NCBI GenBank assembly: GCA_020442475.1 | Contig: JAGRKA010000004.1 | Location: 17,524 to 81,523, forward strand | Reading direction: 5' to 3' | DNA length: 64,000 bases | Source: Alphaproteobacteria bacterium | Lineage (GTDB): Bacteria > Pseudomonadota > Alphaproteobacteria > Micavibrionales > Micavibrionaceae | Shown here: in pieces, positions 1 to 64,000 of the stretch | How the letters are laid out: every line of letters begins with the position of its first letter | Position numbering within the stretch: the first letter of the stretch is position 1 | Notes under the pieces: model-generated | What the model was told of the DNA's origin: nothing | The model's input: the letters and a program-made list of their open reading frames with translations, nothing else | The model's database searches: none | Translations under genes and position numbers: made by a program

Positions 1-27
1 CGAGTTCAAGTCTCGTCACTCGCGCCA
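1..27 (+). tRNA. tRNA, 3' end only (identity not determinable)
   Basis: The window opens inside a tRNA. Bases 1-4 (cgag) and 12-15 (ctcg) form the T stem around the loop TTCAAGT at 5-11. Bases 17-23 (cactcgc) are the 3' acceptor strand, 24 is a G discriminator and 25-27 is an encoded CCA. The missing 5' acceptor strand should read GCGAGTG. The anticodon lies outside the window. The acceptor sequence is reminiscent of some leucine tRNAs, but a G discriminator is unusual for leucine, so I give no identity. Confidence 0.8.
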
Positions 28-144
28 TTTGAAGGTCTTTTTCTTTGTTATCCCTATAAAAACGCTTTTCTCTATAAAATCTGACAGAGATATCAACGCC
101 TTGGGGCGGTGTTCCCATCAGATATTCAGGCTAAGGGGGCGTTG

Positions 145-504
145 TTATCTCTCTGGAGGCGCGGGGGAATTTTGATCGGCGCGTCGATCATCACTATAGC
201 GGAAGCGTGCGTGGAGATGGTCAGTAGTTCTATGCCCATAATATGCGGCTAGCAAGCCTGCTGCACAGGTGCCAAGGCCGTAACCGATCAGAGCCGCGGC
301 ATCTCCACCGGTTGCCAAGAGAGCATCCGGCGTGTTTTTACTGGACATGTCAATGATTTCAATAAATTTATCAAGTGCTGCGATCCCGAATATGCAGCTT
401 AAACCTCCAGATGCCAATGCCTTCGAGCCATTTCGTGTAATAGCATTTCGTCTGAGGGTGTTTTGATTTTGAGACAATTCCGGGCGCTCTGAAATAAGTG
501 GCAT
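145..504 (-). CDS. Small two-helix membrane protein, paralogue A
   Basis: This is a 119-residue protein of no family I recognise. The start is placed at the ATG at 504-502, because a strong AAAGGAGGAG ribosome-binding site lies at 514-523; an upstream in-frame ATG at 543 lacks one. A charged N-terminus is followed by two hydrophobic segments, the first beginning near the motif RNGSKALASGG and the second Gly/Ala-rich, and then a charged tail. The neighbouring gene at 617-991 has the same layout and a similar motif (RNGLKALTSSA), so the two are probably a tandem duplication. The function is unknown. The inner membrane is the likely location, inferred from hydrophobicity only. Confidence 0.65.
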   Translation of the reverse strand: MPLISERPELSQNQNTLRRNAITRNGSKALASGGLSCIFGIAALDKFIEIIDMSSKNTPDALLATGGDAAALIGYGLGTCAAGLLAAYYGHRTTDHLHARFRYSDDRRADQNSPAPPER

Positions 505-616
505 GTTTATAAACTCCTCCTTTGAGTGGAAGTTTGTTAACATAATACATTACCTATGTGCAATGTTTTTTTGGAATGCTCTGAGCATCCCGGTCAATAT
601 CCTGTCTGCATAAGGG

Positions 617-991
617 CTAGCGCTGGTGAATAAGGCTCTGTGCTTGATGAATGCGGGCATGTCTGGCGACATGCTCCGGAGAGGTTTTGGCCGCCGATTT
701 TGGAATCCCAATACCCTCAATTCGATCTACGGTTCTTGAGTAGTAGCGTTTTGCTCCGGCAAGGCCTACTGTGATTGCAGATACTGAGAACGCTGCTACT
801 AGGGTAACTACATTGTCCTGTGGGGGCATAGTGCCTGCAAATGCATTAAATGTTTCATACAAGCCATAGCTCCCTCCAACGGAAACAGCGGAGGATGTGA
901 GAGCTTTTAGGCCGTTACGTATAATAGAAGCGCGTCTTTCCCGATTTTCTTCCGGGTTTAAACGTGGGTGGTCCTTTATAATAGCCATCAT
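617..991 (-). CDS. Small two-helix membrane protein, paralogue B
   Basis: This is a 124-residue protein with the same architecture as the gene at 145-504: a basic N-terminus with RRASIIRNGLKAL, one hydrophobic segment, a short polar loop, a second hydrophobic segment, and a basic tail. No known domain is recognised. The first two codons are both ATG (991 and 988). AAGGA lies 4 bases before the first and 7 before the second, so the second may be used. The gap to paralogue A is about 110 bases, and the pair could be co-transcribed leftwards towards the tRNA. The function is unknown. Confidence 0.62.
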   Translation of the reverse strand: MMAIIKDHPRLNPEENRERRASIIRNGLKALTSSAVSVGGSYGLYETFNAFAGTMPPQDNVVTLVAAFSVSAITVGLAGAKRYYSRTVDRIEGIGIPKSAAKTSPEHVARHARIHQAQSLIHQR

Positions 992-1114
992 CGTATCCTT
1001 ACCTACCCATTTGAAATTTTCGTCTAAAATAGGATGAACGGAAATAATTGTCCATACATAATGGGAAAAACGTATTTTTATTTCAAGATTACGTATGGGT
1101 GAAGTGGAGGAGGT

Positions 1115-1438
1115 TTAGCGTCCCAGTGTGACTGCGGTACCGCTGGCGCTGACCATGAGCATAGAACCTTTGGCACCCATAACCTGATAATGGAGCGCCA
1201 TGCCGACAATGGCATCCGCACCTTGTTGCCTTGCGGCGTCTTCCAGCTCTTTCAGCGCGATATCCTTGGCATCGCGGACGGTTTTTTCGTATGCGCCGGA
1301 GCGGCCGCCAAAAAAATCACGGATGCCTGCAAAAATATCTTTGATGATATGCGCGCCGACGATGGCTTCTCCGCTGACAATACCCTTGTATTCATGGATG
1401 GTGCGGCCTTCGATATTATAGGTCGTCGTTACAATCAT
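1115..1438 (-). CDS. YbjQ/UPF0145 family heavy-metal-binding-like protein
   Basis: This 107-residue protein matches the YbjQ (UPF0145) family over its whole length. Visible features are an N-terminal beta strand ([12 protein letters not shown]), the segment [16 protein letters not shown], and the conserved GADAIVGM near residues 73-80. Members form small pentameric alpha/beta rings of uncertain role; older annotation calls them heavy-metal-binding. The gene lies 30 bases downstream of nuoF on the same strand and may be read through from the nuoA-F operon, although nothing links it to complex I. Family assignment is confident and function is not. Confidence 0.85.
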
Positions 1439-1468
1439 AAGAGCATCCTTTTCAGCGTTCCAAATTTA

Positions 1469-2749
1469 TTAGGCGGCAGCCTTGCGGTATTCCAGAATAC
1501 GTTTTTCCATCTCTGGGCGGAAATGACGGATCAGGCCTTGAACCGGCCAAGCCGCCGCATCGCCGAGAGCGCAGATCGTATGGCCTTCGATTTCTTTGGT
1601 CACTTCATAGAGCATGTCAATTTCTTCGACGCTTGCATTGCCGTGAACCATGCGGGTCATGACACGCCACAGCCAGCCTGTGCCCTCGCGGCAGGGCGTA
1701 CATTGACCGCAGCTTTCATGCATGTAGAAGCGGGACAGGCGGCAGATCGCATAGACGATGTCTGTGGATTTATCCATAACGATTACACCCGCCGTGCCCA
1801 GCCCGGTTCCGGCCTCACGTAAGGAATCAAAATCCATATGGATGTTTTCGCAGGTGCCTTTCGGGATCAGGGGGGTTGAAGAGCCGCCGGGAATGACCGC
1901 CTTCAGGTTCTCCCAACCTCCGCGTACACCGCCGCAATGTTTCTCCAGCAACTCCCGTAAGGGAATGCCCATAACTTCCTCGACGTTGCAAGGCTGGTTG
2001 ACGTGGCCGGAAATGCAAAACAGCTTCGTCCCGGCATTTTTCTCATTTCGACCAAGAGCTGAAAACCAGCCTGCGCCGCGCCGTAGTATCGTTGGCGCGA
2101 CTGCGATCGTCTCAACGTTATTGACGGTCGTCGGGCAGGAATACAGGCCAGCCATGGCTGGGAAGGGTGGTTTGTTACGCGGCTGGCCCTTTCTGCCCTC
2201 GATGGATTCGATCAAAGCCGTTTCTTCGCCGCAAATATAGGCGCCTGCGCCCCGGTGCAGGATAATGTCGAAATCCCAGCCTGAGCCGGCGGCATTTTTA
2301 CCCAGAAGGCCGGCATCATAGGCTTCCTCAATGGCGGTCAGGATAGCGGAGCCCTCATTGAAAAACTCGCCGCGAATATAGATATAGGCGGCATGCGCGC
2401 CCATTGCAAAACCGGCCAGCAAACAGCCCTCTAGCAGCTTGTGCGGCTCGTTGCGTAAAATGTCGCGGTCCTTGCACGTGCCCGGTTCGGATTCATCGGC
2501 GTTGACGACCAGATAATGCGGGCGCCCGTCCGATTCCTTAGGCATAAAGGACCATTTCATCCCTGTCGGGAATCCGGCTCCGCCGCGCCCGCGCAGGCCG
2601 GAGGCTTTCATCTCGTCAATAATCCACTCGCGGCCCTTTTTGATCAGCGTGGCCGTCTTATCCCAATCGCCCCGCTTTTTCGCAGCCTTCAGCCCGGCCT
2701 CTTCCCAGCCGTAAATATTCGTAAATATGCGGTCCTTATCGTCGAGCAT
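1469..2749 (-). CDS. nuoF: NADH-quinone oxidoreductase subunit F (NADH-binding)
   Basis: This 426-residue protein is the 51-kDa subunit of complex I. It takes the hydride from NADH onto FMN and passes electrons to cluster N3, in the peripheral arm on the cytoplasmic side. The FMN/NADH-binding glycine motif [10 protein letters not shown] is at 54-63 and [12 protein letters not shown] at about 84-95. The N3 cluster ligands are CGQCTPC (C347, C350, C353) and C393. The ATG follows directly on the nuoE stop codon. It is the last nuo gene of the leftward nuoA-F block. In an uninterrupted operon nuoG would follow; here nuoG lies 10 kb away on the other strand. Confidence 0.98.
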
Positions 2750-3403
2750 TTATACGACCCCCGCTTTTTTCGCTTCTTTTTCCAGCGTCGTCGGCCCTGT
2801 CAGGGCCATGGAGGCTTTCCGGCCTTTTTGCGACCCGATTTTAGGTTTCAGATCATCGGCCAGCATAGCCAAAATCTCCTTCATGGATTCGGAGGTCAGA
2901 TCTTCGTAATAATCGTCATTGATCTGGATCATCGGGGCGTTGACGCAGGCGCCAAGGCATTCCACCTCCATCAGGGTGAACTTCCCGTCCTTCGTCGTTT
3001 CACCCAGCCCGATACCCAAATGATCGGTGCAGGCTTTAACGATCGCATCCGCATTACAGAGCCAGCATGGCGTCGTGGTGCAGAGCTGGATCAGATATTT
3101 TCCGACGGGCGCGAGGTTATACATGGAGTAAAAGCTTGCGACCTCATAAACCTTTATGGGCGGCATATCGAGCAATTCCGCGATATGGTCCATGGCAGCG
3201 CGAGGGATCCAGCCGCCATAAACGGGGCTGGCTTTTGCGCCGTCTTCAGCCACTTGCCGCTGAGCCAGATCCAGCAAGGGCATCACCGCTGATTGTTGGC
3301 GTCCCTTCGGATACAGGTTGATAATCTTCTCCACCTTTGTCCCATTCCGGAAAGCAAAGTTGGCAGGCTGGTATTCGGCATGTAGTTCAAATGGTTTTTT
3401 CAC
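2750..3403 (-). CDS. nuoE: NADH-quinone oxidoreductase subunit E
   Basis: This 217-residue protein is the 24-kDa thioredoxin-like complex I subunit carrying the [2Fe-2S] cluster N1a. The four expected cysteines are at 108 and 113 (CTTTPC) and at 149 and 153 (ECLGAC). The preceding helical domain contains the usual [11 protein letters not shown] segment. The gene overlaps the nuoD end by 4 bases, and its stop codon directly precedes the nuoF ATG, indicating tight translational coupling. Length and ligands are normal for alphaproteobacteria, with a somewhat extended Lys/Ala-rich C-terminus. Confidence 0.97.
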
Positions 3404-4611
3404 CGGTCAATCTCTCCAAACACAATATCAAGCGAGCCGATGATCGAAACCGTATCGGCGAGCTGGTGGCCTTTGCTCATGAAATCAAGCGCCTGCAAAT
3501 GCGCGAAGCCCGGAGCGCGGATACGGCAGCGATAGGGGCGGTTCGTCCCGTCAGACACCAGATAAACGCCAAACTCGCCCTTCGGCGCTTCAACGGCGGT
3601 GTATGTTTCTCCGGCGGGGACGTGATAGCCTTCCGTATAGAGCTTGAAATGATGGATCATGGCTTCCATGGAACTTTTCATCTCTGCGCGCGGGGGCGGG
3701 CAGATTTTGTAGTCATTCACCTTGACCGGCCCTTTGGGCATTTTTTCGAGGGCCTGTTTCATAATTTTCAGGGATTCGCGCATTTCAGCCATGCGCACCA
3801 GATAGCGGGCGTAGCAATCGCCGGTTTTCCCGACAGGGATATCGAAGTCAAACTCTTCATACGAATCATAGGGCTGGTTCTTCCGTAAATCCCAAGCAAC
3901 GTCAGAGGCGCGGAGCATCGGCCCGGAAAAGCCCCAGTCGAGGGCTTCGGCCTTCGTAACGGTCCCGATATCGACCGTCCGTTGTTTGAAGATACGGTTC
4001 TCCGTTAGCAGCGTATCCAGATCGTCGATGAATTTGGGCAAGGATTCGCACCATTCCAGCATATCCTCGATCAGCCCGGCAGGCATGTCCCGGGCAACGC
4101 CGCCAGGACGAAAATAATTGGCGTGCAGCCGTGCGCCGCAGACACGCTCGTAAAACTCCATGCCCTTTTCGCGTTCTTCAAATCCCCACAGGGCAGGCGT
4201 GATCGCGCCCACATCCAGCGCAAAGGTCGTGATATTCAGGATATGGTTGAGAAGCCGGCCCAACTCGCAGAACAGCACACGGATATATTGTCCGCGTTTT
4301 GGCGGCGTAATACCCAGCAGTCTTTCGGTCGCCAGCGCGAAAGCATGCTCTTGGTTCATCGGCGCGACATAGTCCAGCCGGTCGAAATAGGGCAGGGCTT
4401 GCGTATAGGTTTTGTATTCGATCAGCTTTTCGGTGCCCCGGTGCAGTAGGCCGATATGTGGGTCCGCCCGCTCGACGATCTCACCTTCCATCTCCAGCAC
4501 AAGCCGTAGCACACCGTGCGCTGCCGGGTGCTGCGGCCCGAAATTCATCGTAAAGGGACGAATTTGCGTTTCTTCGCCGATATCGAGATCTTCTGCCGTA
4601 TGTGTCGTCAT
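3400..4611 (-). CDS. nuoD: NADH-quinone oxidoreductase subunit D
   Basis: This 403-residue protein is the 49-kDa complex I subunit. Together with NuoB it forms the quinone-binding cavity at the base of the peripheral arm. The signature [14 protein letters not shown] is near residues 23-36. The C-terminal part ends with the DIVFGEIDR motif typical of the family, and the length is standard. It overlaps nuoC by 4 bases and nuoE by 4 bases, as in a compact operon. It is an unfused NuoD, in contrast to enterobacteria, where NuoC and NuoD are one chain. Confidence 0.98.
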
Positions 4612-5312
4612 GATCGTTTGCTCTCCCGCCAGCCATGAGCCGGAGCGTGTTCAGGGGAATCGCTCGCGTCGTTCTTATCCGCTGTATTGCTTGCTTTTTC
4701 ATCGCCGGGCAGGGGGCGCTGCACATCCGTCATGCCCTCCCAAGGGGAAAGATAATCGAAGGTTCGGAAATCCTGCGTCAACTTGACTGGTTCATAGACG
4801 ACGCGTTTAAGCTCCTCGTCGTAGCGTAGTTCTACATAGCCGGTCAGCGGGAAGTCCTTGCGTTGTGGGTGCCCTTCAAAGCCATAATCCGTCAGGATGC
4901 GGCGCAAATCAGGATGGCCTTCAAACATAATTCCATACATGTCCCAGACTTCACGCTCCAGCCAGCCGGCAGTGCTAAAAATACTGGTGACGGTTGGAAC
5001 AAGCGTATCTTCCGCAACGCCGATTTTGACCCTTATCCGTTGATTATGACGCAACGACAGAAGTGTATAGACGACATCGAAGCGTTCCGCTTTTTCGCTG
5101 GCTACGCGCTCCGGGTAATCCACGGCGGTGATATCCATCAAAAGCTGGAAGGTGCATTCCTTGTCGTCGCGCAGGAAATAGAGTACGCGCTCAATATCTT
5201 CGCGCCGCGCGCGGACGACGAGCTCCTTCCCGGCGAACAGGTAGCCTTCCACGGACTCACCGAGCCGTTCATGGATATAATCGGCCAGATCTCTAAGGGC
5301 TTCACCGGGCAA
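4608..5312 (-). CDS. nuoC: NADH-quinone oxidoreductase subunit C
   Basis: This is the 30-kDa complex I subunit, a peripheral-arm protein without cofactors. The signature [20 protein letters not shown], followed by [13 protein letters not shown], is clear. The reading frame extends upstream to 5366, 65 bases into nuoB, but no ribosome-binding site supports that start. GGGAGG lies 9 bases before a TTG at 5312, giving a 234-residue protein beginning [12 protein letters not shown] and an 11-base overlap with nuoB, so I prefer that start. The C-terminus has an unusual hydrophilic Asp/Ser/His-rich tail of about 35 residues beyond the conserved core. Confidence 0.93.
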
Positions 5313-5877
5313 TGCGTGTGTCCTCCCGTTGGATTTTCTTCTGGAGCTGGAGCAGCCCGTAAACAAGCGCTTCTGCCGTGGGGGGGCAGCCCGGTACGTA
5401 AATATCTACCGGTACGATCCGGTCACAGCCGCGTACGACTGAATAGGAATAATGGTAGTAGCCGCCGCCATTGGCGCAGGAGCCCATCGAAACAACCCAG
5501 CGCGGCTCCGGCATCTGGTCGTAAACTTTACGCAGGGCAGGCGCCATCTTATTGGTGAGCGTCCCGGCTACGATCATCACGTCCGATTGACGGGGAGAGG
5601 GCCTTGGGATGATCCCGAAACGGTCTAGATCGTAGCGGCTCATATAAGAGTGAATCATTTCAACCGCGCAGCAGGCCAGTCCGAATGTCATCGGCCATAG
5701 GCTCCCCGTCCGCGCCCAGTCGAAAAGATTGTCGGCTTGAGTCAGCAGGAAGCCTTTTTCATCCAGCGTCTTCGAAATCGCAGCCGGAACGACATCCTGC
5801 TCTACCGCAGGCGGCATCGGAAGATCTGTTTTCAGCGCATAAGACGGCGCTTCTATAATTTTTTTATCATGCCCCAT
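5302..5877 (-). CDS. nuoB: NADH-quinone oxidoreductase subunit B
   Basis: This 191-residue protein is the PSST subunit, which carries cluster N2, the last Fe-S centre before quinone. The ligands are present: C69 and C70 (GLACCAVEM), C134 (GSCANGGGY) and C164 ([10 protein letters not shown]). The N-terminal 40 residues are an alphaproteobacterial-style extension before the core. The gene sits 6 bases after nuoA on the minus strand and overlaps nuoC. Nothing is missing from the core. Confidence 0.98.
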
Positions 5878-5883
5878 AACCGG

Positions 5884-6255
5884 CTACTCCCACTCCAGTC
5901 CGCCTTTTTTCCACTCATAAACAAAGCCGACCGTTAAAACGCCAAGAAAAGCCATCATGGACCAGAACCCGAAAAGTCCGATCTCTTTGAGGGAGATGGC
6001 CCAGGGAAACAGGAAGGCGATTTCAAGGTCAAAAATAATAAAGAGCAAGGTCACGAGATAAAAGCGTACATCAAACTTGTTACGGGCATCCGTAAAGGCA
6101 TCGAATCCGCACTCATAGGCGCTGAGCTTCTCGGAATCCGGTTTGGCGGGTCCGGCCAGAAGCGACATGATAATCATGCCCGCCGAGACGGCGGACGCCA
6201 CGGCGATAAAAATGAGAATCGGCAGATATTGAATCAAAAAATCCTGAGGAGCCAT
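5884..6255 (-). CDS. nuoA: NADH-quinone oxidoreductase subunit A
   Basis: This 123-residue membrane subunit of complex I has three predicted transmembrane helices and the conserved loop [20 protein letters not shown] between the first two. This loop connects to the quinone chamber. It is the first gene of the leftward nuoABCDEF block. A 123-base gap separates it from the unrecognised gene upstream on the same strand, so the promoter should lie at about 6256-6378, though I could not call one there. Confidence 0.97.
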
Positions 6256-6378
6256 TGTCTGAATTCAACCTTTTGAAGACCTTACGGCAACAGTTTTAAC
6301 ACCGCTTTCTTACAAAGGAAACAGCAATTGCAGCCCTGTGTACAGAAAAATGGGCTGTGTCGGTAAAGGCTTTATCTT

Positions 6379-7599
6379 TTATGAAGGGGCGTTATCCCGA
6401 TCAGAGACAAGCCGCACAGGTTTATACGGAGTTATTAAATCACCGACATCACCTTCAATTCTGTTTCGAATCGATAGTTGGTAGTTCTGAAATGTATATG
6501 TATTAGGAAGATTCCTTGTAATTTTCCTAGTTGTGGTCAGAATTTTTGAGTTCAAAACATCATCCTGACGTAAAAGCCTTTCAGCCTCTATCTTGATAGC
6601 CTGTATCGTATTTTCAACGCTTTCGTCACCTTTTTGTAAGAGGGGAGAAAGGATGCGGTCCACGTCTTTTTCTGTATCCAAAATGTCTTCACCGGTCAAA
6701 GGCCTATACAGGCCTTTTTGGGCCGCGGCAATTACGGCTACAATCGGAAGGTCATTGTAATCCCAAAACCGAGTGAACTCGATAGTATTTTTGCCGTTTG
6801 TTCTTCCAAAGTCTGTTTTTAGAGAACGTCCATTAAGAGTATCGAAGAAAGGTGACTCTTCGATCCGCTTAAGCTCACTGAGAATGTGACGCCCTTCTTC
6901 GGGAGACATAATCGCGTCTTTGTAATGACACAGACCAAACCCTCCCGTTTTTGCATTATTATAAAGAGCTGCCAGCAAAAACCCCGGCTCTATATCTTCT
7001 AAGGGAATATTGCGCGGTTCAAACTTATAGTGTGAAGGAATTTTTTGAAGTTCTAAAACTTCTTCACCGGTAAGAGGTTTTACCCTGCTAGGCATTGCAT
7101 GTGTGCGAAGATTTTTTTGTTGCCGCGCAATAAAGAGGCCAATTTCCTCCTGAAGAAGCTCTATCCTCTTTATAAAATTTTTAGAGTGTTCGGTAGAGAG
7201 TTTTAACGACAAAGTATCATTAGCAAGTGTACGTTTGCATGTAAGAATCATGCCGCGCTCCATGATTTTACGTGTTTTTGGGTCTTGCGTAACAAGGTTT
7301 AGAAGGGGAGGCACCTCTTCCGCGTCCAAAAAAAGATCGTAAATTGTCGGCCTGCCAAATTCGTTTACATGCTTGGAGCCATCTATCTGGTAGGAAATCA
7401 TTAGTATTTTTTTATGGAAATTACATCCATTGCTTTCTGGACCGTGCGCGTTGATAGTTATGGCTGGGATTGCTTGACGTACTGTTTCTTCAAATTGGGT
7501 AGAGAGAATTGTATCTGAAAAGCTTGTGGCGTGCACAGCTACAGAGTGGGCGACATCCTCTGATTCTTCATATTCATTTGCCGAGCGCAAAGCCATCAT
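6379..7599 (-). CDS. Unrecognised 406-residue protein with an internal PLTGE repeat
   Basis: I recognise no family. The protein is soluble-looking, with no signal peptide or membrane segment. One short motif occurs twice: PLTGEEVLELQK at residues 175-186 and PLTGEDILDTEK at 300-311. This suggests two related sub-domains of about 125 residues. The N-terminus is Ser/Glu-rich and probably disordered. The gene is visibly A+T-richer than the nuo and purine genes around it, consistent with recent acquisition or an orphan gene. The first two codons are ATG ATG (7599 and 7596), with GGAG 5 and 8 bases upstream respectively. It precedes nuoA on the same strand but probably has nothing to do with complex I. 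Confidence 0.75.
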   Translation of the reverse strand: MMALRSANEYEESEDVAHSVAVHATSFSDTILSTQFEETVRQAIPAITINAHGPESNGCNFHKKILMISYQIDGSKHVNEFGRPTIYDLFLDAEEVPPLLNLVTQDPKTRKIMERGMILTCKRTLANDTLSLKLSTEHSKNFIKRIELLQEEIGLFIARQQKNLRTHAMPSRVKPLTGEEVLELQKIPSHYKFEPRNIPLEDIEPGFLLAALYNNAKTGGFGLCHYKDAIMSPEEGRHILSELKRIEESPFFDTLNGRSLKTDFGRTNGKNTIEFTRFWDYNDLPIVAVIAAAQKGLYRPLTGEDILDTEKDVDRILSPLLQKGDESVENTIQAIKIEAERLLRQDDVLNSKILTTTRKITRNLPNTYTFQNYQLSIRNRIEGDVGDLITPYKPVRLVSDRDNAPS

Positions 7600-7733
7600 A
7601 CAATCTCCACAATTTTATATTAAAGGGTGCATTCCAGCGCTGCTTTAGCCAAAGGCAGGAATATACTGCACGGCTTATAATCTATAACGCAGATTTGTAG
7701 TATATTATGTTAAAATTTACAAGGAAATTGATT

Positions 7734-7769
7734 ATGAAGGAGCTTGATCGGAGATTCTATATTCCATAA
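7734..7769 (+). CDS. Possible 11-residue leader peptide
   Basis: An ATG at 7734 opens an 11-codon frame reading MKELDRRFYIP and then stop. AAGGA lies 8-9 bases upstream, which is good ribosome-binding spacing. It is followed 11 bases later by the perfect hairpin at 7781-7808, and then by the promoter and gene of the outer-membrane protein at 7897. The arrangement resembles a leader peptide with an attenuator, or the remnant of a lost gene with its terminator. Frames this short occur by chance, so support is limited to the spacing and the hairpin. Confidence 0.3.
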   Translation: MKELDRRFYIP

Positions 7770-7780
7770 AAACATCCCTA

Positions 7781-7808
7781 CCACAACATTATTTTCATAA
7801 TGTTGTGG
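7781..7808. promoter_or_regulatory. Perfect 12-bp inverted repeat (hairpin or operator)
   Basis: CCACAACATTAT at 7781-7792 and ATAATGTTGTGG at 7797-7808 are exact reverse complements separated by TTTC. The site lies in the 297-base region between the divergent genes at 7599 and 7897. It could be the terminator of a short transcript (a loose run, aaacattttt, follows on the plus strand) or a dimeric regulator's operator. Symmetry and length make chance unlikely; the role is inferred. Confidence 0.7.
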
Positions 7809-7830
7809 GCTTGCTAAACATTTTTCCTGA

Positions 7831-7859
7831 TTGCCGGAAAGGAGAAAACTCGCTATATA
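7831..7859 (+). promoter_or_regulatory. Sigma-70-type promoter for the His/Met-rich outer-membrane protein
   Basis: TTGCCG at 7831-7836 and TATATA at 7854-7859 are separated by exactly 17 bases. The -10 element is inside the palindrome GCTATATAGC (7852-7861), which might itself be a binding site. Transcription would begin near 7866, giving a leader of about 30 bases to the ATG at 7897, which has AAGGA at 7883-7887. Confidence 0.55.
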
Positions 7860-7896
7860 GCAGGCTAACTCTTTTAACTGGTAAGGAATCGATACT

Positions 7897-9060
7897 ATGA
7901 GGCTCTCTGCTGCGCTGCCTGGCGTGCTTGCACTTTCTGTTTTAACTGTTTTGCCTGCGCATGCCCATGATCCCGCCCACCACCATGAGAGCGTGGATGC
8001 AAGCTCGCAACGAGAGAGTGTAAAAGGTATTGCGCTTCACGGCGCTGGACACGAAGGGCATGGGCGTGCCTCTGCCCATGCGCCGATCGGTGTGATGGGG
8101 GACCATATGCACGGTAAAGGCGAATGGATGCTTTCTTACCGTTACATGTACATGGATATGGACGGTAACCGGAAGGGTGACAGTTCGATTGATCCGGTCA
8201 CGATTGTGACGATGGAGCCGAACCGCTTTTTTGGTATGGCCGGGCAGCCTTCGACGCTGCGGGTTGTGCCGACGCATATGAGCATGGAGATGCACATGTT
8301 CGGGGCGATGTATGCCCCTGCGGACTGGGTGACTTTAACGGCCATGGCGGGTTATACCGAAAAGGATATGGATCATACGACCTTTGCGGGCGGGGCCGGG
8401 ACATCCGTGCTCGGCACTTTCTCGACGCAGAGCGAAGGCTGGGGCGATGTGAAACTGGGCGGGCTGTTCGGTCTGTATGATGACGGTGTGAACAGGGTAC
8501 ATCTGAATGCAGGGATTAGCTTGCCCACCGGTTCTATCAAGGAATCAGCGACCGTTCTTGCGCCAAACGGTATGACGCCGCGTTTGCGGATGCCTTATGC
8601 TATGCAGCCTGGGACCGGGACATATGATTTTCTGCCCGGCGTGACCTATAACGGGCACAGCGGTGCGTGGGGTTGGGGTGCGCAGTACCGTGCTGAGATT
8701 CGTTTGGAGGATGAAAATGACGAGGGCTATGCATGGGGTGATAAGCATGCGCTAAGTGTCTGGGGCAGCTATGAATGGGCGTCGTGGATCAGTACGTCGG
8801 CGCGGCTTTCGGGAACCGCACAGGGTGATATTGATGGAATAGATCCCCAGATCGTTGCACCTGTACAGACGGCGGACCCCGACAATTACGGCGGACGTGC
8901 GCTGGATCTGATGCTGGGTGTTAACTTGCTTGGAACGAAAGGCGAGGTGAAAGGGCAAAGGTTGGCTGTCGAGGCAGGGCTGCCGCTTTACCGTGATCTA
9001 AACGGGCCGCAGATGGAAACGGACTGGACGTTGACACTCGGCTGGCAGTACGCGTTTTAG
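7897..9060 (+). CDS. His/Met-rich outer-membrane beta-barrel protein, transporter-like
   Basis: This 387-residue exported protein has a signal peptide ending near AHA at residue 24. The mature N-terminus is very rich in His (DPAHHHES, HGAGHEGHGRASAHAP) and is followed by GVMGDHMHGKGEWMLSYRYM with many Met residues. The rest alternates like a beta barrel and ends in WQYAF, with the terminal Phe typical of BAM substrates. Similar proteins are usually annotated only as transporter or MetA-pathway-like outer-membrane protein and are often found near copper-handling genes. Metal binding is inferred from composition. It stands alone, convergent with purQ. Confidence 0.75.
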   Translation: MRLSAALPGVLALSVLTVLPAHAHDPAHHHESVDASSQRESVKGIALHGAGHEGHGRASAHAPIGVMGDHMHGKGEWMLSYRYMYMDMDGNRKGDSSIDPVTIVTMEPNRFFGMAGQPSTLRVVPTHMSMEMHMFGAMYAPADWVTLTAMAGYTEKDMDHTTFAGGAGTSVLGTFSTQSEGWGDVKLGGLFGLYDDGVNRVHLNAGISLPTGSIKESATVLAPNGMTPRLRMPYAMQPGTGTYDFLPGVTYNGHSGAWGWGAQYRAEIRLEDENDEGYAWGDKHALSVWGSYEWASWISTSARLSGTAQGDIDGIDPQIVAPVQTADPDNYGGRALDLMLGVNLLGTKGEVKGQRLAVEAGLPLYRDLNGPQMETDWTLTLGWQYAF

Positions 9061-9100
9061 AGAAGGGGGCAGTTTAGGGAGTGGGTAGGTTCTCCCATTT

Positions 9101-9928
9101 CTACGCGCATTCTTTCTTTTTTGCGCTTTCGAAGTATCGGGCTGCATTGCGGAAGAGCGCCAGCCCGTCGGCCTCTTCGGGGAGTGACTGATTTGTGCGT
9201 CGGGCTGTGTCTTTCAGCCGGTCGTAATCGTCCCGCTGCCATGTGAACATGCCGCGTTCCGGGTGCGGCATCATGGTGAGGATGCGCCCGGATTCATCCG
9301 TAATCGCCGCAATATCGTCCAGTGAGCCGTTTGGGTTGTAAGGAAATTCACCGTTTGCGGCAGATTCATCTTTCATATAGCGGGCTGCAATCTGGCCGTT
9401 GCGTTTGAGGGCTGCAAGCGTGTCATTGCTCATCATGAAGCGGCCCTCGCCGTGCGCAACCGGGATGTGTAGCCGCTCAATCCCTGAAAGCCAAGGGGAG
9501 CGATTGTCTATGTCAACCGCAAGATCGACCCAGCGGCACTGATAGCGCGCGCTTTTGTTATGAGTCAAAGCCACAGGGCGCTTGCCATAATGCCCGTTAA
9601 AGGCCGGGACCAACCCAAGATTTGCGGAAATCTGACAGCCATTGCAAATACCGATTGTCAGTGTATCGCGCTGCACGAAGTTCAAAAGCGGTTCCCACAA
9701 TGCCAGCTTGATTTTTTGTGCGAAGGCGTTACCGGACCCCGTATCGTCTCCATAGGAAAATCCGCCGGGAATGGCGAGGATTTGAGTTTCATCCAGTTTC
9801 TGAGGGGTGTCTATCAAATCATTGATATGAATTATGTTTCCGCTCAGACCGACATGCTCAAACGCGTAGAGTGTTTCCTCTTCGCAATTCAAGCCGTAGC
9901 CGCTGAGTATTAAGACGCGTGCGCTCAT
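9101..9928 (-). CDS. purQ: Phosphoribosylformylglycinamidine synthase, glutaminase subunit PurQ
   Basis: This is the class I glutamine amidotransferase that supplies ammonia to PurL in the fourth step of purine synthesis. The nucleophile elbow GICNGCQ is at 93-99 (C95). The oxyanion region PGGFSYGDD is at 54-62, and the catalytic His and Glu are in MMPHPERGMF. At 275 residues it is longer than the common form of about 225, which fits its partner being a long-form PurL. It overlaps the end of purL by one base, so the two are translationally coupled. Confidence 0.95.
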   Translation of the reverse strand: MSARVLILSGYGLNCEEETLYAFEHVGLSGNIIHINDLIDTPQKLDETQILAIPGGFSYGDDTGSGNAFAQKIKLALWEPLLNFVQRDTLTIGICNGCQISANLGLVPAFNGHYGKRPVALTHNKSARYQCRWVDLAVDIDNRSPWLSGIERLHIPVAHGEGRFMMSNDTLAALKRNGQIAARYMKDESAANGEFPYNPNGSLDDIAAITDESGRILTMMPHPERGMFTWQRDDYDRLKDTARRTNQSLPEEADGLALFRNAARYFESAKKKECA

Positions 9929-12846
9929 CAGTAATCCCTCAGCGTCTGTTTGTAGGCTTCATCTAAAACCTGAATATCAGTGTCTAGTATGCTGTGAATA
10001 CTAAGTTTATTGCTGTACGCAATATGGCCGATCTGGTGAATGTGTTCAAAGCCTTTGAAATTTTTCTCGAACGCCTCTTTATTTTGTGGCGCAACGGTTA
10101 CAAGGATACGGCCTGCGCTCTCGGAATACAGTGCCTTGTCTGCAGGCAAATCCAAAGCGGAGAGATCGATATCAAGCCCCATTTGCCCGGCAATCGCCTT
10201 CTTTGCCAGCGCCACGCCAAGCCCGCCAAGCCCTACAGCCAGTCCGGATGCGATAAGGTTCCGCCGGGCTGCGCGGCTGTAGAGCGTGTAGAGGCGCAGA
10301 TTCGTATGGCCGTCTACCTGCGGGACGTTATGGCCTAATGCGCCGTGCATGTCATAATATTCAGACCCGCCGCACTCATCTTTCGTTTCACCGAGGAGGT
10401 AGACAAGATCCCCAACCGCCTTGGGGGCAAGAGATATGGATTGCTCTACATGCGGAATAACACCGATGGAAGAGACAAGAAGTGTCGGCGGCGCAGAGAT
10501 TTTGACTGGCTGGCCGTTTGCGTCATAACCCTTGAAATCGTTGAACATGGAGTCCTTGCCGGAGATAAAAGGCGTACCGTATTTGACGGCGAGTTCGTAA
10601 ATCGCTTCGGCGGCGCGCTTCAATTGGCCCAGTCGTTCCGGTTCATCAGAGGAGCACCAGCAGAAATTATCCAGCAAGGCCAGGTGGTTGATATCCGCAC
10701 CGGCTGTGACGGCGGCTCGTACAGCCATATCAAGGCCGGCAGAGGCCATCGCGCCCGTGTCGATATCGCTATAGCGCGGGAACAGCCCTTGCGAGAGTAC
10801 GACGCCCTTTGGAGAACTTAAAACTGGCCGTGTGATTGAGGCATCTGCGTAGACACGCCCCGGCCCCTGCAAAGGTCCGAGAACGGCACTCCCCTGAACG
10901 TTGTGGTCGTACTGCGTCGCGATGAATTCTTTTGAGCAGATATTCAGGCGGCCCATCATATTGATAAGGGTGGCTGCATGGTCCTTAGGCTGGCCCAGAT
11001 TCGGTTCATCTGAACCCCCCGGTGCAAAGCTTGAGGTCAGAGGGGTTTCCGGTACACCATCATGGAGGAAATCCATCGCCATATCCATGATCGTCTCGCC
11101 GTGCCACGTAATATGGGCGCGGCCCGTATCGGTGTAGGTACCGATCACAGTCGCTTCGACTCCCCGCTGGGCAAAGAGCGCGATAAGCCTGTCTGTATTT
11201 TCCGGCGGGACGGCAAGGGTCATACGCTCCTGCGATTCGGATATCCAGATTTCCCACGGCGCCATACCCGGGTATTTGAGCGGCACCTTGTCCAGTTCAA
11301 CATGGAACCCGCCAGAGCTTTCAGCCATTTCGCCGACGGAAGAAGACAGGCCACCCGCGCCGTTATCTGTGATAGCGTGGTAAAGGCCTAGCTTGCGAAT
11401 GTCACGGATAATCGCATCCGAGAGTTTCTTTTGTGTAATCGGATCGCCGATCTGAACGGCTGTCGCCGGGGAGCCTTCGTCCAGAGCGACGGAGGAAAAG
11501 GTCGCGCCGTGAATGCCGTCGCGTCCGACCCGGCCGCCAACCATAACGATCTTATCGCCCGGATTGACGTTTTTCTCATGGCCGGGTGTGCCGTTGATTT
11601 CACGGGGGATCAGGCCGATCGTTCCGACAAAAACAAGCGGTTTTCCGACAAAACGCTCATCGAAATAGACGAAACCCTGCGGTGTAGGGATCCCGGAGCA
11701 ATTTCCGCCGGATTCCACGCCCGCGACAACACCGTTCATGATCGTTTCGGGGGAAAGAACGGCATTCGTGCATTTTTCGTCACGGTAATATTTGGGTTTC
11801 GTACGCGGATCGGCCAGACAAAAACCGTAGCGGTTCATCACAGGCTTTGCACCCTTGCCGAAACCAAGGCAGTCGCGGTTTACACCGACAATTCCCGTAA
11901 TTGCTCCGCCGAACGGGTCAAGAGCCGATGGGGAATTGTGCGTTTCAACCTTATCGGTAATCAGCCAGTTTTCGTCAAAAATAATACCGCCCGCATTATC
12001 GGAGAAGACAGAGACGCAAAAATCTTCATCTTTTGGGTCATTTTGGCGGTGCGCACGAATCTCCTGCGTCGCACGTTTGATATAGTGTTTATAGATGCCT
12101 TCTTTAATCTCGTCGATCGGTGAGGCGAAAATCGTGTGTTTGCAATGCTCGGACCATGTCTGCGCAAGCGTTTCAACCTCAATATCATAGGGCGCACGGC
12201 CTTCTTTGCGGAAATAATCCTGTACGGCCTTCATATAGAGGAGGGACATGCCAAGCGGGCCGCGCCGTGAGCCGTCCTCATCCGCGATTCCGTTTTTGCC
12301 GATGGCTTCCAGCTCTGCATCAGAGACGTCCAGATCAACCGTATCTGCGTCTGAACCTTTATTGTGCAGGACAACTTTCGGGATGACCGTGTCCATCCCG
12401 CCGCTTTTCTGAAAATCTGCCGCGCTTTTGATCTCGCTGTGCTGGATCAGGCGGTTTGAGAGCGTTCCTGCCAGTGATTCGATGTCTTCACGTGTCGTGT
12501 CTTTGCCCTTGATAAGGTACAGGCGTGAAGTATAGCAGGGCTCTTCGTCTCGTGCGCCGCTCAGGGCCAAGAGCTCAGACGCGGTATGGCCGACATTGTC
12601 TGTTACACCCGGTAAAAAGCCGATTTCCAGCGCCCAGTCGAAATCATCGGGTAAATGTGCGCCAACGGTCTGTGTGACCGGATTTGCAAGGCTGTTAATA
12701 AAAACATCGTTCGCAGCCGTCTCATTCTCAATCGTATAGACGTCAACAACACGGACGGAGGCCGTTTTTCCGGTCCGTTCCAAGGCCTGCTCGATCTTTC
12801 GGGCGCGGCCGTCATCGTCATGTGAAAGCACTTCAATACGCGGCAT
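9928..12846 (-). CDS. purL: Phosphoribosylformylglycinamidine synthase, long-form PurL
   Basis: This 972-residue synthetase subunit makes FGAM from FGAR, ATP and ammonia. The catalytic His motif SEHCKHTIF is at 232-240. Two AIR-synthase-type halves follow, with the ATP-binding segments DNAGGIIFDENW and GAGGLSSSVGEMAESSGG. The common alphaproteobacterial form is about 730 residues and uses a separate PurS. Here about 190 extra residues precede the core and look PurS-like (IEVLSHDDDGRARKIEQAL, then DFDWALEIGFLPGVTDN). I infer that PurS is fused or duplicated at the N-terminus, with PurQ separate. The gene is divergent from nuoG; no clear ribosome-binding site is visible. Confidence 0.95.
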   Translation of the reverse strand: MPRIEVLSHDDDGRARKIEQALERTGKTASVRVVDVYTIENETAANDVFINSLANPVTQTVGAHLPDDFDWALEIGFLPGVTDNVGHTASELLALSGARDEEPCYTSRLYLIKGKDTTREDIESLAGTLSNRLIQHSEIKSAADFQKSGGMDTVIPKVVLHNKGSDADTVDLDVSDAELEAIGKNGIADEDGSRRGPLGMSLLYMKAVQDYFRKEGRAPYDIEVETLAQTWSEHCKHTIFASPIDEIKEGIYKHYIKRATQEIRAHRQNDPKDEDFCVSVFSDNAGGIIFDENWLITDKVETHNSPSALDPFGGAITGIVGVNRDCLGFGKGAKPVMNRYGFCLADPRTKPKYYRDEKCTNAVLSPETIMNGVVAGVESGGNCSGIPTPQGFVYFDERFVGKPLVFVGTIGLIPREINGTPGHEKNVNPGDKIVMVGGRVGRDGIHGATFSSVALDEGSPATAVQIGDPITQKKLSDAIIRDIRKLGLYHAITDNGAGGLSSSVGEMAESSGGFHVELDKVPLKYPGMAPWEIWISESQERMTLAVPPENTDRLIALFAQRGVEATVIGTYTDTGRAHITWHGETIMDMAMDFLHDGVPETPLTSSFAPGGSDEPNLGQPKDHAATLINMMGRLNICSKEFIATQYDHNVQGSAVLGPLQGPGRVYADASITRPVLSSPKGVVLSQGLFPRYSDIDTGAMASAGLDMAVRAAVTAGADINHLALLDNFCWCSSDEPERLGQLKRAAEAIYELAVKYGTPFISGKDSMFNDFKGYDANGQPVKISAPPTLLVSSIGVIPHVEQSISLAPKAVGDLVYLLGETKDECGGSEYYDMHGALGHNVPQVDGHTNLRLYTLYSRAARRNLIASGLAVGLGGLGVALAKKAIAGQMGLDIDLSALDLPADKALYSESAGRILVTVAPQNKEAFEKNFKGFEHIHQIGHIAYSNKLSIHSILDTDIQVLDEAYKQTLRDY

Positions 12847-12977
12847 ACGGCTTTATAGCCAAACACACGCGCCGGGTATAATGTTTTTTTATGATTTTTT
12901 TTTATTTTTCCTCTGTGTTATCCCGGCGCTCTGTGCTTAATTAGGTGAAGTTTTTTTAAGATCTTAGACGCTGACCC

Positions 12978-15038
12978 ATGCCAAAACTCACAATTAACGG
13001 AATGGATATCGAAGTCGAGCGCGGGACAAGTATCCTGCAAGCCGCTGAGCAGCTCGGTATCGAAGTTCCTCGCTTTTGTTATCATGACCGCCTGTCCGTT
13101 CCGGCCAATTGCCGGATGTGCCTTGTTGAGGTAGAGGGCGGTCCGCCGAAGCCTGTCGCATCCTGCGCGATGGCATGCGGGGAGGGGATGGTTGTCAAGA
13201 CCGATTCCCCTATGGTTCAAAAAGCACGTAAGGGTGTAATGGAGATGCTCCTGATCAACCACCCGCTTGATTGCCCGATTTGCGATCAGGGCGGGGAGTG
13301 CGATCTTCAGGATCAGGCTGTCGCTTACGGATTTGATCGTTCGCGCTTTCATGAAAACAAGCGGGCTGTCCCTGATAAGGAGCTTGGGCCTCTGATCAAG
13401 ACAATCATGACACGCTGCATTAACTGCACGCGCTGCGTTCGCTTTGCGGAAGAAGTCGCCGGTACGCCGGTGATTGGTCAGATGAACCGGGGTGAAGATG
13501 CCGAAATCGGGACCTTCATTGATGAGCTTGTGAAGACAGAGCTGTCCGGGAACTTGATCGATGTTTGCCCTGTCGGGGCGCTGACCTCCAAGCCATACGC
13601 GTTTAAGGCGCGCTCATGGGAGTTGCGCAAAACCGACACGATCGATGTTCATGATGCGGTTGGGAGCAATATCCGCGTCGATGTGCGTGGGCGTGAGGTC
13701 ATGCGTATTTTGCCGCGTCTGCATGAGGATGTGAACGAGGAGTGGATTTCCGACCGGACCCGTTTTGCCTATGATGGGCTGAATAAAGGCCGATTGGATC
13801 GCCCCTATATCCGCGACGAAAACAGCGGGAAGCTGAAAGAAGCGAGTTGGGATGAAGCTTTCGCATTTATCGCCGGGAAGCTGAAGGGTGTTAAGGGCGA
13901 CCAGATTGGCGCATTGGCCGGTGATCTGTGCGATGTAGAATCCATGGTCGCGCTCAAAGATTTGATGAGTGCGCTCGGCTCGCCGCATATGGATTGCCGT
14001 ACGGATGGTGCATTATTTGATGTCTCGCAGCGGGCCGGATATCTCTTCAATTCTACGATTTCTGGAATCGAGGCCGCCGACGCTATTGTCTTGATTGGAA
14101 CGAATCCGCGCCTAGAGGCTTCCATGGTGAATGCGCGTATCCGGAAGGTATGGCTGGAAAAACGGATTAAAATCGGCGTGATCGGCGAGGTTGTGGATCT
14201 GACCTATCCTTATACGCATCTGGGCAAGGGGCCGCAGGATATTGAATCTCTTATGAAAGCCAAAGACGGTTTCGCCAAGATACTGAAAGAAGCTAAAAAT
14301 CCGCTGATTATCGTAGGGCAGGGCGCCCTGATTCGTGAAGATGGCCTTGCTGTCCAGCATGCTGTCCGCGAACTGGCCGAGCATTTTGGCGGGACGTATA
14401 ATGTGCTGCATACGGCAGCTTCCCGGGTGGGCGCTCTGGATATCGGCTTCGTGCCGGGAGAGGGGGGGCGTGATTTCCATTCAATCCTTGAGGGGACGAA
14501 AGACGGTACGCTGAAGGCGCTGTATCTTCTGGGGGCTGATGAGTTTGATGCGCGCGGAGAGATTGGTTGGAAAACCTTTACAATTTATCAGGGGCACCAT
14601 GGCGACCACGGCGCAGCGAGGGCTGATGTCATTCTGCCCGGCGCAGCCTATACGGAAAAAGATGGGTTGTACGTCAATACGGAAGGGCGTGTGCAGCAGG
14701 CCAAGCGCGCATCATTTCCGCCTGGAGAGGCCCGCGAAGACTGGAAAATTCTGCGGGCGCTGTCCGAGACGCTTGGGAAGACGCTGCCTTACGATACGGA
14801 TGTGCAGATTCGGGAGCGGATTTGCCGCGAATGGCCTCATTTGGGAGCAATCGATCAGGTCGTGTCTGCTGAACCGGCAAAATTCGGAAAAAAAGGCAAG
14901 CTATCCAAGGAACCGTTCCGCTCGCCCGTAACGCATTACTATCTAACGAACCCGATTTGCCGCGCCTCGGATACGATGCGCGCCTGTACGCGTGATTTCG
15001 GGGTAGAAGACAATCACATTGCGGAGGCTGCGGAATGA
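12978..15038 (+). CDS. nuoG: NADH-quinone oxidoreductase subunit G
   Basis: This 686-residue protein is the 75-kDa complex I subunit of the peripheral arm. The ligand sets are complete: [2Fe-2S] C34, C45, C48 and C63; His-Cys cluster H95, C99, C102 and C108; [4Fe-4S] C147, C150, C153 and C197. The remainder is a molybdopterin-oxidoreductase-like domain without cofactor ligands, as usual for the family. It opens the rightward nuoG-N block and is divergent from purL across 131 bases rich in T runs. No strong Shine-Dalgarno site precedes the ATG. Its stop overlaps the MazG-like gene by 4 bases. Confidence 0.98.
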   Translation: MPKLTINGMDIEVERGTSILQAAEQLGIEVPRFCYHDRLSVPANCRMCLVEVEGGPPKPVASCAMACGEGMVVKTDSPMVQKARKGVMEMLLINHPLDCPICDQGGECDLQDQAVAYGFDRSRFHENKRAVPDKELGPLIKTIMTRCINCTRCVRFAEEVAGTPVIGQMNRGEDAEIGTFIDELVKTELSGNLIDVCPVGALTSKPYAFKARSWELRKTDTIDVHDAVGSNIRVDVRGREVMRILPRLHEDVNEEWISDRTRFAYDGLNKGRLDRPYIRDENSGKLKEASWDEAFAFIAGKLKGVKGDQIGALAGDLCDVESMVALKDLMSALGSPHMDCRTDGALFDVSQRAGYLFNSTISGIEAADAIVLIGTNPRLEASMVNARIRKVWLEKRIKIGVIGEVVDLTYPYTHLGKGPQDIESLMKAKDGFAKILKEAKNPLIIVGQGALIREDGLAVQHAVRELAEHFGGTYNVLHTAASRVGALDIGFVPGEGGRDFHSILEGTKDGTLKALYLLGADEFDARGEIGWKTFTIYQGHHGDHGAARADVILPGAAYTEKDGLYVNTEGRVQQAKRASFPPGEAREDWKILRALSETLGKTLPYDTDVQIRERICREWPHLGAIDQVVSAEPAKFGKKGKLSKEPFRSPVTHYYLTNPICRASDTMRACTRDFGVEDNHIAEAAE

Positions 15039-15439
15039 CGAAAACAACACTTGAGCAGGTACAGGAATTTCATGAGACGTACGGCCTGCCGGTCGAGTCC
15101 GCGCCGAATATTGCTGATGAAAAGACAAATGCGCTACGGATCAATTTGCTGGCCGAAGAGCTGGAGGAATTACAGGAGGCCTTGAAAGCCGGGGATATCG
15201 TCGAGGTGCTCGATGCGCTGACAGACCTCCAATATGTGCTGGACGGGGCTTATCTCTCCTTCGGCCTGCATAGTGTGAAGACAGCAGCTTTTGACGAGGT
15301 GCATGCCTCTAACATGTCCAAGCTGGGCGAGGACGGCAAACCGATCCGCCGAGAGAGTGACGGGAAAGTCCTCAAGGGGCCGAATTACTGGACACCGGAT
15401 TTGTCGAAATTTATTGATGAGAAGGATCAGGCCGCGTGA
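15035..15439 (+). CDS. MazG/PRA-PH superfamily nucleotide pyrophosphohydrolase-like protein
   Basis: This 134-residue all-alpha protein has the metal-binding pattern of the MazG superfamily. EELEE is at 41-45, followed by E57, D60 and D64 in EVLDALTDLQYVLDG. It probably hydrolyses an NTP, dNTP or phosphoribosyl-ATP-like substrate to release pyrophosphate; the substrate cannot be read from sequence. The C-terminal part contains GPNYWTPDL. It overlaps the nuoG stop codon by 4 bases and so is co-translated within the nuo operon, although it is not a complex I subunit. It may be a housekeeping passenger inserted between nuoG and nuoH. Confidence 0.82.
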   Translation: MTKTTLEQVQEFHETYGLPVESAPNIADEKTNALRINLLAEELEELQEALKAGDIVEVLDALTDLQYVLDGAYLSFGLHSVKTAAFDEVHASNMSKLGEDGKPIRRESDGKVLKGPNYWTPDLSKFIDEKDQAA

Positions 15440-15450
15440 ATCAACAAAAT

Positions 15451-15532
15451 TGTCATCCCGAACGAGTGCAGCGAGGAGGGATCTTTGCTGTTCTATCCGC
15501 TATAAGATCTCTCGCATTCGTTCGAGATGACA
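15451..15532. repeat. Imperfect palindromic intergenic repeat
   Basis: The left arm at 15451-15484 begins TGTCATCCCGAACGAGTGC and ends GGGATCT. The right arm at 15505-15532 reads AGATCTCTCGCATTCG and then TTCGAGATGACA. The right arm's reverse complement matches the left arm apart from a 6-base insertion and a few substitutions, so the RNA would fold into one long hairpin between the MazG-like gene and nuoH. A related single arm occurs at 31864-31892. This looks like a dispersed palindromic element of the REP type rather than a terminator, since no T run follows. Confidence 0.8.
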
Positions 15533-15551
15533 TATTAGGAGGTTGACGCTA

Positions 15552-16562
15552 ATGCTTGAACTTTGGAACACATACGGAATATGGACGGCGTGGACTCTGC
15601 TTTATATCGGTCTGATTACCGCCGGAGTCATGGGGGCCGTTGCCTATCTAACCTATGCGGAGCGCAAGGTTCTGGGCGGGATGCAGCGCCGTCAGGGACC
15701 GATGACCGTCGGGCCGTTCGGGCTGCTTCAGCCAATTGCAGACGGCATTAAACTCTTCTCAAAAGAAACGATTATCCCGGCGCAGGCCAACCGGATCGTG
15801 TTCCTGCTCGCGCCGATCATGCTGTTTGCGCTGTCTCTGATCGCATGGGCGGTTATTCCGTTCGATAAGGGCTGGGTGCTGGCCAATATCAATGTCGGCA
15901 TTCTCTATCTCTTTGCAATCTCCTCCATGGGTGTTTACGGGGTGATTATGGCCGGCTGGGCCTCGAACTCACGCTATGCCTTTCTGGGGGGGCTACGCAG
16001 CGCCTCGCAAATGGTTAGTTATGAAGTCTCCATGGGACTGATTATCGTATGTGTTTTGCTTTGTACGGGATCGTTGAACTTGCAAGAGATCGTGCTGGCA
16101 CCGCGTCCACTCTGGATGCAGGCCATGCTTTTCCCGATGCTGATTGTTTTCCTTGTCTCTATTCTGGCCGAGACAAACCGTGCACCGTTCGATTTGCCGG
16201 AAGGGGAATCCGAGATTACCGGCGGATTTATGGTCGAATATTCCGCCATGACCTATGCGCTGTTCTTCCTTGGCGAATACGCCAATATGATCCTGATGAG
16301 CGCGATGACGACCGTGCTGTTCCTTGGCGGTTGGCTGCCGCCTTTCGGGATGAGCTTTTTGGGTTTTGTGCCCGGTATCATCTGGTTTGCGCTCAAAACG
16401 GCCCTGATCCTGTTTTTCTTTATCTGGACACGGGCGACGCTGCCGCGTTTTCGTTACGACCAGCTTATGCGTTTGGGCTGGAAGGTGTTTTTGCCGCTGA
16501 CCCTGCTGTGGGTAGTCTTAATGGCGGGGACGTTGCTGGCATTTGATGCGTTGCCGGGTTAG
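15552..16562 (+). CDS. nuoH: NADH-quinone oxidoreductase subunit H
   Basis: This 336-residue membrane subunit (ND1) of complex I sits at the junction with the peripheral arm and forms part of the quinone tunnel. The motifs [16 protein letters not shown] and [15 protein letters not shown] are characteristic. About eight transmembrane helices are visible. The start is set at ATG 15552 because AGGAGG at 15537-15542 lies 9 bases upstream. An in-frame TTG at 15543 touches that site and is rejected. The gene follows the palindromic repeat. Confidence 0.98.
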
Positions 16563-16581
16563 AGAGTAGAGGGTTTTAATA

Positions 16582-17064
16582 ATGGATGGATTTGCACGAT
16601 CATTTTTGCTGACAGAGATTGTGAAGGGCTTTGCCCTGACACTCAAATATATGTTTTTCATGCCGCGGGTTACGATTAACTATCCGTATGAAAAAGGGCC
16701 GCTTTCGCCGCGCTTTCGCGGGGAGCATGCACTGCGCCGTTACCCGAACGGGGAAGAGCGCTGTATTGCCTGTAAGTTGTGCGAGGCGATATGCCCGGCA
16801 CAAGCCATTACGATTGAGGCTGAGCCGCGCGAAGATGGCTCCCGCCGGACGTCGCGCTATGATATTGATATGACGAAATGTATTTATTGCGGCCTGTGTG
16901 AAGAGGCCTGCCCCGTAGATGCGATCGTCGAGGGGCCTAATTTTGAGTTTGCGACTGAAACGCGGGAAGAGCTTTTCTATAACAAGGAAAAACTCCTTGC
17001 GAACGGAGATCGTTGGGAAGCGCAAATTGCCGCGAACCTCCTGGCTGATGCGCCGTACCGGTGA
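16582..17064 (+). CDS. nuoI: NADH-quinone oxidoreductase subunit I
   Basis: This 160-residue TYKY subunit carries the two [4Fe-4S] clusters N6a and N6b that wire electrons to N2. The ligand motifs are [12 protein letters not shown] (C61, C64, C67, C71) and [12 protein letters not shown] (C100, C103, C106, C110). An N-terminal amphipathic segment anchors it to the membrane arm. Length and spacing are typical. It is followed by a convergent gene of unrelated function rather than directly by nuoJ. Confidence 0.98.
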
Positions 17065-17099
17065 AAACCTTATTTCCAGACGAGGCCGACAGCCTTAAC

Positions 17100-17618
17100 T
17101 TAAAAAGGATAGGAAATCGAAAGGCTAAGAACCTCCGTGCCTGGATTGTGGCGGTCGAGGTCGGCATTTGATAAGTGGCTGAAAGCCAGCCCCACCCGTG
17201 CATCATTGTCAAAAGCATAAGAGATTTCCAGTTGGGATCTGAATTCGATTGGGTGCCCAAGGTCAAGATCGCTTGAGCCTTGCGCATAAAGCCCTGCACC
17301 GAAGCTGGGGGTCAGGTACCAGCTATCTTGAAAATTCCAGTCATATAAAAGACCGCCGCCAATCCAGAGTGAGGCGTCGGTTGTCACTTCCAGCCCTGCC
17401 CAGGGTTTTAGATTTTTGATAAATACGGAACTGGCCGGACGGTATTCAACGCGCAGGTCAATCGCATTATCATTATCGAATATATCGTAATGCCCGATCG
17501 CAAAATTCAAAAAATCTACGCCGCCTTCATTCAGATCTTCCGCATGCGCGGCCTTTAATGCCAAGGGAGAGGTCGCAAGGACCATAGTCGTAGCCAGTAG
17601 CGCGCCTAATATTCTCAT
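17100..17618 (-). CDS. PagL-like lipid A 3-O-deacylase (acyloxyacyl hydrolase)
   Basis: This 172-residue exported protein has a signal peptide ending near AHA at residue 26, then an eight-strand-barrel-like sequence ending in SYPF. The region FSHLSNADLDRHNPGTE contains H148, S150 and E162 in the spacing of the PagL catalytic triad. PagL removes the 3-O acyl chain of lipid A at the outer membrane; assignment here rests on that triad and the barrel pattern. It lies on the opposite strand between nuoI and nuoJ and shares the 234-base intergenic region with nuoJ, so nuoJ-N probably needs its own promoter there. I see no clear promoter consensus. Confidence 0.78.
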   Translation of the reverse strand: MRILGALLATTMVLATSPLALKAAHAEDLNEGGVDFLNFAIGHYDIFDNDNAIDLRVEYRPASSVFIKNLKPWAGLEVTTDASLWIGGGLLYDWNFQDSWYLTPSFGAGLYAQGSSDLDLGHPIEFRSQLEISYAFDNDARVGLAFSHLSNADLDRHNPGTEVLSLSISYPF

Positions 17619-17852
17619 GGGCGTTTTATCCTCGAATGATAAAATTTATACGGGTTTAAAGTCAGGTAAGCAGAATTATATTTTCACAATGCTGTTTTTG
17701 ATCCTGAAAATCAAGATCGAAGAGCGCTGAATCAAATTGCAGATTTAAATAGAAGAAAGCTGGATAAAAATGCCTTATTTTCCTTGTCCCCTCTTGCGGT
17801 GCGCGGGCTAAAGGATTAAAAATACCGGGAAATAAAGATTTGAGATTATCCT

Positions 17853-18467
17853 ATGACCGTTCAGGCTGTCGCCTTTTTCCTTTTCGCGGGGATACTGACC
17901 CTAAGTGCGCTGATGGTAATCACGGCGCGTAACCCCGTGCATTCCGTGCTTTTTCTGATTTTGGCCTTTTTTAATGCGGCTGGATTGTTCGTCCTTTTGG
18001 GGGCTGAATTTATTGCGATGATCCTTGTCATCGTTTATGTCGGCGCGGTTGCGGTCCTGTTTTTGTTTGTCGTTATGATGCTGGATATCAGTTTCTCGGA
18101 TTTACGAAAGGGTGCAATGCAATATGTGCCGGTCGGATTTTTGATCGGCCTTGTCCTTTTGAGTGAATTGGCGCTTTTGTATGGCGCGTGGGTCAGCGTA
18201 CCCGAAATATCAAATAATCTGGCGGCCCCCGTATCGGCTTTTGCAGGAAAAACAAACACTGAGTCTTTGGGGCTTCTGATCTATACGCATTATCTTCTGG
18301 CTTTCCAGTGTGCAGGCCTGATTCTCTTTGTCGCCATGGTCGGGGCTATCGTGTTGACGCACCGCGTTCGGCCAGGTGTACGCAAGCAATCTGTCGCGGA
18401 GCAGCAAAGGCGCAGGCCGGAAGACGTTCTGGAGATTAAGAAAATGACGCCGGGGGCGGGGCTTTGA
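17853..18467 (+). CDS. nuoJ: NADH-quinone oxidoreductase subunit J
   Basis: This 204-residue membrane subunit (ND6) has five hydrophobic helices. The conserved helix with the pi-bulge region is [20 protein letters not shown] at about residues 58-77. It begins the nuoJKLMN sub-block, separated from nuoI by the antisense PagL-like gene. The start is the ATG at 17853; only a weak ribosome-binding site is visible. It ends just before nuoK. Confidence 0.97.
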
Positions 18468-18469
18468 TA

Positions 18470-18781
18470 ATGCTGGAAATCGGTTTGGCACATTACCTGA
18501 CTTTGGCGGCTCTGCTCTTTACATTGGGGGTTTTCGGTATTTTTTTGAACCGTAAAAACGTAATCATTATTCTGATGTCTATTGAGTTGATGCTGCTTGC
18601 AGTGAATATCAATTTTGTTGCCTTTTCTGCTTACCTGAATGACTTGGCCGGGCAGGTCTTTACAATGTTTATCCTCACGGTTGCTGCGGCTGAAGCCGCC
18701 ATCGGTCTGGCTATTCTGGTTGCGTTTTTCCGGAATAAGGGATCGATTGCCGTTGACGATATTTCGAGCATGAAGGGCTAA
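18470..18781 (+). CDS. nuoK: NADH-quinone oxidoreductase subunit K
   Basis: This 103-residue membrane subunit (ND4L) has three helices with the conserved buried glutamates in [14 protein letters not shown] and [10 protein letters not shown], which take part in proton transfer. The start is placed at ATG 18470, two bases after the nuoJ stop. This gives the usual [16 protein letters not shown] beginning. A TTG at 18464 is in frame but unnecessary. The preceding GGGGCGGGG can serve as a ribosome-binding site. Confidence 0.97.
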
Positions 18782-18794
18782 GGGGAGCGCGCAT

Positions 18795-20957
18795 ATGGAA
18801 CTTGTCGCTGTATTTACACCTTTTATTGCCTTCCTGGTCGTCGGACTGTTCGGGCGCTCCATCGGGGATCGCGGTGCGCAGTTTATCACATGCGCCGGTG
18901 TGATTCTTGCTGCACTGGCTTCCGTCGTTCTGTTTGACGAAGTTATCCTGAAGCATCAGGCCTATACGACCCTTTTGGCGCCGTGGGTTGTCGCCGGGAA
19001 TTTCTCTGTCAACTGGGCTTTGCGGATTGACCAGCTCTCCGTCGTTATGATGTGCGTTATCAATATCGTTTCGGCCTGTGTTCATGTCTATTCGATCGGC
19101 TATATGAGTCATGACCCTGCGAAGCGGCGCTTTATGGCTTATCTAAGCCTGTTTACCTTCGCCATGCTGATGTTGGTCAGTGCGGATAATCTGTTGCAGC
19201 TTTTCTTCGGTTGGGAAGGGGTTGGGCTGGCTTCTTACCTGCTGATCGGTTTCTGGAATCACAAGCCCTCCGCAAATGCAGCAGCCATTAAGGCTTTTGT
19301 TGTGAACCGCGTCGGGGATTTCGGGCTGGCGCTTGGAACAATGGGCGTTTTTCTACTGTTTGGTACAATCGGTTTTGACGCTATCTTTGAGCAGGCTCCC
19401 ACATATAAAGATGCGTATTTCACGATACTTGGCCATGATTTTCATGCTTTGACGGTGATTTGCCTCCTTCTTTTTATGGGGGCTGTCGGAAAATCCGCAC
19501 AGCTTGGGCTTCATACGTGGCTGCCGGACGCGATGGAGGGACCGACGCCCGTATCTGCCTTGATCCACGCTGCGACGATGGTTACGGCTGGGGTCTTCCT
19601 TGTTGCCCGCTTTTCTCCCGTTTTTGAATACGCGCCAACGGCTTTGATGGTCGTAACAGTGTTCGGAGGGCTGACAGCCTTTGTTGCGGCGACAATCGGC
19701 ATGACGCAGTTCGACATTAAGCGCGTGATTGCCTATTCAACGATGAGCCAGCTTGGCTATATGTTTTTTGCGCTGGGTGTTTCCGCTTACGGCGCTGCCA
19801 TGTTCCATCTGGTTACACATGCGTTCTTTAAAGCGCTGCTCTTTTTAGGGGCGGGCTCTGTCATTCATGCCATGTCCGACGAGCAGGATATGCGCAATAT
19901 GGGCGGGATTTTCAAAAAGATACCTACGACTTACGCGCTCATGTGGATCGGATCGCTTGCGCTTGCCGGGATTCCACCTTTCGCAGGGTATTTCTCCAAG
20001 GATATCGTGCTGGAGGCGGCTTGGGCGGATCATAGCTGGTTTGGGAATATGGCCTTCTGGCTGGGGATTGCTGCGGCCTTTATGACGGCGTTTTACACGT
20101 GGCGGATGTTGCTGATGACGTTCCACGGTACACCGCGGGCCAGCAAGAAAGTTATGGACCATGTTCATGAATCGCCGCCTGTGATGCTCGTGCCTTTGGC
20201 TGTACTGGCGTTAGGCGCCGTTTTCGCAGGATGGGGCCTCCATAGCGGTTTTGTGGGTTCTGCGCACCATGGCGGTGTTGAGGAGCATGGGGTGGAAGCC
20301 GTTCACCATGAAATGTCTGAGGACCATGCTTCTGGTGAAAGGGGCGTTGGGGGGCACGATACCGGTGATCAAAGCGTGACCAAGCAGATCGCCCAGAATA
20401 TTGAAGTGATAGAGCACGGCATTAAAGCCGCAGAAAACCAAATCATAGTTGAGGCTGAAGAGGCTTCATACGAAGTGGAAGCATGGGCAAAGGAAAATTT
20501 CTGGCAGAAGGCTCTGTATGTTTTGCCGGAAAACGACACGGTAGAGCAGGCACACAGCGCACCGTTCTGGGTTAAGAAGCTGCCCTTGCTTATGGGCGTT
20601 TTGGGAATTGCGCTGGCCTATATCGCTTATATGCTGTTGCCGGCTTTGCCGGGAGCTGTCACGAGAGTTTTTCGCCCGATTCATACGCTTTTATTTAATA
20701 AATGGTTCTTCGATGAGTTGTATGATGCCCTGTTCGTTAAACCGCTTCTGGATATGGGGACGATTTTTGCAGAAAAAGGTGACCGGGGAACGGTGGACCG
20801 TTTTGGGCCGGACGGCGGTGCTGCGCTCTCTCAGAAAATTGCACGGGGGCTAAGCCGTTTCCAAAGCGGTTATGTTTATCAATATGCCTTTACGATGATG
20901 ATCGCCTTGATTGGGATCGTGTCGTGGTTTGTGTTCAGGAACGGGCAGGGGTTCTAG
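18795..20957 (+). CDS. nuoL: NADH-quinone oxidoreductase subunit L, with a hydrophilic insertion
   Basis: This antiporter-like subunit (ND5) is the distal proton pump and carries the lateral helix at its C-terminus. Characteristic segments are [38 protein letters not shown] and the C-terminal [15 protein letters not shown]. At 720 residues it is longer than the usual 620-650. The excess lies at about residues 488-565, a His/Glu/Asp-rich hydrophilic stretch inserted before the normal [13 protein letters not shown] segment. The helices themselves look complete. The gene follows nuoK by 13 bases. Confidence 0.97.
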
Positions 20958-20961
20958 TCCA

Positions 20962-22527
20962 ATGGTTGAGTTTCCTTTGCTATCCGTTATGACATTTTGG
21001 CCGTTCATCGGTATCGCCCTGATTCTGTTTATTCGGGGAGAGCCTGAAGTCGTTGCACAAAATTCAAAGCACGTAGCACTTTATACCTCTTTGTTTACGA
21101 TGGCTTTCGGCCTTTTTATGATGGCGAATTTTGACGGTTCATCAGCCGAATTTCAGTTTGTCGAGCAAAGTGGTTGGCTGAAGCCTCTTGGTATTAATTA
21201 TCATATGGGCGTAGACGGGATTTCTATGTTCTTTGTCCTGTTGTCCGTATTTTTAACCCCGATTTGTATTCTCTCTGCATGGGACGCGATCAAGACCCGC
21301 GTACGGGAGTTCATGATTGCTTTCCTTTTGCTGGAAAGCTTTATGGTGGGGACGTTTTGTGCTCTGGACTCCGTTCTGTTCTATGTCTTTTTTGAAGGCG
21401 TCCTGATTCCGATGTTCCTGATTATCGGCGTTTGGGGTGGCCCGCGCCGGGTTTATTCAGCCTATAAATTCTTTCTCTACACGCTTCTTGGGTCTGTGTT
21501 GATGCTTCTGGCGCTTTTGGCGCTCTATGTTCAGACCGGGACAACCGATATTCCGCTTTTGATGGAACGGGTCGTTCCGGCGGGTATGCAATATTGGCTG
21601 TTTCTGGCTTTTTTTGCGAGCTTTGCCGTTAAAATGCCGATGTGGCCGGTTCACACATGGTTACCTGATGCGCACGTTGAGGCGCCGACTGCCGGCTCCG
21701 TCATTCTGGCTGGTGTATTGTTGAAAATGGGCGGATACGGTTTCCTGCGTTTTTCCTTGCCGATGTTCCCGGAGGCCAGTTTGCATTTTGCACCGGTCAT
21801 TTACTGGTTGAGCGTCATCGCAATCATATATACGTCTCTTATCGCACTGGTGCAGACGGATATGAAAAAACTTATCGCCTATTCTTCCGTTGCCCATATG
21901 GGGTTTGTTACACTCGGGATTTTTACGGCGACGGCAGAGGGCATACAGGGCGGTATTTTTCAAATGCTGTCGCACGGCTTGATTTCGGGGGCTCTTTTCC
22001 TCTGTGTTGGGGTGCTCTATGACCGTCTCCATACAAGGGAAATTGCACGCTATGGCGGGATTGTCAAAAATATGCCGAAATATGCGACGATTCTAATGAT
22101 TTTAACGCTTGGCTCGGTGGGGTTGCCCGGGACAAGCGGTTTCGTGGGTGAATTTTTATCCCTGCTCTCTGCATTCCAGGTCGATGTAATCGTTGCAGCC
22201 TTCGCAACGACCGGGGTTATTCTAGGCGCGGCCTATATGCTGCGCCTGTATCGTGCGATCATATTCGGCCCTGCTGAAAACGAGGATGCCGCGGCTATGC
22301 CGGACATTTCTATGCGCGAGTATGCTCTGCTTGTTCCGTTGGTTGCTCTTGTTTTGTGGCTGGGTGTATTTCCTTCGGCGGTAATGGATAAAACAGCGGC
22401 ATCTGTGGATAAGCTGGTCGCGCAAGTGGAGGCCGGTGCAGGGCACCCTCCTGCTGTTTCGCTGAAGGGAAGACCTGAAAAGCCTTCGCCGCAGCCTGTA
22501 AGCTTAGACGATGTTCATTTTGATTGA
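20962..22527 (+). CDS. nuoM: NADH-quinone oxidoreductase subunit M
   Basis: This 521-residue antiporter-like subunit (ND4) belongs to the membrane arm. Motifs include the helix with [20 protein letters not shown], the proton-channel region [20 protein letters not shown], and [13 protein letters not shown]. The frame is open upstream into nuoL, but the ATG at 20962, 4 bases after the nuoL stop, gives the expected N-terminus. A hydrophilic tail of about 35 residues (Pro/Lys-rich) extends past the last helix. Confidence 0.97.
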
Positions 22528-22540
22528 GGCTCATTAAGCC

Positions 22541-24004
22541 ATGACAGATATTTATACAGTCATAACGGATTTTAACCTTGTGCCGCTAATCCCGGAGATA
22601 TTTATGGCATTGTTTGCCATGGGGCTCCTGATCGTCGGCGTATCGCAAGGCAATCGCTCGACATCCGTGATTTGCTGGGCCAGTGTCGCAGGGCTTGCGA
22701 TTACGGCGCTTTTGATTATGGGTCTTGATTGGCAGCATAAAATTATTTTGAACGGCATGTTCGTGTTTGACGAATTTGCAGGTTTTATGAAGCTTCTCGT
22801 GCTGTTGGGGCTGATGGCATCGCTGGCTTTATCTGTACGCTATCTTGCGCAGGAGGGGATCGAGCGTTTTGAATACCCCGTACTGGTTGTGATGTCCGGT
22901 GTCGGCATGATGATGATGCTTTCGGCCAATAATATGCTTACGCTTTATGTCGGGCTGGAGCTTCAATCTTTAGCTTTGTACGTATTGGCAGCCTTCCATC
23001 GTAACGCAGTCCGTTCAGCCGAGGCCGGTCTTAAGTATTTCGTTCTGGGGGCGCTCTCTTCGGGGATGCTTTTGTTCGGAATTTCATTGCTTTATGGTTT
23101 TACCGGATCAATAGATTTTGGCGCAATCGGGGCGTCTTTGTTGGCCGCCGATTCTATATCTTTCGGTCCTATTTTTGCGCTGGTTTTCATCGTTGCCGGG
23201 CTTGCCTTTAAAATATCCGCTGTGCCGTTCCATATGTGGACACCGGACGTGTATCAGGGAGCCCCCGAATCGGTGACAGCCCTTTTTGCAATCGTCCCTA
23301 AAGTCGCCGCTATGGGGCTTCTTATGCGTCTTTTGTTTGAACCCTTTGCGGCTATGGCCGACCAATGGGGGCAAATTATTTACTTCCTCTCCTTGGCATC
23401 CATGCTTGTAGGAGCATTCGGCGGTATTGCTCAACTCAGCATCAAGCGTTTGATTGCTTATAGTTCTATCGGAAATATGGGATACGCTTTGATTGGGATT
23501 GTGGCCGGTACGCCGCAAGGCGCCGGTGCGGTTATCGTTTACCTATTGATTTATATGATTATGACCGCTGGGGTCTTTGCGGTCATTCTCTCAATGCGCC
23601 GGAACGGGGCAGCGGTTGAGTGGATAGGGGATCTGGCCGGTCTGTCCAAGAGTAATCCGGTTATGGCCTATGCGATGGCAATCCTTCTCTTCTCAATGGC
23701 CGGTATCCCGCCAATGGCAGGATTTTTTGGAAAAATTCTTGTTTTCCAAGCTGCGGTTGCCGAAGGTTACTACGTGTTATCCGTTTTGGGGGTTGTATCC
23801 TCTGTGGTTGCCGCCTATTACTATTTGCGCGTTATCAAGGTTATGTTTTTTGATGAGGCAGCCGATCCGTTTGATGGAAGGACACCGTTCGCACGCCGGG
23901 CAGTGTTGCTAATCAGCACAGCTTTTGTGTTGGCCTTTATTCTGAAGCCGTCACTGATCGTAGAGAGTGCACAAAGTGCCGCTCTCTCACTGTTCTTTGG
24001 CTAG
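22541..24004 (+). CDS. nuoN: NADH-quinone oxidoreductase subunit N
   Basis: This 487-residue antiporter-like subunit (ND2) of the membrane arm is the last complex I gene. The conserved lysine-bearing segments ISAVPFHMWTPDVYQGAP and KRLIAYSSIGNMGYALIG are present, with about fourteen helices. It is followed 15 bases later by birA, the standard alphaproteobacterial order. No terminator is visible between them, so read-through is likely. Confidence 0.98.
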   Translation: MTDIYTVITDFNLVPLIPEIFMALFAMGLLIVGVSQGNRSTSVICWASVAGLAITALLIMGLDWQHKIILNGMFVFDEFAGFMKLLVLLGLMASLALSVRYLAQEGIERFEYPVLVVMSGVGMMMMLSANNMLTLYVGLELQSLALYVLAAFHRNAVRSAEAGLKYFVLGALSSGMLLFGISLLYGFTGSIDFGAIGASLLAADSISFGPIFALVFIVAGLAFKISAVPFHMWTPDVYQGAPESVTALFAIVPKVAAMGLLMRLLFEPFAAMADQWGQIIYFLSLASMLVGAFGGIAQLSIKRLIAYSSIGNMGYALIGIVAGTPQGAGAVIVYLLIYMIMTAGVFAVILSMRRNGAAVEWIGDLAGLSKSNPVMAYAMAILLFSMAGIPPMAGFFGKILVFQAAVAEGYYVLSVLGVVSSVVAAYYYLRVIKVMFFDEAADPFDGRTPFARRAVLLISTAFVLAFILKPSLIVESAQSAALSLFFG

Positions 24005-24019
24005 AAAGCATGGAACACC

Positions 24020-24760
24020 TTGCTTACCGCAGATATTCATTGGCACGTTGAGGAGGTGGCCTGCGTGGACAGCACGCAGGATGCTCTCAAGGTACGGGCT
24101 GAGGAGGGCGCTCCCGAAGGTTTTGTCGTTCAGGCCGGTTCGCAAAGATGTGGGCGGGGGCGTCATGGCCGGGAATGGCATTCTCCGAAGGGCAATCTGT
24201 ACATGTCCTTACTCTTGCGTCCCGCATGCAAAGCGCGCGATATTGGGCAGCTTTCACTGCTCTCTGCGCTGGCTTTCGCCGAAGCGCTCAGTGAAAGCTT
24301 GGGGGATTCTAAGCTTCTAACGCTTAAATGGCCAAATGATATCTTGCTGGACGGGCGGAAATGTGCCGGTTTGATTCTTGAGACGCAGATTGGTGCCGGA
24401 GGCCGTATTGAGTGGCTCGTGATCGGTGTAGGGGTGAATATCGCTGTCTCACCGTTGGAGGCCGGTGTATGTCTGAGTGATTTTACAAAAGCACCTGTGT
24501 CGGTTTCACAGATCAGAGATTCGTTTTTAGATAATTTTTCAAAACTTTACGGGGAATGGCGAGCGGAAGGCTTTGAGCCTGTACGTGCAGCTTGGCTGTC
24601 CTATGCGCATCCGCCCGGAGCCGCGTTGAGCGTTAAAATCGGACAAGACCACAGGGCAGGTACATTTCATACAATTGACGAACAAGGCAATTTGCTTTTA
24701 CAGATGCCGGGATATGGGATACAAACGATCGCAGCCGGAGAGGTCTATCTTGAGCCTTAA
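24020..24760 (+). CDS. birA: Biotin--[acetyl-CoA-carboxylase] ligase
   Basis: This 246-residue enzyme makes biotinyl-AMP and transfers biotin to the carrier protein of acetyl-CoA carboxylase. The biotin/ATP loop GRGRHGREW is at 45-53, KWPNDILLDGRKCAGLILE follows, and there is a short C-terminal SH3-like domain. No N-terminal helix-turn-helix is present, so it is a ligase only and not a repressor of biotin genes. The only in-frame start near the nuoN stop is TTG at 24020; no good ribosome-binding site precedes it, and the exact start is uncertain. Confidence 0.93.
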   Translation: MLTADIHWHVEEVACVDSTQDALKVRAEEGAPEGFVVQAGSQRCGRGRHGREWHSPKGNLYMSLLLRPACKARDIGQLSLLSALAFAEALSESLGDSKLLTLKWPNDILLDGRKCAGLILETQIGAGGRIEWLVIGVGVNIAVSPLEAGVCLSDFTKAPVSVSQIRDSFLDNFSKLYGEWRAEGFEPVRAAWLSYAHPPGAALSVKIGQDHRAGTFHTIDEQGNLLLQMPGYGIQTIAAGEVYLEP

Positions 24761-24826
24761 GAAGGTGGCTCCATATATCCTCGCGGCAGTGGAATAAAGG
24801 CAGGCATTAGAAGAGGCAAAGCGTGA

Positions 24827-25597
24827 ATGCTGCTGGCTATTGATATCGGGAATACGAATACGGTTTTCGCCGTTTATGACGGGGATATTTTGCGTGAAGA
24901 CTGGCGTTGCGTGACAGAGGCTGCGCGCAGCCCGGACGAGTATGCCGCATTCACGGGGCGCTTGTTTGATCTGGCTGGTATTGAGCGGACACAAATCGCA
25001 GCGGTGATTGTAAGCTCTGTTGTGCCGGAGGCAGACTTTCAAATTAGGGGATTTTGTCGAAAATATCTGGAGCGTGAGCCAATTTTTGTAACCCCTGATA
25101 AGGTGAATGTCGAAATTGACCTCGACAGGCCTGAGGAGGTCGGCGCTGACAGGCTGGTGAATGCCGTTGCTGTCAAGGCATTTTACCGGACGCCTGCGAT
25201 TGTAATTGATTTCGGGACAGCGACAACTTTTGATGTGATTGATGCGCGCGGCGCTTATGCGGGTGGCGTGATTGCGCCGGGGATCAATCTATCAATACAT
25301 GCGCTGCACAGCGCGGCTTCAAAACTGCCGAGGGTCAGTGTAACAAAGCCGGAACGGGTGATTGGTAAAAATACTGTGCAGGCTATGCAATCAGGCGTTT
25401 ATTGGGGATATACTGGTTTGATTGAGGGGATCGTCCAGAAAATTTCAGAAGATATGAAAGAGAAGCCGCTTATTTTGGCAACCGGGGGGCTGGCCCTCTT
25501 GTTTGCAACCGATAGTTCTGTCATTGATGAGGTAGACGGGCAGTTGACTCTCAAGGGCTTGCTCCAGATTTATAAGGATATGAACGGGCGGAAATAA
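24827..25597 (+). CDS. coaX: Type III pantothenate kinase
   Basis: This 256-residue enzyme phosphorylates pantothenate in the first step of coenzyme A synthesis. It is an ASKHA-fold enzyme with the N-terminal phosphate loop LLAIDIGNTNT (D6), the pantothenate-site motif GADRLVNA, and VIDFGTATTFDVID with the second catalytic Asp. The type III enzyme is insensitive to CoA feedback as a class. A GAGG ribosome-binding site lies about 11 bases before the ATG. The stop codon is one base from the start of rnj. Confidence 0.96.
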   Translation: MLLAIDIGNTNTVFAVYDGDILREDWRCVTEAARSPDEYAAFTGRLFDLAGIERTQIAAVIVSSVVPEADFQIRGFCRKYLEREPIFVTPDKVNVEIDLDRPEEVGADRLVNAVAVKAFYRTPAIVIDFGTATTFDVIDARGAYAGGVIAPGINLSIHALHSAASKLPRVSVTKPERVIGKNTVQAMQSGVYWGYTGLIEGIVQKISEDMKEKPLILATGGLALLFATDSSVIDEVDGQLTLKGLLQIYKDMNGRK

Positions 25598-25598
25598 G

Positions 25599-27302
25599 AT
25601 GGCCGCACAGAAAAAAAATCAGAAGAAAGATGATAATGCGGAAGGGCTGTATTTCATACCCTTAGGCGGAGCTGAGCAATTTGGCGTAAACCTTAATGTC
25701 TATATAGAGGGAACGCTTTCCGAAGGGCGCAGGCTTGCTGTAGATTGTGGAATCGGTTTTGCTGACGAGCGCTTTCCGGGTATAGATTTGCTTTTGCCGG
25801 ACCCGGCCTTTCTGGAGGCCGCACGGGATCAGCTTGACGGGCTGGTCATTACGCATGCTCACGAGGATCATATCGGCGCTGTCGCGCTTCTCTGGAAGCG
25901 CTTGCGTTGCCCTGTCTATGCAAGTCCCTTTACAGCCGCTGTTTTGGCCAAAAAGCTCGAAGAACAAGGAGAAAGGGATGTTCCAGTCCATGTTGTGGAC
26001 CATACAGATCCGGTTCATATTGGTGCATTTTCAGTTCAGTTTATTCCGGTGGCTCACTCTGTACCGGATACGCGGGCACTCATCATTGAAACAGAGCATG
26101 GCCGAATTGTGCATAGTGGAGACTGGAATCTCGATCCCCACCCTGTAACCGGACAGCCGACTGATCCGGCCCCTTTTAAGGCCGTAGGTGATAGGGGTGT
26201 GCTTGCCTATATCGGTGATTCAACAAATGCAGGCGTATCTGGGCGTTCCGGTTCTGAACGCGCAGTGGCGGAAGGGCTGGAAGCTACGTTTAAGGCTTGC
26301 CGGGGACGCATTGCCGTGACGAGCTTTTCTTCGAATATCGGGCGCGTCATCAGCATTGCAAAAGCGGCGCAGGCTTGTGGTCGTCAGGTCGCGGTGATCG
26401 GGCGTTCTCTGCACAGGATGATTGGCTGCGCCCGTGAATGCGGCTATATGAAGGACGTACCGGACTTCATCTCAGAGGAAGAGGCTGTAAAACGTTCGCC
26501 TGAGGAAATCGTCCTGATTGTTACGGGTTCGCAGGGGGAAGCGCGCGCGGCATTGGCTAAAATCGCGAGGGGGGAGCACCCTTCTGTGACCTTGTCTAAA
26601 GGTGATACGGTTGTTTTCTCTGCTCGCGCCATTCCGGGTAATGAGCGGGATATTAATCATGTGAAAAATAATCTCATGGCCGGGGGCGTACACATTATCA
26701 GCCCCGGCGATACGCCCCATATCATTCACGTTTCAGGCCACCCGTGCCGGGAGGAAATTCTGGAGATGTATCAATGGACCCGCCCGCAGATTGTTGTGCC
26801 GGTTCACGGGGAGCGGGTACAGCTTGAGGCGCAGGCCGCACTTGCGCGAGACTGTCAGATTCAGGATGTCCTTATCCCGGTCAATGGCTCTGTTATCAGG
26901 CTGGCACCGGGAACGCCGGGAATAGTAGATCATGTGGAGACAGGTTTGCTGGCTGTGGAAACAAAACGCGTGATAGAGGCCTCTCATGCGGCGATTGCAG
27001 AGCGCAGGAAGTTACAATATTCCGGAGCCGTGCATATTGCACTGGCCGTTGGAGAGCATGGGCGGATCGTTGGCGATCCAAAACTTGATATGGTTGGTTT
27101 GATCGATACGGATTCTGCCGGTGAAGAGCAGATCAGAGAGGCTCTGCTTAATGAAATTTTTGAGCTTGTTGAGGATATGACCCTTGAAGAGCGCGAGGAT
27201 GAGCATTTTATGGCTGAAACTCTGCGAATTGGTGCCCGGCGTTTTTGTAGCCACACGCTGGGGTTCAAGCCAAAAACGTCTGTTCATATACTAAAAGTGT
27301 AA
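25599..27302 (+). CDS. rnj: Ribonuclease J
   Basis: This 567-residue metallo-beta-lactamase/beta-CASP nuclease has 5'-exonuclease and endonuclease activity in rRNA maturation and mRNA decay. The zinc-binding motif THAHEDHIG has H86, H88, D90 and H91, and a further metal-site HSGDWNLDPHP follows. The beta-CASP region contains ISPGDTPHIIHVSGHP and the C-terminal domain follows. RNase J is typical of alphaproteobacteria and absent from enterobacteria. The start directly follows coaX, so the two are coupled. Confidence 0.96.
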   Translation: MAAQKKNQKKDDNAEGLYFIPLGGAEQFGVNLNVYIEGTLSEGRRLAVDCGIGFADERFPGIDLLLPDPAFLEAARDQLDGLVITHAHEDHIGAVALLWKRLRCPVYASPFTAAVLAKKLEEQGERDVPVHVVDHTDPVHIGAFSVQFIPVAHSVPDTRALIIETEHGRIVHSGDWNLDPHPVTGQPTDPAPFKAVGDRGVLAYIGDSTNAGVSGRSGSERAVAEGLEATFKACRGRIAVTSFSSNIGRVISIAKAAQACGRQVAVIGRSLHRMIGCARECGYMKDVPDFISEEEAVKRSPEEIVLIVTGSQGEARAALAKIARGEHPSVTLSKGDTVVFSARAIPGNERDINHVKNNLMAGGVHIISPGDTPHIIHVSGHPCREEILEMYQWTRPQIVVPVHGERVQLEAQAALARDCQIQDVLIPVNGSVIRLAPGTPGIVDHVETGLLAVETKRVIEASHAAIAERRKLQYSGAVHIALAVGEHGRIVGDPKLDMVGLIDTDSAGEEQIREALLNEIFELVEDMTLEEREDEHFMAETLRIGARRFCSHTLGFKPKTSVHILKV

Positions 27303-27354
27303 GCTGCGTCATTTGAGGGTACGAACCGTGTGTTGACATGAAAGGGTTCAAATC

Positions 27355-27603
27355 ATGGGATGGGTTTCCGGAATTGTTGTTTTCTTACTGACATGGTGGC
27401 TGAGTCTGTTTCTGGTATTGCCATGGTCGCTCAAGCGGGATGAGCAGGGCAAGCCGGACGATCCTAAAATGCACCAGAAAGTCATGTGGACGACCGTACT
27501 GGCGGCTTTTTTCTGGCTCTGCATCTATCTGCTTATTCACGCTGAAATCGTAGATCTTCATCAGATGGCAGCCTCTATGCACCGCGAGGATCACGGAGTA
27601 TGA
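27355..27603 (+). CDS. DUF1467 family inner-membrane protein
   Basis: This 82-residue protein has two transmembrane helices and the conserved central motif LVLPWSLKRDEQGKPDDP between them. DUF1467 proteins are small, of unknown function, and commonly found between rnj and proS in alphaproteobacteria, as here. Its last bases overlap the next gene by 4 (ATGA), so the two are translated together. Confidence 0.88.
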   Translation: MGWVSGIVVFLLTWWLSLFLVLPWSLKRDEQGKPDDPKMHQKVMWTTVLAAFFWLCIYLLIHAEIVDLHQMAASMHREDHGV

Positions 27604-28178
27604 AGCAGGGCGTTGCACGGATAGCCCTGGCTGCGTTGACCCTGCAGTTTGCGCTGTTTGTGTTTGCTCCTGCGGCGTTCGCGCAGGAAATCGTGCTTGG
27701 GACACTATGTCAGGATGATATTGATGCTCTGATCGCAAAAGGAGTGGAGTATCAGCCGGGCGTTGATGTTAACGGTAACGCTGTTGCACCGGCTGATCTA
27801 AATCAATCTGTAAAAATTCTGTCATATCCAGTTGAAATTCCAGTTGAAATAAGCTTGATCAAATGGATGAATTTGAATGTAGACCCTGCTCTGCGCCTTG
27901 ACCCGGAAGTGGGGCATTTTGAACTCCAAAAAGATGGTCGGATTACCTATAATGGGCAGGATATCAGCGACCGGGTGCATCTGTGCGAAAAGGGGCATGA
28001 CACGGATACGGCGCTACCAGAGGAACGTCCCAGCGTGCGGACAGAAGACGTTGTGCCCAGAGACACAAAGGAGAGTGGACAGGCTGTTCCTGATCGCATA
28101 AGCTCTCCACCGCCTGCGCCAGAGCTTCCAAAGACGCCAGAGAGTCTTGGAGAGATGATCAAGGGCGAGGCGGAGTGA
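27600..28178 (+). CDS. Exported protein of unknown function
   Basis: This 192-residue protein has a clear signal peptide ending at AFA around residue 28. I recognise no family. The mature part has two cysteines (in GTLCQDDIDAL and HLCEKG) that could form a disulfide, a predicted beta-rich core, and a Pro/Glu-rich tail (SSPPPAPELPKTPESL) suggestive of a flexible periplasmic linker. It overlaps DUF1467 by 4 bases and precedes proS by 43 bases. Confidence 0.75.
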   Translation: MKQGVARIALAALTLQFALFVFAPAAFAQEIVLGTLCQDDIDALIAKGVEYQPGVDVNGNAVAPADLNQSVKILSYPVEIPVEISLIKWMNLNVDPALRLDPEVGHFELQKDGRITYNGQDISDRVHLCEKGHDTDTALPEERPSVRTEDVVPRDTKESGQAVPDRISSPPPAPELPKTPESLGEMIKGEAE

Positions 28179-28221
28179 GGCGGCACGCTCTGGAAGAGTA
28201 TAGGGTTATTAAGGGGTTGGC

Positions 28222-29694
28222 ATGAGTAAGCAACAGAAAACTGCGATTACGCCTACACGGGTGGATAATTTTCCCGAATGGTATCAGCAGGTGATCAAGG
28301 CCGCTGATATGGCAGAAAATGCGCCTGTGCGCGGCTGTATGATTATCAAGCCTTACGGCTATGCCGTTTGGGAGAATATGCAGCGGGTTTTTGATGACCG
28401 TATCAAGGCTGAAGGCGTCCAGAACGCCTATTTTCCCCTTCTGATCCCGCTGGAATTTATTAGCCGTGAGGCGGAGCATGTTGACGGGTTTGCCAAAGAG
28501 TGCGCCGTTGTCACGCATCACCGGCTGGAAAAGGGCGAGAAAGGTCTACAACCGGCAGAAAGCGCAAAGCTTGAGGAGCCGTACGTGATCCGCCCGACAT
28601 CAGAGACGATTATCGGAGATGCAATGTCACGCTGGATTCAATCCTACCGTGATTTGCCGCTTAAACTTAATCAGTGGGCAAATGTAATGCGCTGGGAAAT
28701 GCGCACGCGTATGTTTTTGCGGACCTCTGAATTTTTGTGGCAGGAGGGGCATAACGCCTTTGAAACGGCGGAAGAGGCGCGTGAGGATGCGCTCAAGATG
28801 CTCCGAGTTTATGCGGATTTCGCTGAAAACACGCTTGCTATGCCTGTAATCGTTGGTGAAAAGACGGAAGATGAGCGTTTCCCCGGTGCAGATGCGACTT
28901 ATACGATCGAGGCGATGATGCAGGATGGGAAGGCCCTTCAGGCCGGTACCTCGCACGATCTGGGGCAGAATTTCGCGCGTTCCATGGGCATACGGTTTCA
29001 GGGGCGCGATGGCAGCGAGGCGTACGCCCATACGACCAGTTGGGGGATTTCAACACGCCTGATTGGTGGCATGATTATGACGCATGGCGATGACGATGGG
29101 ATGATTATGCCGCCGAAAGTCGCACCGATTCATGTGGCCATTATCCCGGTTCTGCGCGAAGACTCGGATGCGGCTCAAATTCTTGATTATTGTGAAAGGC
29201 TGAGCTTGCGTCTGAAAGAGCTGGGCTTACGAGTCCAGCTTGATACAAGCGACCGCCGGACGCCGGACAAGATGTGGGATGCTGTGAAGAAGGGCGTACC
29301 GTTGCGCGTGGAAATCGGTGGGCGCGAAGTCGAGGCGGAAAGCCTGACCTGTGTACGCCGTGATCTGGGTCGAGAGTCAAAGGCGAATTACAGCCTTGAA
29401 GACTTTACCGGCAAGGTGCAAATGCTTTTGGATGAGGTGCAGGCTGAATTACTCCGCAGAGCTAAGGCTTTCCGGGATTCCCGGATTAGGGATGTTTCCA
29501 GTCTTGCGGAGGTGAAAGCACTTTATATCGAGGAGAGCGCTGCTCAGGGGGCGCAAAACGGCTTTGCCTGTGCGGACGTGTCTATTTTGAGCGATCCGGG
29601 TTTTGAGGCCCTCTGTAAGGAGTTTTCCCTTACGCCGCGCTGTTTGCCGTTCGAGGATAAGGGCCGCAAGGTCTTGATCGGGAAGGCGTATTAG
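28222..29694 (+). CDS. proS: Prolyl-tRNA synthetase, archaeal/eukaryotic-like type
   Basis: This 490-residue class II synthetase charges tRNA-Pro. Motif 2/3 regions include VIRPTSETIIG, EFLWQEGHNAF and QAGTSHDLGQNFAR. The protein lacks the bacterial editing insertion. It ends with a C-terminal extension finishing in LIGKAY; a terminal tyrosine is the hallmark of the archaeal/eukaryotic-like class. The alphaproteobacterial enzyme at this position is normally the shorter bacterial-derived form without that extension. Gene order (rnj-DUF1467-proS-lolC) is conserved, so replacement in place is inferred. Function is certain; the class assignment is good but made by eye. Confidence 0.95.
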   Translation: MSKQQKTAITPTRVDNFPEWYQQVIKAADMAENAPVRGCMIIKPYGYAVWENMQRVFDDRIKAEGVQNAYFPLLIPLEFISREAEHVDGFAKECAVVTHHRLEKGEKGLQPAESAKLEEPYVIRPTSETIIGDAMSRWIQSYRDLPLKLNQWANVMRWEMRTRMFLRTSEFLWQEGHNAFETAEEAREDALKMLRVYADFAENTLAMPVIVGEKTEDERFPGADATYTIEAMMQDGKALQAGTSHDLGQNFARSMGIRFQGRDGSEAYAHTTSWGISTRLIGGMIMTHGDDDGMIMPPKVAPIHVAIIPVLREDSDAAQILDYCERLSLRLKELGLRVQLDTSDRRTPDKMWDAVKKGVPLRVEIGGREVEAESLTCVRRDLGRESKANYSLEDFTGKVQMLLDEVQAELLRRAKAFRDSRIRDVSSLAEVKALYIEESAAQGAQNGFACADVSILSDPGFEALCKEFSLTPRCLPFEDKGRKVLIGKAY

Positions 29695-29698
29695 AACA

Positions 29699-30940
29699 AT
29701 GTTCTCCCCTTTCGAACGTATGGTCGCATGGCGCTATCTTCGCTCCCGGAAGGCGGAAGGGTTTGTTTCGGTTATCGCCGGCTTCTCTTTTCTGGGGATT
29801 ATGCTGGGCGTGGCGACGCTGATTATTGTTATGAGCGTGATGAACGGTTTTCGGGCGGAGCTGTTCAGCCGGATCTTGGGGCTGAACGGTCATATGAACG
29901 TCTATTCTCTTGAGGGGCCGCTCTATGATTACGATTATTTGAAAAGCCGGATTGATACGCTTGATGGGATTTCCAACGTTACCCCGACCATTGAGGCACA
30001 GGCCTTGATTTCCAGAGGCGGCAGCTCAAACGGCGTGATGGTCCGCGGGATTACGTGGGAGGATTTCACAAACCGCAAAGTGCTACGTGAGTCCATTACA
30101 CAGGGCGATCTGGCTGATTTTTCAGGCAACAAAGTCGCGGTTGGCTCCGTCTTAGCGCAAAAAATGCGCCTTGTGCCCGGTGACAAAATCACATTGACAT
30201 CGCCGCAGGTCAAATCCACGCCGTTCGGCTCTATGCCACGGCAGAGATCATATGAAGTCGCGCTGATTTTTGATGTGGGCATGTATGAATATAATAGCGG
30301 CTTTGTCTTTATGCCGCTGGACACCGCGCAGACTTTTTTCCAGTTTGACGGCGCGGTGAGCTCTCTGGAGATTTTCCTGAAGGAGCCGGACAGGCTAAAC
30401 GATGTACGAGCGGCTGTTTCTATAGCCGTCGAGGGGCAGGCAGGCGTCTATGATTGGCGCGATACGAACCAGAGCTTTTTCAATGCACTTCAGGTCGAGC
30501 GCAACGTGATGTTCCTAATCCTGACCCTGATCATTATCGTGGCGGCCTTTAATATTATTTCGTCCATGATCATGCTGGTAAAGGATAAGGGGCCGGATAT
30601 CGCGATCCTGCGCACTATGGGGGCAACGCGTTCCAATATGATGAAAATTTTTATGCTGACCGGAGCGAGTATCGGCGTTGCCGGTACCGCTGTAGGAGCC
30701 TGCGTCGGAATTGCTTTTGCCCTGAATATCGAAGCGATAAGGCGTTTTCTAGAGGGGCTGACGGGAACGGAGCTGTTTGCCGAAGAGATTTATTTTCTTT
30801 CCCAGCTTCCGGCGGAAATTGATTGGCAAGAGGTCGTGGCCGTCGTGGGTATGGCTCTGTTTTTGTCTATATTGGCGACATTGTACCCGGCATGGCGCGC
30901 TGCCCGCCTCGACCCGGTGGAGGCATTGAGATATGAATAA
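29699..30940 (+). CDS. lolC: Lipoprotein-releasing ABC transporter permease LolC/E
   Basis: This 413-residue inner-membrane protein extracts outer-membrane lipoproteins and passes them to LolA. It has one helix near the N-terminus (FVSVIAGFSFLGIMLGVATL), a large periplasmic MacB-like domain, and three C-terminal helices. The MacB/FtsX-type coupling region KDKGPDIAILRTMGAT follows the second helix. It lies 4 bases after proS and overlaps lolD by 8. Only one permease gene is present, suggesting a homodimeric LolF-type transporter. Confidence 0.94.
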   Translation: MFSPFERMVAWRYLRSRKAEGFVSVIAGFSFLGIMLGVATLIIVMSVMNGFRAELFSRILGLNGHMNVYSLEGPLYDYDYLKSRIDTLDGISNVTPTIEAQALISRGGSSNGVMVRGITWEDFTNRKVLRESITQGDLADFSGNKVAVGSVLAQKMRLVPGDKITLTSPQVKSTPFGSMPRQRSYEVALIFDVGMYEYNSGFVFMPLDTAQTFFQFDGAVSSLEIFLKEPDRLNDVRAAVSIAVEGQAGVYDWRDTNQSFFNALQVERNVMFLILTLIIIVAAFNIISSMIMLVKDKGPDIAILRTMGATRSNMMKIFMLTGASIGVAGTAVGACVGIAFALNIEAIRRFLEGLTGTELFAEEIYFLSQLPAEIDWQEVVAVVGMALFLSILATLYPAWRAARLDPVEALRYE

Positions 30941-31634
30941 TCTTGATCCCCTTGAGGAAGACGTGTTGCTCCGGGTCAGAGGATTAGAGAAAACCTTCGT
31001 GCAAGGCGGGCAAAAGCTCACGATTTTTAAAAATCTGGACCTCAAGATCGAGGCAGGCGAGATCGTTGCACTCGTGGGGCAAAGCGGTTCAGGAAAATCC
31101 ACCTTGCTCCAGCTGGCGGGGCTTTTGGATAAGCCGACCGCCGGGAACATCCGTGTTGGCGGCAAACTAGCGGTGAAGCTGTCCGACCGGGAACGCACGG
31201 CGCTGCGCCGGGATAAGATCGGTTTTGTGTATCAGTTCCATCATCTCTTGCCGGAATTTACCGCACTGGAAAATGTCTCGATGCCGCAAATTATCGCAGG
31301 TGTGAACCGGAGCGAAGCAAGGGATAAGGCGGCAAGCTTGCTGGCATCGCTTGGGTTGGGCAAGCGTTTGTCGCACCGCCCGGCGAAGCTTTCCGGCGGA
31401 GAGCAGCAGCGCGTAGCGATCGCCCGGGCGCTGGCCAATGAGCCGCAATTGCTTCTGGCTGATGAACCGACCGGGAATCTCGATCCGCAAATCTCCGAAG
31501 ACGTATTCGAGCTTCTCCTTGAACAGGTTCGGGAGCGCAATATCGGTGCGCTGGTGGCCACCCATAACATCCAGCTCGCCGAACAAATGGACCGTGTGCT
31601 GGAGCTCAAGGCCGGGAAACTTGTTCCTTTTTGA
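30933..31634 (+). CDS. lolD: Lipoprotein-releasing ABC transporter ATPase
   Basis: This 233-residue ATPase drives the LolC permease. Walker A is GQSGSGKST at 49-57, the signature is LSGGEQQRVAIARAL, and Walker B is LLLADEPTGNLD. The Q loop and the H loop (ATHNIQLA) are also present. The family's Lol-specific YQFHHLLPEFTALENV segment follows Walker A. The gene ends the proS-lolC-lolD unit; a terminator-like hairpin lies 145 bases downstream. Confidence 0.96.
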   Translation: MNNLDPLEEDVLLRVRGLEKTFVQGGQKLTIFKNLDLKIEAGEIVALVGQSGSGKSTLLQLAGLLDKPTAGNIRVGGKLAVKLSDRERTALRRDKIGFVYQFHHLLPEFTALENVSMPQIIAGVNRSEARDKAASLLASLGLGKRLSHRPAKLSGGEQQRVAIARALANEPQLLLADEPTGNLDPQISEDVFELLLEQVRERNIGALVATHNIQLAEQMDRVLELKAGKLVPF

Positions 31635-31729
31635 TGATATGTTGCTCCAGTCTCTCCCCATGTTATCCCGCGCCGGAATCGCAAAGACGCGAAGACTTCA
31701 CAGCCAAAAAAGTAAGAAATCTTCACGTG

Positions 31730-31846
31730 CTTCGTGAAAATCTTTGTGATCCTCGTGTTAAAAAATAAACCATACTGCAAGCGGCTAGGCTCGCCGTTTT
31801 TTTACCACGAAGACCACAAAGGCCGCACAAAGACCACGAAATTTTT
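31730..31846. repeat. Inverted repeat of CACGAAG/CACAAAG units
   Basis: The left arm at 31730-31765 contains CTTCGTG, CTTTGTG and CCTCGTG and ends in A6. The right arm at about 31797-31846 starts with T7 and contains CACGAAG, CACAAAG, CACAAAG and CACGAAA. The arms are imperfect reverse complements and flank the hairpin at 31779-31803. A further related unit (CGCAAAGACGCGAAG) is at 31680-31694. This is the style of dispersed non-coding repeat seen in many proteobacterial genomes. It fills most of the 287-base gap between lolD and dnaE. Confidence 0.65.
31779..31803 (+). terminator. Candidate Rho-independent terminator after lolD
   Basis: The stem AAGCGGC (31779-31785) pairs with GCCGTTT (31793-31799), including one G-T pair, around the 7-base loop TAGGCTC. 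T7 spans 31797-31803. It is correctly oriented to end the proS-lolC-lolD transcript before dnaE. It sits inside the larger inverted repeat, so it may be part of that element instead. Confidence 0.5.
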
Positions 31847-31863
31847 ATGCTGGCCGTTTCGAA

Positions 31864-31892
31864 AGATCCCTCGGCTATGCTTGGGATGACAT
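31864..31892. repeat. Second copy (single arm) of the 15451-15532 palindromic repeat
   Basis: The sequence begins AGATCCCTCG and ends GGGATGACAT. It aligns without gaps over 29 bases to the right arm at 15505-15533, with 21 identical positions by my count. Only one arm is present here, immediately upstream of dnaE, so it may be a decayed half-element. Confidence 0.55.
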
Positions 31893-31921
31893 GGGAGAGG
31901 TATACTGCTACTCTCCGATTC

Positions 31922-34900
31922 ATGACACAAAATTTCATCCACCTCCATGTGCATTCCGCCTATTCGCTGGCGGAAGGGGCGATCAAGGTCAAGGATCTTG
32001 TGAAATTGTGCGTGGATCGCGCCATGCCCGCTGTGGCGGTGACGGATACGAATAACCTCTTTGGTGCGATGGAGTTTGCCATTGAGGCGGCAAAAAACGG
32101 TGTGCAGCCGATTATTGGCGTGCAGGTCGATGTCGGGGAGGCACGGGACCAGCTTGTGCTGCTGGTTCAAAACGAAGAAGGTTTCCGGAATCTCTCGAAG
32201 CTGCTCAGCGATGCCTATCTGGAGGGAGAGCCGCATATGCCGGTTCATCTGGATATGGAGGTGCTGGCCGGGCATGCGGAGGGGTTGATTTGTCTCACCG
32301 GCGGTTCAAAGGGGCCAGTGAACCGCTTTTTAGTCCATAATCAGGCTGATGCGGCGGAGCAGGCACTTTTTAAGCTTAAGGGGATTTTTGGAGACCGTCT
32401 TTATGTCGAGCTTCAGCGGCATGGATGGCCGGATGAAGACCGGGTGGAGGGCGTATTGGTTGATCTGGCCTACGCGCAGGATGTCCCGCTGGTGGCCACG
32501 AATGATTGCTATTTTGCAGCTCAAAAATCCTATGAGGCGCATGATGCACTGCTCTGTATCGCTGAAGGGCGCTATATCACCGAAGAGGATCGCCGTAAGG
32601 TCACAAAGGAGCATTACTTCAAAACGGCGCGGGAAATGGAGGCACTCTTTGAGGATTTGCCGGAAGCTATTCTCAATACGGAAGTTATTGCTCGGCGCTG
32701 TTCCTATCTTTTGACCCCGATTGCACCGATTTTGCCTGCCTTTGATACGGAAGGCGGGCGCAGCGAGTTCGAGGAACTGAAGGCGCAGGCGGAGGAGGGG
32801 TTGGAATGGCGGCTGGAGAATTTCGTCTCCGAGGGCGCAGACCGCAAGACCTATGAAGAGCGCATGGTGTATGAACTCGGCATTATTAAGGATATGGGTT
32901 TCCCCGGTTATTTCCTGATCGTTTCCGATTTTATCAAATGGGCCAAGGATCACGATATTCCGGTCGGGCCGGGCCGGGGGTCCGGCGCAGGCTCGGTCGT
33001 GGCCTGGGCGCTCAAAATCACAGACCTTGATCCGCTGGAACTCGGTTTGCTGTTTGAACGGTTTTTGAACCCGGAACGGGTCTCTATGCCGGACTTTGAT
33101 ATCGATTTCTGTCAGGAGCGCCGTGACGAGGTTATCCGGTACGTACAGGGCAAATATGGCCGTGACCGTGTGGCGCAGATCATCACCTTCGGAAAGCTTC
33201 AGGCGCGGGCTGTTGTCCGCGATGTCGGGCGGGTGCTCCAGATGTCCTACGGGCAGGTGGACCGGATCGCGAAGCTCATCCCGAACAATCCGGCGAACCC
33301 GGTTACGTTGGAGGAGGCACTGGCGCAGGATGCGGATTTGCGGGCCGAGCGCGACAAAGACGAGACGCAGAAGAAACTCATTAACATCGCTCTGCAACTG
33401 GAGGGGCTGTACCGTCATGCCTCAACCCATGCCGCCGGGGTCGTGATCGGTGACAGAAGCCTGCATGAGCTTGTGCCGCTCTATCGTGATCCGAAATCAG
33501 ATATGCCTGTAACGCAGTTCAACATGAAATATGTCGAACAGGCGGGGCTTGTCAAATTTGACTTCCTTGGTTTGAAAACCATGACGGTCGTGCAAAAAAC
33601 GCTGGATATGATTGCCGCAGGCGGTACGGAAATCGACAGCCTCCAAATTCCGCTGGATGACCCGAAAGCGTATGAGCTTATGGCCTCCGGGAACACAGTG
33701 GGGGTTTTCCAGTTGGAAAGTGCGGGCATGCGGGACACGCTACGCAAGGTCAAGCCGAACCGCTTTGAGGATATTATCGCTCTTGTGTCGCTCTACCGTC
33801 CGGGGCCGATGGACAATATCCCGCGCTATATTGCCGTTAAGGAGGAGCGCGAGGACGCCGATTATATGCACCCGATCCTCAAGCCGCTCCTTGAGGACAC
33901 GTACGGGATCATGATCTATCAGGAGCAGGTCATGCAGGCCGCACAGGAGCTTGCCGGCTATACGCTCGGCGGCGCAGATTTGCTCCGGCGCGCGATGGGA
34001 AAAAAAATCAAGGAGGAGATGGATGCACAGCGCCAGATGTTCATCGACGGCGCAAAAAAGCATCATAACGTTCCAGAGGACAAGGCCGAGGATATTTTTG
34101 AGCAGATCAACAAATTCGCGGGCTATGGCTTCAACAAGTCCCACGCGGCGGCTTATGCGTTGATCGCCTACTGGACGGCATGGTTAAAGGCGAATTACCC
34201 GCTTGAGTTTATGGCCGCGTCAATGACCCTTGATCTGGGCAACACGGATAAATTAAGCATCTTCAAGCAAGATCTTGACCGGATGGGGATTGCGCTACGC
34301 TCGCCGGATGTGAATAAATCCGCACCTGATTTTACTGTAGAAGACGGACAGGCTGTTCGCTACGCGCTTGCCGCCCTCAAGGGGGTTGGAGAGGCCGCGA
34401 TGGAAAGTCTTGTTGCTGAGCGTACGGCGGCTGGTCCTTTTGCCTCTCTTGATGAGTTTGCCCGGCGGATCGACCCGAAAGCCATGAATAAGCGCCAGTT
34501 CGAGCAGCTATCCTACGCCGGAGCCTTCGACTCGCTCAATGATAACCGGGCGCAGGTTGCGGCTTCGGCTGAATTGATCTTACGCCACGCGCATGCTCTA
34601 GCTGAGGAGCGTGCAGCCGGGCAGGTCAGTTTATTCGGCGGCGGCGATAACGGAGACGGCGACGGGCTGGGCTTGCCGGATATGCCGAAGATTACACCGT
34701 GGACTCCGTTGGAGAAGCTGGGAAAAGAGTTCAGCGCTGTGGGGTTCTATCTTTCTGCGCACCCGCTGGATAGCCGCGAAAAACAGTTTGAAAATCTTAG
34801 AATATCCTCGTTGGCGCAGGTTGAGGCGGCGCTGGCCGATATTCCTGCCGCGAGGTTTCAAATGGCAGGTATTTTGTTGAAAAAGCAGGAAAAAATTTCA

Positions 34901-35332
34901 CAAAAAGGGAATAAATACGCCTTTTTACAGCTCTCAGACCCGACAGGTATTTTTGAAGTGACCTTGTTTTCAGAGCTTCTTCATAGTAGCCGGGAGCATC
35001 TGGAGCCGGGGCAGGCCTTGCTGCTAGGGATTGATGCCGAGCAAAGGGAGGACCAGATCCGCTATACCTGCACCCGGATCGACCCGCTCGATGCGGCGCT
35101 CGAGGGGAAAATCAGGGAGATCGACATCCATATGTCCGGTGCGCAGGCCGCAGGCAAGCTAAAAGAGCTGATGACGCAAGAGGGGCAGGGACACTCAAGG
35201 ATTAATCTGGTTGTTAAAATCGAGGATGGTCGCATGGTCAAGCTCCGTCTCGGCGGGCGCTGGAGTCTGGGCGCGGACTCCCGCGATCTTATTCGCGCTG
35301 AAGAGGGCGTTGATTTTATCGCGGAAGGCTGA
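31922..35332 (+). CDS. dnaE: DNA polymerase III subunit alpha
   Basis: This 1136-residue replicative polymerase has an N-terminal PHP domain (FIHLHVHSAYSLAEGA), a palm domain with the catalytic aspartates in MPDFDIDFCQERR, a helix-hairpin-helix region, and an OB-fold near the C-terminus (FQMAGILLKKQEKISQKG). The frame opens at 31847, but the first 25 codons are repeat sequence. The ATG at 31922 gives the standard TQNFIHLHVHSAYS beginning, so I use it. No strong ribosome-binding site is seen. The gene stands between two structured intergenic regions and is probably its own transcription unit. Confidence 0.97.
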   Translation: MTQNFIHLHVHSAYSLAEGAIKVKDLVKLCVDRAMPAVAVTDTNNLFGAMEFAIEAAKNGVQPIIGVQVDVGEARDQLVLLVQNEEGFRNLSKLLSDAYLEGEPHMPVHLDMEVLAGHAEGLICLTGGSKGPVNRFLVHNQADAAEQALFKLKGIFGDRLYVELQRHGWPDEDRVEGVLVDLAYAQDVPLVATNDCYFAAQKSYEAHDALLCIAEGRYITEEDRRKVTKEHYFKTAREMEALFEDLPEAILNTEVIARRCSYLLTPIAPILPAFDTEGGRSEFEELKAQAEEGLEWRLENFVSEGADRKTYEERMVYELGIIKDMGFPGYFLIVSDFIKWAKDHDIPVGPGRGSGAGSVVAWALKITDLDPLELGLLFERFLNPERVSMPDFDIDFCQERRDEVIRYVQGKYGRDRVAQIITFGKLQARAVVRDVGRVLQMSYGQVDRIAKLIPNNPANPVTLEEALAQDADLRAERDKDETQKKLINIALQLEGLYRHASTHAAGVVIGDRSLHELVPLYRDPKSDMPVTQFNMKYVEQAGLVKFDFLGLKTMTVVQKTLDMIAAGGTEIDSLQIPLDDPKAYELMASGNTVGVFQLESAGMRDTLRKVKPNRFEDIIALVSLYRPGPMDNIPRYIAVKEEREDADYMHPILKPLLEDTYGIMIYQEQVMQAAQELAGYTLGGADLLRRAMGKKIKEEMDAQRQMFIDGAKKHHNVPEDKAEDIFEQINKFAGYGFNKSHAAAYALIAYWTAWLKANYPLEFMAASMTLDLGNTDKLSIFKQDLDRMGIALRSPDVNKSAPDFTVEDGQAVRYALAALKGVGEAAMESLVAERTAAGPFASLDEFARRIDPKAMNKRQFEQLSYAGAFDSLNDNRAQVAASAELILRHAHALAEERAAGQVSLFGGGDNGDGDGLGLPDMPKITPWTPLEKLGKEFSAVGFYLSAHPLDSREKQFENLRISSLAQVEAALADIPAARFQMAGILLKKQEKISQKGNKYAFLQLSDPTGIFEVTLFSELLHSSREHLEPGQALLLGIDAEQREDQIRYTCTRIDPLDAALEGKIREIDIHMSGAQAAGKLKELMTQEGQGHSRINLVVKIEDGRMVKLRLGGRWSLGADSRDLIRAEEGVDFIAEG

Positions 35333-35389
35333 TTTTCCTTGCAATCTTCTTATTTCCACTGTAAAAAACGCCCGAAACTTAAATCCACA

Positions 35390-35465
35390 TGCGGGATTTG
35401 GGATCTCCGGGTGTTCCGGAGTTTTCCGTCCGGTGTAATTCGATAAGAGTTATGCGCATCCCGCA
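35390..35465 (+). promoter_or_regulatory. Structured 5' leader of rpsB-tsf (candidate S2 autoregulatory element)
   Basis: TGCGGGAT at 35390-35397 pairs perfectly with ATCCCGCA at 35458-35465. It encloses an inner hairpin of CTCCGG (35405-35410) and CCGGAG (35416-35421) with a 5-base loop and a following TTTT. A possible promoter, TTGCAA (35339-35344) and TAAAAA (35362-35367) with a 17-base spacer, lies just upstream, so the structure would be transcribed. The rpsB ATG is at 35494, after AAGGA. In E. coli S2 represses its own operon through the rpsB leader; a like role here is inferred. The inner hairpin could also terminate dnaE transcripts. Confidence 0.5.
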
Positions 35466-35493
35466 GAGGCCTAACCGGAAAAGGAAAACAGAT

Positions 35494-36372
35494 ATGGCTC
35501 TCCCTGAATTTACCATGCGTCAGCTTCTTGAGGCAGGCGTTCACTTTGGTCACCACACACGTCGCTGGAATCCGAAAATGCGCGAATATATTTTCGGCGT
35601 TCGGAACGGGGTTCACATTATCGACCTGCAACAGACAGTTCCCTTGCTGAACCAGAGCTTGAAGGCGATCCGCGACATTGTCAGCAATGGCGGGCGTGTT
35701 CTGTTTGTTGGCACAAAGCGTCAGGCTGCGGGTAAGGTTGCGGAAAGCGCCAAGCGTTGCGGTCAGTATTACGTGAATCACCGCTGGCTCGGTGGCATGA
35801 TGACGAACTGGAAGACGATTTCCAAGTCCATCGCCCGCCTGCGTGAGCTTGAGGATATTCTGGGCAGTGAAGAACAGCGTGCGCTCCGAACGAAAAAAGA
35901 GCTGCTGATGCTGACCCGCGAACGCGACAAGCTTGAAGCTTCTATCGGCGGGATCAAAGAAATGGGCGGCCAGCCGGACGCACTTTTCGTAATTGACACG
36001 CTGAAAGAAGACATTGCGATTAAGGAAGCCAATACGCTGGGCATCCCAGTTTTTGCTATCGTAGACAGCAATGCACGTCCTGATGGCGTGGATTATGTTA
36101 TTCCCGGTAACGACGATGCTCTGCGCTCAATCGAGCTGTATTGTGATCTGGTTGCCGATGCGGTTCTGGATGGCTTGCAGGCTGAGTTGAAAGCCAGTGG
36201 TGTTGATCTGGGCGCAGCTGAGGACGTAAAGGTTTCTTTGCCTGAGGAGAAAAAATCCGGAAAAGGTAAAGCCGCTGACAAGGCTGCTGCTAAGGCTGAA
36301 AAAGCAGATGCCGAAAAGAGCGAAGCTTCAGAGTCGGATGATTCTGACAAGAAAAAGGCCGCTTCGGCTTAA
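35494..36372 (+). CDS. rpsB: 30S ribosomal protein S2
   Basis: This 292-residue ribosomal protein binds the head/body junction of the small subunit. The N-terminus ([20 protein letters not shown]) and [20 protein letters not shown] are characteristic. The start is ATG 35494 with AAGGA upstream; the open frame before it is leader RNA. After the S2 core ends near residue 240 there is a Lys/Ala/Glu/Ser-rich tail of about 55 residues, probably disordered. It is followed by tsf after 43 bases. Confidence 0.98.
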
Positions 36373-36415
36373 GAGCTTCATAACAAACACACATAATTAA
36401 AGAGGAATATAAGAT

Positions 36416-37336
36416 ATGGCTGAGATTACAGCATCTAAAGTCAAGGAACTCCGTGAGCAAACCGGCGCGGGTATGATGGACGCTAAAAAGGCACTGGTTG
36501 AAAATGACGGCGACATGGATGCCGCTGTGGACTGGCTGCGGACCAAGGGATTGGCTAAGGCGGCTAAAAAGTCAGGCCGTACGGCTGCTGAAGGTCTGGT
36601 TGCTGTTGTGACGGATGGTACGCAAGGCGCGGCTGTCGAGCTGAACTCCGAAACGGACTTTGTTGCCCGTAACGAAGAGTTTCAGAATTTTGTCCGCAAG
36701 GTTGCCGGGCAGGCTCTAGGGGCTGCCAATGCGGAAGAACTGGCAGCAAAATCTTTGGATGGCGGGAAGAGCGTACAGGATTCCCTGACGGATTTGATCG
36801 CCAAAATTGGAGAAAATATGTCCTTGCGCCGTAGCGCTCGCCTTTCAGTTTCGGAAGGGGTGGTGTCTGCTTATGTCCACGGTGCTCTGGCCGATGGTCT
36901 TGGTCGGATCGGCGTGCTGGTTGCGTTGGAATCGGGTGCTGACGAAGGCGCGCTTCAGGATATTGGCAAGCAGATCGCGATGCATGTCGCGGCTGCGAAT
37001 CCGCAATTTCTGGATGTTAATTCTGTCGATGCGGAGGCTCTGGAGCGTGAACGGAACGTTCTGAAAGAACAGGCTATCGCGAGCGGTAAATCTGCTGATA
37101 TCGCGGAGAAAATGGTCGAAGGCCGTCTGCGCAAATATTATGAAGAGGTTTGCCTGATTGAACAGGTTTTCGTGATTGACGGCGAAACGAAAATCCGTGA
37201 TCTTATTGAAAAGGCTGCTAAAGACGCTGGCTCACCGATCAAGCTGACCGGCTTTATCCGCTTCCAGCTCGGTGAGGGTATCGAGAAAGAAGATGAGGAC
37301 TTCGCTGCTGAAGTTGCCAAGGCCGCGAATGGTTAA
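36416..37336 (+). CDS. tsf: Translation elongation factor Ts
   Basis: This 306-residue protein is the guanine-nucleotide exchange factor for EF-Tu. The N-terminal UBA-like module ([20 protein letters not shown]) and the core [14 protein letters not shown] segment, which contacts EF-Tu, are clear. AGAGGAA lies upstream of the ATG. It is co-transcribed with rpsB and followed by a terminator-like hairpin at 37363-37389. Confidence 0.98.
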
Positions 37337-37362
37337 GGCGTTATGAGCCATACTTTTTTAAG

Positions 37363-37389
37363 CAGCCGCGTAGACATCTTGCGCGGCTG
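37363..37389 (+). terminator. Hairpin after tsf (terminator or attenuator)
   Basis: CAGCCGCG (37363-37370) and CGCGGCTG (37382-37389) form a perfect 8-bp GC-rich stem with an 11-base loop. Only a broken T run (TCTTTACATT) follows. It is probably a partial terminator that lowers read-through from rpsB-tsf into pyrH. Confidence 0.5.
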
Positions 37390-37448
37390 TCTTTACATTG
37401 GAGCAAGTCTTTAAGGGCCAGCCTTTTGGGAGTGGAAGAGTGACCGCG

Positions 37449-38192
37449 ATGAATGCCAGAAAAGTCGAATCGATTGCGCAAATGAAAAACTATAAGCGGG
37501 TCATGCTGAAAATGTCCGGCGAAGTCTTGATGGGGGACAAGGAATACGGGCTGGATTCAGATACGGTCAAAAGTGTTGCGGAGGACATCAAGGCCGTGGT
37601 CGATAGCGGCGTACAGGTCTGTGTCGTGGTGGGAGCGGGAAATATCTATCGCGGCGTATCTGGTGCGGCCGAAGGAATGGACCGGACAACAGCGGATTAT
37701 ATGGGTATGCTGGGAATCGTGATTAACGCGCTCGCGCTTCAGAATGCTCTGGAACATATCGGTGTTCACACAAGGGTTCAATCCGCCATTCGTATGGATT
37801 CGATCTGCGAGCCTTATATTCGCCGCAGGGCTTTACGCCATATGGAGAAAGGGCGGGTCGTCATTTTTGCAGCTGGAACCGGAAATCCCTATTTTACGAC
37901 GGATACGGCAGGGGCCTTGCGAGCAACCGAAATGGATTGCGATGCCATTTTCAAGGGCACCAAAGTTGACGGGGTTTATTCAGCCGACCCGGAAAAAGAC
38001 CCGACTGCTGAGCGCTACGAACATATCACTTTTATGGATGTTTTAACAAAAGATCTGAAGGTTATGGATGCAACGGCGATTTCCCTTGCGCGGGAAAATA
38101 ACATTCCGATCATCGTTTTTTCAGTAAAAGAAAAAGGCAGCTTTGCAAAAGTCGTACGCTCAGAAGGCGATTTTACGATTGTAACGAATTAG
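37449..38192 (+). CDS. pyrH: UMP kinase
   Basis: This 247-residue enzyme phosphorylates UMP to UDP for RNA, DNA and sugar-nucleotide synthesis. The amino-acid-kinase fold is shown by [24 protein letters not shown], and the ATP-binding [20 protein letters not shown]. The frame extends upstream, but ATG 37449 has GGAAGAG 8 bases before it, which fixes the start. It lies in the order rpsB-tsf-pyrH-frr that is widespread in bacteria. Confidence 0.97.
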
Positions 38193-38223
38193 TGACTGTA
38201 ACGAGCCGGAGAAAGAGGAGATC

Positions 38224-38766
38224 ATGACTTACGATAAAGCTGACTTAAAACGCCGCATGGAAGGTGCGCTTGAGGTTCTCGGGCGTGAATTTGCCGGTTT
38301 GCGTACGGGGCGTGCATCGGCCAGCCTTCTCGATCCGGTGCAGGTCCAGATTTACGGCACAAAAATGCCCCTGAATCAGGTTGGAACCGTTAACGTGCCG
38401 GAGCCGCGTATGCTGACGGTGCAGGTTTGGGATGCGTCGGTTGTGAAAGAGGTTGAAAAGGCTATCCGGGATTCCGGGCTGGGGTTAAATCCGATGCCTG
38501 AGGGCAACGTGATCCGTATTCCTGTCCCTGATCTGAACGAGGAGCGTCGGCAGGAGCTTACAAAAGTTGCCGGTAAATATGCGGAGGCGGCGCGTGTTTC
38601 TGTGCGGAATGTACGGCGGGACGGTATGGATTCGATTAAAAAAGACGAATTGCCGGAAGATGAGCAAAAAAGACTTGCCGATGAAGTGCAAAAGCTCACG
38701 GATGAAATGATTAAAAAGATAGACGCCATGCAGGCGGAAAAAGAAAAAGACATTATGACGGTATAA
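38224..38766 (+). CDS. frr: Ribosome recycling factor
   Basis: This 180-residue protein splits post-termination ribosomes together with EF-G. The three-helix-bundle signature is visible in [19 protein letters not shown], the beta-domain segments in [16 protein letters not shown], and the C-terminal long helix contains [15 protein letters not shown] lies directly upstream of the ATG. It sits 31 bases after pyrH and 3 bases before uppS. Confidence 0.98.
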
Positions 38767-38769
38767 CGG

Positions 38770-39507
38770 ATGACCAGAATTCCAGAATCTCAGAATCCCG
38801 GAATACCACGGCACGTGGCTGTCATCATGGACGGGAATGGACGCTGGGCGGCCAAACGTGCTTTGCCTCGGACAGCCGGGCATAAGCAGGGTGCGGAGGC
38901 GGCGCGGCGTGTTGTTAAGGCTGCGGCTGAGCTGGGGATCGAATATCTTACGCTGTTTGGCTTTTCTTCGGAAAACTGGAGCCGTCCTGAATCGGAAATT
39001 CGGGATTTAATGAATCTGCTGCGCTATTATCTGCGCTCGGAAACAGCTGAATTGCATAAGAATGGTGCGCGTCTGAAAGTGATAGGCGATCGTGACGGCT
39101 TGGAAAGCGATATCGTCAAGCTGATTGAAAATGCGGAGGCGCTGACGGCGGATAATCAGGATATTACTGTTGTCATTGCGCTCAATTACGGCGGCCGCCA
39201 CGATATTCTTCAGGCCGCTTACAGGCTGTGTCAGGAACATCAGGAAAAAACGCTGTCTTTCAAAAGCTTTGAAGAGCTTTTTCCCGCGAGGCTTATGACG
39301 GGCGGGATACCTGACCCGGATTTACTGATCCGTACAAGTGGCGAGCAGAGAATTAGCAATTTCCTTCTGTGGCAGTGTGCCTATACGGAATTTGTCTTCT
39401 CGGATACGCTGTGGCCGGACTTTGACCGGAGCGATCTGGGGGCGGCTTTGGAAGAATATGCGGCCCGCGACCGCCGCTTCGGTGCGGTCAAACTCTCGGA
39501 AGGGTAA
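38770..39507 (+). CDS. uppS: Isoprenyl (undecaprenyl) diphosphate synthase
   Basis: This 245-residue cis-prenyltransferase extends farnesyl diphosphate to the C55 carrier used for peptidoglycan and O-antigen. The first motif, VAVIMDGNGRWAAKR, holds the catalytic Asp and pyrophosphate loop. TLFGFSSENWSRP and the C-terminal DLLIRTSGEQRISNFLLWQ are also conserved. It starts the lipid-carrier and envelope part of the long run. Confidence 0.97.
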   Translation: MTRIPESQNPGIPRHVAVIMDGNGRWAAKRALPRTAGHKQGAEAARRVVKAAAELGIEYLTLFGFSSENWSRPESEIRDLMNLLRYYLRSETAELHKNGARLKVIGDRDGLESDIVKLIENAEALTADNQDITVVIALNYGGRHDILQAAYRLCQEHQEKTLSFKSFEELFPARLMTGGIPDPDLLIRTSGEQRISNFLLWQCAYTEFVFSDTLWPDFDRSDLGAALEEYAARDRRFGAVKLSEG

Positions 39508-39519
39508 GGCGGTTTTATT

Positions 39520-40221
39520 TTGACCGAGATCAATCTTTCATCTTTGCAAAAACGCTTGCTGTCAGGCTTTACACTTGGCCCGGTCGTCGTGCTGATCGTT
39601 TTGTATGGTGGCTGGCCTTTTTCAATAATGGCTGGAGGCTTTGCATCTGTTGCTCTGTATGAATGGAGCAGGTTGTGCAGGCGGATTGAACGTTTAAAAG
39701 CGTTGTATCTCTTTTTTGGGGCGGCTTACATTCTGCTCTGCTTCTTCTATTTGTATGCTTTACGTGCATTTGGAGGCTTTGAATTTGCATTGGTTTTTAT
39801 TGCTTTGGTCTGGTCCAGTGATATTGGAGCCTACGCCGTTGGAAAAAAAATTGGCGGGCCAAAGATGGCGCCTAAAATCAGCCCGAACAAAACATGGGCG
39901 GGCTTGGTTGGTGCATGTGCAGCGCCTGCTATTTTGGGGGGCGGGCTCATGCTCTACGTTGATCTTACCGTTCTGAGTGGCCCATCTCTGCTTATTTTAT
40001 TGGCCTTCGTCGGAGGTGCTTTTTTAGGCATGGCCGGGCAGATGGGTGACCTTCTCGTATCCTTTGTGAAACGCAAAAGCGGCGCTAAGGATGCAGGGGG
40101 TGTTATTCCCGGTCATGGCGGCGTGCTTGATCGTGTTGATTCTATGATGCTGGTTGCGCCACTCTTTTACTATTTTGTTTTGATGCCATGGATGATCGCA
40201 AAAAGCTACGTGGTCATGTAA
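39520..40221 (+). CDS. cdsA: Phosphatidate cytidylyltransferase
   Basis: This 233-residue inner-membrane enzyme makes CDP-diacylglycerol from phosphatidate and CTP. It has about six helices, and the family signature is at the C-terminal side (SFVKRKSGAKDAGGVIPGHG, followed by GVLDRVDSM). The start appears to be TTG at 39520, with AAGGCGG about 12 bases upstream; no ATG fits. It is short for the family (usually 260-285), mostly from a reduced N-terminus. Its stop overlaps the dxr ATG by one base. Confidence 0.93.
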   Translation: MTEINLSSLQKRLLSGFTLGPVVVLIVLYGGWPFSIMAGGFASVALYEWSRLCRRIERLKALYLFFGAAYILLCFFYLYALRAFGGFEFALVFIALVWSSDIGAYAVGKKIGGPKMAPKISPNKTWAGLVGACAAPAILGGGLMLYVDLTVLSGPSLLILLAFVGGAFLGMAGQMGDLLVSFVKRKSGAKDAGGVIPGHGGVLDRVDSMMLVAPLFYYFVLMPWMIAKSYVVM

Positions 40222-41411
40222 TGAAAAAATCTATTAATATCCTCGGAGTTACAGGCTCTGTCGGGCAAAGTACGGCAGACGTGATCCTGTCTGCGCCGGA
40301 GCGTTTTGAGGTCATGACCCTTTCTGCGCATCGAAACGTGGATAAGCTTGCGGATATGGCTGTGAAGCTTGATGCGCAGCGGGCGGTGATTGCGGATGAA
40401 TCGCGGCTGGATGCATTAAAGGTTCGTCTGGAGGGTACCGGAATTGCCTCGTCTGGCGGACAGGAAGCCCTTGAGGAGGCGGCTGCGGAGCCTTGTGATA
40501 TCACGGTGGCTGCGATTGTCGGTATGGCGGGGCTCAGGCCGATTATACAGGCGGTTCGGCACAGTAAGGCGGTCGCGATCGCGAATAAGGAGCCTCTGGT
40601 CTCCGCCGGACCTTTGGTGATTGCCGAGGCTGCAAAACATAGAACGGCTCTTCTTCCGGTCGATAGCGAGCATAATGCAATTTTTCAGGTTTTTGAGCCG
40701 GAAAATCGTTTACAGATCGAAAAACTGATCTTAACGGCGTCCGGCGGGCCTTTTCGGACATGGGACCGGGCGGACATGGCGCGTGCGACCCCACAGCAGG
40801 CGCTCGCACATCCGAACTGGTCCATGGGGGCCAAAATTTCAGTCGACAGTGCGACGATGATGAACAAGGCGTTGGAGGTCATTGAGGCGCATTATCTTTT
40901 CGATATGCCGCCCGAGAAGATCGAAATTCTTGTTCATCCACAATCAGTTGTGCATTCAATGGTGGAGTATGCGGACGGCTCGGTACTGGCTCAAATGGGG
41001 GCCAGCGATATGCGGACGCCTCTTGCGCAGGCTCTGGCTTGGCCTGAGCGCATGAAAACACCTGGAAGGACGTTGGACTTGCAGGCGATGAGCCGTTTAA
41101 CCTTTGAACCGTGCGACATGGAAAAATTTCCTGCAACGGCGCATGCCTATACGGCTCTGGAGGCGGGTCCGTACGCCTGTATAGCCCTGAATGCCGCCAA
41201 TGAAGTTGCGGTAGACGCTTTTTTGGCTACGCGGATCGGATTTTTTGCTATCATGGAGTCTGTAGAGCATATTTTAGCCGGACTGCGTTCTGAAACGTTG
41301 CGGACTCTTGACGATATTATACGTTTCGATCACTCTGTACGCGAAGCCACGGCGGCCTATATTGATAGAAAGGCCGGAGAATTGAAGAAAGAGATAAAGG
41401 CGGTACCATGA
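40221..41411 (+). CDS. dxr: 1-deoxy-D-xylulose 5-phosphate reductoisomerase
   Basis: This 396-residue enzyme forms MEP from DXP with NADPH, the first committed step of the non-mevalonate isoprenoid route. The Rossmann motif ILGVTGSVGQSTADV is at the N-terminus. The metal and substrate residues are in LLPVDSEHNAIFQ and LTASGGPFR, with MGAKISVDSATMMNKALEVIEA following. The ATG at 40221 overlaps the cdsA stop (TAATG); an upstream extension is not needed. It overlaps rseP by 4 bases. Confidence 0.97.
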   Translation: MKKSINILGVTGSVGQSTADVILSAPERFEVMTLSAHRNVDKLADMAVKLDAQRAVIADESRLDALKVRLEGTGIASSGGQEALEEAAAEPCDITVAAIVGMAGLRPIIQAVRHSKAVAIANKEPLVSAGPLVIAEAAKHRTALLPVDSEHNAIFQVFEPENRLQIEKLILTASGGPFRTWDRADMARATPQQALAHPNWSMGAKISVDSATMMNKALEVIEAHYLFDMPPEKIEILVHPQSVVHSMVEYADGSVLAQMGASDMRTPLAQALAWPERMKTPGRTLDLQAMSRLTFEPCDMEKFPATAHAYTALEAGPYACIALNAANEVAVDAFLATRIGFFAIMESVEHILAGLRSETLRTLDDIIRFDHSVREATAAYIDRKAGELKKEIKAVP

Positions 41412-42811
41412 ATTTTTTTGAACTTTTGCAATTTGTAAGCGGAAACGCCTGGCTGTATGGCGGCGCTTTTGTTCTGGTGCTTAGTATCCTCGTCTTTGTC
41501 CATGAATGGGGGCATTATATTGTCGCGCGTATGTGCGGGGTTCGGGTTGAGGTCTTTTCAATCGGTTTCGGGCGTGAGCTTTTTGGTGTAACAGATAAAA
41601 AGGGGACGCGTTGGAAGTTCTCGCTGATCCCCCTTGGCGGGTATGTAAAGCTGTTCGGCGATATGGACCCCGCCAGCTCTAAGCACACGGATATGATTGA
41701 AGACCACGAAAGCGGAAAGATGCGCAGGCTGACACCTGCTGAGCAGAGCGAAGTATTTTTTGCAAAGCCCGTGTGGAAAAGGGCGCTTGTCGTGTTTGCA
41801 GGACCGGGGATCAACTATCTGTTCGCAATTCTGATTTTAACGGCTCTGTTTACCTTTAACGGGCAGCCCGTCACGCCACCCGTGGCTGCTGCGGTGATCG
41901 GTGGTTCCAGTGCGGATTCTCATGGATTTCAGCCTCATGACAGAGTTCTCTCTATCGATGGGAAACCGGTCGCGGATTTCGAGGACATTCGGCGGGAAAT
42001 GATGATCTCTCTTGATCGGGAACGGCATTTTCTTGTTGAGCGCGGTGATCGAACAATTGATATTTATGCGGTCCCGGAAAAAATAGAGATAGAGGACCGT
42101 TTTGGATTTAAACATAGCCGCGGGATGCTGGGTCTGATTAGCCCGCGCCATGCGATCCGCCTTGATACGATCCGCGAGATTGACGGGCAGATTTTTGATA
42201 CGCCGGAAGCCGTGCGTACCGAGATAGCAAATCGGATGGGAACGCGTTATGTCATCGGTATTGAGCGCGGTGCGGACCTCGAAAAATTGATTGTTGAGCC
42301 GCAGGCTTCTTTCAATGAGCCGCTTGAGGCACCTGTGCAGGGTACAACAGACGAGGCTGCCGGGCCGGATATTCTTTATATTTCGAATATCGAGGCGAAC
42401 CAGTTTGTCAAGCGTGCACCACATATAGCTTTGCTGCGTGCTACACAGGAGGCGTGGGTCGTTACGCGTGGTACGCTTGAGGCGTTGGGCCAGATGATTA
42501 CAGGCAGCCGCAGCGCAACAGAGCTGGGCGGTGTGATCCGGATTGGTGCGTTAGCCGGCGATATGGCGCAGCAGGGGCTTATCGCTCTTATCCTGTTTAC
42601 GGCCTTGCTTTCGATCAATCTGGGGCTGATCAATCTCTTTCCAATCCCGTTGCTTGATGGCGGGCATCTGGTTTTCTATGCGTTTGAGGCTGTGCTGGGA
42701 CGTCCCGTACCCGACCGGATTCAGGAATATGCTTTCCGGATCGGAATGGCTTTCCTTGTCGGCGTTATGGTTTTTGCCAATCTGAACGATATCATGCAGC
42801 TTGTCCTTTAG
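41408..42811 (+). CDS. rseP: RseP-family intramembrane zinc metalloprotease, copy 1
   Basis: This 467-residue site-2 protease has the zinc motif HEWGH at 32-36 in the first helix and the LDG motif in NLFPIPLLDGGHLVFY near residue 415. A PDZ-containing periplasmic segment lies between them. RseP cleaves anti-sigma factors within the membrane and clears signal-peptide remnants. It is longer than the usual 370-450 because of the periplasmic part (residues about 110-330). It is followed 18 bases later by a second gene of the same family with matching architecture. Confidence 0.94.
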   Translation: MNFFELLQFVSGNAWLYGGAFVLVLSILVFVHEWGHYIVARMCGVRVEVFSIGFGRELFGVTDKKGTRWKFSLIPLGGYVKLFGDMDPASSKHTDMIEDHESGKMRRLTPAEQSEVFFAKPVWKRALVVFAGPGINYLFAILILTALFTFNGQPVTPPVAAAVIGGSSADSHGFQPHDRVLSIDGKPVADFEDIRREMMISLDRERHFLVERGDRTIDIYAVPEKIEIEDRFGFKHSRGMLGLISPRHAIRLDTIREIDGQIFDTPEAVRTEIANRMGTRYVIGIERGADLEKLIVEPQASFNEPLEAPVQGTTDEAAGPDILYISNIEANQFVKRAPHIALLRATQEAWVVTRGTLEALGQMITGSRSATELGGVIRIGALAGDMAQQGLIALILFTALLSINLGLINLFPIPLLDGGHLVFYAFEAVLGRPVPDRIQEYAFRIGMAFLVGVMVFANLNDIMQLVL

Positions 42812-42829
42812 GGCATAGGCTAGCCCGAT

Positions 42830-44221
42830 ATGGAAGGCTTTGATCAGCTTTTTGATTATCTGAGTGTCGGGACCTCACTGTTTTACGTGGGGGTCTTTGT
42901 CGCTAGCCTTTGTCTGGTTATCTTTGTCCATGAGCTGGGTCATTATGGGGCTGCGCGTTTGTGTGGCGTGCGTATTGACGGATTTTCCATCGGTTTTGGA
43001 AAAGAGGTAACAGGCTGGACGGATCGGCGGGGAACGCGCTGGTCGCTTTCATGGATATTGCTGGGGGGGTACATCAAAATTTTTGGGGATGTGGACCCTC
43101 AAAATCCTCAGATATGGGATCATAAACAAGCTCTAAAGCGGCCCGTGACGGCAGAAGAGCGCGCGGTAGCCTTTTTTGCAAAGCCGCTCTGGCAAAGAAC
43201 GTTTATCGTTCTGGCCGGTCCGGCCATAAATATCTTATTTACCCTTTTGCTTCTCATTACGCTTTTCGCCACGAAAGGAGAAAGCTCGACACGTCCATTT
43301 ATCAATGCAATCGCTGAGGATACTGCCGGTTATGAGGCCGGTTTTCAGCTTGGTGATCAAGTACTGGCCGTGAACGGGGAGCGGGTTGTCCGCTTTGAGG
43401 ATGTCTGGGAGCACAGCAAACCGGAAGTCGGCGTGCCGCTTGTTCTGACCGTAAAGCGCGGTGAGGATATCCTTGAAATCCCGATCATACCGCGTCAAAC
43501 AGTTTACAGAGACAGGCATGGTGTGGAGCGGGCTCACGGACGGCTTGGTATCACAAATTTTTCAATGGTAAAACTTAAGGAAATAACCTCTGTAAACGGT
43601 GTGCCTGTTGAAAACGGAGAGAACGAAGCCCGGGCGCTGATCACGGAAGCTTTGGGCCGCGAGGCGGATTTGGGAATCCTGATGGGCGCGGATAAAAGGG
43701 TCAGTGTTTTCCACGTATATTTGCCTGCTGCTGCTAATGCGCATTTAGAGGATCCCAAGTCAAAAGATTTTGATACGGTGTTTACCTCTTCTCAAAAAGA
43801 GCCTTTCTATGTTCCGCATACACCTTGGAAGGCGGTTGAATATGGTTTCCGCCGGACAGCGCACATTCTGGGAGAAGGGGTGAAAATTCTTCGTGTGCTG
43901 CTATTGGGTAAAGGAGAAGGGGACGATCAGGTCGGCGGTGCGGGGAGTATTGGATATATGGCCGGGAAAGCTGCGGAAAGCGGCTTGTTTACCTATATCG
44001 CCTTTGTTGCGGTTCTTTCCGCCCAGATCGGTTTTATCAATCTATTGCCGATTCCCGTGCTGGATGGGGGGTATCTCCTTTTCTATCTGTACGAGGCCTT
44101 GGCCCGGAAGCCCGTACCCGAGAAAGTAAAGGAAATTTCGCTGATCGGGGGGCTCATCTTCTTGTTTGTGCTTATGATTGTTGCTAATATAGGCGATATT
44201 TTAAGGGTGACGCGCCTTTAA
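42830..44221 (+). CDS. RseP-family intramembrane zinc metalloprotease, copy 2
   Basis: This 463-residue paralogue lies directly downstream of rseP. The zinc motif HELGH is at 34-38 and LDG is in NLLPIPVLDGGYLLFY, so it should be catalytically competent. FSIGFGKEVTGWTDRRGTRW and LLGGYIKIFGDVDPQN align closely with the first copy, while the periplasmic parts have diverged more. The tandem arrangement upstream of bamA suggests duplication followed by specialisation on different substrates; that is inference. Confidence 0.93.
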   Translation: MEGFDQLFDYLSVGTSLFYVGVFVASLCLVIFVHELGHYGAARLCGVRIDGFSIGFGKEVTGWTDRRGTRWSLSWILLGGYIKIFGDVDPQNPQIWDHKQALKRPVTAEERAVAFFAKPLWQRTFIVLAGPAINILFTLLLLITLFATKGESSTRPFINAIAEDTAGYEAGFQLGDQVLAVNGERVVRFEDVWEHSKPEVGVPLVLTVKRGEDILEIPIIPRQTVYRDRHGVERAHGRLGITNFSMVKLKEITSVNGVPVENGENEARALITEALGREADLGILMGADKRVSVFHVYLPAAANAHLEDPKSKDFDTVFTSSQKEPFYVPHTPWKAVEYGFRRTAHILGEGVKILRVLLLGKGEGDDQVGGAGSIGYMAGKAAESGLFTYIAFVAVLSAQIGFINLLPIPVLDGGYLLFYLYEALARKPVPEKVKEISLIGGLIFLFVLMIVANIGDILRVTRL

Positions 44222-44270
44222 AAATCCGCTACGGTGCGCACGGTTTCTCAAACGCAAGATCAAGGCACGC

Positions 44271-46559
44271 ATGAACATGACGAACAGGCTAAACCTTTGG
44301 GTGTGCACATATATTCTAGCTTTTGCGCTTATCGTGACAGGAGCTTTCCCCGCTGCCGCCCAGTCTACAACATTAAAAGAAATCCGCGTTCAAGGTGCGG
44401 AGCGGATCGAACCGGCAACCGTTGTATCGTATATGGACTTACGGGTCGGCGATCCTATGACGCGGGAAAGCCTTGACCGCTCTTTGAAAAGCCTGTTCGC
44501 GACGGGCCTGTTTGCCGATATCGCTCTTCGTCAGGAGGGTGGGGCGCTGGTCGTGGATGTCGTTGAAAATCCGATCATTAACCAGATTGCTTTCGAAGGG
44601 AATGACAAAATCGAGGATGAAGAGCTTCAGTCCGAGATACAGCTTCGGCCACGTCAGGTTTTCACGCGGACAAAAGTGCAGGCGGATGTCAGCCGAATTT
44701 ATCAGCTTTACCGGCGTACGGGTCGTTTTTCGGTCAATATTGACCCGAAAGTAATCCGTTTGGATCAAAACCGGGTCAATCTGGTTTTTGAAATTGACGA
44801 GGGGCCGGTTACGGAGGTCGAGAGCATCCGCTTTGTCGGGAATAAGCGCTTTGACGATGACAGGCTCCGCAGCGAGATCAGTACGAAAGAGTCCGCATGG
44901 TACCGTTTCTTAACGGCAGACGACCGCTATGACCCGGACCGTCTGTCTTTTGATCAGGAGCTGTTGCGCCGTTTTTACTTGTCGCAAGGCTATGCTGATT
45001 TCCGGATATTATCGGCTGTTGCAGAGCTTTCTAACGATAAGAGAGATTTTTACGTCACGTTCACTCTGGAAGAGGGGCAACGCTATAAAGTTGCCAAGGT
45101 TGGGGTCGATTCCCGTCTTAGAAATTTTGATCCGTCCGTTTTGAATGAATTCGTCGGGATCGAAAGCGGTGACTGGTATAATGCCGACAGGGTGCAGGAA
45201 ACGGTTGTGGCGCTTACGGATGCTCTTGCGGATCGCCAGTATGCTTTTGTCAATGTGCGTCCGGATATCTCGCGTAACCGGGAGGCTCGTACGATTGATC
45301 TTTCCTTTGTGATCGATGAATCTCCGCGCGTATTCGTTGAACGCGTAAATGTGAACGGTAATATGCGGACACTTGATAAGGTGATCCGCCGGGAAATGGA
45401 ACTGGTTGAAGGTGACCCCTTCAATAAGACGAAGCTGGCTGAGTCCGAGCAGAATATTCGTAATCTTGATTTCTTTGAATCCGTCAATATGGATGTCAGC
45501 CCCGGTTCTGCGCCGGACAAGACAGTCGTTGATATTGATGTGGCTGAAAAATCAACGGGAGAGCTGTCGGTCGGTGCCGGTTTCTCGACCAGTGACGGGC
45601 CGTTGGCTGATTTCAGAATTCGTGAACGCAACCTGCTCGGCAAAGGGCAGGACCTCCTTCTCGGGGCAACGATTGCGGGTGAGCGCACGGAATTCGACCT
45701 GTCTTTCACGGAGCCGTATTTCCTTGACCGGGATGTTTCAGCCGGGTTTGACTTGTTCCACATTACCCGCGACTTGCAGGATGAAAGCTCTTTCGATCAA
45801 AAGCGCACCGGGGGGGCTGTTCGTGTTGGGTACCCGCTTTCAAAACGCTGGCGCCAAACACTTCGATACAGTGCAGAGCGCAACGAGATTACGGATGTGC
45901 AGTCCGGCGCTTCACGCTTCGTGCAGGATCAGGAAGGGCAACGGGATACCTCTGCGATTGGGCAGCGTCTGACCTATGACAGTCGTGATAGCACGATTTT
46001 CCCGACGGATGGCTGGTATCTCTGGCTGGATACGGAAGTTGCCGGACTTGGGGGTGATGCAAAATATGTGTCCGGTCGCTCAGGAGCCTCCTATTTTTAC
46101 CCGGTTTATGATCAGTGGGTGTTGAATATTTTGGGCGAAGTTGGTGCTATCGAGGGTTATAGCGATACGGACGTACAGATTAACGAACGTTTCTTCCTTG
46201 GCGGATCAACGCTCCGTGGTTTCGAAAGTTCCGGGATCGGGCCGCGCGACTCAACAACGCGGGATGCTCTGGGCGGGAACTATTTTTACCGTGGAAGTGC
46301 TGAAATGTCTTTCCCTCTGGGACTGCCTGAGGAACTGGGTATTCTTGGTCATGCCTTCTCTGATTTCGGAACTTTAACGGAGCTCGACGACAGTGGGCCG
46401 GAGGTTGTTGATGAGGACAGTATTCGGGCAAGTGTCGGGGCGGGACTGTCGTGGCGCTCTCCTCTGGGGCCTGTTCGTGTGGATCTTGCCGTTCCAGTCG
46501 TAAAAGAAGATATAGACCAAGAGGAAACGTTCAGGTTCAATTTCGGGACGCGCTTCTAG
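44271..46559 (+). CDS. bamA: Outer-membrane protein assembly factor BamA
   Basis: This 762-residue Omp85 protein is the central insertase for outer-membrane proteins. A signal peptide ends near AAAQS at residue 32. Five POTRA domains span about residues 33-430, followed by the C-terminal beta barrel. The barrel contains the conserved lid-loop motif GGSTLRGF (VRGF-type) and ends in NFGTRF with the terminal Phe. ATGs at 44271 and 44277 are both possible starts. Confidence 0.97.
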   Translation: MNMTNRLNLWVCTYILAFALIVTGAFPAAAQSTTLKEIRVQGAERIEPATVVSYMDLRVGDPMTRESLDRSLKSLFATGLFADIALRQEGGALVVDVVENPIINQIAFEGNDKIEDEELQSEIQLRPRQVFTRTKVQADVSRIYQLYRRTGRFSVNIDPKVIRLDQNRVNLVFEIDEGPVTEVESIRFVGNKRFDDDRLRSEISTKESAWYRFLTADDRYDPDRLSFDQELLRRFYLSQGYADFRILSAVAELSNDKRDFYVTFTLEEGQRYKVAKVGVDSRLRNFDPSVLNEFVGIESGDWYNADRVQETVVALTDALADRQYAFVNVRPDISRNREARTIDLSFVIDESPRVFVERVNVNGNMRTLDKVIRREMELVEGDPFNKTKLAESEQNIRNLDFFESVNMDVSPGSAPDKTVVDIDVAEKSTGELSVGAGFSTSDGPLADFRIRERNLLGKGQDLLLGATIAGERTEFDLSFTEPYFLDRDVSAGFDLFHITRDLQDESSFDQKRTGGAVRVGYPLSKRWRQTLRYSAERNEITDVQSGASRFVQDQEGQRDTSAIGQRLTYDSRDSTIFPTDGWYLWLDTEVAGLGGDAKYVSGRSGASYFYPVYDQWVLNILGEVGAIEGYSDTDVQINERFFLGGSTLRGFESSGIGPRDSTTRDALGGNYFYRGSAEMSFPLGLPEELGILGHAFSDFGTLTELDDSGPEVVDEDSIRASVGAGLSWRSPLGPVRVDLAVPVVKEDIDQEETFRFNFGTRF

Positions 46560-46608
46560 AAAGCTAATTTCCAGAGGGATTAACTCCTTATACAGTTGGA
46601 GACTTTTG

Positions 46609-47148
46609 ATGAGACATATTTTTTTGAGCGCGCTCCTTTTTGTGGCAGTGCTGGGGGCGCATGTAGAGGCCTACGCAGAGACCAACATTGCGGTTGTTGA
46701 TGTACAGCGTCTTTTGACAGAATCTAAAGCGGCCAAAAGCATTTATACGCAGCGTCAGGCCAATAGAGAGGCCTTTCTGGATAAAATTTCGCATCAGGAA
46801 CAGATTCTCCGTGATGAAGAGAAGGAACTCGTGGCTGAACAGAAAAAACTCTCTGCAGAAGATTTTGGAAAGAAACGGCAATCTTATGAGAAGAAGATCC
46901 TTGAAGCCCGCCGAATGGCTCAGACTCATAAGCGGAAAATAGAGGAAGCCTCTAAAAAGGCTATGGATACGCTCAGAGACCAGCTTTATCTAACTGTTCA
47001 GTCAATTGCGGATGAAAAAGGGTATGATCTGGTGATTTCAAGCCGGGACGTGATTGCCGGTGCCAAGTCTTTGGATATCACGGAAGAGACGTTGCAGCGA
47101 ATGAACAAAAATGTCTCGGATATCAAGCTGGATATCGCACCGGACTAG
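46609..47148 (+). CDS. skp: Periplasmic chaperone Skp/OmpH family
   Basis: This 179-residue exported coiled-coil protein holds unfolded outer-membrane proteins on their way to BamA. A signal peptide ends around AYAET. The NIAVVDVQRLLTES segment starts the beta-stranded body, and a long charged helical tentacle follows. The start is ATG 46609, with GGAG 7 bases upstream; a TTG one codon earlier is ignored. The place between bamA and lpxD is the usual one. Confidence 0.93.
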   Translation: MRHIFLSALLFVAVLGAHVEAYAETNIAVVDVQRLLTESKAAKSIYTQRQANREAFLDKISHQEQILRDEEKELVAEQKKLSAEDFGKKRQSYEKKILEARRMAQTHKRKIEEASKKAMDTLRDQLYLTVQSIADEKGYDLVISSRDVIAGAKSLDITEETLQRMNKNVSDIKLDIAPD

Positions 47149-47195
47149 CTTTTCCAAGCGCCGGATTTATTTTAACTTGCCCTTGAGGAGCTTCT

Positions 47196-48215
47196 ATGCC
47201 CGATCCGCGTTTTTTTATGAAATCTTCGGCCCGCTCTCTTGCCGAAATTGCTTTGCTCGCCGGAGCGGAGCCGGGGCCGGGGGCAGACCTTGATTGCAGA
47301 CTCGAAGATGTCGCACCCTTGGACGTAGCTACGGCGAATGATCTAAGTTTTCTGGATAATGTAAAATACAAAGACCAATTTTTGACAACAAAGGCCGGGG
47401 CTTGTTTTGTTTCGGCTTCTGTTGCGGATCTGGCTCCTAAAGGGCTGAATCTACTGATTTCCAAACATCCTTACAAATCTTATGCTTTAGCTGCGCAATA
47501 TTTTTACCCTGAACCTGTTCCTGAATCTGACATTTCTCCACAGGCGCATGTCGCGGCAGATGCACAGATCGGAGAGGGGTGTAGAATTGAAGCCGGCGCG
47601 GTAATTATGAGCGGCGCAAAAATCGGTGCACAAAGCTGGATTGAGGCTGGAGCCGTCATCGGGTGTAATGTCGAGATTGGTACACATTGCCGGATCGGAC
47701 CTACTTCGAGTGTCTCACATGCTTTGATTGGCGATCATACCCGCCTTTATCCCGGCGTACGGATTGGGCAAGATGGCTTTGGCTTTGCAATTGATCCTGC
47801 AGGGCACGTTAAGGTTCCACAATTGGGCCGTGTCATTATCGGGGATCATGTCGAAATCGGTGCAAATAGCTGTATAGACCGTGGGGCGGGGCCGGATACT
47901 GTGATTGGGCACGGGACCTGGATCGATAATCTGGTGCAGATCGGCCATAATGCAAAAATAGGTCAAGGCTGCATCATCGTGGCTCAGGTTGGAATCGCGG
48001 GGAGCACGGTTCTCGAAGACTTCGTCGCAATGGGAGGACAGTCTGCTGTTGCCGGGCATTTGAAAATCGGTGCGGGGGCACGGATCGGTGCGCAATCCGG
48101 GGTCATGAAAGATATTGCACCCGGGCAGGAGTATTTGGGGACGCCCGCCGTGCCGATTAAGCAGTTCATGCGGCAGGTTGCTTTGTTGGGTAAAATGGTT
48201 AAAAAGAACACATAA
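47196..48215 (+). CDS. lpxD: UDP-3-O-(3-hydroxyacyl)glucosamine N-acyltransferase
   Basis: This 339-residue enzyme adds the N-linked acyl chain in the third step of lipid A synthesis. An N-terminal uridine-binding domain is followed by a left-handed beta helix of hexapeptide repeats. The catalytic His lies in QIGHNAKIG, matching the family motif. The C-terminal helix probably binds acyl-ACP. GAGGAG precedes the ATG. It is grouped with fabZ, lpxA, lpxI and lpxB. Confidence 0.97.
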   Translation: MPDPRFFMKSSARSLAEIALLAGAEPGPGADLDCRLEDVAPLDVATANDLSFLDNVKYKDQFLTTKAGACFVSASVADLAPKGLNLLISKHPYKSYALAAQYFYPEPVPESDISPQAHVAADAQIGEGCRIEAGAVIMSGAKIGAQSWIEAGAVIGCNVEIGTHCRIGPTSSVSHALIGDHTRLYPGVRIGQDGFGFAIDPAGHVKVPQLGRVIIGDHVEIGANSCIDRGAGPDTVIGHGTWIDNLVQIGHNAKIGQGCIIVAQVGIAGSTVLEDFVAMGGQSAVAGHLKIGAGARIGAQSGVMKDIAPGQEYLGTPAVPIKQFMRQVALLGKMVKKNT

Positions 48216-48261
48216 TAATAGTATTGGCATAGAGCCTATGATTGGCCGGGACAAATAGCGT

Positions 48262-48723
48262 ATGAGTGAAGACCTAAAAAAGACTATCAATATCAACAGG
48301 ATCATGGAAATGATCCCGCACCGTTATCCGATTCTGCTTGTTGATCGCGTTCTTGAATATGAGGCAGGAGAAAGTGCAGTCGGCCTTAAGAATGTTACAA
48401 TGAACGAGCCACATTTTATGGGACATTTTCCGGGCTTTCCCGTTATGCCCGGTGTTCTTATTGTGGAGGCTATGGCGCAGACGGCGGCGATCGTTGTTGT
48501 GGAAACTCTTGGCGTTCAGGCCGAAGGAAAGGTCGTTTATTTTATGACGATTGACGGCGCACGTTTCAGACGTCCGGTCGTGCCGGGGGATGCTCTTCAC
48601 ATCCATGTTCAGAAAGTGCAGTCCCGCTCAAATGTCTGGAAGTTCAGGGGGCAGGCTCTCGTTGATGGTAAGATTTGTGCCGAGGCCAATTTTAGCGCCA
48701 TGATCACTGATAAATCTGTGTGA
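48262..48723 (+). CDS. fabZ: 3-hydroxyacyl-[acyl-carrier-protein] dehydratase FabZ
   Basis: This 153-residue hot-dog-fold enzyme dehydrates 3-hydroxyacyl-ACP in fatty-acid elongation and competes with LpxA and LpxD for the same substrate. The catalytic pair H55 and E69 is in [19 protein letters not shown]. Its position within the lpx cluster is standard. A 122-base gap without visible structure separates it from lpxA. Confidence 0.98.
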
Positions 48724-48845
48724 GCGCCCTGTTCCGCCTGTACAATCGCTGTAACGAAACGCAATAAAGCGTGATTTGAGCAAGCGTTCAGGCTCCTCTA
48801 CAATTCTACAAAAGTTTTGCAGGCCCTTTTTGGAGTAAGTTATTT

Positions 48846-49646
48846 ATGAGCCGGAATATACACCCAACCGCCATTATCGAAGGCGGTGCGCAGGTTGGTG
48901 ATAATGTCTCAATCGGCCCTTACTGTATTGTGGGGTCACAAGTGACCCTTGGCGATAGCGTGACGCTAAAGGCTCATGTCGTTGTCGATGGCCGTACAAC
49001 GATTGGTGAGGGCACAATAATTTACCCTTTTGCTGCGATTGGGACGGCGCCCCAAGACCTCAAATATGCAGGTGAAGAGTCCTCTCTGGTTATTGGAAAG
49101 AACAATGTTATCCGCGAACATGTTACGATGAACCCCGGTACGGAAGCGGGGGATATGGAGACGCGGGTTGGTGATCATGGGCTCTTTATGGTGGCCTCTC
49201 ATGTCGCGCATGATTGTGTTATCGGGGATCATGTGATCATGGCCAATAATGCAACACTGGCCGGGCATGTTCATGTAGGGGATCACGTTGTTATAGGCGG
49301 GTTGGCAGCCGTCCATCAGTTTATACGGATCGGGGATCATGCCATTATCGGTGGCATGTCCGGTGTTGAGAATGACGTTATTCCTTATGGGCGGGTCAAA
49401 GGAGAGCGGGCGCATCTGGCGGGTTTAAACCTGATCGGTCTGGAGCGGCGAGGCTTTTCAAGAGACGAGGTTAAGGCGCTTCAGCGCGCCTTTAACCAGC
49501 TTTTTGGCGATGAGGGCACTTTAGATCAGCGTCTGGAAAGTGTTGCAGATGACTTTGCGCAGGACGGTGCCGTAATGAAAATCGTGACCTTTGCAAAGGA
49601 AAAGACAAGATTTCCGTTATGCCAGCCTCTCAAGAAAAGCAGCTAG
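48846..49646 (+). CDS. lpxA: UDP-N-acetylglucosamine O-acyltransferase
   Basis: This 266-residue enzyme performs the first step of lipid A synthesis, moving a 3-hydroxyacyl chain from ACP to UDP-GlcNAc. It is a hexapeptide-repeat beta helix with the catalytic His at 122 in ASHVAHDCVIG, and a C-terminal helical domain with RAFNQLF. The chain-length ruler residue cannot be assigned with confidence by eye. The gene overlaps lpxI by 28 bases. Confidence 0.97.
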   Translation: MSRNIHPTAIIEGGAQVGDNVSIGPYCIVGSQVTLGDSVTLKAHVVVDGRTTIGEGTIIYPFAAIGTAPQDLKYAGEESSLVIGKNNVIREHVTMNPGTEAGDMETRVGDHGLFMVASHVAHDCVIGDHVIMANNATLAGHVHVGDHVVIGGLAAVHQFIRIGDHAIIGGMSGVENDVIPYGRVKGERAHLAGLNLIGLERRGFSRDEVKALQRAFNQLFGDEGTLDQRLESVADDFAQDGAVMKIVTFAKEKTRFPLCQPLKKSS

Positions 49647-50488
49647 AGCCGCCTGTTAAAAGGCTGGGGATCATCGCAGGAGGCGGGTATTTGCCTTTGC
49701 GCCTTGTCAGGGCCTGCGGTGAGCAGGGGATAGAGGCCTTTATTGTCGCATTTGAGGGGCAGACAGATCCATGCTTGGTTCATGAGCATCAGCACATATG
49801 GACGCGTCTGGGGGCGGCTGGAACCGTCTTAAGCACCCTCAGAGCTCATGAAATCACCGACATAGTGCTGATCGGTTCTATCAGGAGGCCCAGCCTTGCC
49901 GAACTGCGTCCTGATCTTAAAACGGTGGAGTTCTTTACACGTATAGGCCTTAAGGCACTGGGAGACAGTGATCTCCTCTCAACATTACGGGCATTGCTTG
50001 AGAATGAGGGCTTTCGTGTCCACGGCATCCATGAATTTGCTACGAATCTCCTTGCTGCCGAAGGCGTTCTTGGAAAAATCCGACCGGGCAAGGCTGATTG
50101 GATCGATATCAGGCGCGGGATAGAGATTACACAGAATCTCGGAGGTCTCGATATCGGGCAGGCCGCTATCGTTCAGGAAGGCATTGTTCTGGGGGTTGAG
50201 GCCGCTGAGGGAACTGATGAATTGATCCGCCGGTGCAAGCATTTAAAACGCAAGGGCCGGGGGGGCGTGCTGGTCAAGATGTGCAAACCTCAGCAGGACC
50301 GTGATCTGGACTTGCCGACAATCGGACCGGAAACGCTACGCAATGCCGTAGATACAGGGCTGTCCGGAATCGCTGTTCATGCCGGACATAGTCTGCTTTT
50401 GGACCCGGAAGAGGTTGCCAAAATTGCAGATAAGCATAAGCTATTCGTTATCGCTTTAAGTCCGGATAATATGGAGAATTATGCATGA
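49619..50488 (+). CDS. lpxI: UDP-2,3-diacylglucosamine pyrophosphatase LpxI
   Basis: This 289-residue protein of the DUF1009/LpxI family hydrolyses UDP-2,3-diacylglucosamine to lipid X. It is the alphaproteobacterial replacement for LpxH. Characteristic segments are LGIIAGGGYLPLRLVRACGE near the N-terminus and the C-terminal GLSGIAVHAGHSLLLDPEEV. The ATG at 49619 lies within the lpxA 3' end, and its stop overlaps lpxB by 4 bases, so lpxA-I-B are coupled. Confidence 0.95.
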   Translation: MPASQEKQLEPPVKRLGIIAGGGYLPLRLVRACGEQGIEAFIVAFEGQTDPCLVHEHQHIWTRLGAAGTVLSTLRAHEITDIVLIGSIRRPSLAELRPDLKTVEFFTRIGLKALGDSDLLSTLRALLENEGFRVHGIHEFATNLLAAEGVLGKIRPGKADWIDIRRGIEITQNLGGLDIGQAAIVQEGIVLGVEAAEGTDELIRRCKHLKRKGRGGVLVKMCKPQQDRDLDLPTIGPETLRNAVDTGLSGIAVHAGHSLLLDPEEVAKIADKHKLFVIALSPDNMENYA

Positions 50489-51717
50489 GCAAAAAAATCT
50501 TTCTAATTGCGGGGGAGGCCTCAGGTGATTCTCTGGGAGCATCTTTGATCCACGCTTTAAGAACTAAAATGCCGGAAAACAGTATCGGGTTTAAGGGGGT
50601 CGGTGGGCCTGCAATGGAAAAAGAGGGGCTGAACAGCCTCTTGTCTATGAAAGAAATGACGGTTATGGGCCTATGGGAAGCCGTGTCCCATCTACCAAGG
50701 CTTTTTAAGCTTCGTACAGCAATTGTTAATGAAATTGAGCGTTATGATCCTGACGTGGTGATCACCATCGATTTTCCTGATTTTAACTTTCAGGTGGCTT
50801 CTCTGCTGAAGAAGCGCGGCATCAGCCGTGCAAAACTTGTCCATTACGTCGCGCCAACTGTATGGGCTTGGCGCCCGGGGCGTGCCAAGCGTATTTCAGC
50901 TTTTCTTGATGGCCTGCTTTGCTTGTTCCCATTCGAGCCTGACTATTTCAAACCCCATGGGTTAGATGCCGTTTTTGCTGGCCACCCCCTTATTGAGCAT
51001 AAAGTGCAGAAAGAGGATGCGCTTACATTAAAGGAGGCTCTTGGTATTCCTTTGGATACGCCGACGATCGGACTTTTCTTCGGTAGCCGCGAAGAGGAAA
51101 TTAAAAAGATGGGAGACGTACTCCGCGATACGGTTGTCATTCTGCTCGAACAGTATCCGGATATTCAAATCATTGTCCCAACATTACCTCATCTTGAGTT
51201 TGAGGTTCTTCAGAGGCTTGAGGGGCTTGAGGGAGATGTTTACGTTATTAAAGACCAAGAGCGGAAATGGGAAGCCTTTATGGCTTGTGATGTGGCTCTG
51301 GCCGTTTCCGGGACTGTCGGGTTAGAGCTGGCATATGTCGGTATTCCTCACGTGATTGCCTATAAAATGCATCCATTATCGTGGCTGCTTGTGCGCCTGC
51401 TGGTTAAAGTTAAGCACGCACATCTTGCCAATATCCTGCTAGGGAGGACTGTTGTACCGGAATTTCTTCAGAAAAACTGCCATCCGGTGAAAATCGCGCA
51501 GCCTTTGCTCAAAATGCTTAAAGACGGGCAAGCGCGTCAAAAGCAGATTGACGCCCTCTCCGGCATTAAAGGCCTGCTTACGGCAGAAAGTGGAAAGCTG
51601 CCTTCAGAGAGTGCAGCCGATTTCATCCTGAAAATCATGGCAGACGAGGTCGTGGATTCTCCTGATGTTGCCCAAGGCAATGTTCCGGAGAGCGCAGAGG
51701 TGGCCTCCGGACATTAG
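50485..51717 (+). CDS. lpxB: Lipid-A-disaccharide synthase
   Basis: This 410-residue GT-B glycosyltransferase joins lipid X and UDP-diacylglucosamine to make the disaccharide core. Family segments are FLIAGEASGDSLGASLI, FKGVGGPAM, HYVAPTVWAWRPGRAKRI and ALAVSGTVGLELA. It is the last gene of the rightward run and converges with gltA, with only 21 bases between stops; no terminator is evident there. Confidence 0.97.
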   Translation: MSKKIFLIAGEASGDSLGASLIHALRTKMPENSIGFKGVGGPAMEKEGLNSLLSMKEMTVMGLWEAVSHLPRLFKLRTAIVNEIERYDPDVVITIDFPDFNFQVASLLKKRGISRAKLVHYVAPTVWAWRPGRAKRISAFLDGLLCLFPFEPDYFKPHGLDAVFAGHPLIEHKVQKEDALTLKEALGIPLDTPTIGLFFGSREEEIKKMGDVLRDTVVILLEQYPDIQIIVPTLPHLEFEVLQRLEGLEGDVYVIKDQERKWEAFMACDVALAVSGTVGLELAYVGIPHVIAYKMHPLSWLLVRLLVKVKHAHLANILLGRTVVPEFLQKNCHPVKIAQPLLKMLKDGQARQKQIDALSGIKGLLTAESGKLPSESAADFILKIMADEVVDSPDVAQGNVPESAEVASGH

Positions 51718-51738
51718 GCTGCTGTTAACGCGCTTCCC

Positions 51739-53055
51739 CTATTTGCGGTCTTTCATCGGGATGTAAGGGCGCTTTTGAGGGCCGATATAGAGCTGGCGCG
51801 GGCGTCCGATCTTTAAGGCGGGTTCCTCAATCATTTCTTTCCATTGTGAAATCCAGCCTACTGTACGGGCAACAGCGAACAGGACCGTGAACATTGAGGT
51901 TGGGAAACCCATCGCACGCAGGATAATCCCCGAATAGAAATCAACATTCGGGAAGAGCTTGCGCTCAATGAAGTATTCGTCCTCAAGCGCAATTTTTTCC
52001 AATTCCATGGCCATTTCAAGCATGGGGTCATTAACACCCAGATCGGCTAAAACTTCGTGAGCTGAGCTTTTTAGAACCTCAGCCCGCGGGTCACGGTTTT
52101 TGTAAACACGGTGTCCAAAACCCATCAGGCGGAACGGATCATCCTTGTCTTTGGCGCGTGCGATAAATTCAGGGATACGGTCTTTTGTACCGATTTCCGA
52201 AAGCATCTCAAGAACCGCCTGATTTGCACCGCCATGGCTCGGTCCCCAGAGCGAAGCGATCCCGGACGCGATACAAGCAAAGGGGTTAGCTTGTGACGAG
52301 CCGGCAAGGCGCACCGTCGATGTTGAAGCATTTTGCTCATGGTCTGCATGCAGGATAAAGATTTTATCCATAGCGTTCGCCAGAACCGGATTCACCTTGT
52401 AGGGTTCGGGCGGCAAGGCAAAACACATATAGAGAAAGTTTTCAGAAAAAGATAAATCGTTTCGCGGGTACATGAAAGGCTGGCCCATCGTGTACTTATA
52501 GGTCATAGCCGCCAGCGTCGGGATCTTGGCGATCAGGCGATGCGCGGAAACCTCGCGCTGTTGCGGGTCCCAGATATCCAGTGAGTCGTGGTAGAAGGCG
52601 GAGAGCGCACCGACGATACCGCACATGACAGCCATAGGATGTGCATCACGGCGGAATCCGCGGTAGAAATAGTTGATCTGTTCGTGAACCATCGTGTGGT
52701 AAGTGATATTACGCTCGAAAGCCTTAAAATCCGATTCGCTTGGCAAATCTCCGTACAGAAGAAGGTAGGCAACCTCTAGAAAGGAGCTTTGCTCCGTGAG
52801 TTCCTCAATCGTATAACCGCGATGCATCAAAAGACCTTCTTCGCCGTCAATATAGGTCAGACGGGACTTACAGCTCCCGGTTGCTGTAAAGCTGGGGTCG
52901 AAGGTGAAATGCCCTGTTTGTGCATAGAGTGAACGTATGTCGATAACGCTAGGGCCGCATGTACCGTCTTTAACAGGCAAGCGGACACTTTCTCCTGTCT
53001 GATCATTTGTCAGCGTAAAGGTTTTTTCATCTACGTGTTCTTGCTCTTTTGCCAT
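51739..53055 (-). CDS. gltA: Citrate synthase
   Basis: This 438-residue hexameric-type citrate synthase condenses oxaloacetate and acetyl-CoA at the entry to the TCA cycle. The catalytic residues are in the segments [12 protein letters not shown] and [16 protein letters not shown], plus the later Asp in [13 protein letters not shown]. The frame is open to 53121, but ATG 53055 gives the usual [14 protein letters not shown] beginning. It is transcribed leftwards after gltX with a gap of about 105 bases, so it may have its own promoter. Confidence 0.97.
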
Positions 53056-53160
53056 GAGAGATCCCCGATCCGTTTTTAGAAAAAAGATGTACCGCCGATT
53101 CGGCGATTTTATGCAGTGCACAAAACTATAGCGGGTCTTCCCGGCGATATCAACGGGTCG

Positions 53161-54588
53161 TTAAGCGGCTTCGCTTTTTTCCAGCCATTTTACAGCAGCA
53201 AGAATGCGTGTGCATGTTTCTTCCCGGCCAAGGACCGCGCAGGCGTTAAAAATCGGTGGCGAGACAGTTGTTCCCGTGACAGCGGCGCGCAAAGGCATGA
53301 CGGCTTTTCCAAGCTTTCCTTCGCTGAGTTCTTCAGCCGTTTCCCTGCATATGCGCTCAACATTCTCTGCCGTAAAGCTTTCGAGTGATTCAAGAGAGGT
53401 GCATAACGTTTCAAGAACCTCTTTTGCACCGTCGCAAAGAATTTTTTGTGCTTTTTCTGTATAGTCGAAAGGAACGGTGCGAGCATAAAAAGCAGATTCT
53501 TCAACGAGCTGCAAAATGGTTTTGCTGCGATCCTTTAAATGGTTCATATCTTCCAGAATGCGCCTTGATGCCTCTTCATTCAGGGTAAGGCCAGGCGTAT
53601 GCTCAAAGAACGGGCGGGCAAGTTTAAGCAGACGTTCATTGTCGGCGATCTTGATATAATGCGCGTTCAGGTTTTCAAGTTTTGCAAAGTCAAAACGGGA
53701 GGCGGCCTTGCCGATACCCTTGAGATCGAACCATTCGACAGCTTTGTCCGTAGGAATGATCTCCTCGTCGCCGTGCCCCCAGCCAAGGCGAAGGAGGTAA
53801 TTCCGCATGGCCTCGGGCAGGAAGCCCATCTCCCTGTATTCTTCAACGCTCGTCGCGCCGTGGCGCTTGGAGAATTTTGAGCCATCCGGGCCGTGAATCA
53901 GTGGACAGTGAGCGAATTCAGGCACGTCCCATTCCATCGCGTTAAAGATAATTTTTTGCCGGAAGGCATTATTCAAATGGTCGTCTCCACGAATAATGTG
54001 GGTAACACCCATATCGTAATCATCCACGACGACGGAAAGCATATAGGTTGGTGTGCCGTCTGAGCGCAGGATAATAAAATCGTCAAGCTGGTCGTTATTG
54101 ACACTGACGCTGCCCTGAACATGATCCTCTATCGTGCTGGTTCCCTCCAAAGGAGCCTTGATTCGTATGACGGGCCGAATTCCCGCCGGGGCATCTTTCG
54201 GATCACGGTCTCGCCAGCGGCGGTCATAAAAAGTTTTCTGCCCTTCGGCGCGCGCCTTTTCACGCATCTCCTCAAGGTCCTCAGGCGTACAGTAGCAATA
54301 ATAGGCTTCACCTTTTTTAAGAAGTTCCTGTGCAATTTCGGCATGGCGGTCTAATCGTGAAAATTGCGATGTAATTTCACCGTCCCAATCCAGTTCCAGC
54401 CATTCAAGCCCGCGTATAATCGCTTCGACGGCCTCTTCTGAGTGCCTTTTACGGTCCGTATCCTCAATCCGGACAACAAATTTTCCGCCATGGTGGCGGG
54501 CAAAAAGCCAGTTGAAAAGGGCCGTGCGGGCATTACCGATATGCATAAAGCCCGTGGGGGAGGGGGGGAATCGTGTGACGACGCTCAT
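53161..54588 (-). CDS. gltX: Glutamyl-tRNA synthetase
   Basis: This 475-residue class I synthetase charges tRNA-Glu and possibly tRNA-Gln in a non-discriminating manner. The HIGH-type motif PTGFMHIGNARTALF is at about 11-25 and the KMSKS-type motif is KFSKRHGAT. VRIEDTDRKR, a further substrate-binding segment, is present. The C-terminal anticodon-binding region is complete. It is divergent from comEC. Confidence 0.97.
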   Translation of the reverse strand: MSVVTRFPPSPTGFMHIGNARTALFNWLFARHHGGKFVVRIEDTDRKRHSEEAVEAIIRGLEWLELDWDGEITSQFSRLDRHAEIAQELLKKGEAYYCYCTPEDLEEMREKARAEGQKTFYDRRWRDRDPKDAPAGIRPVIRIKAPLEGTSTIEDHVQGSVSVNNDQLDDFIILRSDGTPTYMLSVVVDDYDMGVTHIIRGDDHLNNAFRQKIIFNAMEWDVPEFAHCPLIHGPDGSKFSKRHGATSVEEYREMGFLPEAMRNYLLRLGWGHGDEEIIPTDKAVEWFDLKGIGKAASRFDFAKLENLNAHYIKIADNERLLKLARPFFEHTPGLTLNEEASRRILEDMNHLKDRSKTILQLVEESAFYARTVPFDYTEKAQKILCDGAKEVLETLCTSLESLESFTAENVERICRETAEELSEGKLGKAVMPLRAAVTGTTVSPPIFNACAVLGREETCTRILAAVKWLEKSEAA

Positions 54589-54664
54589 TGCCTTGCTTCA
54601 ATCCTCTATGATAAGCAGAAAGGAAAGAAGCCTAATTCGAAGCCTGTGGATACGCAAGACTTTC

Positions 54665-56806
54665 ATGGAAAGCGTTGTTGTCATTAAGCCTGTCTCTCTT
54701 TTGGGAGCATTATCTGATTTTTGGCACGCCTCACAAGCATTTCTATACAAGGAATGTGAGGCGCAGAAGGGGATGCTTTTCCTGTGGGCGCCTTTCTTCA
54801 TTGCTTTGGGAATAGGTGCGTATTTTGCACTTCCTGCCGAACCGCCGCCTTTTTCAGGGGCGGTTTTTTTACTTATTTGCGTTTCAGGACTCCTTTTGAT
54901 AGGTCCACTGAGACGCAAAACCCGCTTGGCTCTCATGCTGGTTCTTTTCCCTTGTTTAGGGTTTACTGGCGCGCAGTGGCGGACATTCACCGTACAGACC
55001 CCTGTGCTCGCGCATAAAATCGGCCCTGTGGAGATAGAGGGGCGGATCGAGGCGATAGAGGATCTGGGGCACGGCGCAGGAGCGCGTTTGGTGCTCAGGG
55101 ATATCAGGATCGAAGGGTTTGAGGCTTCCGACACGCCTGTAAAGGTGCGTTTGAAGGTCAGAGGCGGCGCATCCCTTCGTATTGGGCAGCGTGTTGAGGC
55201 GCTTGTAGCCTTGAATCCCCCTTCCGGGCCGGTGATGCCGGGTGGGTTTGATTTTCGGCGCTATATGTATTTCAAACAAATCGGCGGCATAGGCTTTTCT
55301 TACCGGGAACCGGTTGTGGTAGAAGGGGCCCCTTCTACCATAGGAGTGTATGATTATGTAGAGCATATCCGCCGCAATGTTGCAGCCGCTATTGAAGAGT
55401 CCCTTAAGGAGCCACAGGCTGGAATAGCCATGGCTTTAATCGTTGGGAGGCGGGGGGCTGTCTCTGATGAGGATATGGAGGCTGTCCGGGCTGCGGGGCT
55501 TGCGCATATGCTGGCAATTTCAGGGCTGCATATAGGACTTTTTTCAGGGGTTGTCTTTTTTGTGATTCGTTTCTTGATGGCACTCGTTCCTTCATGGGGG
55601 CTTCAGCGTCCGATCAAGAAATATGCCGCCGGGTGTGCGATTGCCGCTGCCTTTGCCTATATGCTGCTGGCAGGAGCAAACATCCCGGCGCAGCGGGCCA
55701 TGATGATGACCGGCATAGTTTTTCTTGCCGTGATTCTGGATCGTTCGCCCTTATCGTTGAGGCTGGTCGCTTTTGCGGCTTCTGTCGTTTTACTCTTATT
55801 CCCAGAGAGCCTTCTTTCTGCCAGTTTTCAGATGTCTTTTGCGGCTGTAAGTGCCTTAATCCTGTTTTATAACGCAACGGCAGAATTTTGGGGCCGTATG
55901 CACAGAAAGGCCGGTTTTACACGAAAGGCCGCACTTTATTTCTTAGGCGTTTGCACGACGACGATGATTGCAAGCATCGCAACCGCGCCGTTCGCGCTTT
56001 TTCATTTCCAGCAATTTGCGCTTTATAGTCTTTTGGCCAATTTCATTGCCGTCCCGATTTTGGCCTTTGCCGTGATGCCTGCTGCCGTTCTGGCCTTATT
56101 TGCAATGCTGTTCGGGCTGGAGTCCTTCCCCTTGCATCTGATGGGGCTGGGCATTGAAGCAATACTCGATACGGCCCATAATGTAGCGGCCTTGCCTCAT
56201 GGGGTACTCAGGGTCGGCGCATGGCCCTTGCCTGCGTTAGGGCTTCTAACAAGCGGTGCATTTGTTTTTGGAGTATGGAACGGCTGGTTCAGAGGAGTTG
56301 GGTTGATCCCTATTATTGGTGTATGCATCCTTATTTATTATCATAAACAACCGGATATCCTTATCTCTTCGGATTTTTCTTTAGTTGCATATAAGGATCA
56401 AGATGGTTCATTGTATATCTCAAATAGGCGCAAAAATGCTTTTGTCCGGGAAAACTGGGAGCAGGCTTATGGGCTTGAGGCTGGAGAGGCAATAAGCTGG
56501 CCCAGAGAAGGGCGCGAAGGTGATATTATCTGTGGAGAGGACGGGTGCAGGCTAACCTTGAAGGGATATCATATTTCCTACATTTATACAGAAAGCAGTT
56601 TCGCAGAGGAGTGTATGTCGGCTGATCTTATCCTTTCACCCGGGCCTTTGAGGCAAGTCTGCCCTTCCGGCGCGTTTGTGATTGATAGGTTTGACGTACG
56701 GAAAAACGGTTCTTACGCTATCTTTCTAGAGGCGGGCGGGATGCATATGGAAAACACTGCATCTTTATTGGGGCGGCGTCCGTGGGTAGAGCAACTCGAT
56801 CCCTAA
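54665..56806 (+). CDS. ComEC/Rec2-family DNA-uptake channel-like membrane protein
   Basis: This inner-membrane protein of about 713 residues has an N-terminal DUF4131 region, an OB-like segment (GPVEIEGRIEAIEDL), the multi-helix Competence domain (GLAHMLAISGLHIGLFSGVV is the signature), and a C-terminal soluble part lacking an obvious metallo-beta-lactamase domain. ComEC carries single-stranded DNA across the inner membrane in competent bacteria; no other competence gene is in the window. The start is uncertain: the frame opens at 54512 inside gltX on the other strand, and ATGs at 54608 and 54665 are both possible without strong ribosome-binding sites. Confidence 0.88.
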   Translation: MESVVVIKPVSLLGALSDFWHASQAFLYKECEAQKGMLFLWAPFFIALGIGAYFALPAEPPPFSGAVFLLICVSGLLLIGPLRRKTRLALMLVLFPCLGFTGAQWRTFTVQTPVLAHKIGPVEIEGRIEAIEDLGHGAGARLVLRDIRIEGFEASDTPVKVRLKVRGGASLRIGQRVEALVALNPPSGPVMPGGFDFRRYMYFKQIGGIGFSYREPVVVEGAPSTIGVYDYVEHIRRNVAAAIEESLKEPQAGIAMALIVGRRGAVSDEDMEAVRAAGLAHMLAISGLHIGLFSGVVFFVIRFLMALVPSWGLQRPIKKYAAGCAIAAAFAYMLLAGANIPAQRAMMMTGIVFLAVILDRSPLSLRLVAFAASVVLLLFPESLLSASFQMSFAAVSALILFYNATAEFWGRMHRKAGFTRKAALYFLGVCTTTMIASIATAPFALFHFQQFALYSLLANFIAVPILAFAVMPAAVLALFAMLFGLESFPLHLMGLGIEAILDTAHNVAALPHGVLRVGAWPLPALGLLTSGAFVFGVWNGWFRGVGLIPIIGVCILIYYHKQPDILISSDFSLVAYKDQDGSLYISNRRKNAFVRENWEQAYGLEAGEAISWPREGREGDIICGEDGCRLTLKGYHISYIYTESSFAEECMSADLILSPGPLRQVCPSGAFVIDRFDVRKNGSYAIFLEAGGMHMENTASLLGRRPWVEQLDP

Positions 56807-57483
56807 TGGTAACTGCGAATCAATCCGGTGAGCCGGCCTTGAATTTTGACGCGCTCCGGCTCAAAAATTCGAGGCTCGTAATCATCGTTTTCCGGTTCGA
56901 GCACAATTTTTCCGCCGGCACGCCGCAGCCGTTTCAGGGTGACTTCTTCGCCGTCAACGAGCGCCACGATAATGGTTCCGTTTTCCGCCGTATCGCAGCG
57001 CTGAATAACAACCGTGTCGTGATCATGTATCCCGGCCTTGATCATTGAATCACCGTCTACTGTCAGGGCGTAATATTCACCGCGGCCAAGCAGCGAAGGA
57101 GGGACTGCGATAGCCTGCCCTTCATCGCGTATGGCCTCGATCGGCGTTCCGGCGGCGATGCGTCCCAGAAGCGGTATATCATTCGCACCCGTATATGTAG
57201 GGCTCGACACGGGGGTGCTATGGTTCTGGTGCAAATCAAATTGCGGTTGCATATCCTGTGTTTTAAAACCTTCCGGGAGTTTCTTGATTTCTAGTGCTCT
57301 TGCACGATGTGGTAGGCGTTCGAGATAACCGCGCTCCTCCAGACCGCTAATTAGACGATGAATGCCTGATTTAGATTTCAGCCCAAGAGCTTGCTTCATC
57401 TCTTCAAAGGAAGGTGGCACATCTCCATCTTTCATACGCTCATGAATAAAAAACAATAAATCACGCTGTTTTTGCGTTAGCAT
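56803..57483 (-). CDS. lexA: LexA repressor
   Basis: This 226-residue SOS repressor has an N-terminal winged helix-turn-helix (residues about 1-65, VPPSFEEMKQALGLKSKSGI) and a C-terminal S24 peptidase domain. The self-cleavage site is A111-G112 (GRIAAGTP), the nucleophile is S146 (DGDSM) and the general base is K184 (VTLKRL). All are intact. Its 3' end overlaps comEC by 4 bases in convergent orientation. A matching operator lies 112-126 bases upstream of the start, so it is likely autoregulated. Confidence 0.97.
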   Translation of the reverse strand: MLTQKQRDLLFFIHERMKDGDVPPSFEEMKQALGLKSKSGIHRLISGLEERGYLERLPHRARALEIKKLPEGFKTQDMQPQFDLHQNHSTPVSSPTYTGANDIPLLGRIAAGTPIEAIRDEGQAIAVPPSLLGRGEYYALTVDGDSMIKAGIHDHDTVVIQRCDTAENGTIIVALVDGEEVTLKRLRRAGGKIVLEPENDDYEPRIFEPERVKIQGRLTGLIRSYH

Positions 57484-57594
57484 CGTCAGGAATCCTCTTC
57501 TTATCTCTTATTCCCAAAATAGAAACGCTATGCCGTTTCGTGCTGCCAAAGACACACATATGGCCGACTGAAAACGATTCGGTATACACTTTTT

Positions 57595-57609
57595 GTTCTA
57601 TATTAGTTC
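57595..57609. promoter_or_regulatory. LexA operator (SOS box), GTTC-N7-GTTC
   Basis: GTTC at 57595-57598 and GTTC at 57606-57609 are separated by exactly seven bases (TATATTA). This direct repeat is the alphaproteobacterial LexA consensus. It lies between the lexA start (57483) and the end of trpC (57625), the right place for lexA autoregulation. Confidence 0.8.
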
Positions 57610-57624
57610 ATGGTTTGTGTCAAA

Positions 57625-58407
57625 TCATGAAAAGCGTAGCGCGGCAATTGAAGCGGCGATGTCATCCGCGCACATCAGGCTTTCACCGATCAGGAAGGCC
57701 TTGTAACCGTCTTTGTGGAGCGATTCAACCGTTTGCGGATCGCTGATTCCGCTTTCGGCAACCCTTAGGGCGGCATCAGGGATACGAGAAGCCAAATCAT
57801 GCGATGTCTGGACATCGACAGCAAGCGTTTTGAGGTTCCGGTTATTGACGCCAATCATGGCAGGCGATAATTTCAGCGCACGCTTCAACTCTTGTGCATC
57901 ATGGATTTCAACCAGAACATCCATATTCAGAGATACGGCCAGATCATAAAGTATACGGGCTTGGGAATCCCCCAGTGCGGCCATGATGAGAAGGACGCAA
58001 TCGGCACCAAGAGCGCGTGATTCATAAATCTGGTATGGCTCCAGCATAAAATCTTTACGCAAGAGAGGGAGATTTACGACTTCGCGTACGGCCCGCAGAT
58101 AATCGTCATGCCCCTGAAAATAGGGTTCATCGGTCAGAACGGAGATGCAGGATGCACCGTTTTCTTCATAAATGCAGGCAATGCGTACAGGGTCAAAATC
58201 TACGCGGATCAAGCCTTTGCTGGGGGAGGCTTTTTTGATTTCGGCAATCAGGGCCGGTCCGTTTTTGCGTCGAAGTGCATCGATGAAGCCGCGTGCTTTC
58301 GGTGCATCAGCGGCACATTTTTCAATTTTAGCCTGTGAAACGGCTTCTTTACGGGTCGCAACATGGAGCACTTTACGGGCACAGATTTCATCAAGAACGC
58401 TGCTCAT
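57625..58407 (-). CDS. trpC: Indole-3-glycerol phosphate synthase
   Basis: This 260-residue TIM-barrel enzyme closes the indole ring in tryptophan synthesis. Motifs are PALIAEIKKASPSKGLIR, LRKDFMLEPYQIYESRALGA, VEIHDAQELKRAL, IGVNNRNLKT and VAESGISDPQTV. It overlaps the end of trpD by 4 bases. In many alphaproteobacteria moaC and moeA follow it before lexA; here only 140 bases separate trpC from lexA. Confidence 0.98.
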   Translation of the reverse strand: MSSVLDEICARKVLHVATRKEAVSQAKIEKCAADAPKARGFIDALRRKNGPALIAEIKKASPSKGLIRVDFDPVRIACIYEENGASCISVLTDEPYFQGHDDYLRAVREVVNLPLLRKDFMLEPYQIYESRALGADCVLLIMAALGDSQARILYDLAVSLNMDVLVEIHDAQELKRALKLSPAMIGVNNRNLKTLAVDVQTSHDLASRIPDAALRVAESGISDPQTVESLHKDGYKAFLIGESLMCADDIAASIAALRFS

Positions 58408-59426
58408 AGGGCTGTATACTCCTGCGAAAAGGCTGCGTATGTCTGAAGTGTTTCCAGAGCCTTACCGCTATCGAGTGTACTTGCTGCAACGCGTACGGCT
58501 TCTTTCAGCGTTTGTGCCGGGTCGTGGATGCATAGGGCCGCAGCCGTATTAGCGAGCACGATATCGCGGTAGGCGCCCTTTTGCTCCTCAAGGAGTGCGC
58601 GCAGTGCCGAGGCATTGTCCTCAGGCGTTCCGCCCTTGAGCGCTTCCGGCGGCGATACGGGCAGGCCAAAATCTTCCGGCGAGAGGGTTTGATCTTCGAT
58701 ATGTCCGTCATCGTACAGGATTGACGCATAAGTCAGGCCTGTCACGGTGATTTCATCAAGCCCGTCTGCGCCGTGAACGACCCAGGCCCGCTTTGTGCCA
58801 AGCCTGTGCAGAGTCTCGGCCATCGGACGGGTCCAACGTTTATCGAACACACCGACAAGCTGGAGCCGCGTTCCAGCCGGGTTTGCCAGTGGCCCGAGCA
58901 GGTTGAATATGGTTCGTTTGCCGAGTTTCTTACGGATCGGTGCGACATATTTCATGGCTTCGTGGTGACGTGGTGCCATGAGAAACGCAAAATGGAAGCG
59001 GCGCAGGGCTTCTTCAAGAGCTGGCGCAGGTACTTCGAGGCGAACCCCCAGAGCTTCCAGAACGTCGGCTGTTCCGGATTTTGAGCTGGCTGCGCGGTTG
59101 CCGTGCTTGGCGACCGGGATGCCGCAGGCGGCGGTCAAGAGCGCTACAGCCGTTGATATATTATATGTACCGGAGGCATCCCCACCCGTGCCGCAGCAGT
59201 CTATGGCGTCTTCCGGTGCGGTGATGGAGAGTGCTTTTTGACGCATAACGCGGGCGGCACCCGTGATTTCGTCAACGCTTTCGCCGCGTTCGGCCAGTGT
59301 TGTAAGGAAGGTCGCGATATCGTCGTCTGCCGCCTGTCCACTCATAATAGCGTTCATGGCTTCGATCATTTGATCTTCAGACAGAGGCTCCCGTGCGGCG
59401 GTGACAATGGCTCTAAAATCGGTCAT
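58404..59426 (-). CDS. trpD: Anthranilate phosphoribosyltransferase
   Basis: This 340-residue enzyme transfers phosphoribose from PRPP to anthranilate. The PRPP and anthranilate loops are CCGTGGDASGTYNIST and KHGNRAASSKSGTADVLEAL, followed by APRHHEAMKYVAPIRKKLG and FNLLGPLANPA. It is a stand-alone TrpD, not fused to TrpG. It lies 5 bases after trpG and overlaps trpC. Confidence 0.98.
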   Translation of the reverse strand: MTDFRAIVTAAREPLSEDQMIEAMNAIMSGQAADDDIATFLTTLAERGESVDEITGAARVMRQKALSITAPEDAIDCCGTGGDASGTYNISTAVALLTAACGIPVAKHGNRAASSKSGTADVLEALGVRLEVPAPALEEALRRFHFAFLMAPRHHEAMKYVAPIRKKLGKRTIFNLLGPLANPAGTRLQLVGVFDKRWTRPMAETLHRLGTKRAWVVHGADGLDEITVTGLTYASILYDDGHIEDQTLSPEDFGLPVSPPEALKGGTPEDNASALRALLEEQKGAYRDIVLANTAAALCIHDPAQTLKEAVRVAASTLDSGKALETLQTYAAFSQEYTAL

Positions 59427-59431
59427 GACGC

Positions 59432-60001
59432 TTATAGTCTGGTTACAAAATTTTGCAGGATCTTGATCCCGTTTTGCGTCGCAATGCTTTCCGGGTGGAA
59501 CTGGACGCCAAAAATCGGGTGGTCTTTATGCTCGACACCCATAATCAACCCATCATCCGTTTCGGCTGTGACGGTCAGGCTATCGGGTATGCTCTCACGC
59601 TCAATTACAAGAGAATGGTAGCGTGTAACCTCCATTGGAGAGGGGAGGCTTTCGAACAAGCCTTTTTCGTCATGAGATATTTTTGAGACTTTGCCATGCA
59701 TTGGTGCAGCACGGACAATTTTCCCGCCAAAAGCCTGCCCAATCGTCTGATGACCAAGACAAACGCCGAGGAGAGGGATGTTTTCCTTGGCGGCGCAAGC
59801 TGTAAGATCAAGGCAGATTCCGGCGTGGTCGGGGTCGGACGGGCCGGGAGAAATGACGATTCCTTTTGGCGCTTGCGCGATGACCTCTTCGGGTTTGATC
59901 TGGTCGTTACGATAGACGGAAACATCCACGCCCAGATCGCCGAAATACTGGACGAGGTTATACGTAAAGCTGTCATAATTATCGATCAATATCAGCGTCA
60001 T
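59432..60001 (-). CDS. trpG: Anthranilate synthase glutaminase subunit
   Basis: This 189-residue class I glutamine amidotransferase supplies ammonia to TrpE. The N-terminus is LILIDNYDSFTYNLVQYFGD, the nucleophile elbow is LLGVCLGHQTIGQAFGG, and the catalytic His/Glu are in FGVQFHPESIAT. The frame opens at 60037, but ATG 60001 gives the family N-terminus and is preceded by AAAGGCGGG. It is separated from trpE by a gene on the other strand. Confidence 0.96.
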   Translation of the reverse strand: MTLILIDNYDSFTYNLVQYFGDLGVDVSVYRNDQIKPEEVIAQAPKGIVISPGPSDPDHAGICLDLTACAAKENIPLLGVCLGHQTIGQAFGGKIVRAAPMHGKVSKISHDEKGLFESLPSPMEVTRYHSLVIERESIPDSLTVTAETDDGLIMGVEHKDHPIFGVQFHPESIATQNGIKILQNFVTRL

Positions 60002-60105
60002 CCCGCCTTTATGACGCAGAGCGCACGAAAAAAGCAAGGGATAAAGCGGGGCTGTTAAACTGTTTGCGGCTTTACCATGAAAATAAAGAGGCGTATGCTG
60101 CCCGT

Positions 60106-61416
60106 ATGAAACGCTACGCCAGTCCGCGCGGAACCCTCCAGTTTATTCTCGTTGCCATTATTCTGATGATTTTGGTGGATGGCTTTATACTGGGCGGTTT
60201 CAATCGCGGCGTTAAGGACCTACCCCTTCCTCAGCCGCCGGATTACAGCTTTACGGCCGTCCAACAGGGTGGCTCTCGCGTACCGCAGACGCCCTTATCT
60301 TCACCACGTTGGGCGGCTGGCGACCTTTCTTCACAATTCTTAATGGATTTACCGCATTCCATACCTCTTCCTGCGCAGGATTCGGAACATGATTTTCTGA
60401 TAGAGGAGGAGCCTCCTCCTGTTGTGCAAGAGCCCGTGCAGAAAAAGACGCCGGTGCAGCCCTCACCGCCTGCCTATCGCTATAGCGCGAAAAACTCTAA
60501 TCCCGGAAAACCGGCAAAGCTGGTGATCATTATCGACGATCTGGGGATGGACCGAAAGCGAAGCGGGCAAGTTATTGAGATCAAGGCCCCGTTGACGCTC
60601 GCATTCCTGCCATACGCAGAAAACCTAAAAGAGATTACCGAACGGGCAAAAGAAGGCGGGCATGAATTGCTGATTCATATGCCGATGGAGCCTTTAAATG
60701 CGGGCATAGATCCCGGCCCGATTGCTTTGCTTGATGGAATGGCGCCGGAGGCGTTTGACGCGGCCCTAGAGAAGGCGTTTCTCTCTTTTGACGGCTATAT
60801 CGGGATCAATAACCATATGGGGAGCAAGCTGACTCGCGAGCCTGAATCTATGGAGCGTGTTATGCGCGCGCTGAAAAGGCGGGGGCTGGCTTTTGTCGAT
60901 TCCAAGACGATCCACGATTCTGTCGCCGGAGATATGGCTCGGCGCTACGGCCTGGATTATGCCGAACGGGACGTTTTTCTTGACCATCAGGATACGGAGG
61001 TTTTTGTTGCCCAAGCTCTTGCCAAGCTGGAGAGGGTTGCGCTTGAGAAAGGTTCTGCTATTGCGATCGGTCATCCGAAAGATTCAACGATCACAGTGTT
61101 GAACCGCTGGCTTCCAACTTTAAAAGAGCGAGGTTTTGAAGTCGTTCCAGTGAGCGAGGTTTTGAATAGACCGTTACAGGAGGAGGGCGAGCAAGCTGGA
61201 CTCAGCCTAAAGCCGCTTGCCCTTGATGCTCAGCCGTTGCCCCGGCAGCAAGCTGAGAAACAGGCGGAGCGTCATGCTGTTAACGATACGGGGGCGGCTC
61301 GTTCTTTGGCGATATCGCCGGAAATGCTTCTTCTTCGCGAGCCTTTTGGGCCGCCATCTGCTGATGCTTCCAGAAGTAGCGGGGCCGCTACGTACGACGA
61401 TTTGAGCGTTCAATAG
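60106..61416 (+). CDS. Divergent polysaccharide deacetylase (YibQ/DUF610 family)
   Basis: This protein of about 436 residues has one N-terminal membrane anchor (FILVAIILMILVDGFILGGF), a Pro-rich linker, and a deacetylase-like NodB-fold domain starting at KLVIIIDDLGMDRKRSG. Conserved segments are LLIHMPMEP and GINNHMGSKLT. The family is predicted to act on envelope polysaccharide; its true substrate is not established. A low-complexity tail of about 80 residues follows. The start is set at ATG 60106; TTG 60064 is an alternative. It reads opposite to the trp genes, between trpG and trpE, and its last 29 bases overlap the end of trpE. Confidence 0.87.
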   Translation: MKRYASPRGTLQFILVAIILMILVDGFILGGFNRGVKDLPLPQPPDYSFTAVQQGGSRVPQTPLSSPRWAAGDLSSQFLMDLPHSIPLPAQDSEHDFLIEEEPPPVVQEPVQKKTPVQPSPPAYRYSAKNSNPGKPAKLVIIIDDLGMDRKRSGQVIEIKAPLTLAFLPYAENLKEITERAKEGGHELLIHMPMEPLNAGIDPGPIALLDGMAPEAFDAALEKAFLSFDGYIGINNHMGSKLTREPESMERVMRALKRRGLAFVDSKTIHDSVAGDMARRYGLDYAERDVFLDHQDTEVFVAQALAKLERVALEKGSAIAIGHPKDSTITVLNRWLPTLKERGFEVVPVSEVLNRPLQEEGEQAGLSLKPLALDAQPLPRQQAEKQAERHAVNDTGAARSLAISPEMLLLREPFGPPSADASRSSGAATYDDLSVQ

Positions 61417-62899
61417 CCATTTCTGCCGCCCGGATAAGGGCGCGGGATTTATTGATTGTTTCCTGATATTCGAATTCCGGATCGCTGTCGGCGACGACAC
61501 CGCCTCCGGCCTGCACATAGAGCTTGCCGTCTTTCACGAGAGCTGTCCGCAGTGCGATACAGGTATCAAGTTCGCCATTGCCGGAGATATAGCCTGCACA
61601 GCCCGCATAGTAACTCCTCCGACTGGTTTCTAACTCATCAATGATTTCCATGGCCCGAACTTTCGGCGCGCCGCTGACCGTTCCCGCCGGAAAACCTGCG
61701 AACAGGGCGTCGATCATGTCCAGATCTTCACGCAAGCGGCCCTCGACATTCGAAACGATATGCATCACATGGGAATAGCGCTCGACCATAAAACTGTCCG
61801 TGACCTTGACGCTTCCATATGTGCAGACACGACCGACATCATTGCGGCCCAGATCAAGAAGCATCAAATGCTCCGCGCGTTCCTTCGGGTCCGCAAGCAA
61901 CTCTTCCTCAAGCGCTTTATCCTCCTCCGGTGTCGCGCCGCGTTTGCGTGTCCCGGCGATTGGGCGGATCGTGACTATATCTTCACGGACACGGACAAGA
62001 ATCTCCGGGCTTGAGCCGACGATGGAAAAGCCTTCAAAGGAGAGGTGGAACATAAAAGGTGAGGGGTTCAGGCGGCGCAGGGCGCGGTAAAGCTCGAAAG
62101 AGGGCAAGTCAAAAGCGGTTGAAAAGCGCTGGCCGGGAACAACCTGAAAAATCTCGCCTGCACGAATATACTCAACGGCCTTTTCAACGGCATCGTGGTA
62201 TTGTTCGCGGGTCATATTGGATTCGACACTTAACGGCGTTGAGAGGCAGCTTTCATGGTGAAGCAGCGCGGGTGCAATTCGTTTTTCAAGGCGCATCACA
62301 GCGTCTTTGATCCGTTTTTGCGCCGCGTTATAGGCCTCCTGCGGCTCCACGGCGCTGTTATCTGCATGCTCATAGACGGGGGCGATAAGGCTGATCGTGT
62401 TTTTAATATTGTCAAAAATTACAAGCAGAGACGGGCGGATGAGGACACTGTCCGGAATTCCGAGATCATCCGGATTTGAATCCGGCAGCTTTTCAACCAG
62501 CCGGACCATATCGTAGCCCATGTAACCGAACAGGCCGGAAACAGCCATTGGCGGTAAATCGTCCGGCCCTTTATTGTCGATGTGACAGCTCTTGATCGTG
62601 TCACGTAATGACTCAAGAGGGAGTTGCGATACGGGCTTGCCATTCAGGGCCGCTTTTCCATCCTTGCAGGTCCAGATCGTATCCGGCGCAAAGCCGATAA
62701 TCGAATAACGCCCAAGCGTTTCACCACCCTCAACCGATTCGAGTAAAAAGCAGTAAGGCTCTGTGCCGCAAAGTTTAAGATATGCCGAAACCGGTGTTTC
62801 CAGATCGCCGGGGATGCGCTCCCAAAGAAGCTGCGTCTCCCCTTTGTTAAAAAGACGCTCAAACAGGTCCGGGGAGGGCATTAAAGGATCGCTCATCAT
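61388..62899 (-). CDS. trpE: Anthranilate synthase component I
   Basis: This enzyme of about 503 residues makes anthranilate from chorismate using ammonia from TrpG. The feedback-binding region near LLESVEGGETLGRYSIIGF is present. The catalytic core has SPFMFHLSFEGFSIVGSSPE, RPIAGTRKRGATPEED and LLDLGRNDVGRV. The frame begins with TTG 62917, overlapping the upstream stop; ATG 62899 or 62896 is more likely the start. No leader peptide is visible in the coupling to the upstream chaperone gene. Confidence 0.97.
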   Translation of the reverse strand: MMSDPLMPSPDLFERLFNKGETQLLWERIPGDLETPVSAYLKLCGTEPYCFLLESVEGGETLGRYSIIGFAPDTIWTCKDGKAALNGKPVSQLPLESLRDTIKSCHIDNKGPDDLPPMAVSGLFGYMGYDMVRLVEKLPDSNPDDLGIPDSVLIRPSLLVIFDNIKNTISLIAPVYEHADNSAVEPQEAYNAAQKRIKDAVMRLEKRIAPALLHHESCLSTPLSVESNMTREQYHDAVEKAVEYIRAGEIFQVVPGQRFSTAFDLPSFELYRALRRLNPSPFMFHLSFEGFSIVGSSPEILVRVREDIVTIRPIAGTRKRGATPEEDKALEEELLADPKERAEHLMLLDLGRNDVGRVCTYGSVKVTDSFMVERYSHVMHIVSNVEGRLREDLDMIDALFAGFPAGTVSGAPKVRAMEIIDELETSRRSYYAGCAGYISGNGELDTCIALRTALVKDGKLYVQAGGGVVADSDPEFEYQETINKSRALIRAAEMAIERSNRRT

Positions 62900-62913
62900 A
62901 TGACTTTCGTGGA

Positions 62914-64000
62914 TCAATAGCTTTCAGGGCCGGCGCCGTAACTGCGCTCCAGCAATGCCGCATTGACGCGTACACCGTATTGCGCGCGCTTGCTTTCCAG
63001 ATAAAGGGCTAAAGCTTCGGTGCGTGTCGATTTAACCAGAGCCTTATCAAGATTTTCTGCATCTTTCCGAGCCTCTTCCGTCTGCGGTGCGATGCTTTCC
63101 GGGAGGTGTACGTCAAGAACACGCGCAATGGCAACACCGTCTTTTAGCGGGATTGACAGCGGTTCATCAGGCTGCGCTTCAAATAAAGCGGCAAGGCCCG
63201 CCGGTGTCAGCGGCGCTTTGGGCGTGTCTGCTCGCGAGATATCTGTAAGTGTCGCCAGAGCTTTCCCCTCGCTTTTTGCAGCGTCCTTAAAGGAGCGTGT
63301 CCCGGTCCGCAGTTCTTCGAGCAGAGCCTTAACCCGTGCGGTATTTTCTGCGCGGCGCTGGTCAGCCATCCAGCGTTTTTCGATGGCGGTCTTAACCTCT
63401 TCAAACGGTGTATAGCTTTTCGGCGTTTGTTTTTGGAGGTGCAGCGCGACAAAAGAGCCACTCTTCGTTTCAAAAATTGGAGATGTTTGGCCTTCCTCAA
63501 GCGTCAGGCCCGTATCCAGAAAAGCGGCTCTGTCATCGGCGTAGGCTTTCAGCGCATCTTTTCCGTCTGGGCTTTGTCCAAAGCCGTTCATGGTAGAAAG
63601 AGGCGTAATCTCAACATCGACCTGTTGCGCAACGTCTTCCAAAGAGGCGCCGCCTGCAAGCAGATCGTCTACGGTATTTGCCAGATTATATTGTTCATCC
63701 AGCAATTTGCTTTCAACGAGTTCGTCCCGGATTTTATTTTTGACCTCTTCAAAGGGCTGCGTATGGGCCGATTCGGTTTTTGAAACAATAATGACGTGCC
63801 AGCCGAGAGGTGATTCGAGCGGGCCGAGAATATCACCGGCAGAGGCTTCAAAGACTGGTTCACGGATGGAGTCCAGAACGCCGCCTTTTTCAAAACTCTG
63901 AGCTTCGATATAGCCGTTGAAGTTAGAGGTTATGTCCTGTACGGCGTCTTTCAGGGATGTTTTCCCCGCCTTGACCTTCGCTGCAATAGCTTTGGCACCT
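62914..64000 (-). CDS. PpiD/SurA-type peptidyl-prolyl isomerase, C-terminal part
   Basis: The gene enters from beyond the right edge and ends at 62914; 362 codons are visible without a stop. Part of a parvulin (PPIC) domain is seen in GDILGPLESPLGWHVIIVSK, followed by QPFEEVKNKIRDELVESKLL. A second rotamase-like or chaperone region follows (GDTGLTLEEGQ-like segment, then PFEEVKTAIEKRW). The layout and its place before trpE fit the alphaproteobacterial PpiD-like periplasmic folding factor. Its stop overlaps the possible TTG of trpE. The N-terminal membrane anchor is outside the window. Confidence 0.87.
   Translation of the reverse strand, partial: GAKAIAAKVKAGKTSLKDAVQDITSNFNGYIEAQSFEKGGVLDSIREPVFEASAGDILGPLESPLGWHVIIVSKTESAHTQPFEEVKNKIRDELVESKLLDEQYNLANTVDDLLAGGASLEDVAQQVDVEITPLSTMNGFGQSPDGKDALKAYADDRAAFLDTGLTLEEGQTSPIFETKSGSFVALHLQKQTPKSYTPFEEVKTAIEKRWMADQRRAENTARVKALLEELRTGTRSFKDAAKSEGKALATLTDISRADTPKAPLTPAGLAALFEAQPDEPLSIPLKDGVAIARVLDVHLPESIAPQTEEARKDAENLDKALVKSTRTEALALYLESKRAQYGVRVNAALLERSYGAGPESY

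Follow-up and report, generated by a model that had tools for sequence, protein, structure and literature searches.

Introduction

Among aminoacyl-tRNA synthetases, two divergent forms of one enzyme that are patchily distributed within a taxon, normally with one form per genome, are called homeoalleles, reportedly a term of Andam and Gogarten. Described cases comprise TyrRS in Bacteria and ThrRS and SerRS in Archaea, and the TyrRS forms share their syntenic context (PMC3191353). Prolyl-tRNA synthetase (ProRS) occurs in two classes, an archaeal/eukaryotic type (class I, 'E-type') and a bacterial type (class II). An E-type ProRS is present in about 22% of bacteria, and the E-type enzymes of Thermus thermophilus and B. 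thuringiensis specifically charge P-type tRNA-Pro, i.e., tRNA-Pro with G72 and A73; the motif 2 loop distinguishes bacterial enzymes (RPR) from eukaryotic ones (KHPQ) (PMC12152171). The class II ProRS of Alphaproteobacteria carries a truncated mini-INS in place of the full editing insertion (PMC3973320).

The locus described here lies in a 64-kb stretch of DNA (hereafter the window, i.e., the whole stretch that was analyzed) from a member of the Micavibrionaceae, order Micavibrionales. It combines a known enzyme type with a known kind of exchange, that of synthetase homeoalleles, and is a new and well-resolved case of it. It differs from the TyrRS, ThrRS, and SerRS cases (PMC3191353) in that the enzyme is ProRS, with an archaeal/eukaryotic and a bacterial type as its two forms, and in that the discordance of the gene with both of its flanks is seen in one genome. 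The literature searched yielded no paper that deals with ProRS homeoalleles or with the class I ProRS of this order.

Results

The proS gene of the window (28222..29694, + strand) is an intact open reading frame with an ATG start that encodes a class I prolyl-tRNA synthetase of 490 aa. The protein scores 479.8 bits against the NCBIfam model TIGR00408 (proS_fam_I), above the cut-off of 437, and remains far below the cut-offs of the bacterial-type models (93-105 bits with cut-offs of 307-558), among them TIGR00409 (94.3 bits, cut-off 306.7) and NF008979 (105.4 bits, cut-off 550). Its top solved relative is the T. thermophilus ProRS (1h4q, E 2.8e-134, residues 7-480), followed in the sequence search by ProRS of apicomplexans and human; with 2i4l, the class II enzyme from Alphaproteobacteria, the match covers residues 214-392 only. 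In a tree with both ProRS classes (375 shared columns) the window ProRS groups with class I at 100/100, the opposite of a placement within the alphaproteobacterial clade, and the archaeal/eukaryotic-like class proposed by the first-pass annotation is thereby confirmed. The structures closest to the AlphaFold model are all E-type ProRS (Z 36-40); the model has a mean pLDDT of 77, with a weak catalytic centre and values mostly above 90 from residue ~300 on. The missing editing insertion, also put forward at first as a class mark, is indeed absent between motifs 2 and 3, but it is not diagnostic: native alphaproteobacterial class II ProRS of ~437 aa have only a truncated mini-INS themselves, and INS absence is therefore no class evidence in Alphaproteobacteria.

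The window ProRS shares with the Thermus enzyme the fold, an alignment over the full length, the lack of INS, a C-terminal extension ending in Tyr, the R-T-R motif 2 loop, and a bacterial-type G72/A73 tRNA-Pro. With the alphaproteobacterial class II enzymes (2i4l, NF008979) it has the reaction, the tRNAs, and the chromosomal slot in common. The latter, however, are without the C-terminal extension, have a 437-aa architecture, are only ~22-25% identical to the window ProRS, and are split from it at 100/100 in the tree.

The C-terminal extension of class I (approximately residues 401-489; 29422..29688, + strand; identified in alignment A1 and modelled mostly at pLDDT >90) is followed by the terminal Tyr490 (29689..29691, + strand), and the protein ends in ...KAY-COOH. 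Tyr490 is invariant in alignment A1 and conserved across class I: of 146 class I rows, 143 end in Tyr, and the remainder includes rows cut by contig ends. The extension with terminal tyrosine that had been named as a class I mark is thus present. The version found in this order, though, is without the Cys knuckle (CxxTG/CxxC), which occurs in 0/43 rows of the order versus 95/103 other class I rows. Thermus ProRS keeps this second Cys pair (CxxC/CxxTG) near the C-terminus, whereas the window ProRS and its order have lost it, so that a four-Cys zinc-type site as in Thermus cannot form. Since only 16 of the 103 other class I rows show the four-Cys zinc-type pattern, the missing site is compatible with membership in proS_fam_I. 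The C-terminal domain of the order's class I is an eroded version of that of the family, with the zinc knuckle lost. The motif 2 loop RWEMRTRMFLRTSEF (residues 157-171; 28690..28734, + strand) reads R-T-R in the alignment, and all class I rows with a readable loop, including the window, have R-T-R or R-P-R. By the KHPQ/RPR distinction of PMC12152171, the loop of the window ProRS matches the bacterial enzymes and not the eukaryotic KHPQ.

A check for a second proS, which the first-pass annotation had called for, found none of either class in the 131-contig assembly of the window's genome. Other matches in the proS search were weak and partial (contig C48, a 667-aa frame of ThrRS size; contig C74, a 533-aa frame), and the proS of the window is the only prolyl-tRNA synthetase detected in this cell. 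Two tRNA-Pro genes (GGG and CGG) were recovered in tandem on contig C54, both with C1:G72 and A73; a TGG copy was not found in the 131 contigs. The same C1:G72 and A73 were read from the recovered tRNA-Pro genes of 55 of the 58 genomes searched from the window's family and order, whether these encode class I or class II, with the exception of one copy in G025, the 5' end of which is masked. The search pattern left position 73 free and allowed either G or C at both position 1 and position 72, so that G1:C72 or other discriminators would have shown up. None of these 55/58 genomes showed the archaeal/eukaryotic tRNA-Pro identity, in which C72 replaces G72 and, in eukaryotes, C73 replaces A73. Constancy of C1:G72/A73 under either enzyme means that the tRNA has not followed the enzyme, and the expectation that a class I ProRS should alter tRNA-Pro recognition found no sign in its favour at positions 1, 72, and 73. 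The unchanged tRNA-Pro agrees with the published bacterial E-type enzymes that charge bacterial-type tRNA-Pro.

Of the 58 genomes, 48 have a gene for a free-standing INS-family protein (PF04073), among them that of the window (G000) and all five class II genomes described below. Three of these proteins were compared with the YbaK equivalog model and reached 23-28 bits at a cut-off of 153, which rules out this identity for the three. These three may be ProXp-ala. The tRNA-Pro could stay constant additionally because ProXp-ala of C. crescentus reads C1:G72 and A73 (PMC3973320).

The gene order around proS in the window is rnj - DUF1467 - orf192 - proS - lolC - lolD - dnaE, all on the + strand. 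The upstream slot marker rnj (25599..27302; RNase J; PF22505, PF17770), which is kept beside proS in the order and in other Alphaproteobacteria, is followed by a gene for an 82-aa DUF1467 protein (27355..27603; PF07330, 59.9 bits) and by orf192 (27600..28178), which encodes a predicted exported protein of 192 aa without Pfam match and lies directly upstream of proS in the order. Downstream are the genes for a lolC-like lipoprotein-release permease (29699..30940; PF12704, PF02687), the slot marker on this side and likewise kept beside proS, a lolD-like ABC ATPase (30933..31634; PF00005), and the DNA polymerase III alpha subunit DnaE (31847..35332; PF07733, PF17657). All neighbours named in the first-pass annotation were thus located in their usual order, that of the standard alphaproteobacterial proS slot. 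The orf192 product has a proline-rich tail, and its gene is retained just upstream of proS across most of the order, whichever ProRS class is encoded.

In other alphaproteobacterial families, 19 of 20 loci have class II proS next to lolC, with rnj frequently preceding the pair and lolD and dnaE following it; this arrangement identifies class II as the ancestral occupant of the slot and class I as the newcomer. Among the 34 class I genomes of the order that were examined, 33, the window included, have class I flanked by slot neighbours on one or both sides, and class II occupies the identical slot in all five class II genomes (5/5). The exception among the 34 is G027 (loci L234 and L337), in which class I is located outside the slot and lolC elsewhere; the class I of G027 has a long branch and a position that varies among trees. 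The slot is empty in G012 (L338:1657-1721), with lolC directly after rnj, and the assembly of this genome, fragmented although 96% complete, yielded no proS of class I or class II. Remnants of the other ProRS class were detected by tblastn beside none of the slot genes at 41 loci; the large proS-lolC gaps of some genomes are thus not recognisable proS debris.

Class I was found in 50 of the 58 genomes (45 above the cut-off and five partial or just below it) and canonical class II in five (G003, G017, G023, G026, and G030; 719-741 bits), all of which belong to four separate lineages of the window's family. In three genomes, all of them fragmented assemblies, proS of neither class was found, and none of the 58 has canonical forms of both classes. 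The sister families f2 to f7 have class I in every sampled genome in which a canonical proS was found. Across the class, 38 of 288 alphaproteobacterial genomes had class I; for class II the count was 122 of 143. Sphingomonadales and further Alphaproteobacteria, members of the same bacterial class, have class I ProRS of a separate class I clade that keeps the Cys knuckle, and the Sphingomonadales loci that were read have class I outside the rnj-lolC slot, unlike the window's order. Two genomes of family f5, G051 (L042:5788-7062) and G054 (L043:16-1353), encode a second, divergent class II-like ProRS besides the class I enzyme of the slot. This second ProRS scores 434 bits with TIGR00409 and shares ~40% identity with the class II enzyme of the family; it is encoded outside the slot between a TerB-like gene and a TerC gene and may be a paralogue with another role.

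The distribution of the two classes is a phylogenetic patchwork. Class II is found in four lineages on the rnj+lolC+lolD+dnaE tree, and four changes are needed again on the independent rpoB+rpoC tree and likewise on a quick version of a tree of all six genes; strongly supported branches alone force at least three to four class changes. All five class II enzymes fall into a single clade (100/99) on its own stem, and their internal order, ((G003,G017),(G023,(G026,G030))), is close to the species order. In the class I tree many nodes within family f1 are poorly resolved. G035 groups with G008, G026, and G030 by rpoBC, lolC, and rnj (support of 99 for lolC and 95 for rnj), but its class I proS is sister to that of G007 (100/98). 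Constraining G008 and G035 together is rejected for class I proS (p-AU 0.0002), and constraining G035 with G007/G005 is rejected for lolC (p 5e-5) and rnj (p 0.008). The exchange in G035 thus affected proS but not its flanks rnj and lolC, for both of which co-transfer with proS is ruled out; orf192 is too divergent to show whether it moved with proS. Furthermore, the class I ProRS of G043, a member of family f7, is nested inside family f1 (100/100). Flanking proteins are only ~60-80% identical between genera, which is why no recombination junctions are visible, and the class I gene of G027 outside the slot indicates that slot exchange is not the sole route.

The order's class I groups with relatives of Ca. 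Enterousia and with G176. A single origin of this class I and that of other Alphaproteobacteria is not rejected (p-AU 0.38), and the branching among the class I enzymes of the order, of PVC bacteria, of desulfobacteria, and of other Alphaproteobacteria is without resolution. A class I proS with 54% identity over 90% of the query is present on a 665-kb plasmid of Rhizobium leguminosarum (CP050563.1, 12475-13821). Plasmid-borne class I proS is a possible vehicle of transfer into Alphaproteobacteria.

Discussion

We consider it highly probable that the class I ProRS of the window serves an unchanged bacterial tRNA-Pro and that classes I and II are homeoalleles swapped at one slot, with class I spread by horizontal gene transfer. 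The window ProRS would activate proline with ATP and charge ordinary bacterial tRNA-Pro, i.e., do the same job as class II elsewhere. Both classes would serve tRNAs with C1:G72 and A73, and mischarged Ala-tRNA-Pro would be cleared in trans by the free-standing INS-family protein. The same tRNAs being served and Ala-tRNA-Pro being clearable in trans, the two classes would be mutually replaceable and probably equivalent in function in these organisms; class II would become dispensable once a cell holds class I, and vice versa. Early in the order, class I would have entered the ancestral proS slot. Horizontal transfer would later have carried it from one lineage to another, in place of the gene that lies between orf192 and lolC and with neither rnj nor lolC moving along; the route would be transfer between relatives, most simply by recombination via the conserved flanking genes, which would keep the operon-like position. 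A monophyletic class II lineage would have persisted in, or been passed around, four lineages of one family. The first-pass annotation had proposed replacement of the native gene in place by a xenologue. The replacement at the slot stands, as 19 of the 20 loci from other Alphaproteobacteria have class II where the window has class I; it is, however, not an event of a single genome but old, order-wide, and reversible.

Several other explanations of the locus were weighed. That the window ProRS is a divergent native class II enzyme merely resembling the archaeal type could appeal to the INS that native alphaproteobacterial enzymes also miss, but it is hardly conceivable in view of 479.8 versus 93-105 bits, the 100/100 grouping with class I, the class I C-terminal extension, and structural best matches that are all E-type. 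Equally negligible is a binning or assembly artefact, in which class I would have reached the slot on a foreign contig or in a chimaera: the genome assembly is in 131 contigs, yet the gene sits within a 64-kb stretch among order-typical neighbours, and the arrangement repeats in 33 of 34 independently assembled genomes of the order, single-contig assemblies among them.

The history of the slot leaves more room for alternatives. In a rather doubtful scenario the ancestor of the order had both classes, perhaps as tandem genes at the slot, and one or the other disappeared from each lineage, with no later transfer. A single class II clade with an internal order near the species tree would agree with this, as would G051 and G054 with their class II-like gene besides class I at the slot; this second gene, however, encodes a divergent class II-like form distinct from the class II of the family, the two classes were not seen together at the slot in any genome of the order, and the search beside the slot genes turned up no remnants of the other class. 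Moreover, the well-supported class I transfers between lineages (G035, G043) make loss alone insufficient. Class I might instead have been original in the order, with class II regained four times from other Alphaproteobacteria, since all f2 to f7 genomes with a canonical proS have class I and parsimony with a class I root demands class II gains. Different donors would then be expected, and the single class II clade (100/99) on its own stem renders this unlikely; a single gain of class II that then spread through the family would be compatible with it. The five class II taxa do not fix the depth and order of events, and class II could have been retained rather than regained. Exchange of homeoalleles at one slot, to which we return as the preferred explanation, might in addition be driven by selection, the slot being recurrently contested: ORF-for-ORF swaps would occur above drift, class-specific inhibitors or predator/prey toxins would select for the other class, and the invariant tRNA-Pro would make swaps nearly free. 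We regard this extension as improbable and put it forward as speculation.

As in homeoalleles, the two ProRS forms are divergent, patchily distributed in the taxon, and normally present as one per genome (50 versus 5 of 58), with their function equated by family; both forms occupy the same syntenic position, and the proS tree of G035 conflicts with the species and with the flanks. The order thus offers a natural experiment on the limits to the exchange of essential translation enzymes, in which the same locus, in close hosts with the same tRNAs, holds either of two very distant ProRS classes and has switched several times. Co-evolution of the tRNA is not required when the synthetase class changes, and ProRS class joins the synthetase characters that cannot safely be used to trace descent. 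The exchange also bears on class-selective inhibitors, as halofuginone-type compounds bind E-type enzymes, structures of which were among the structural matches.
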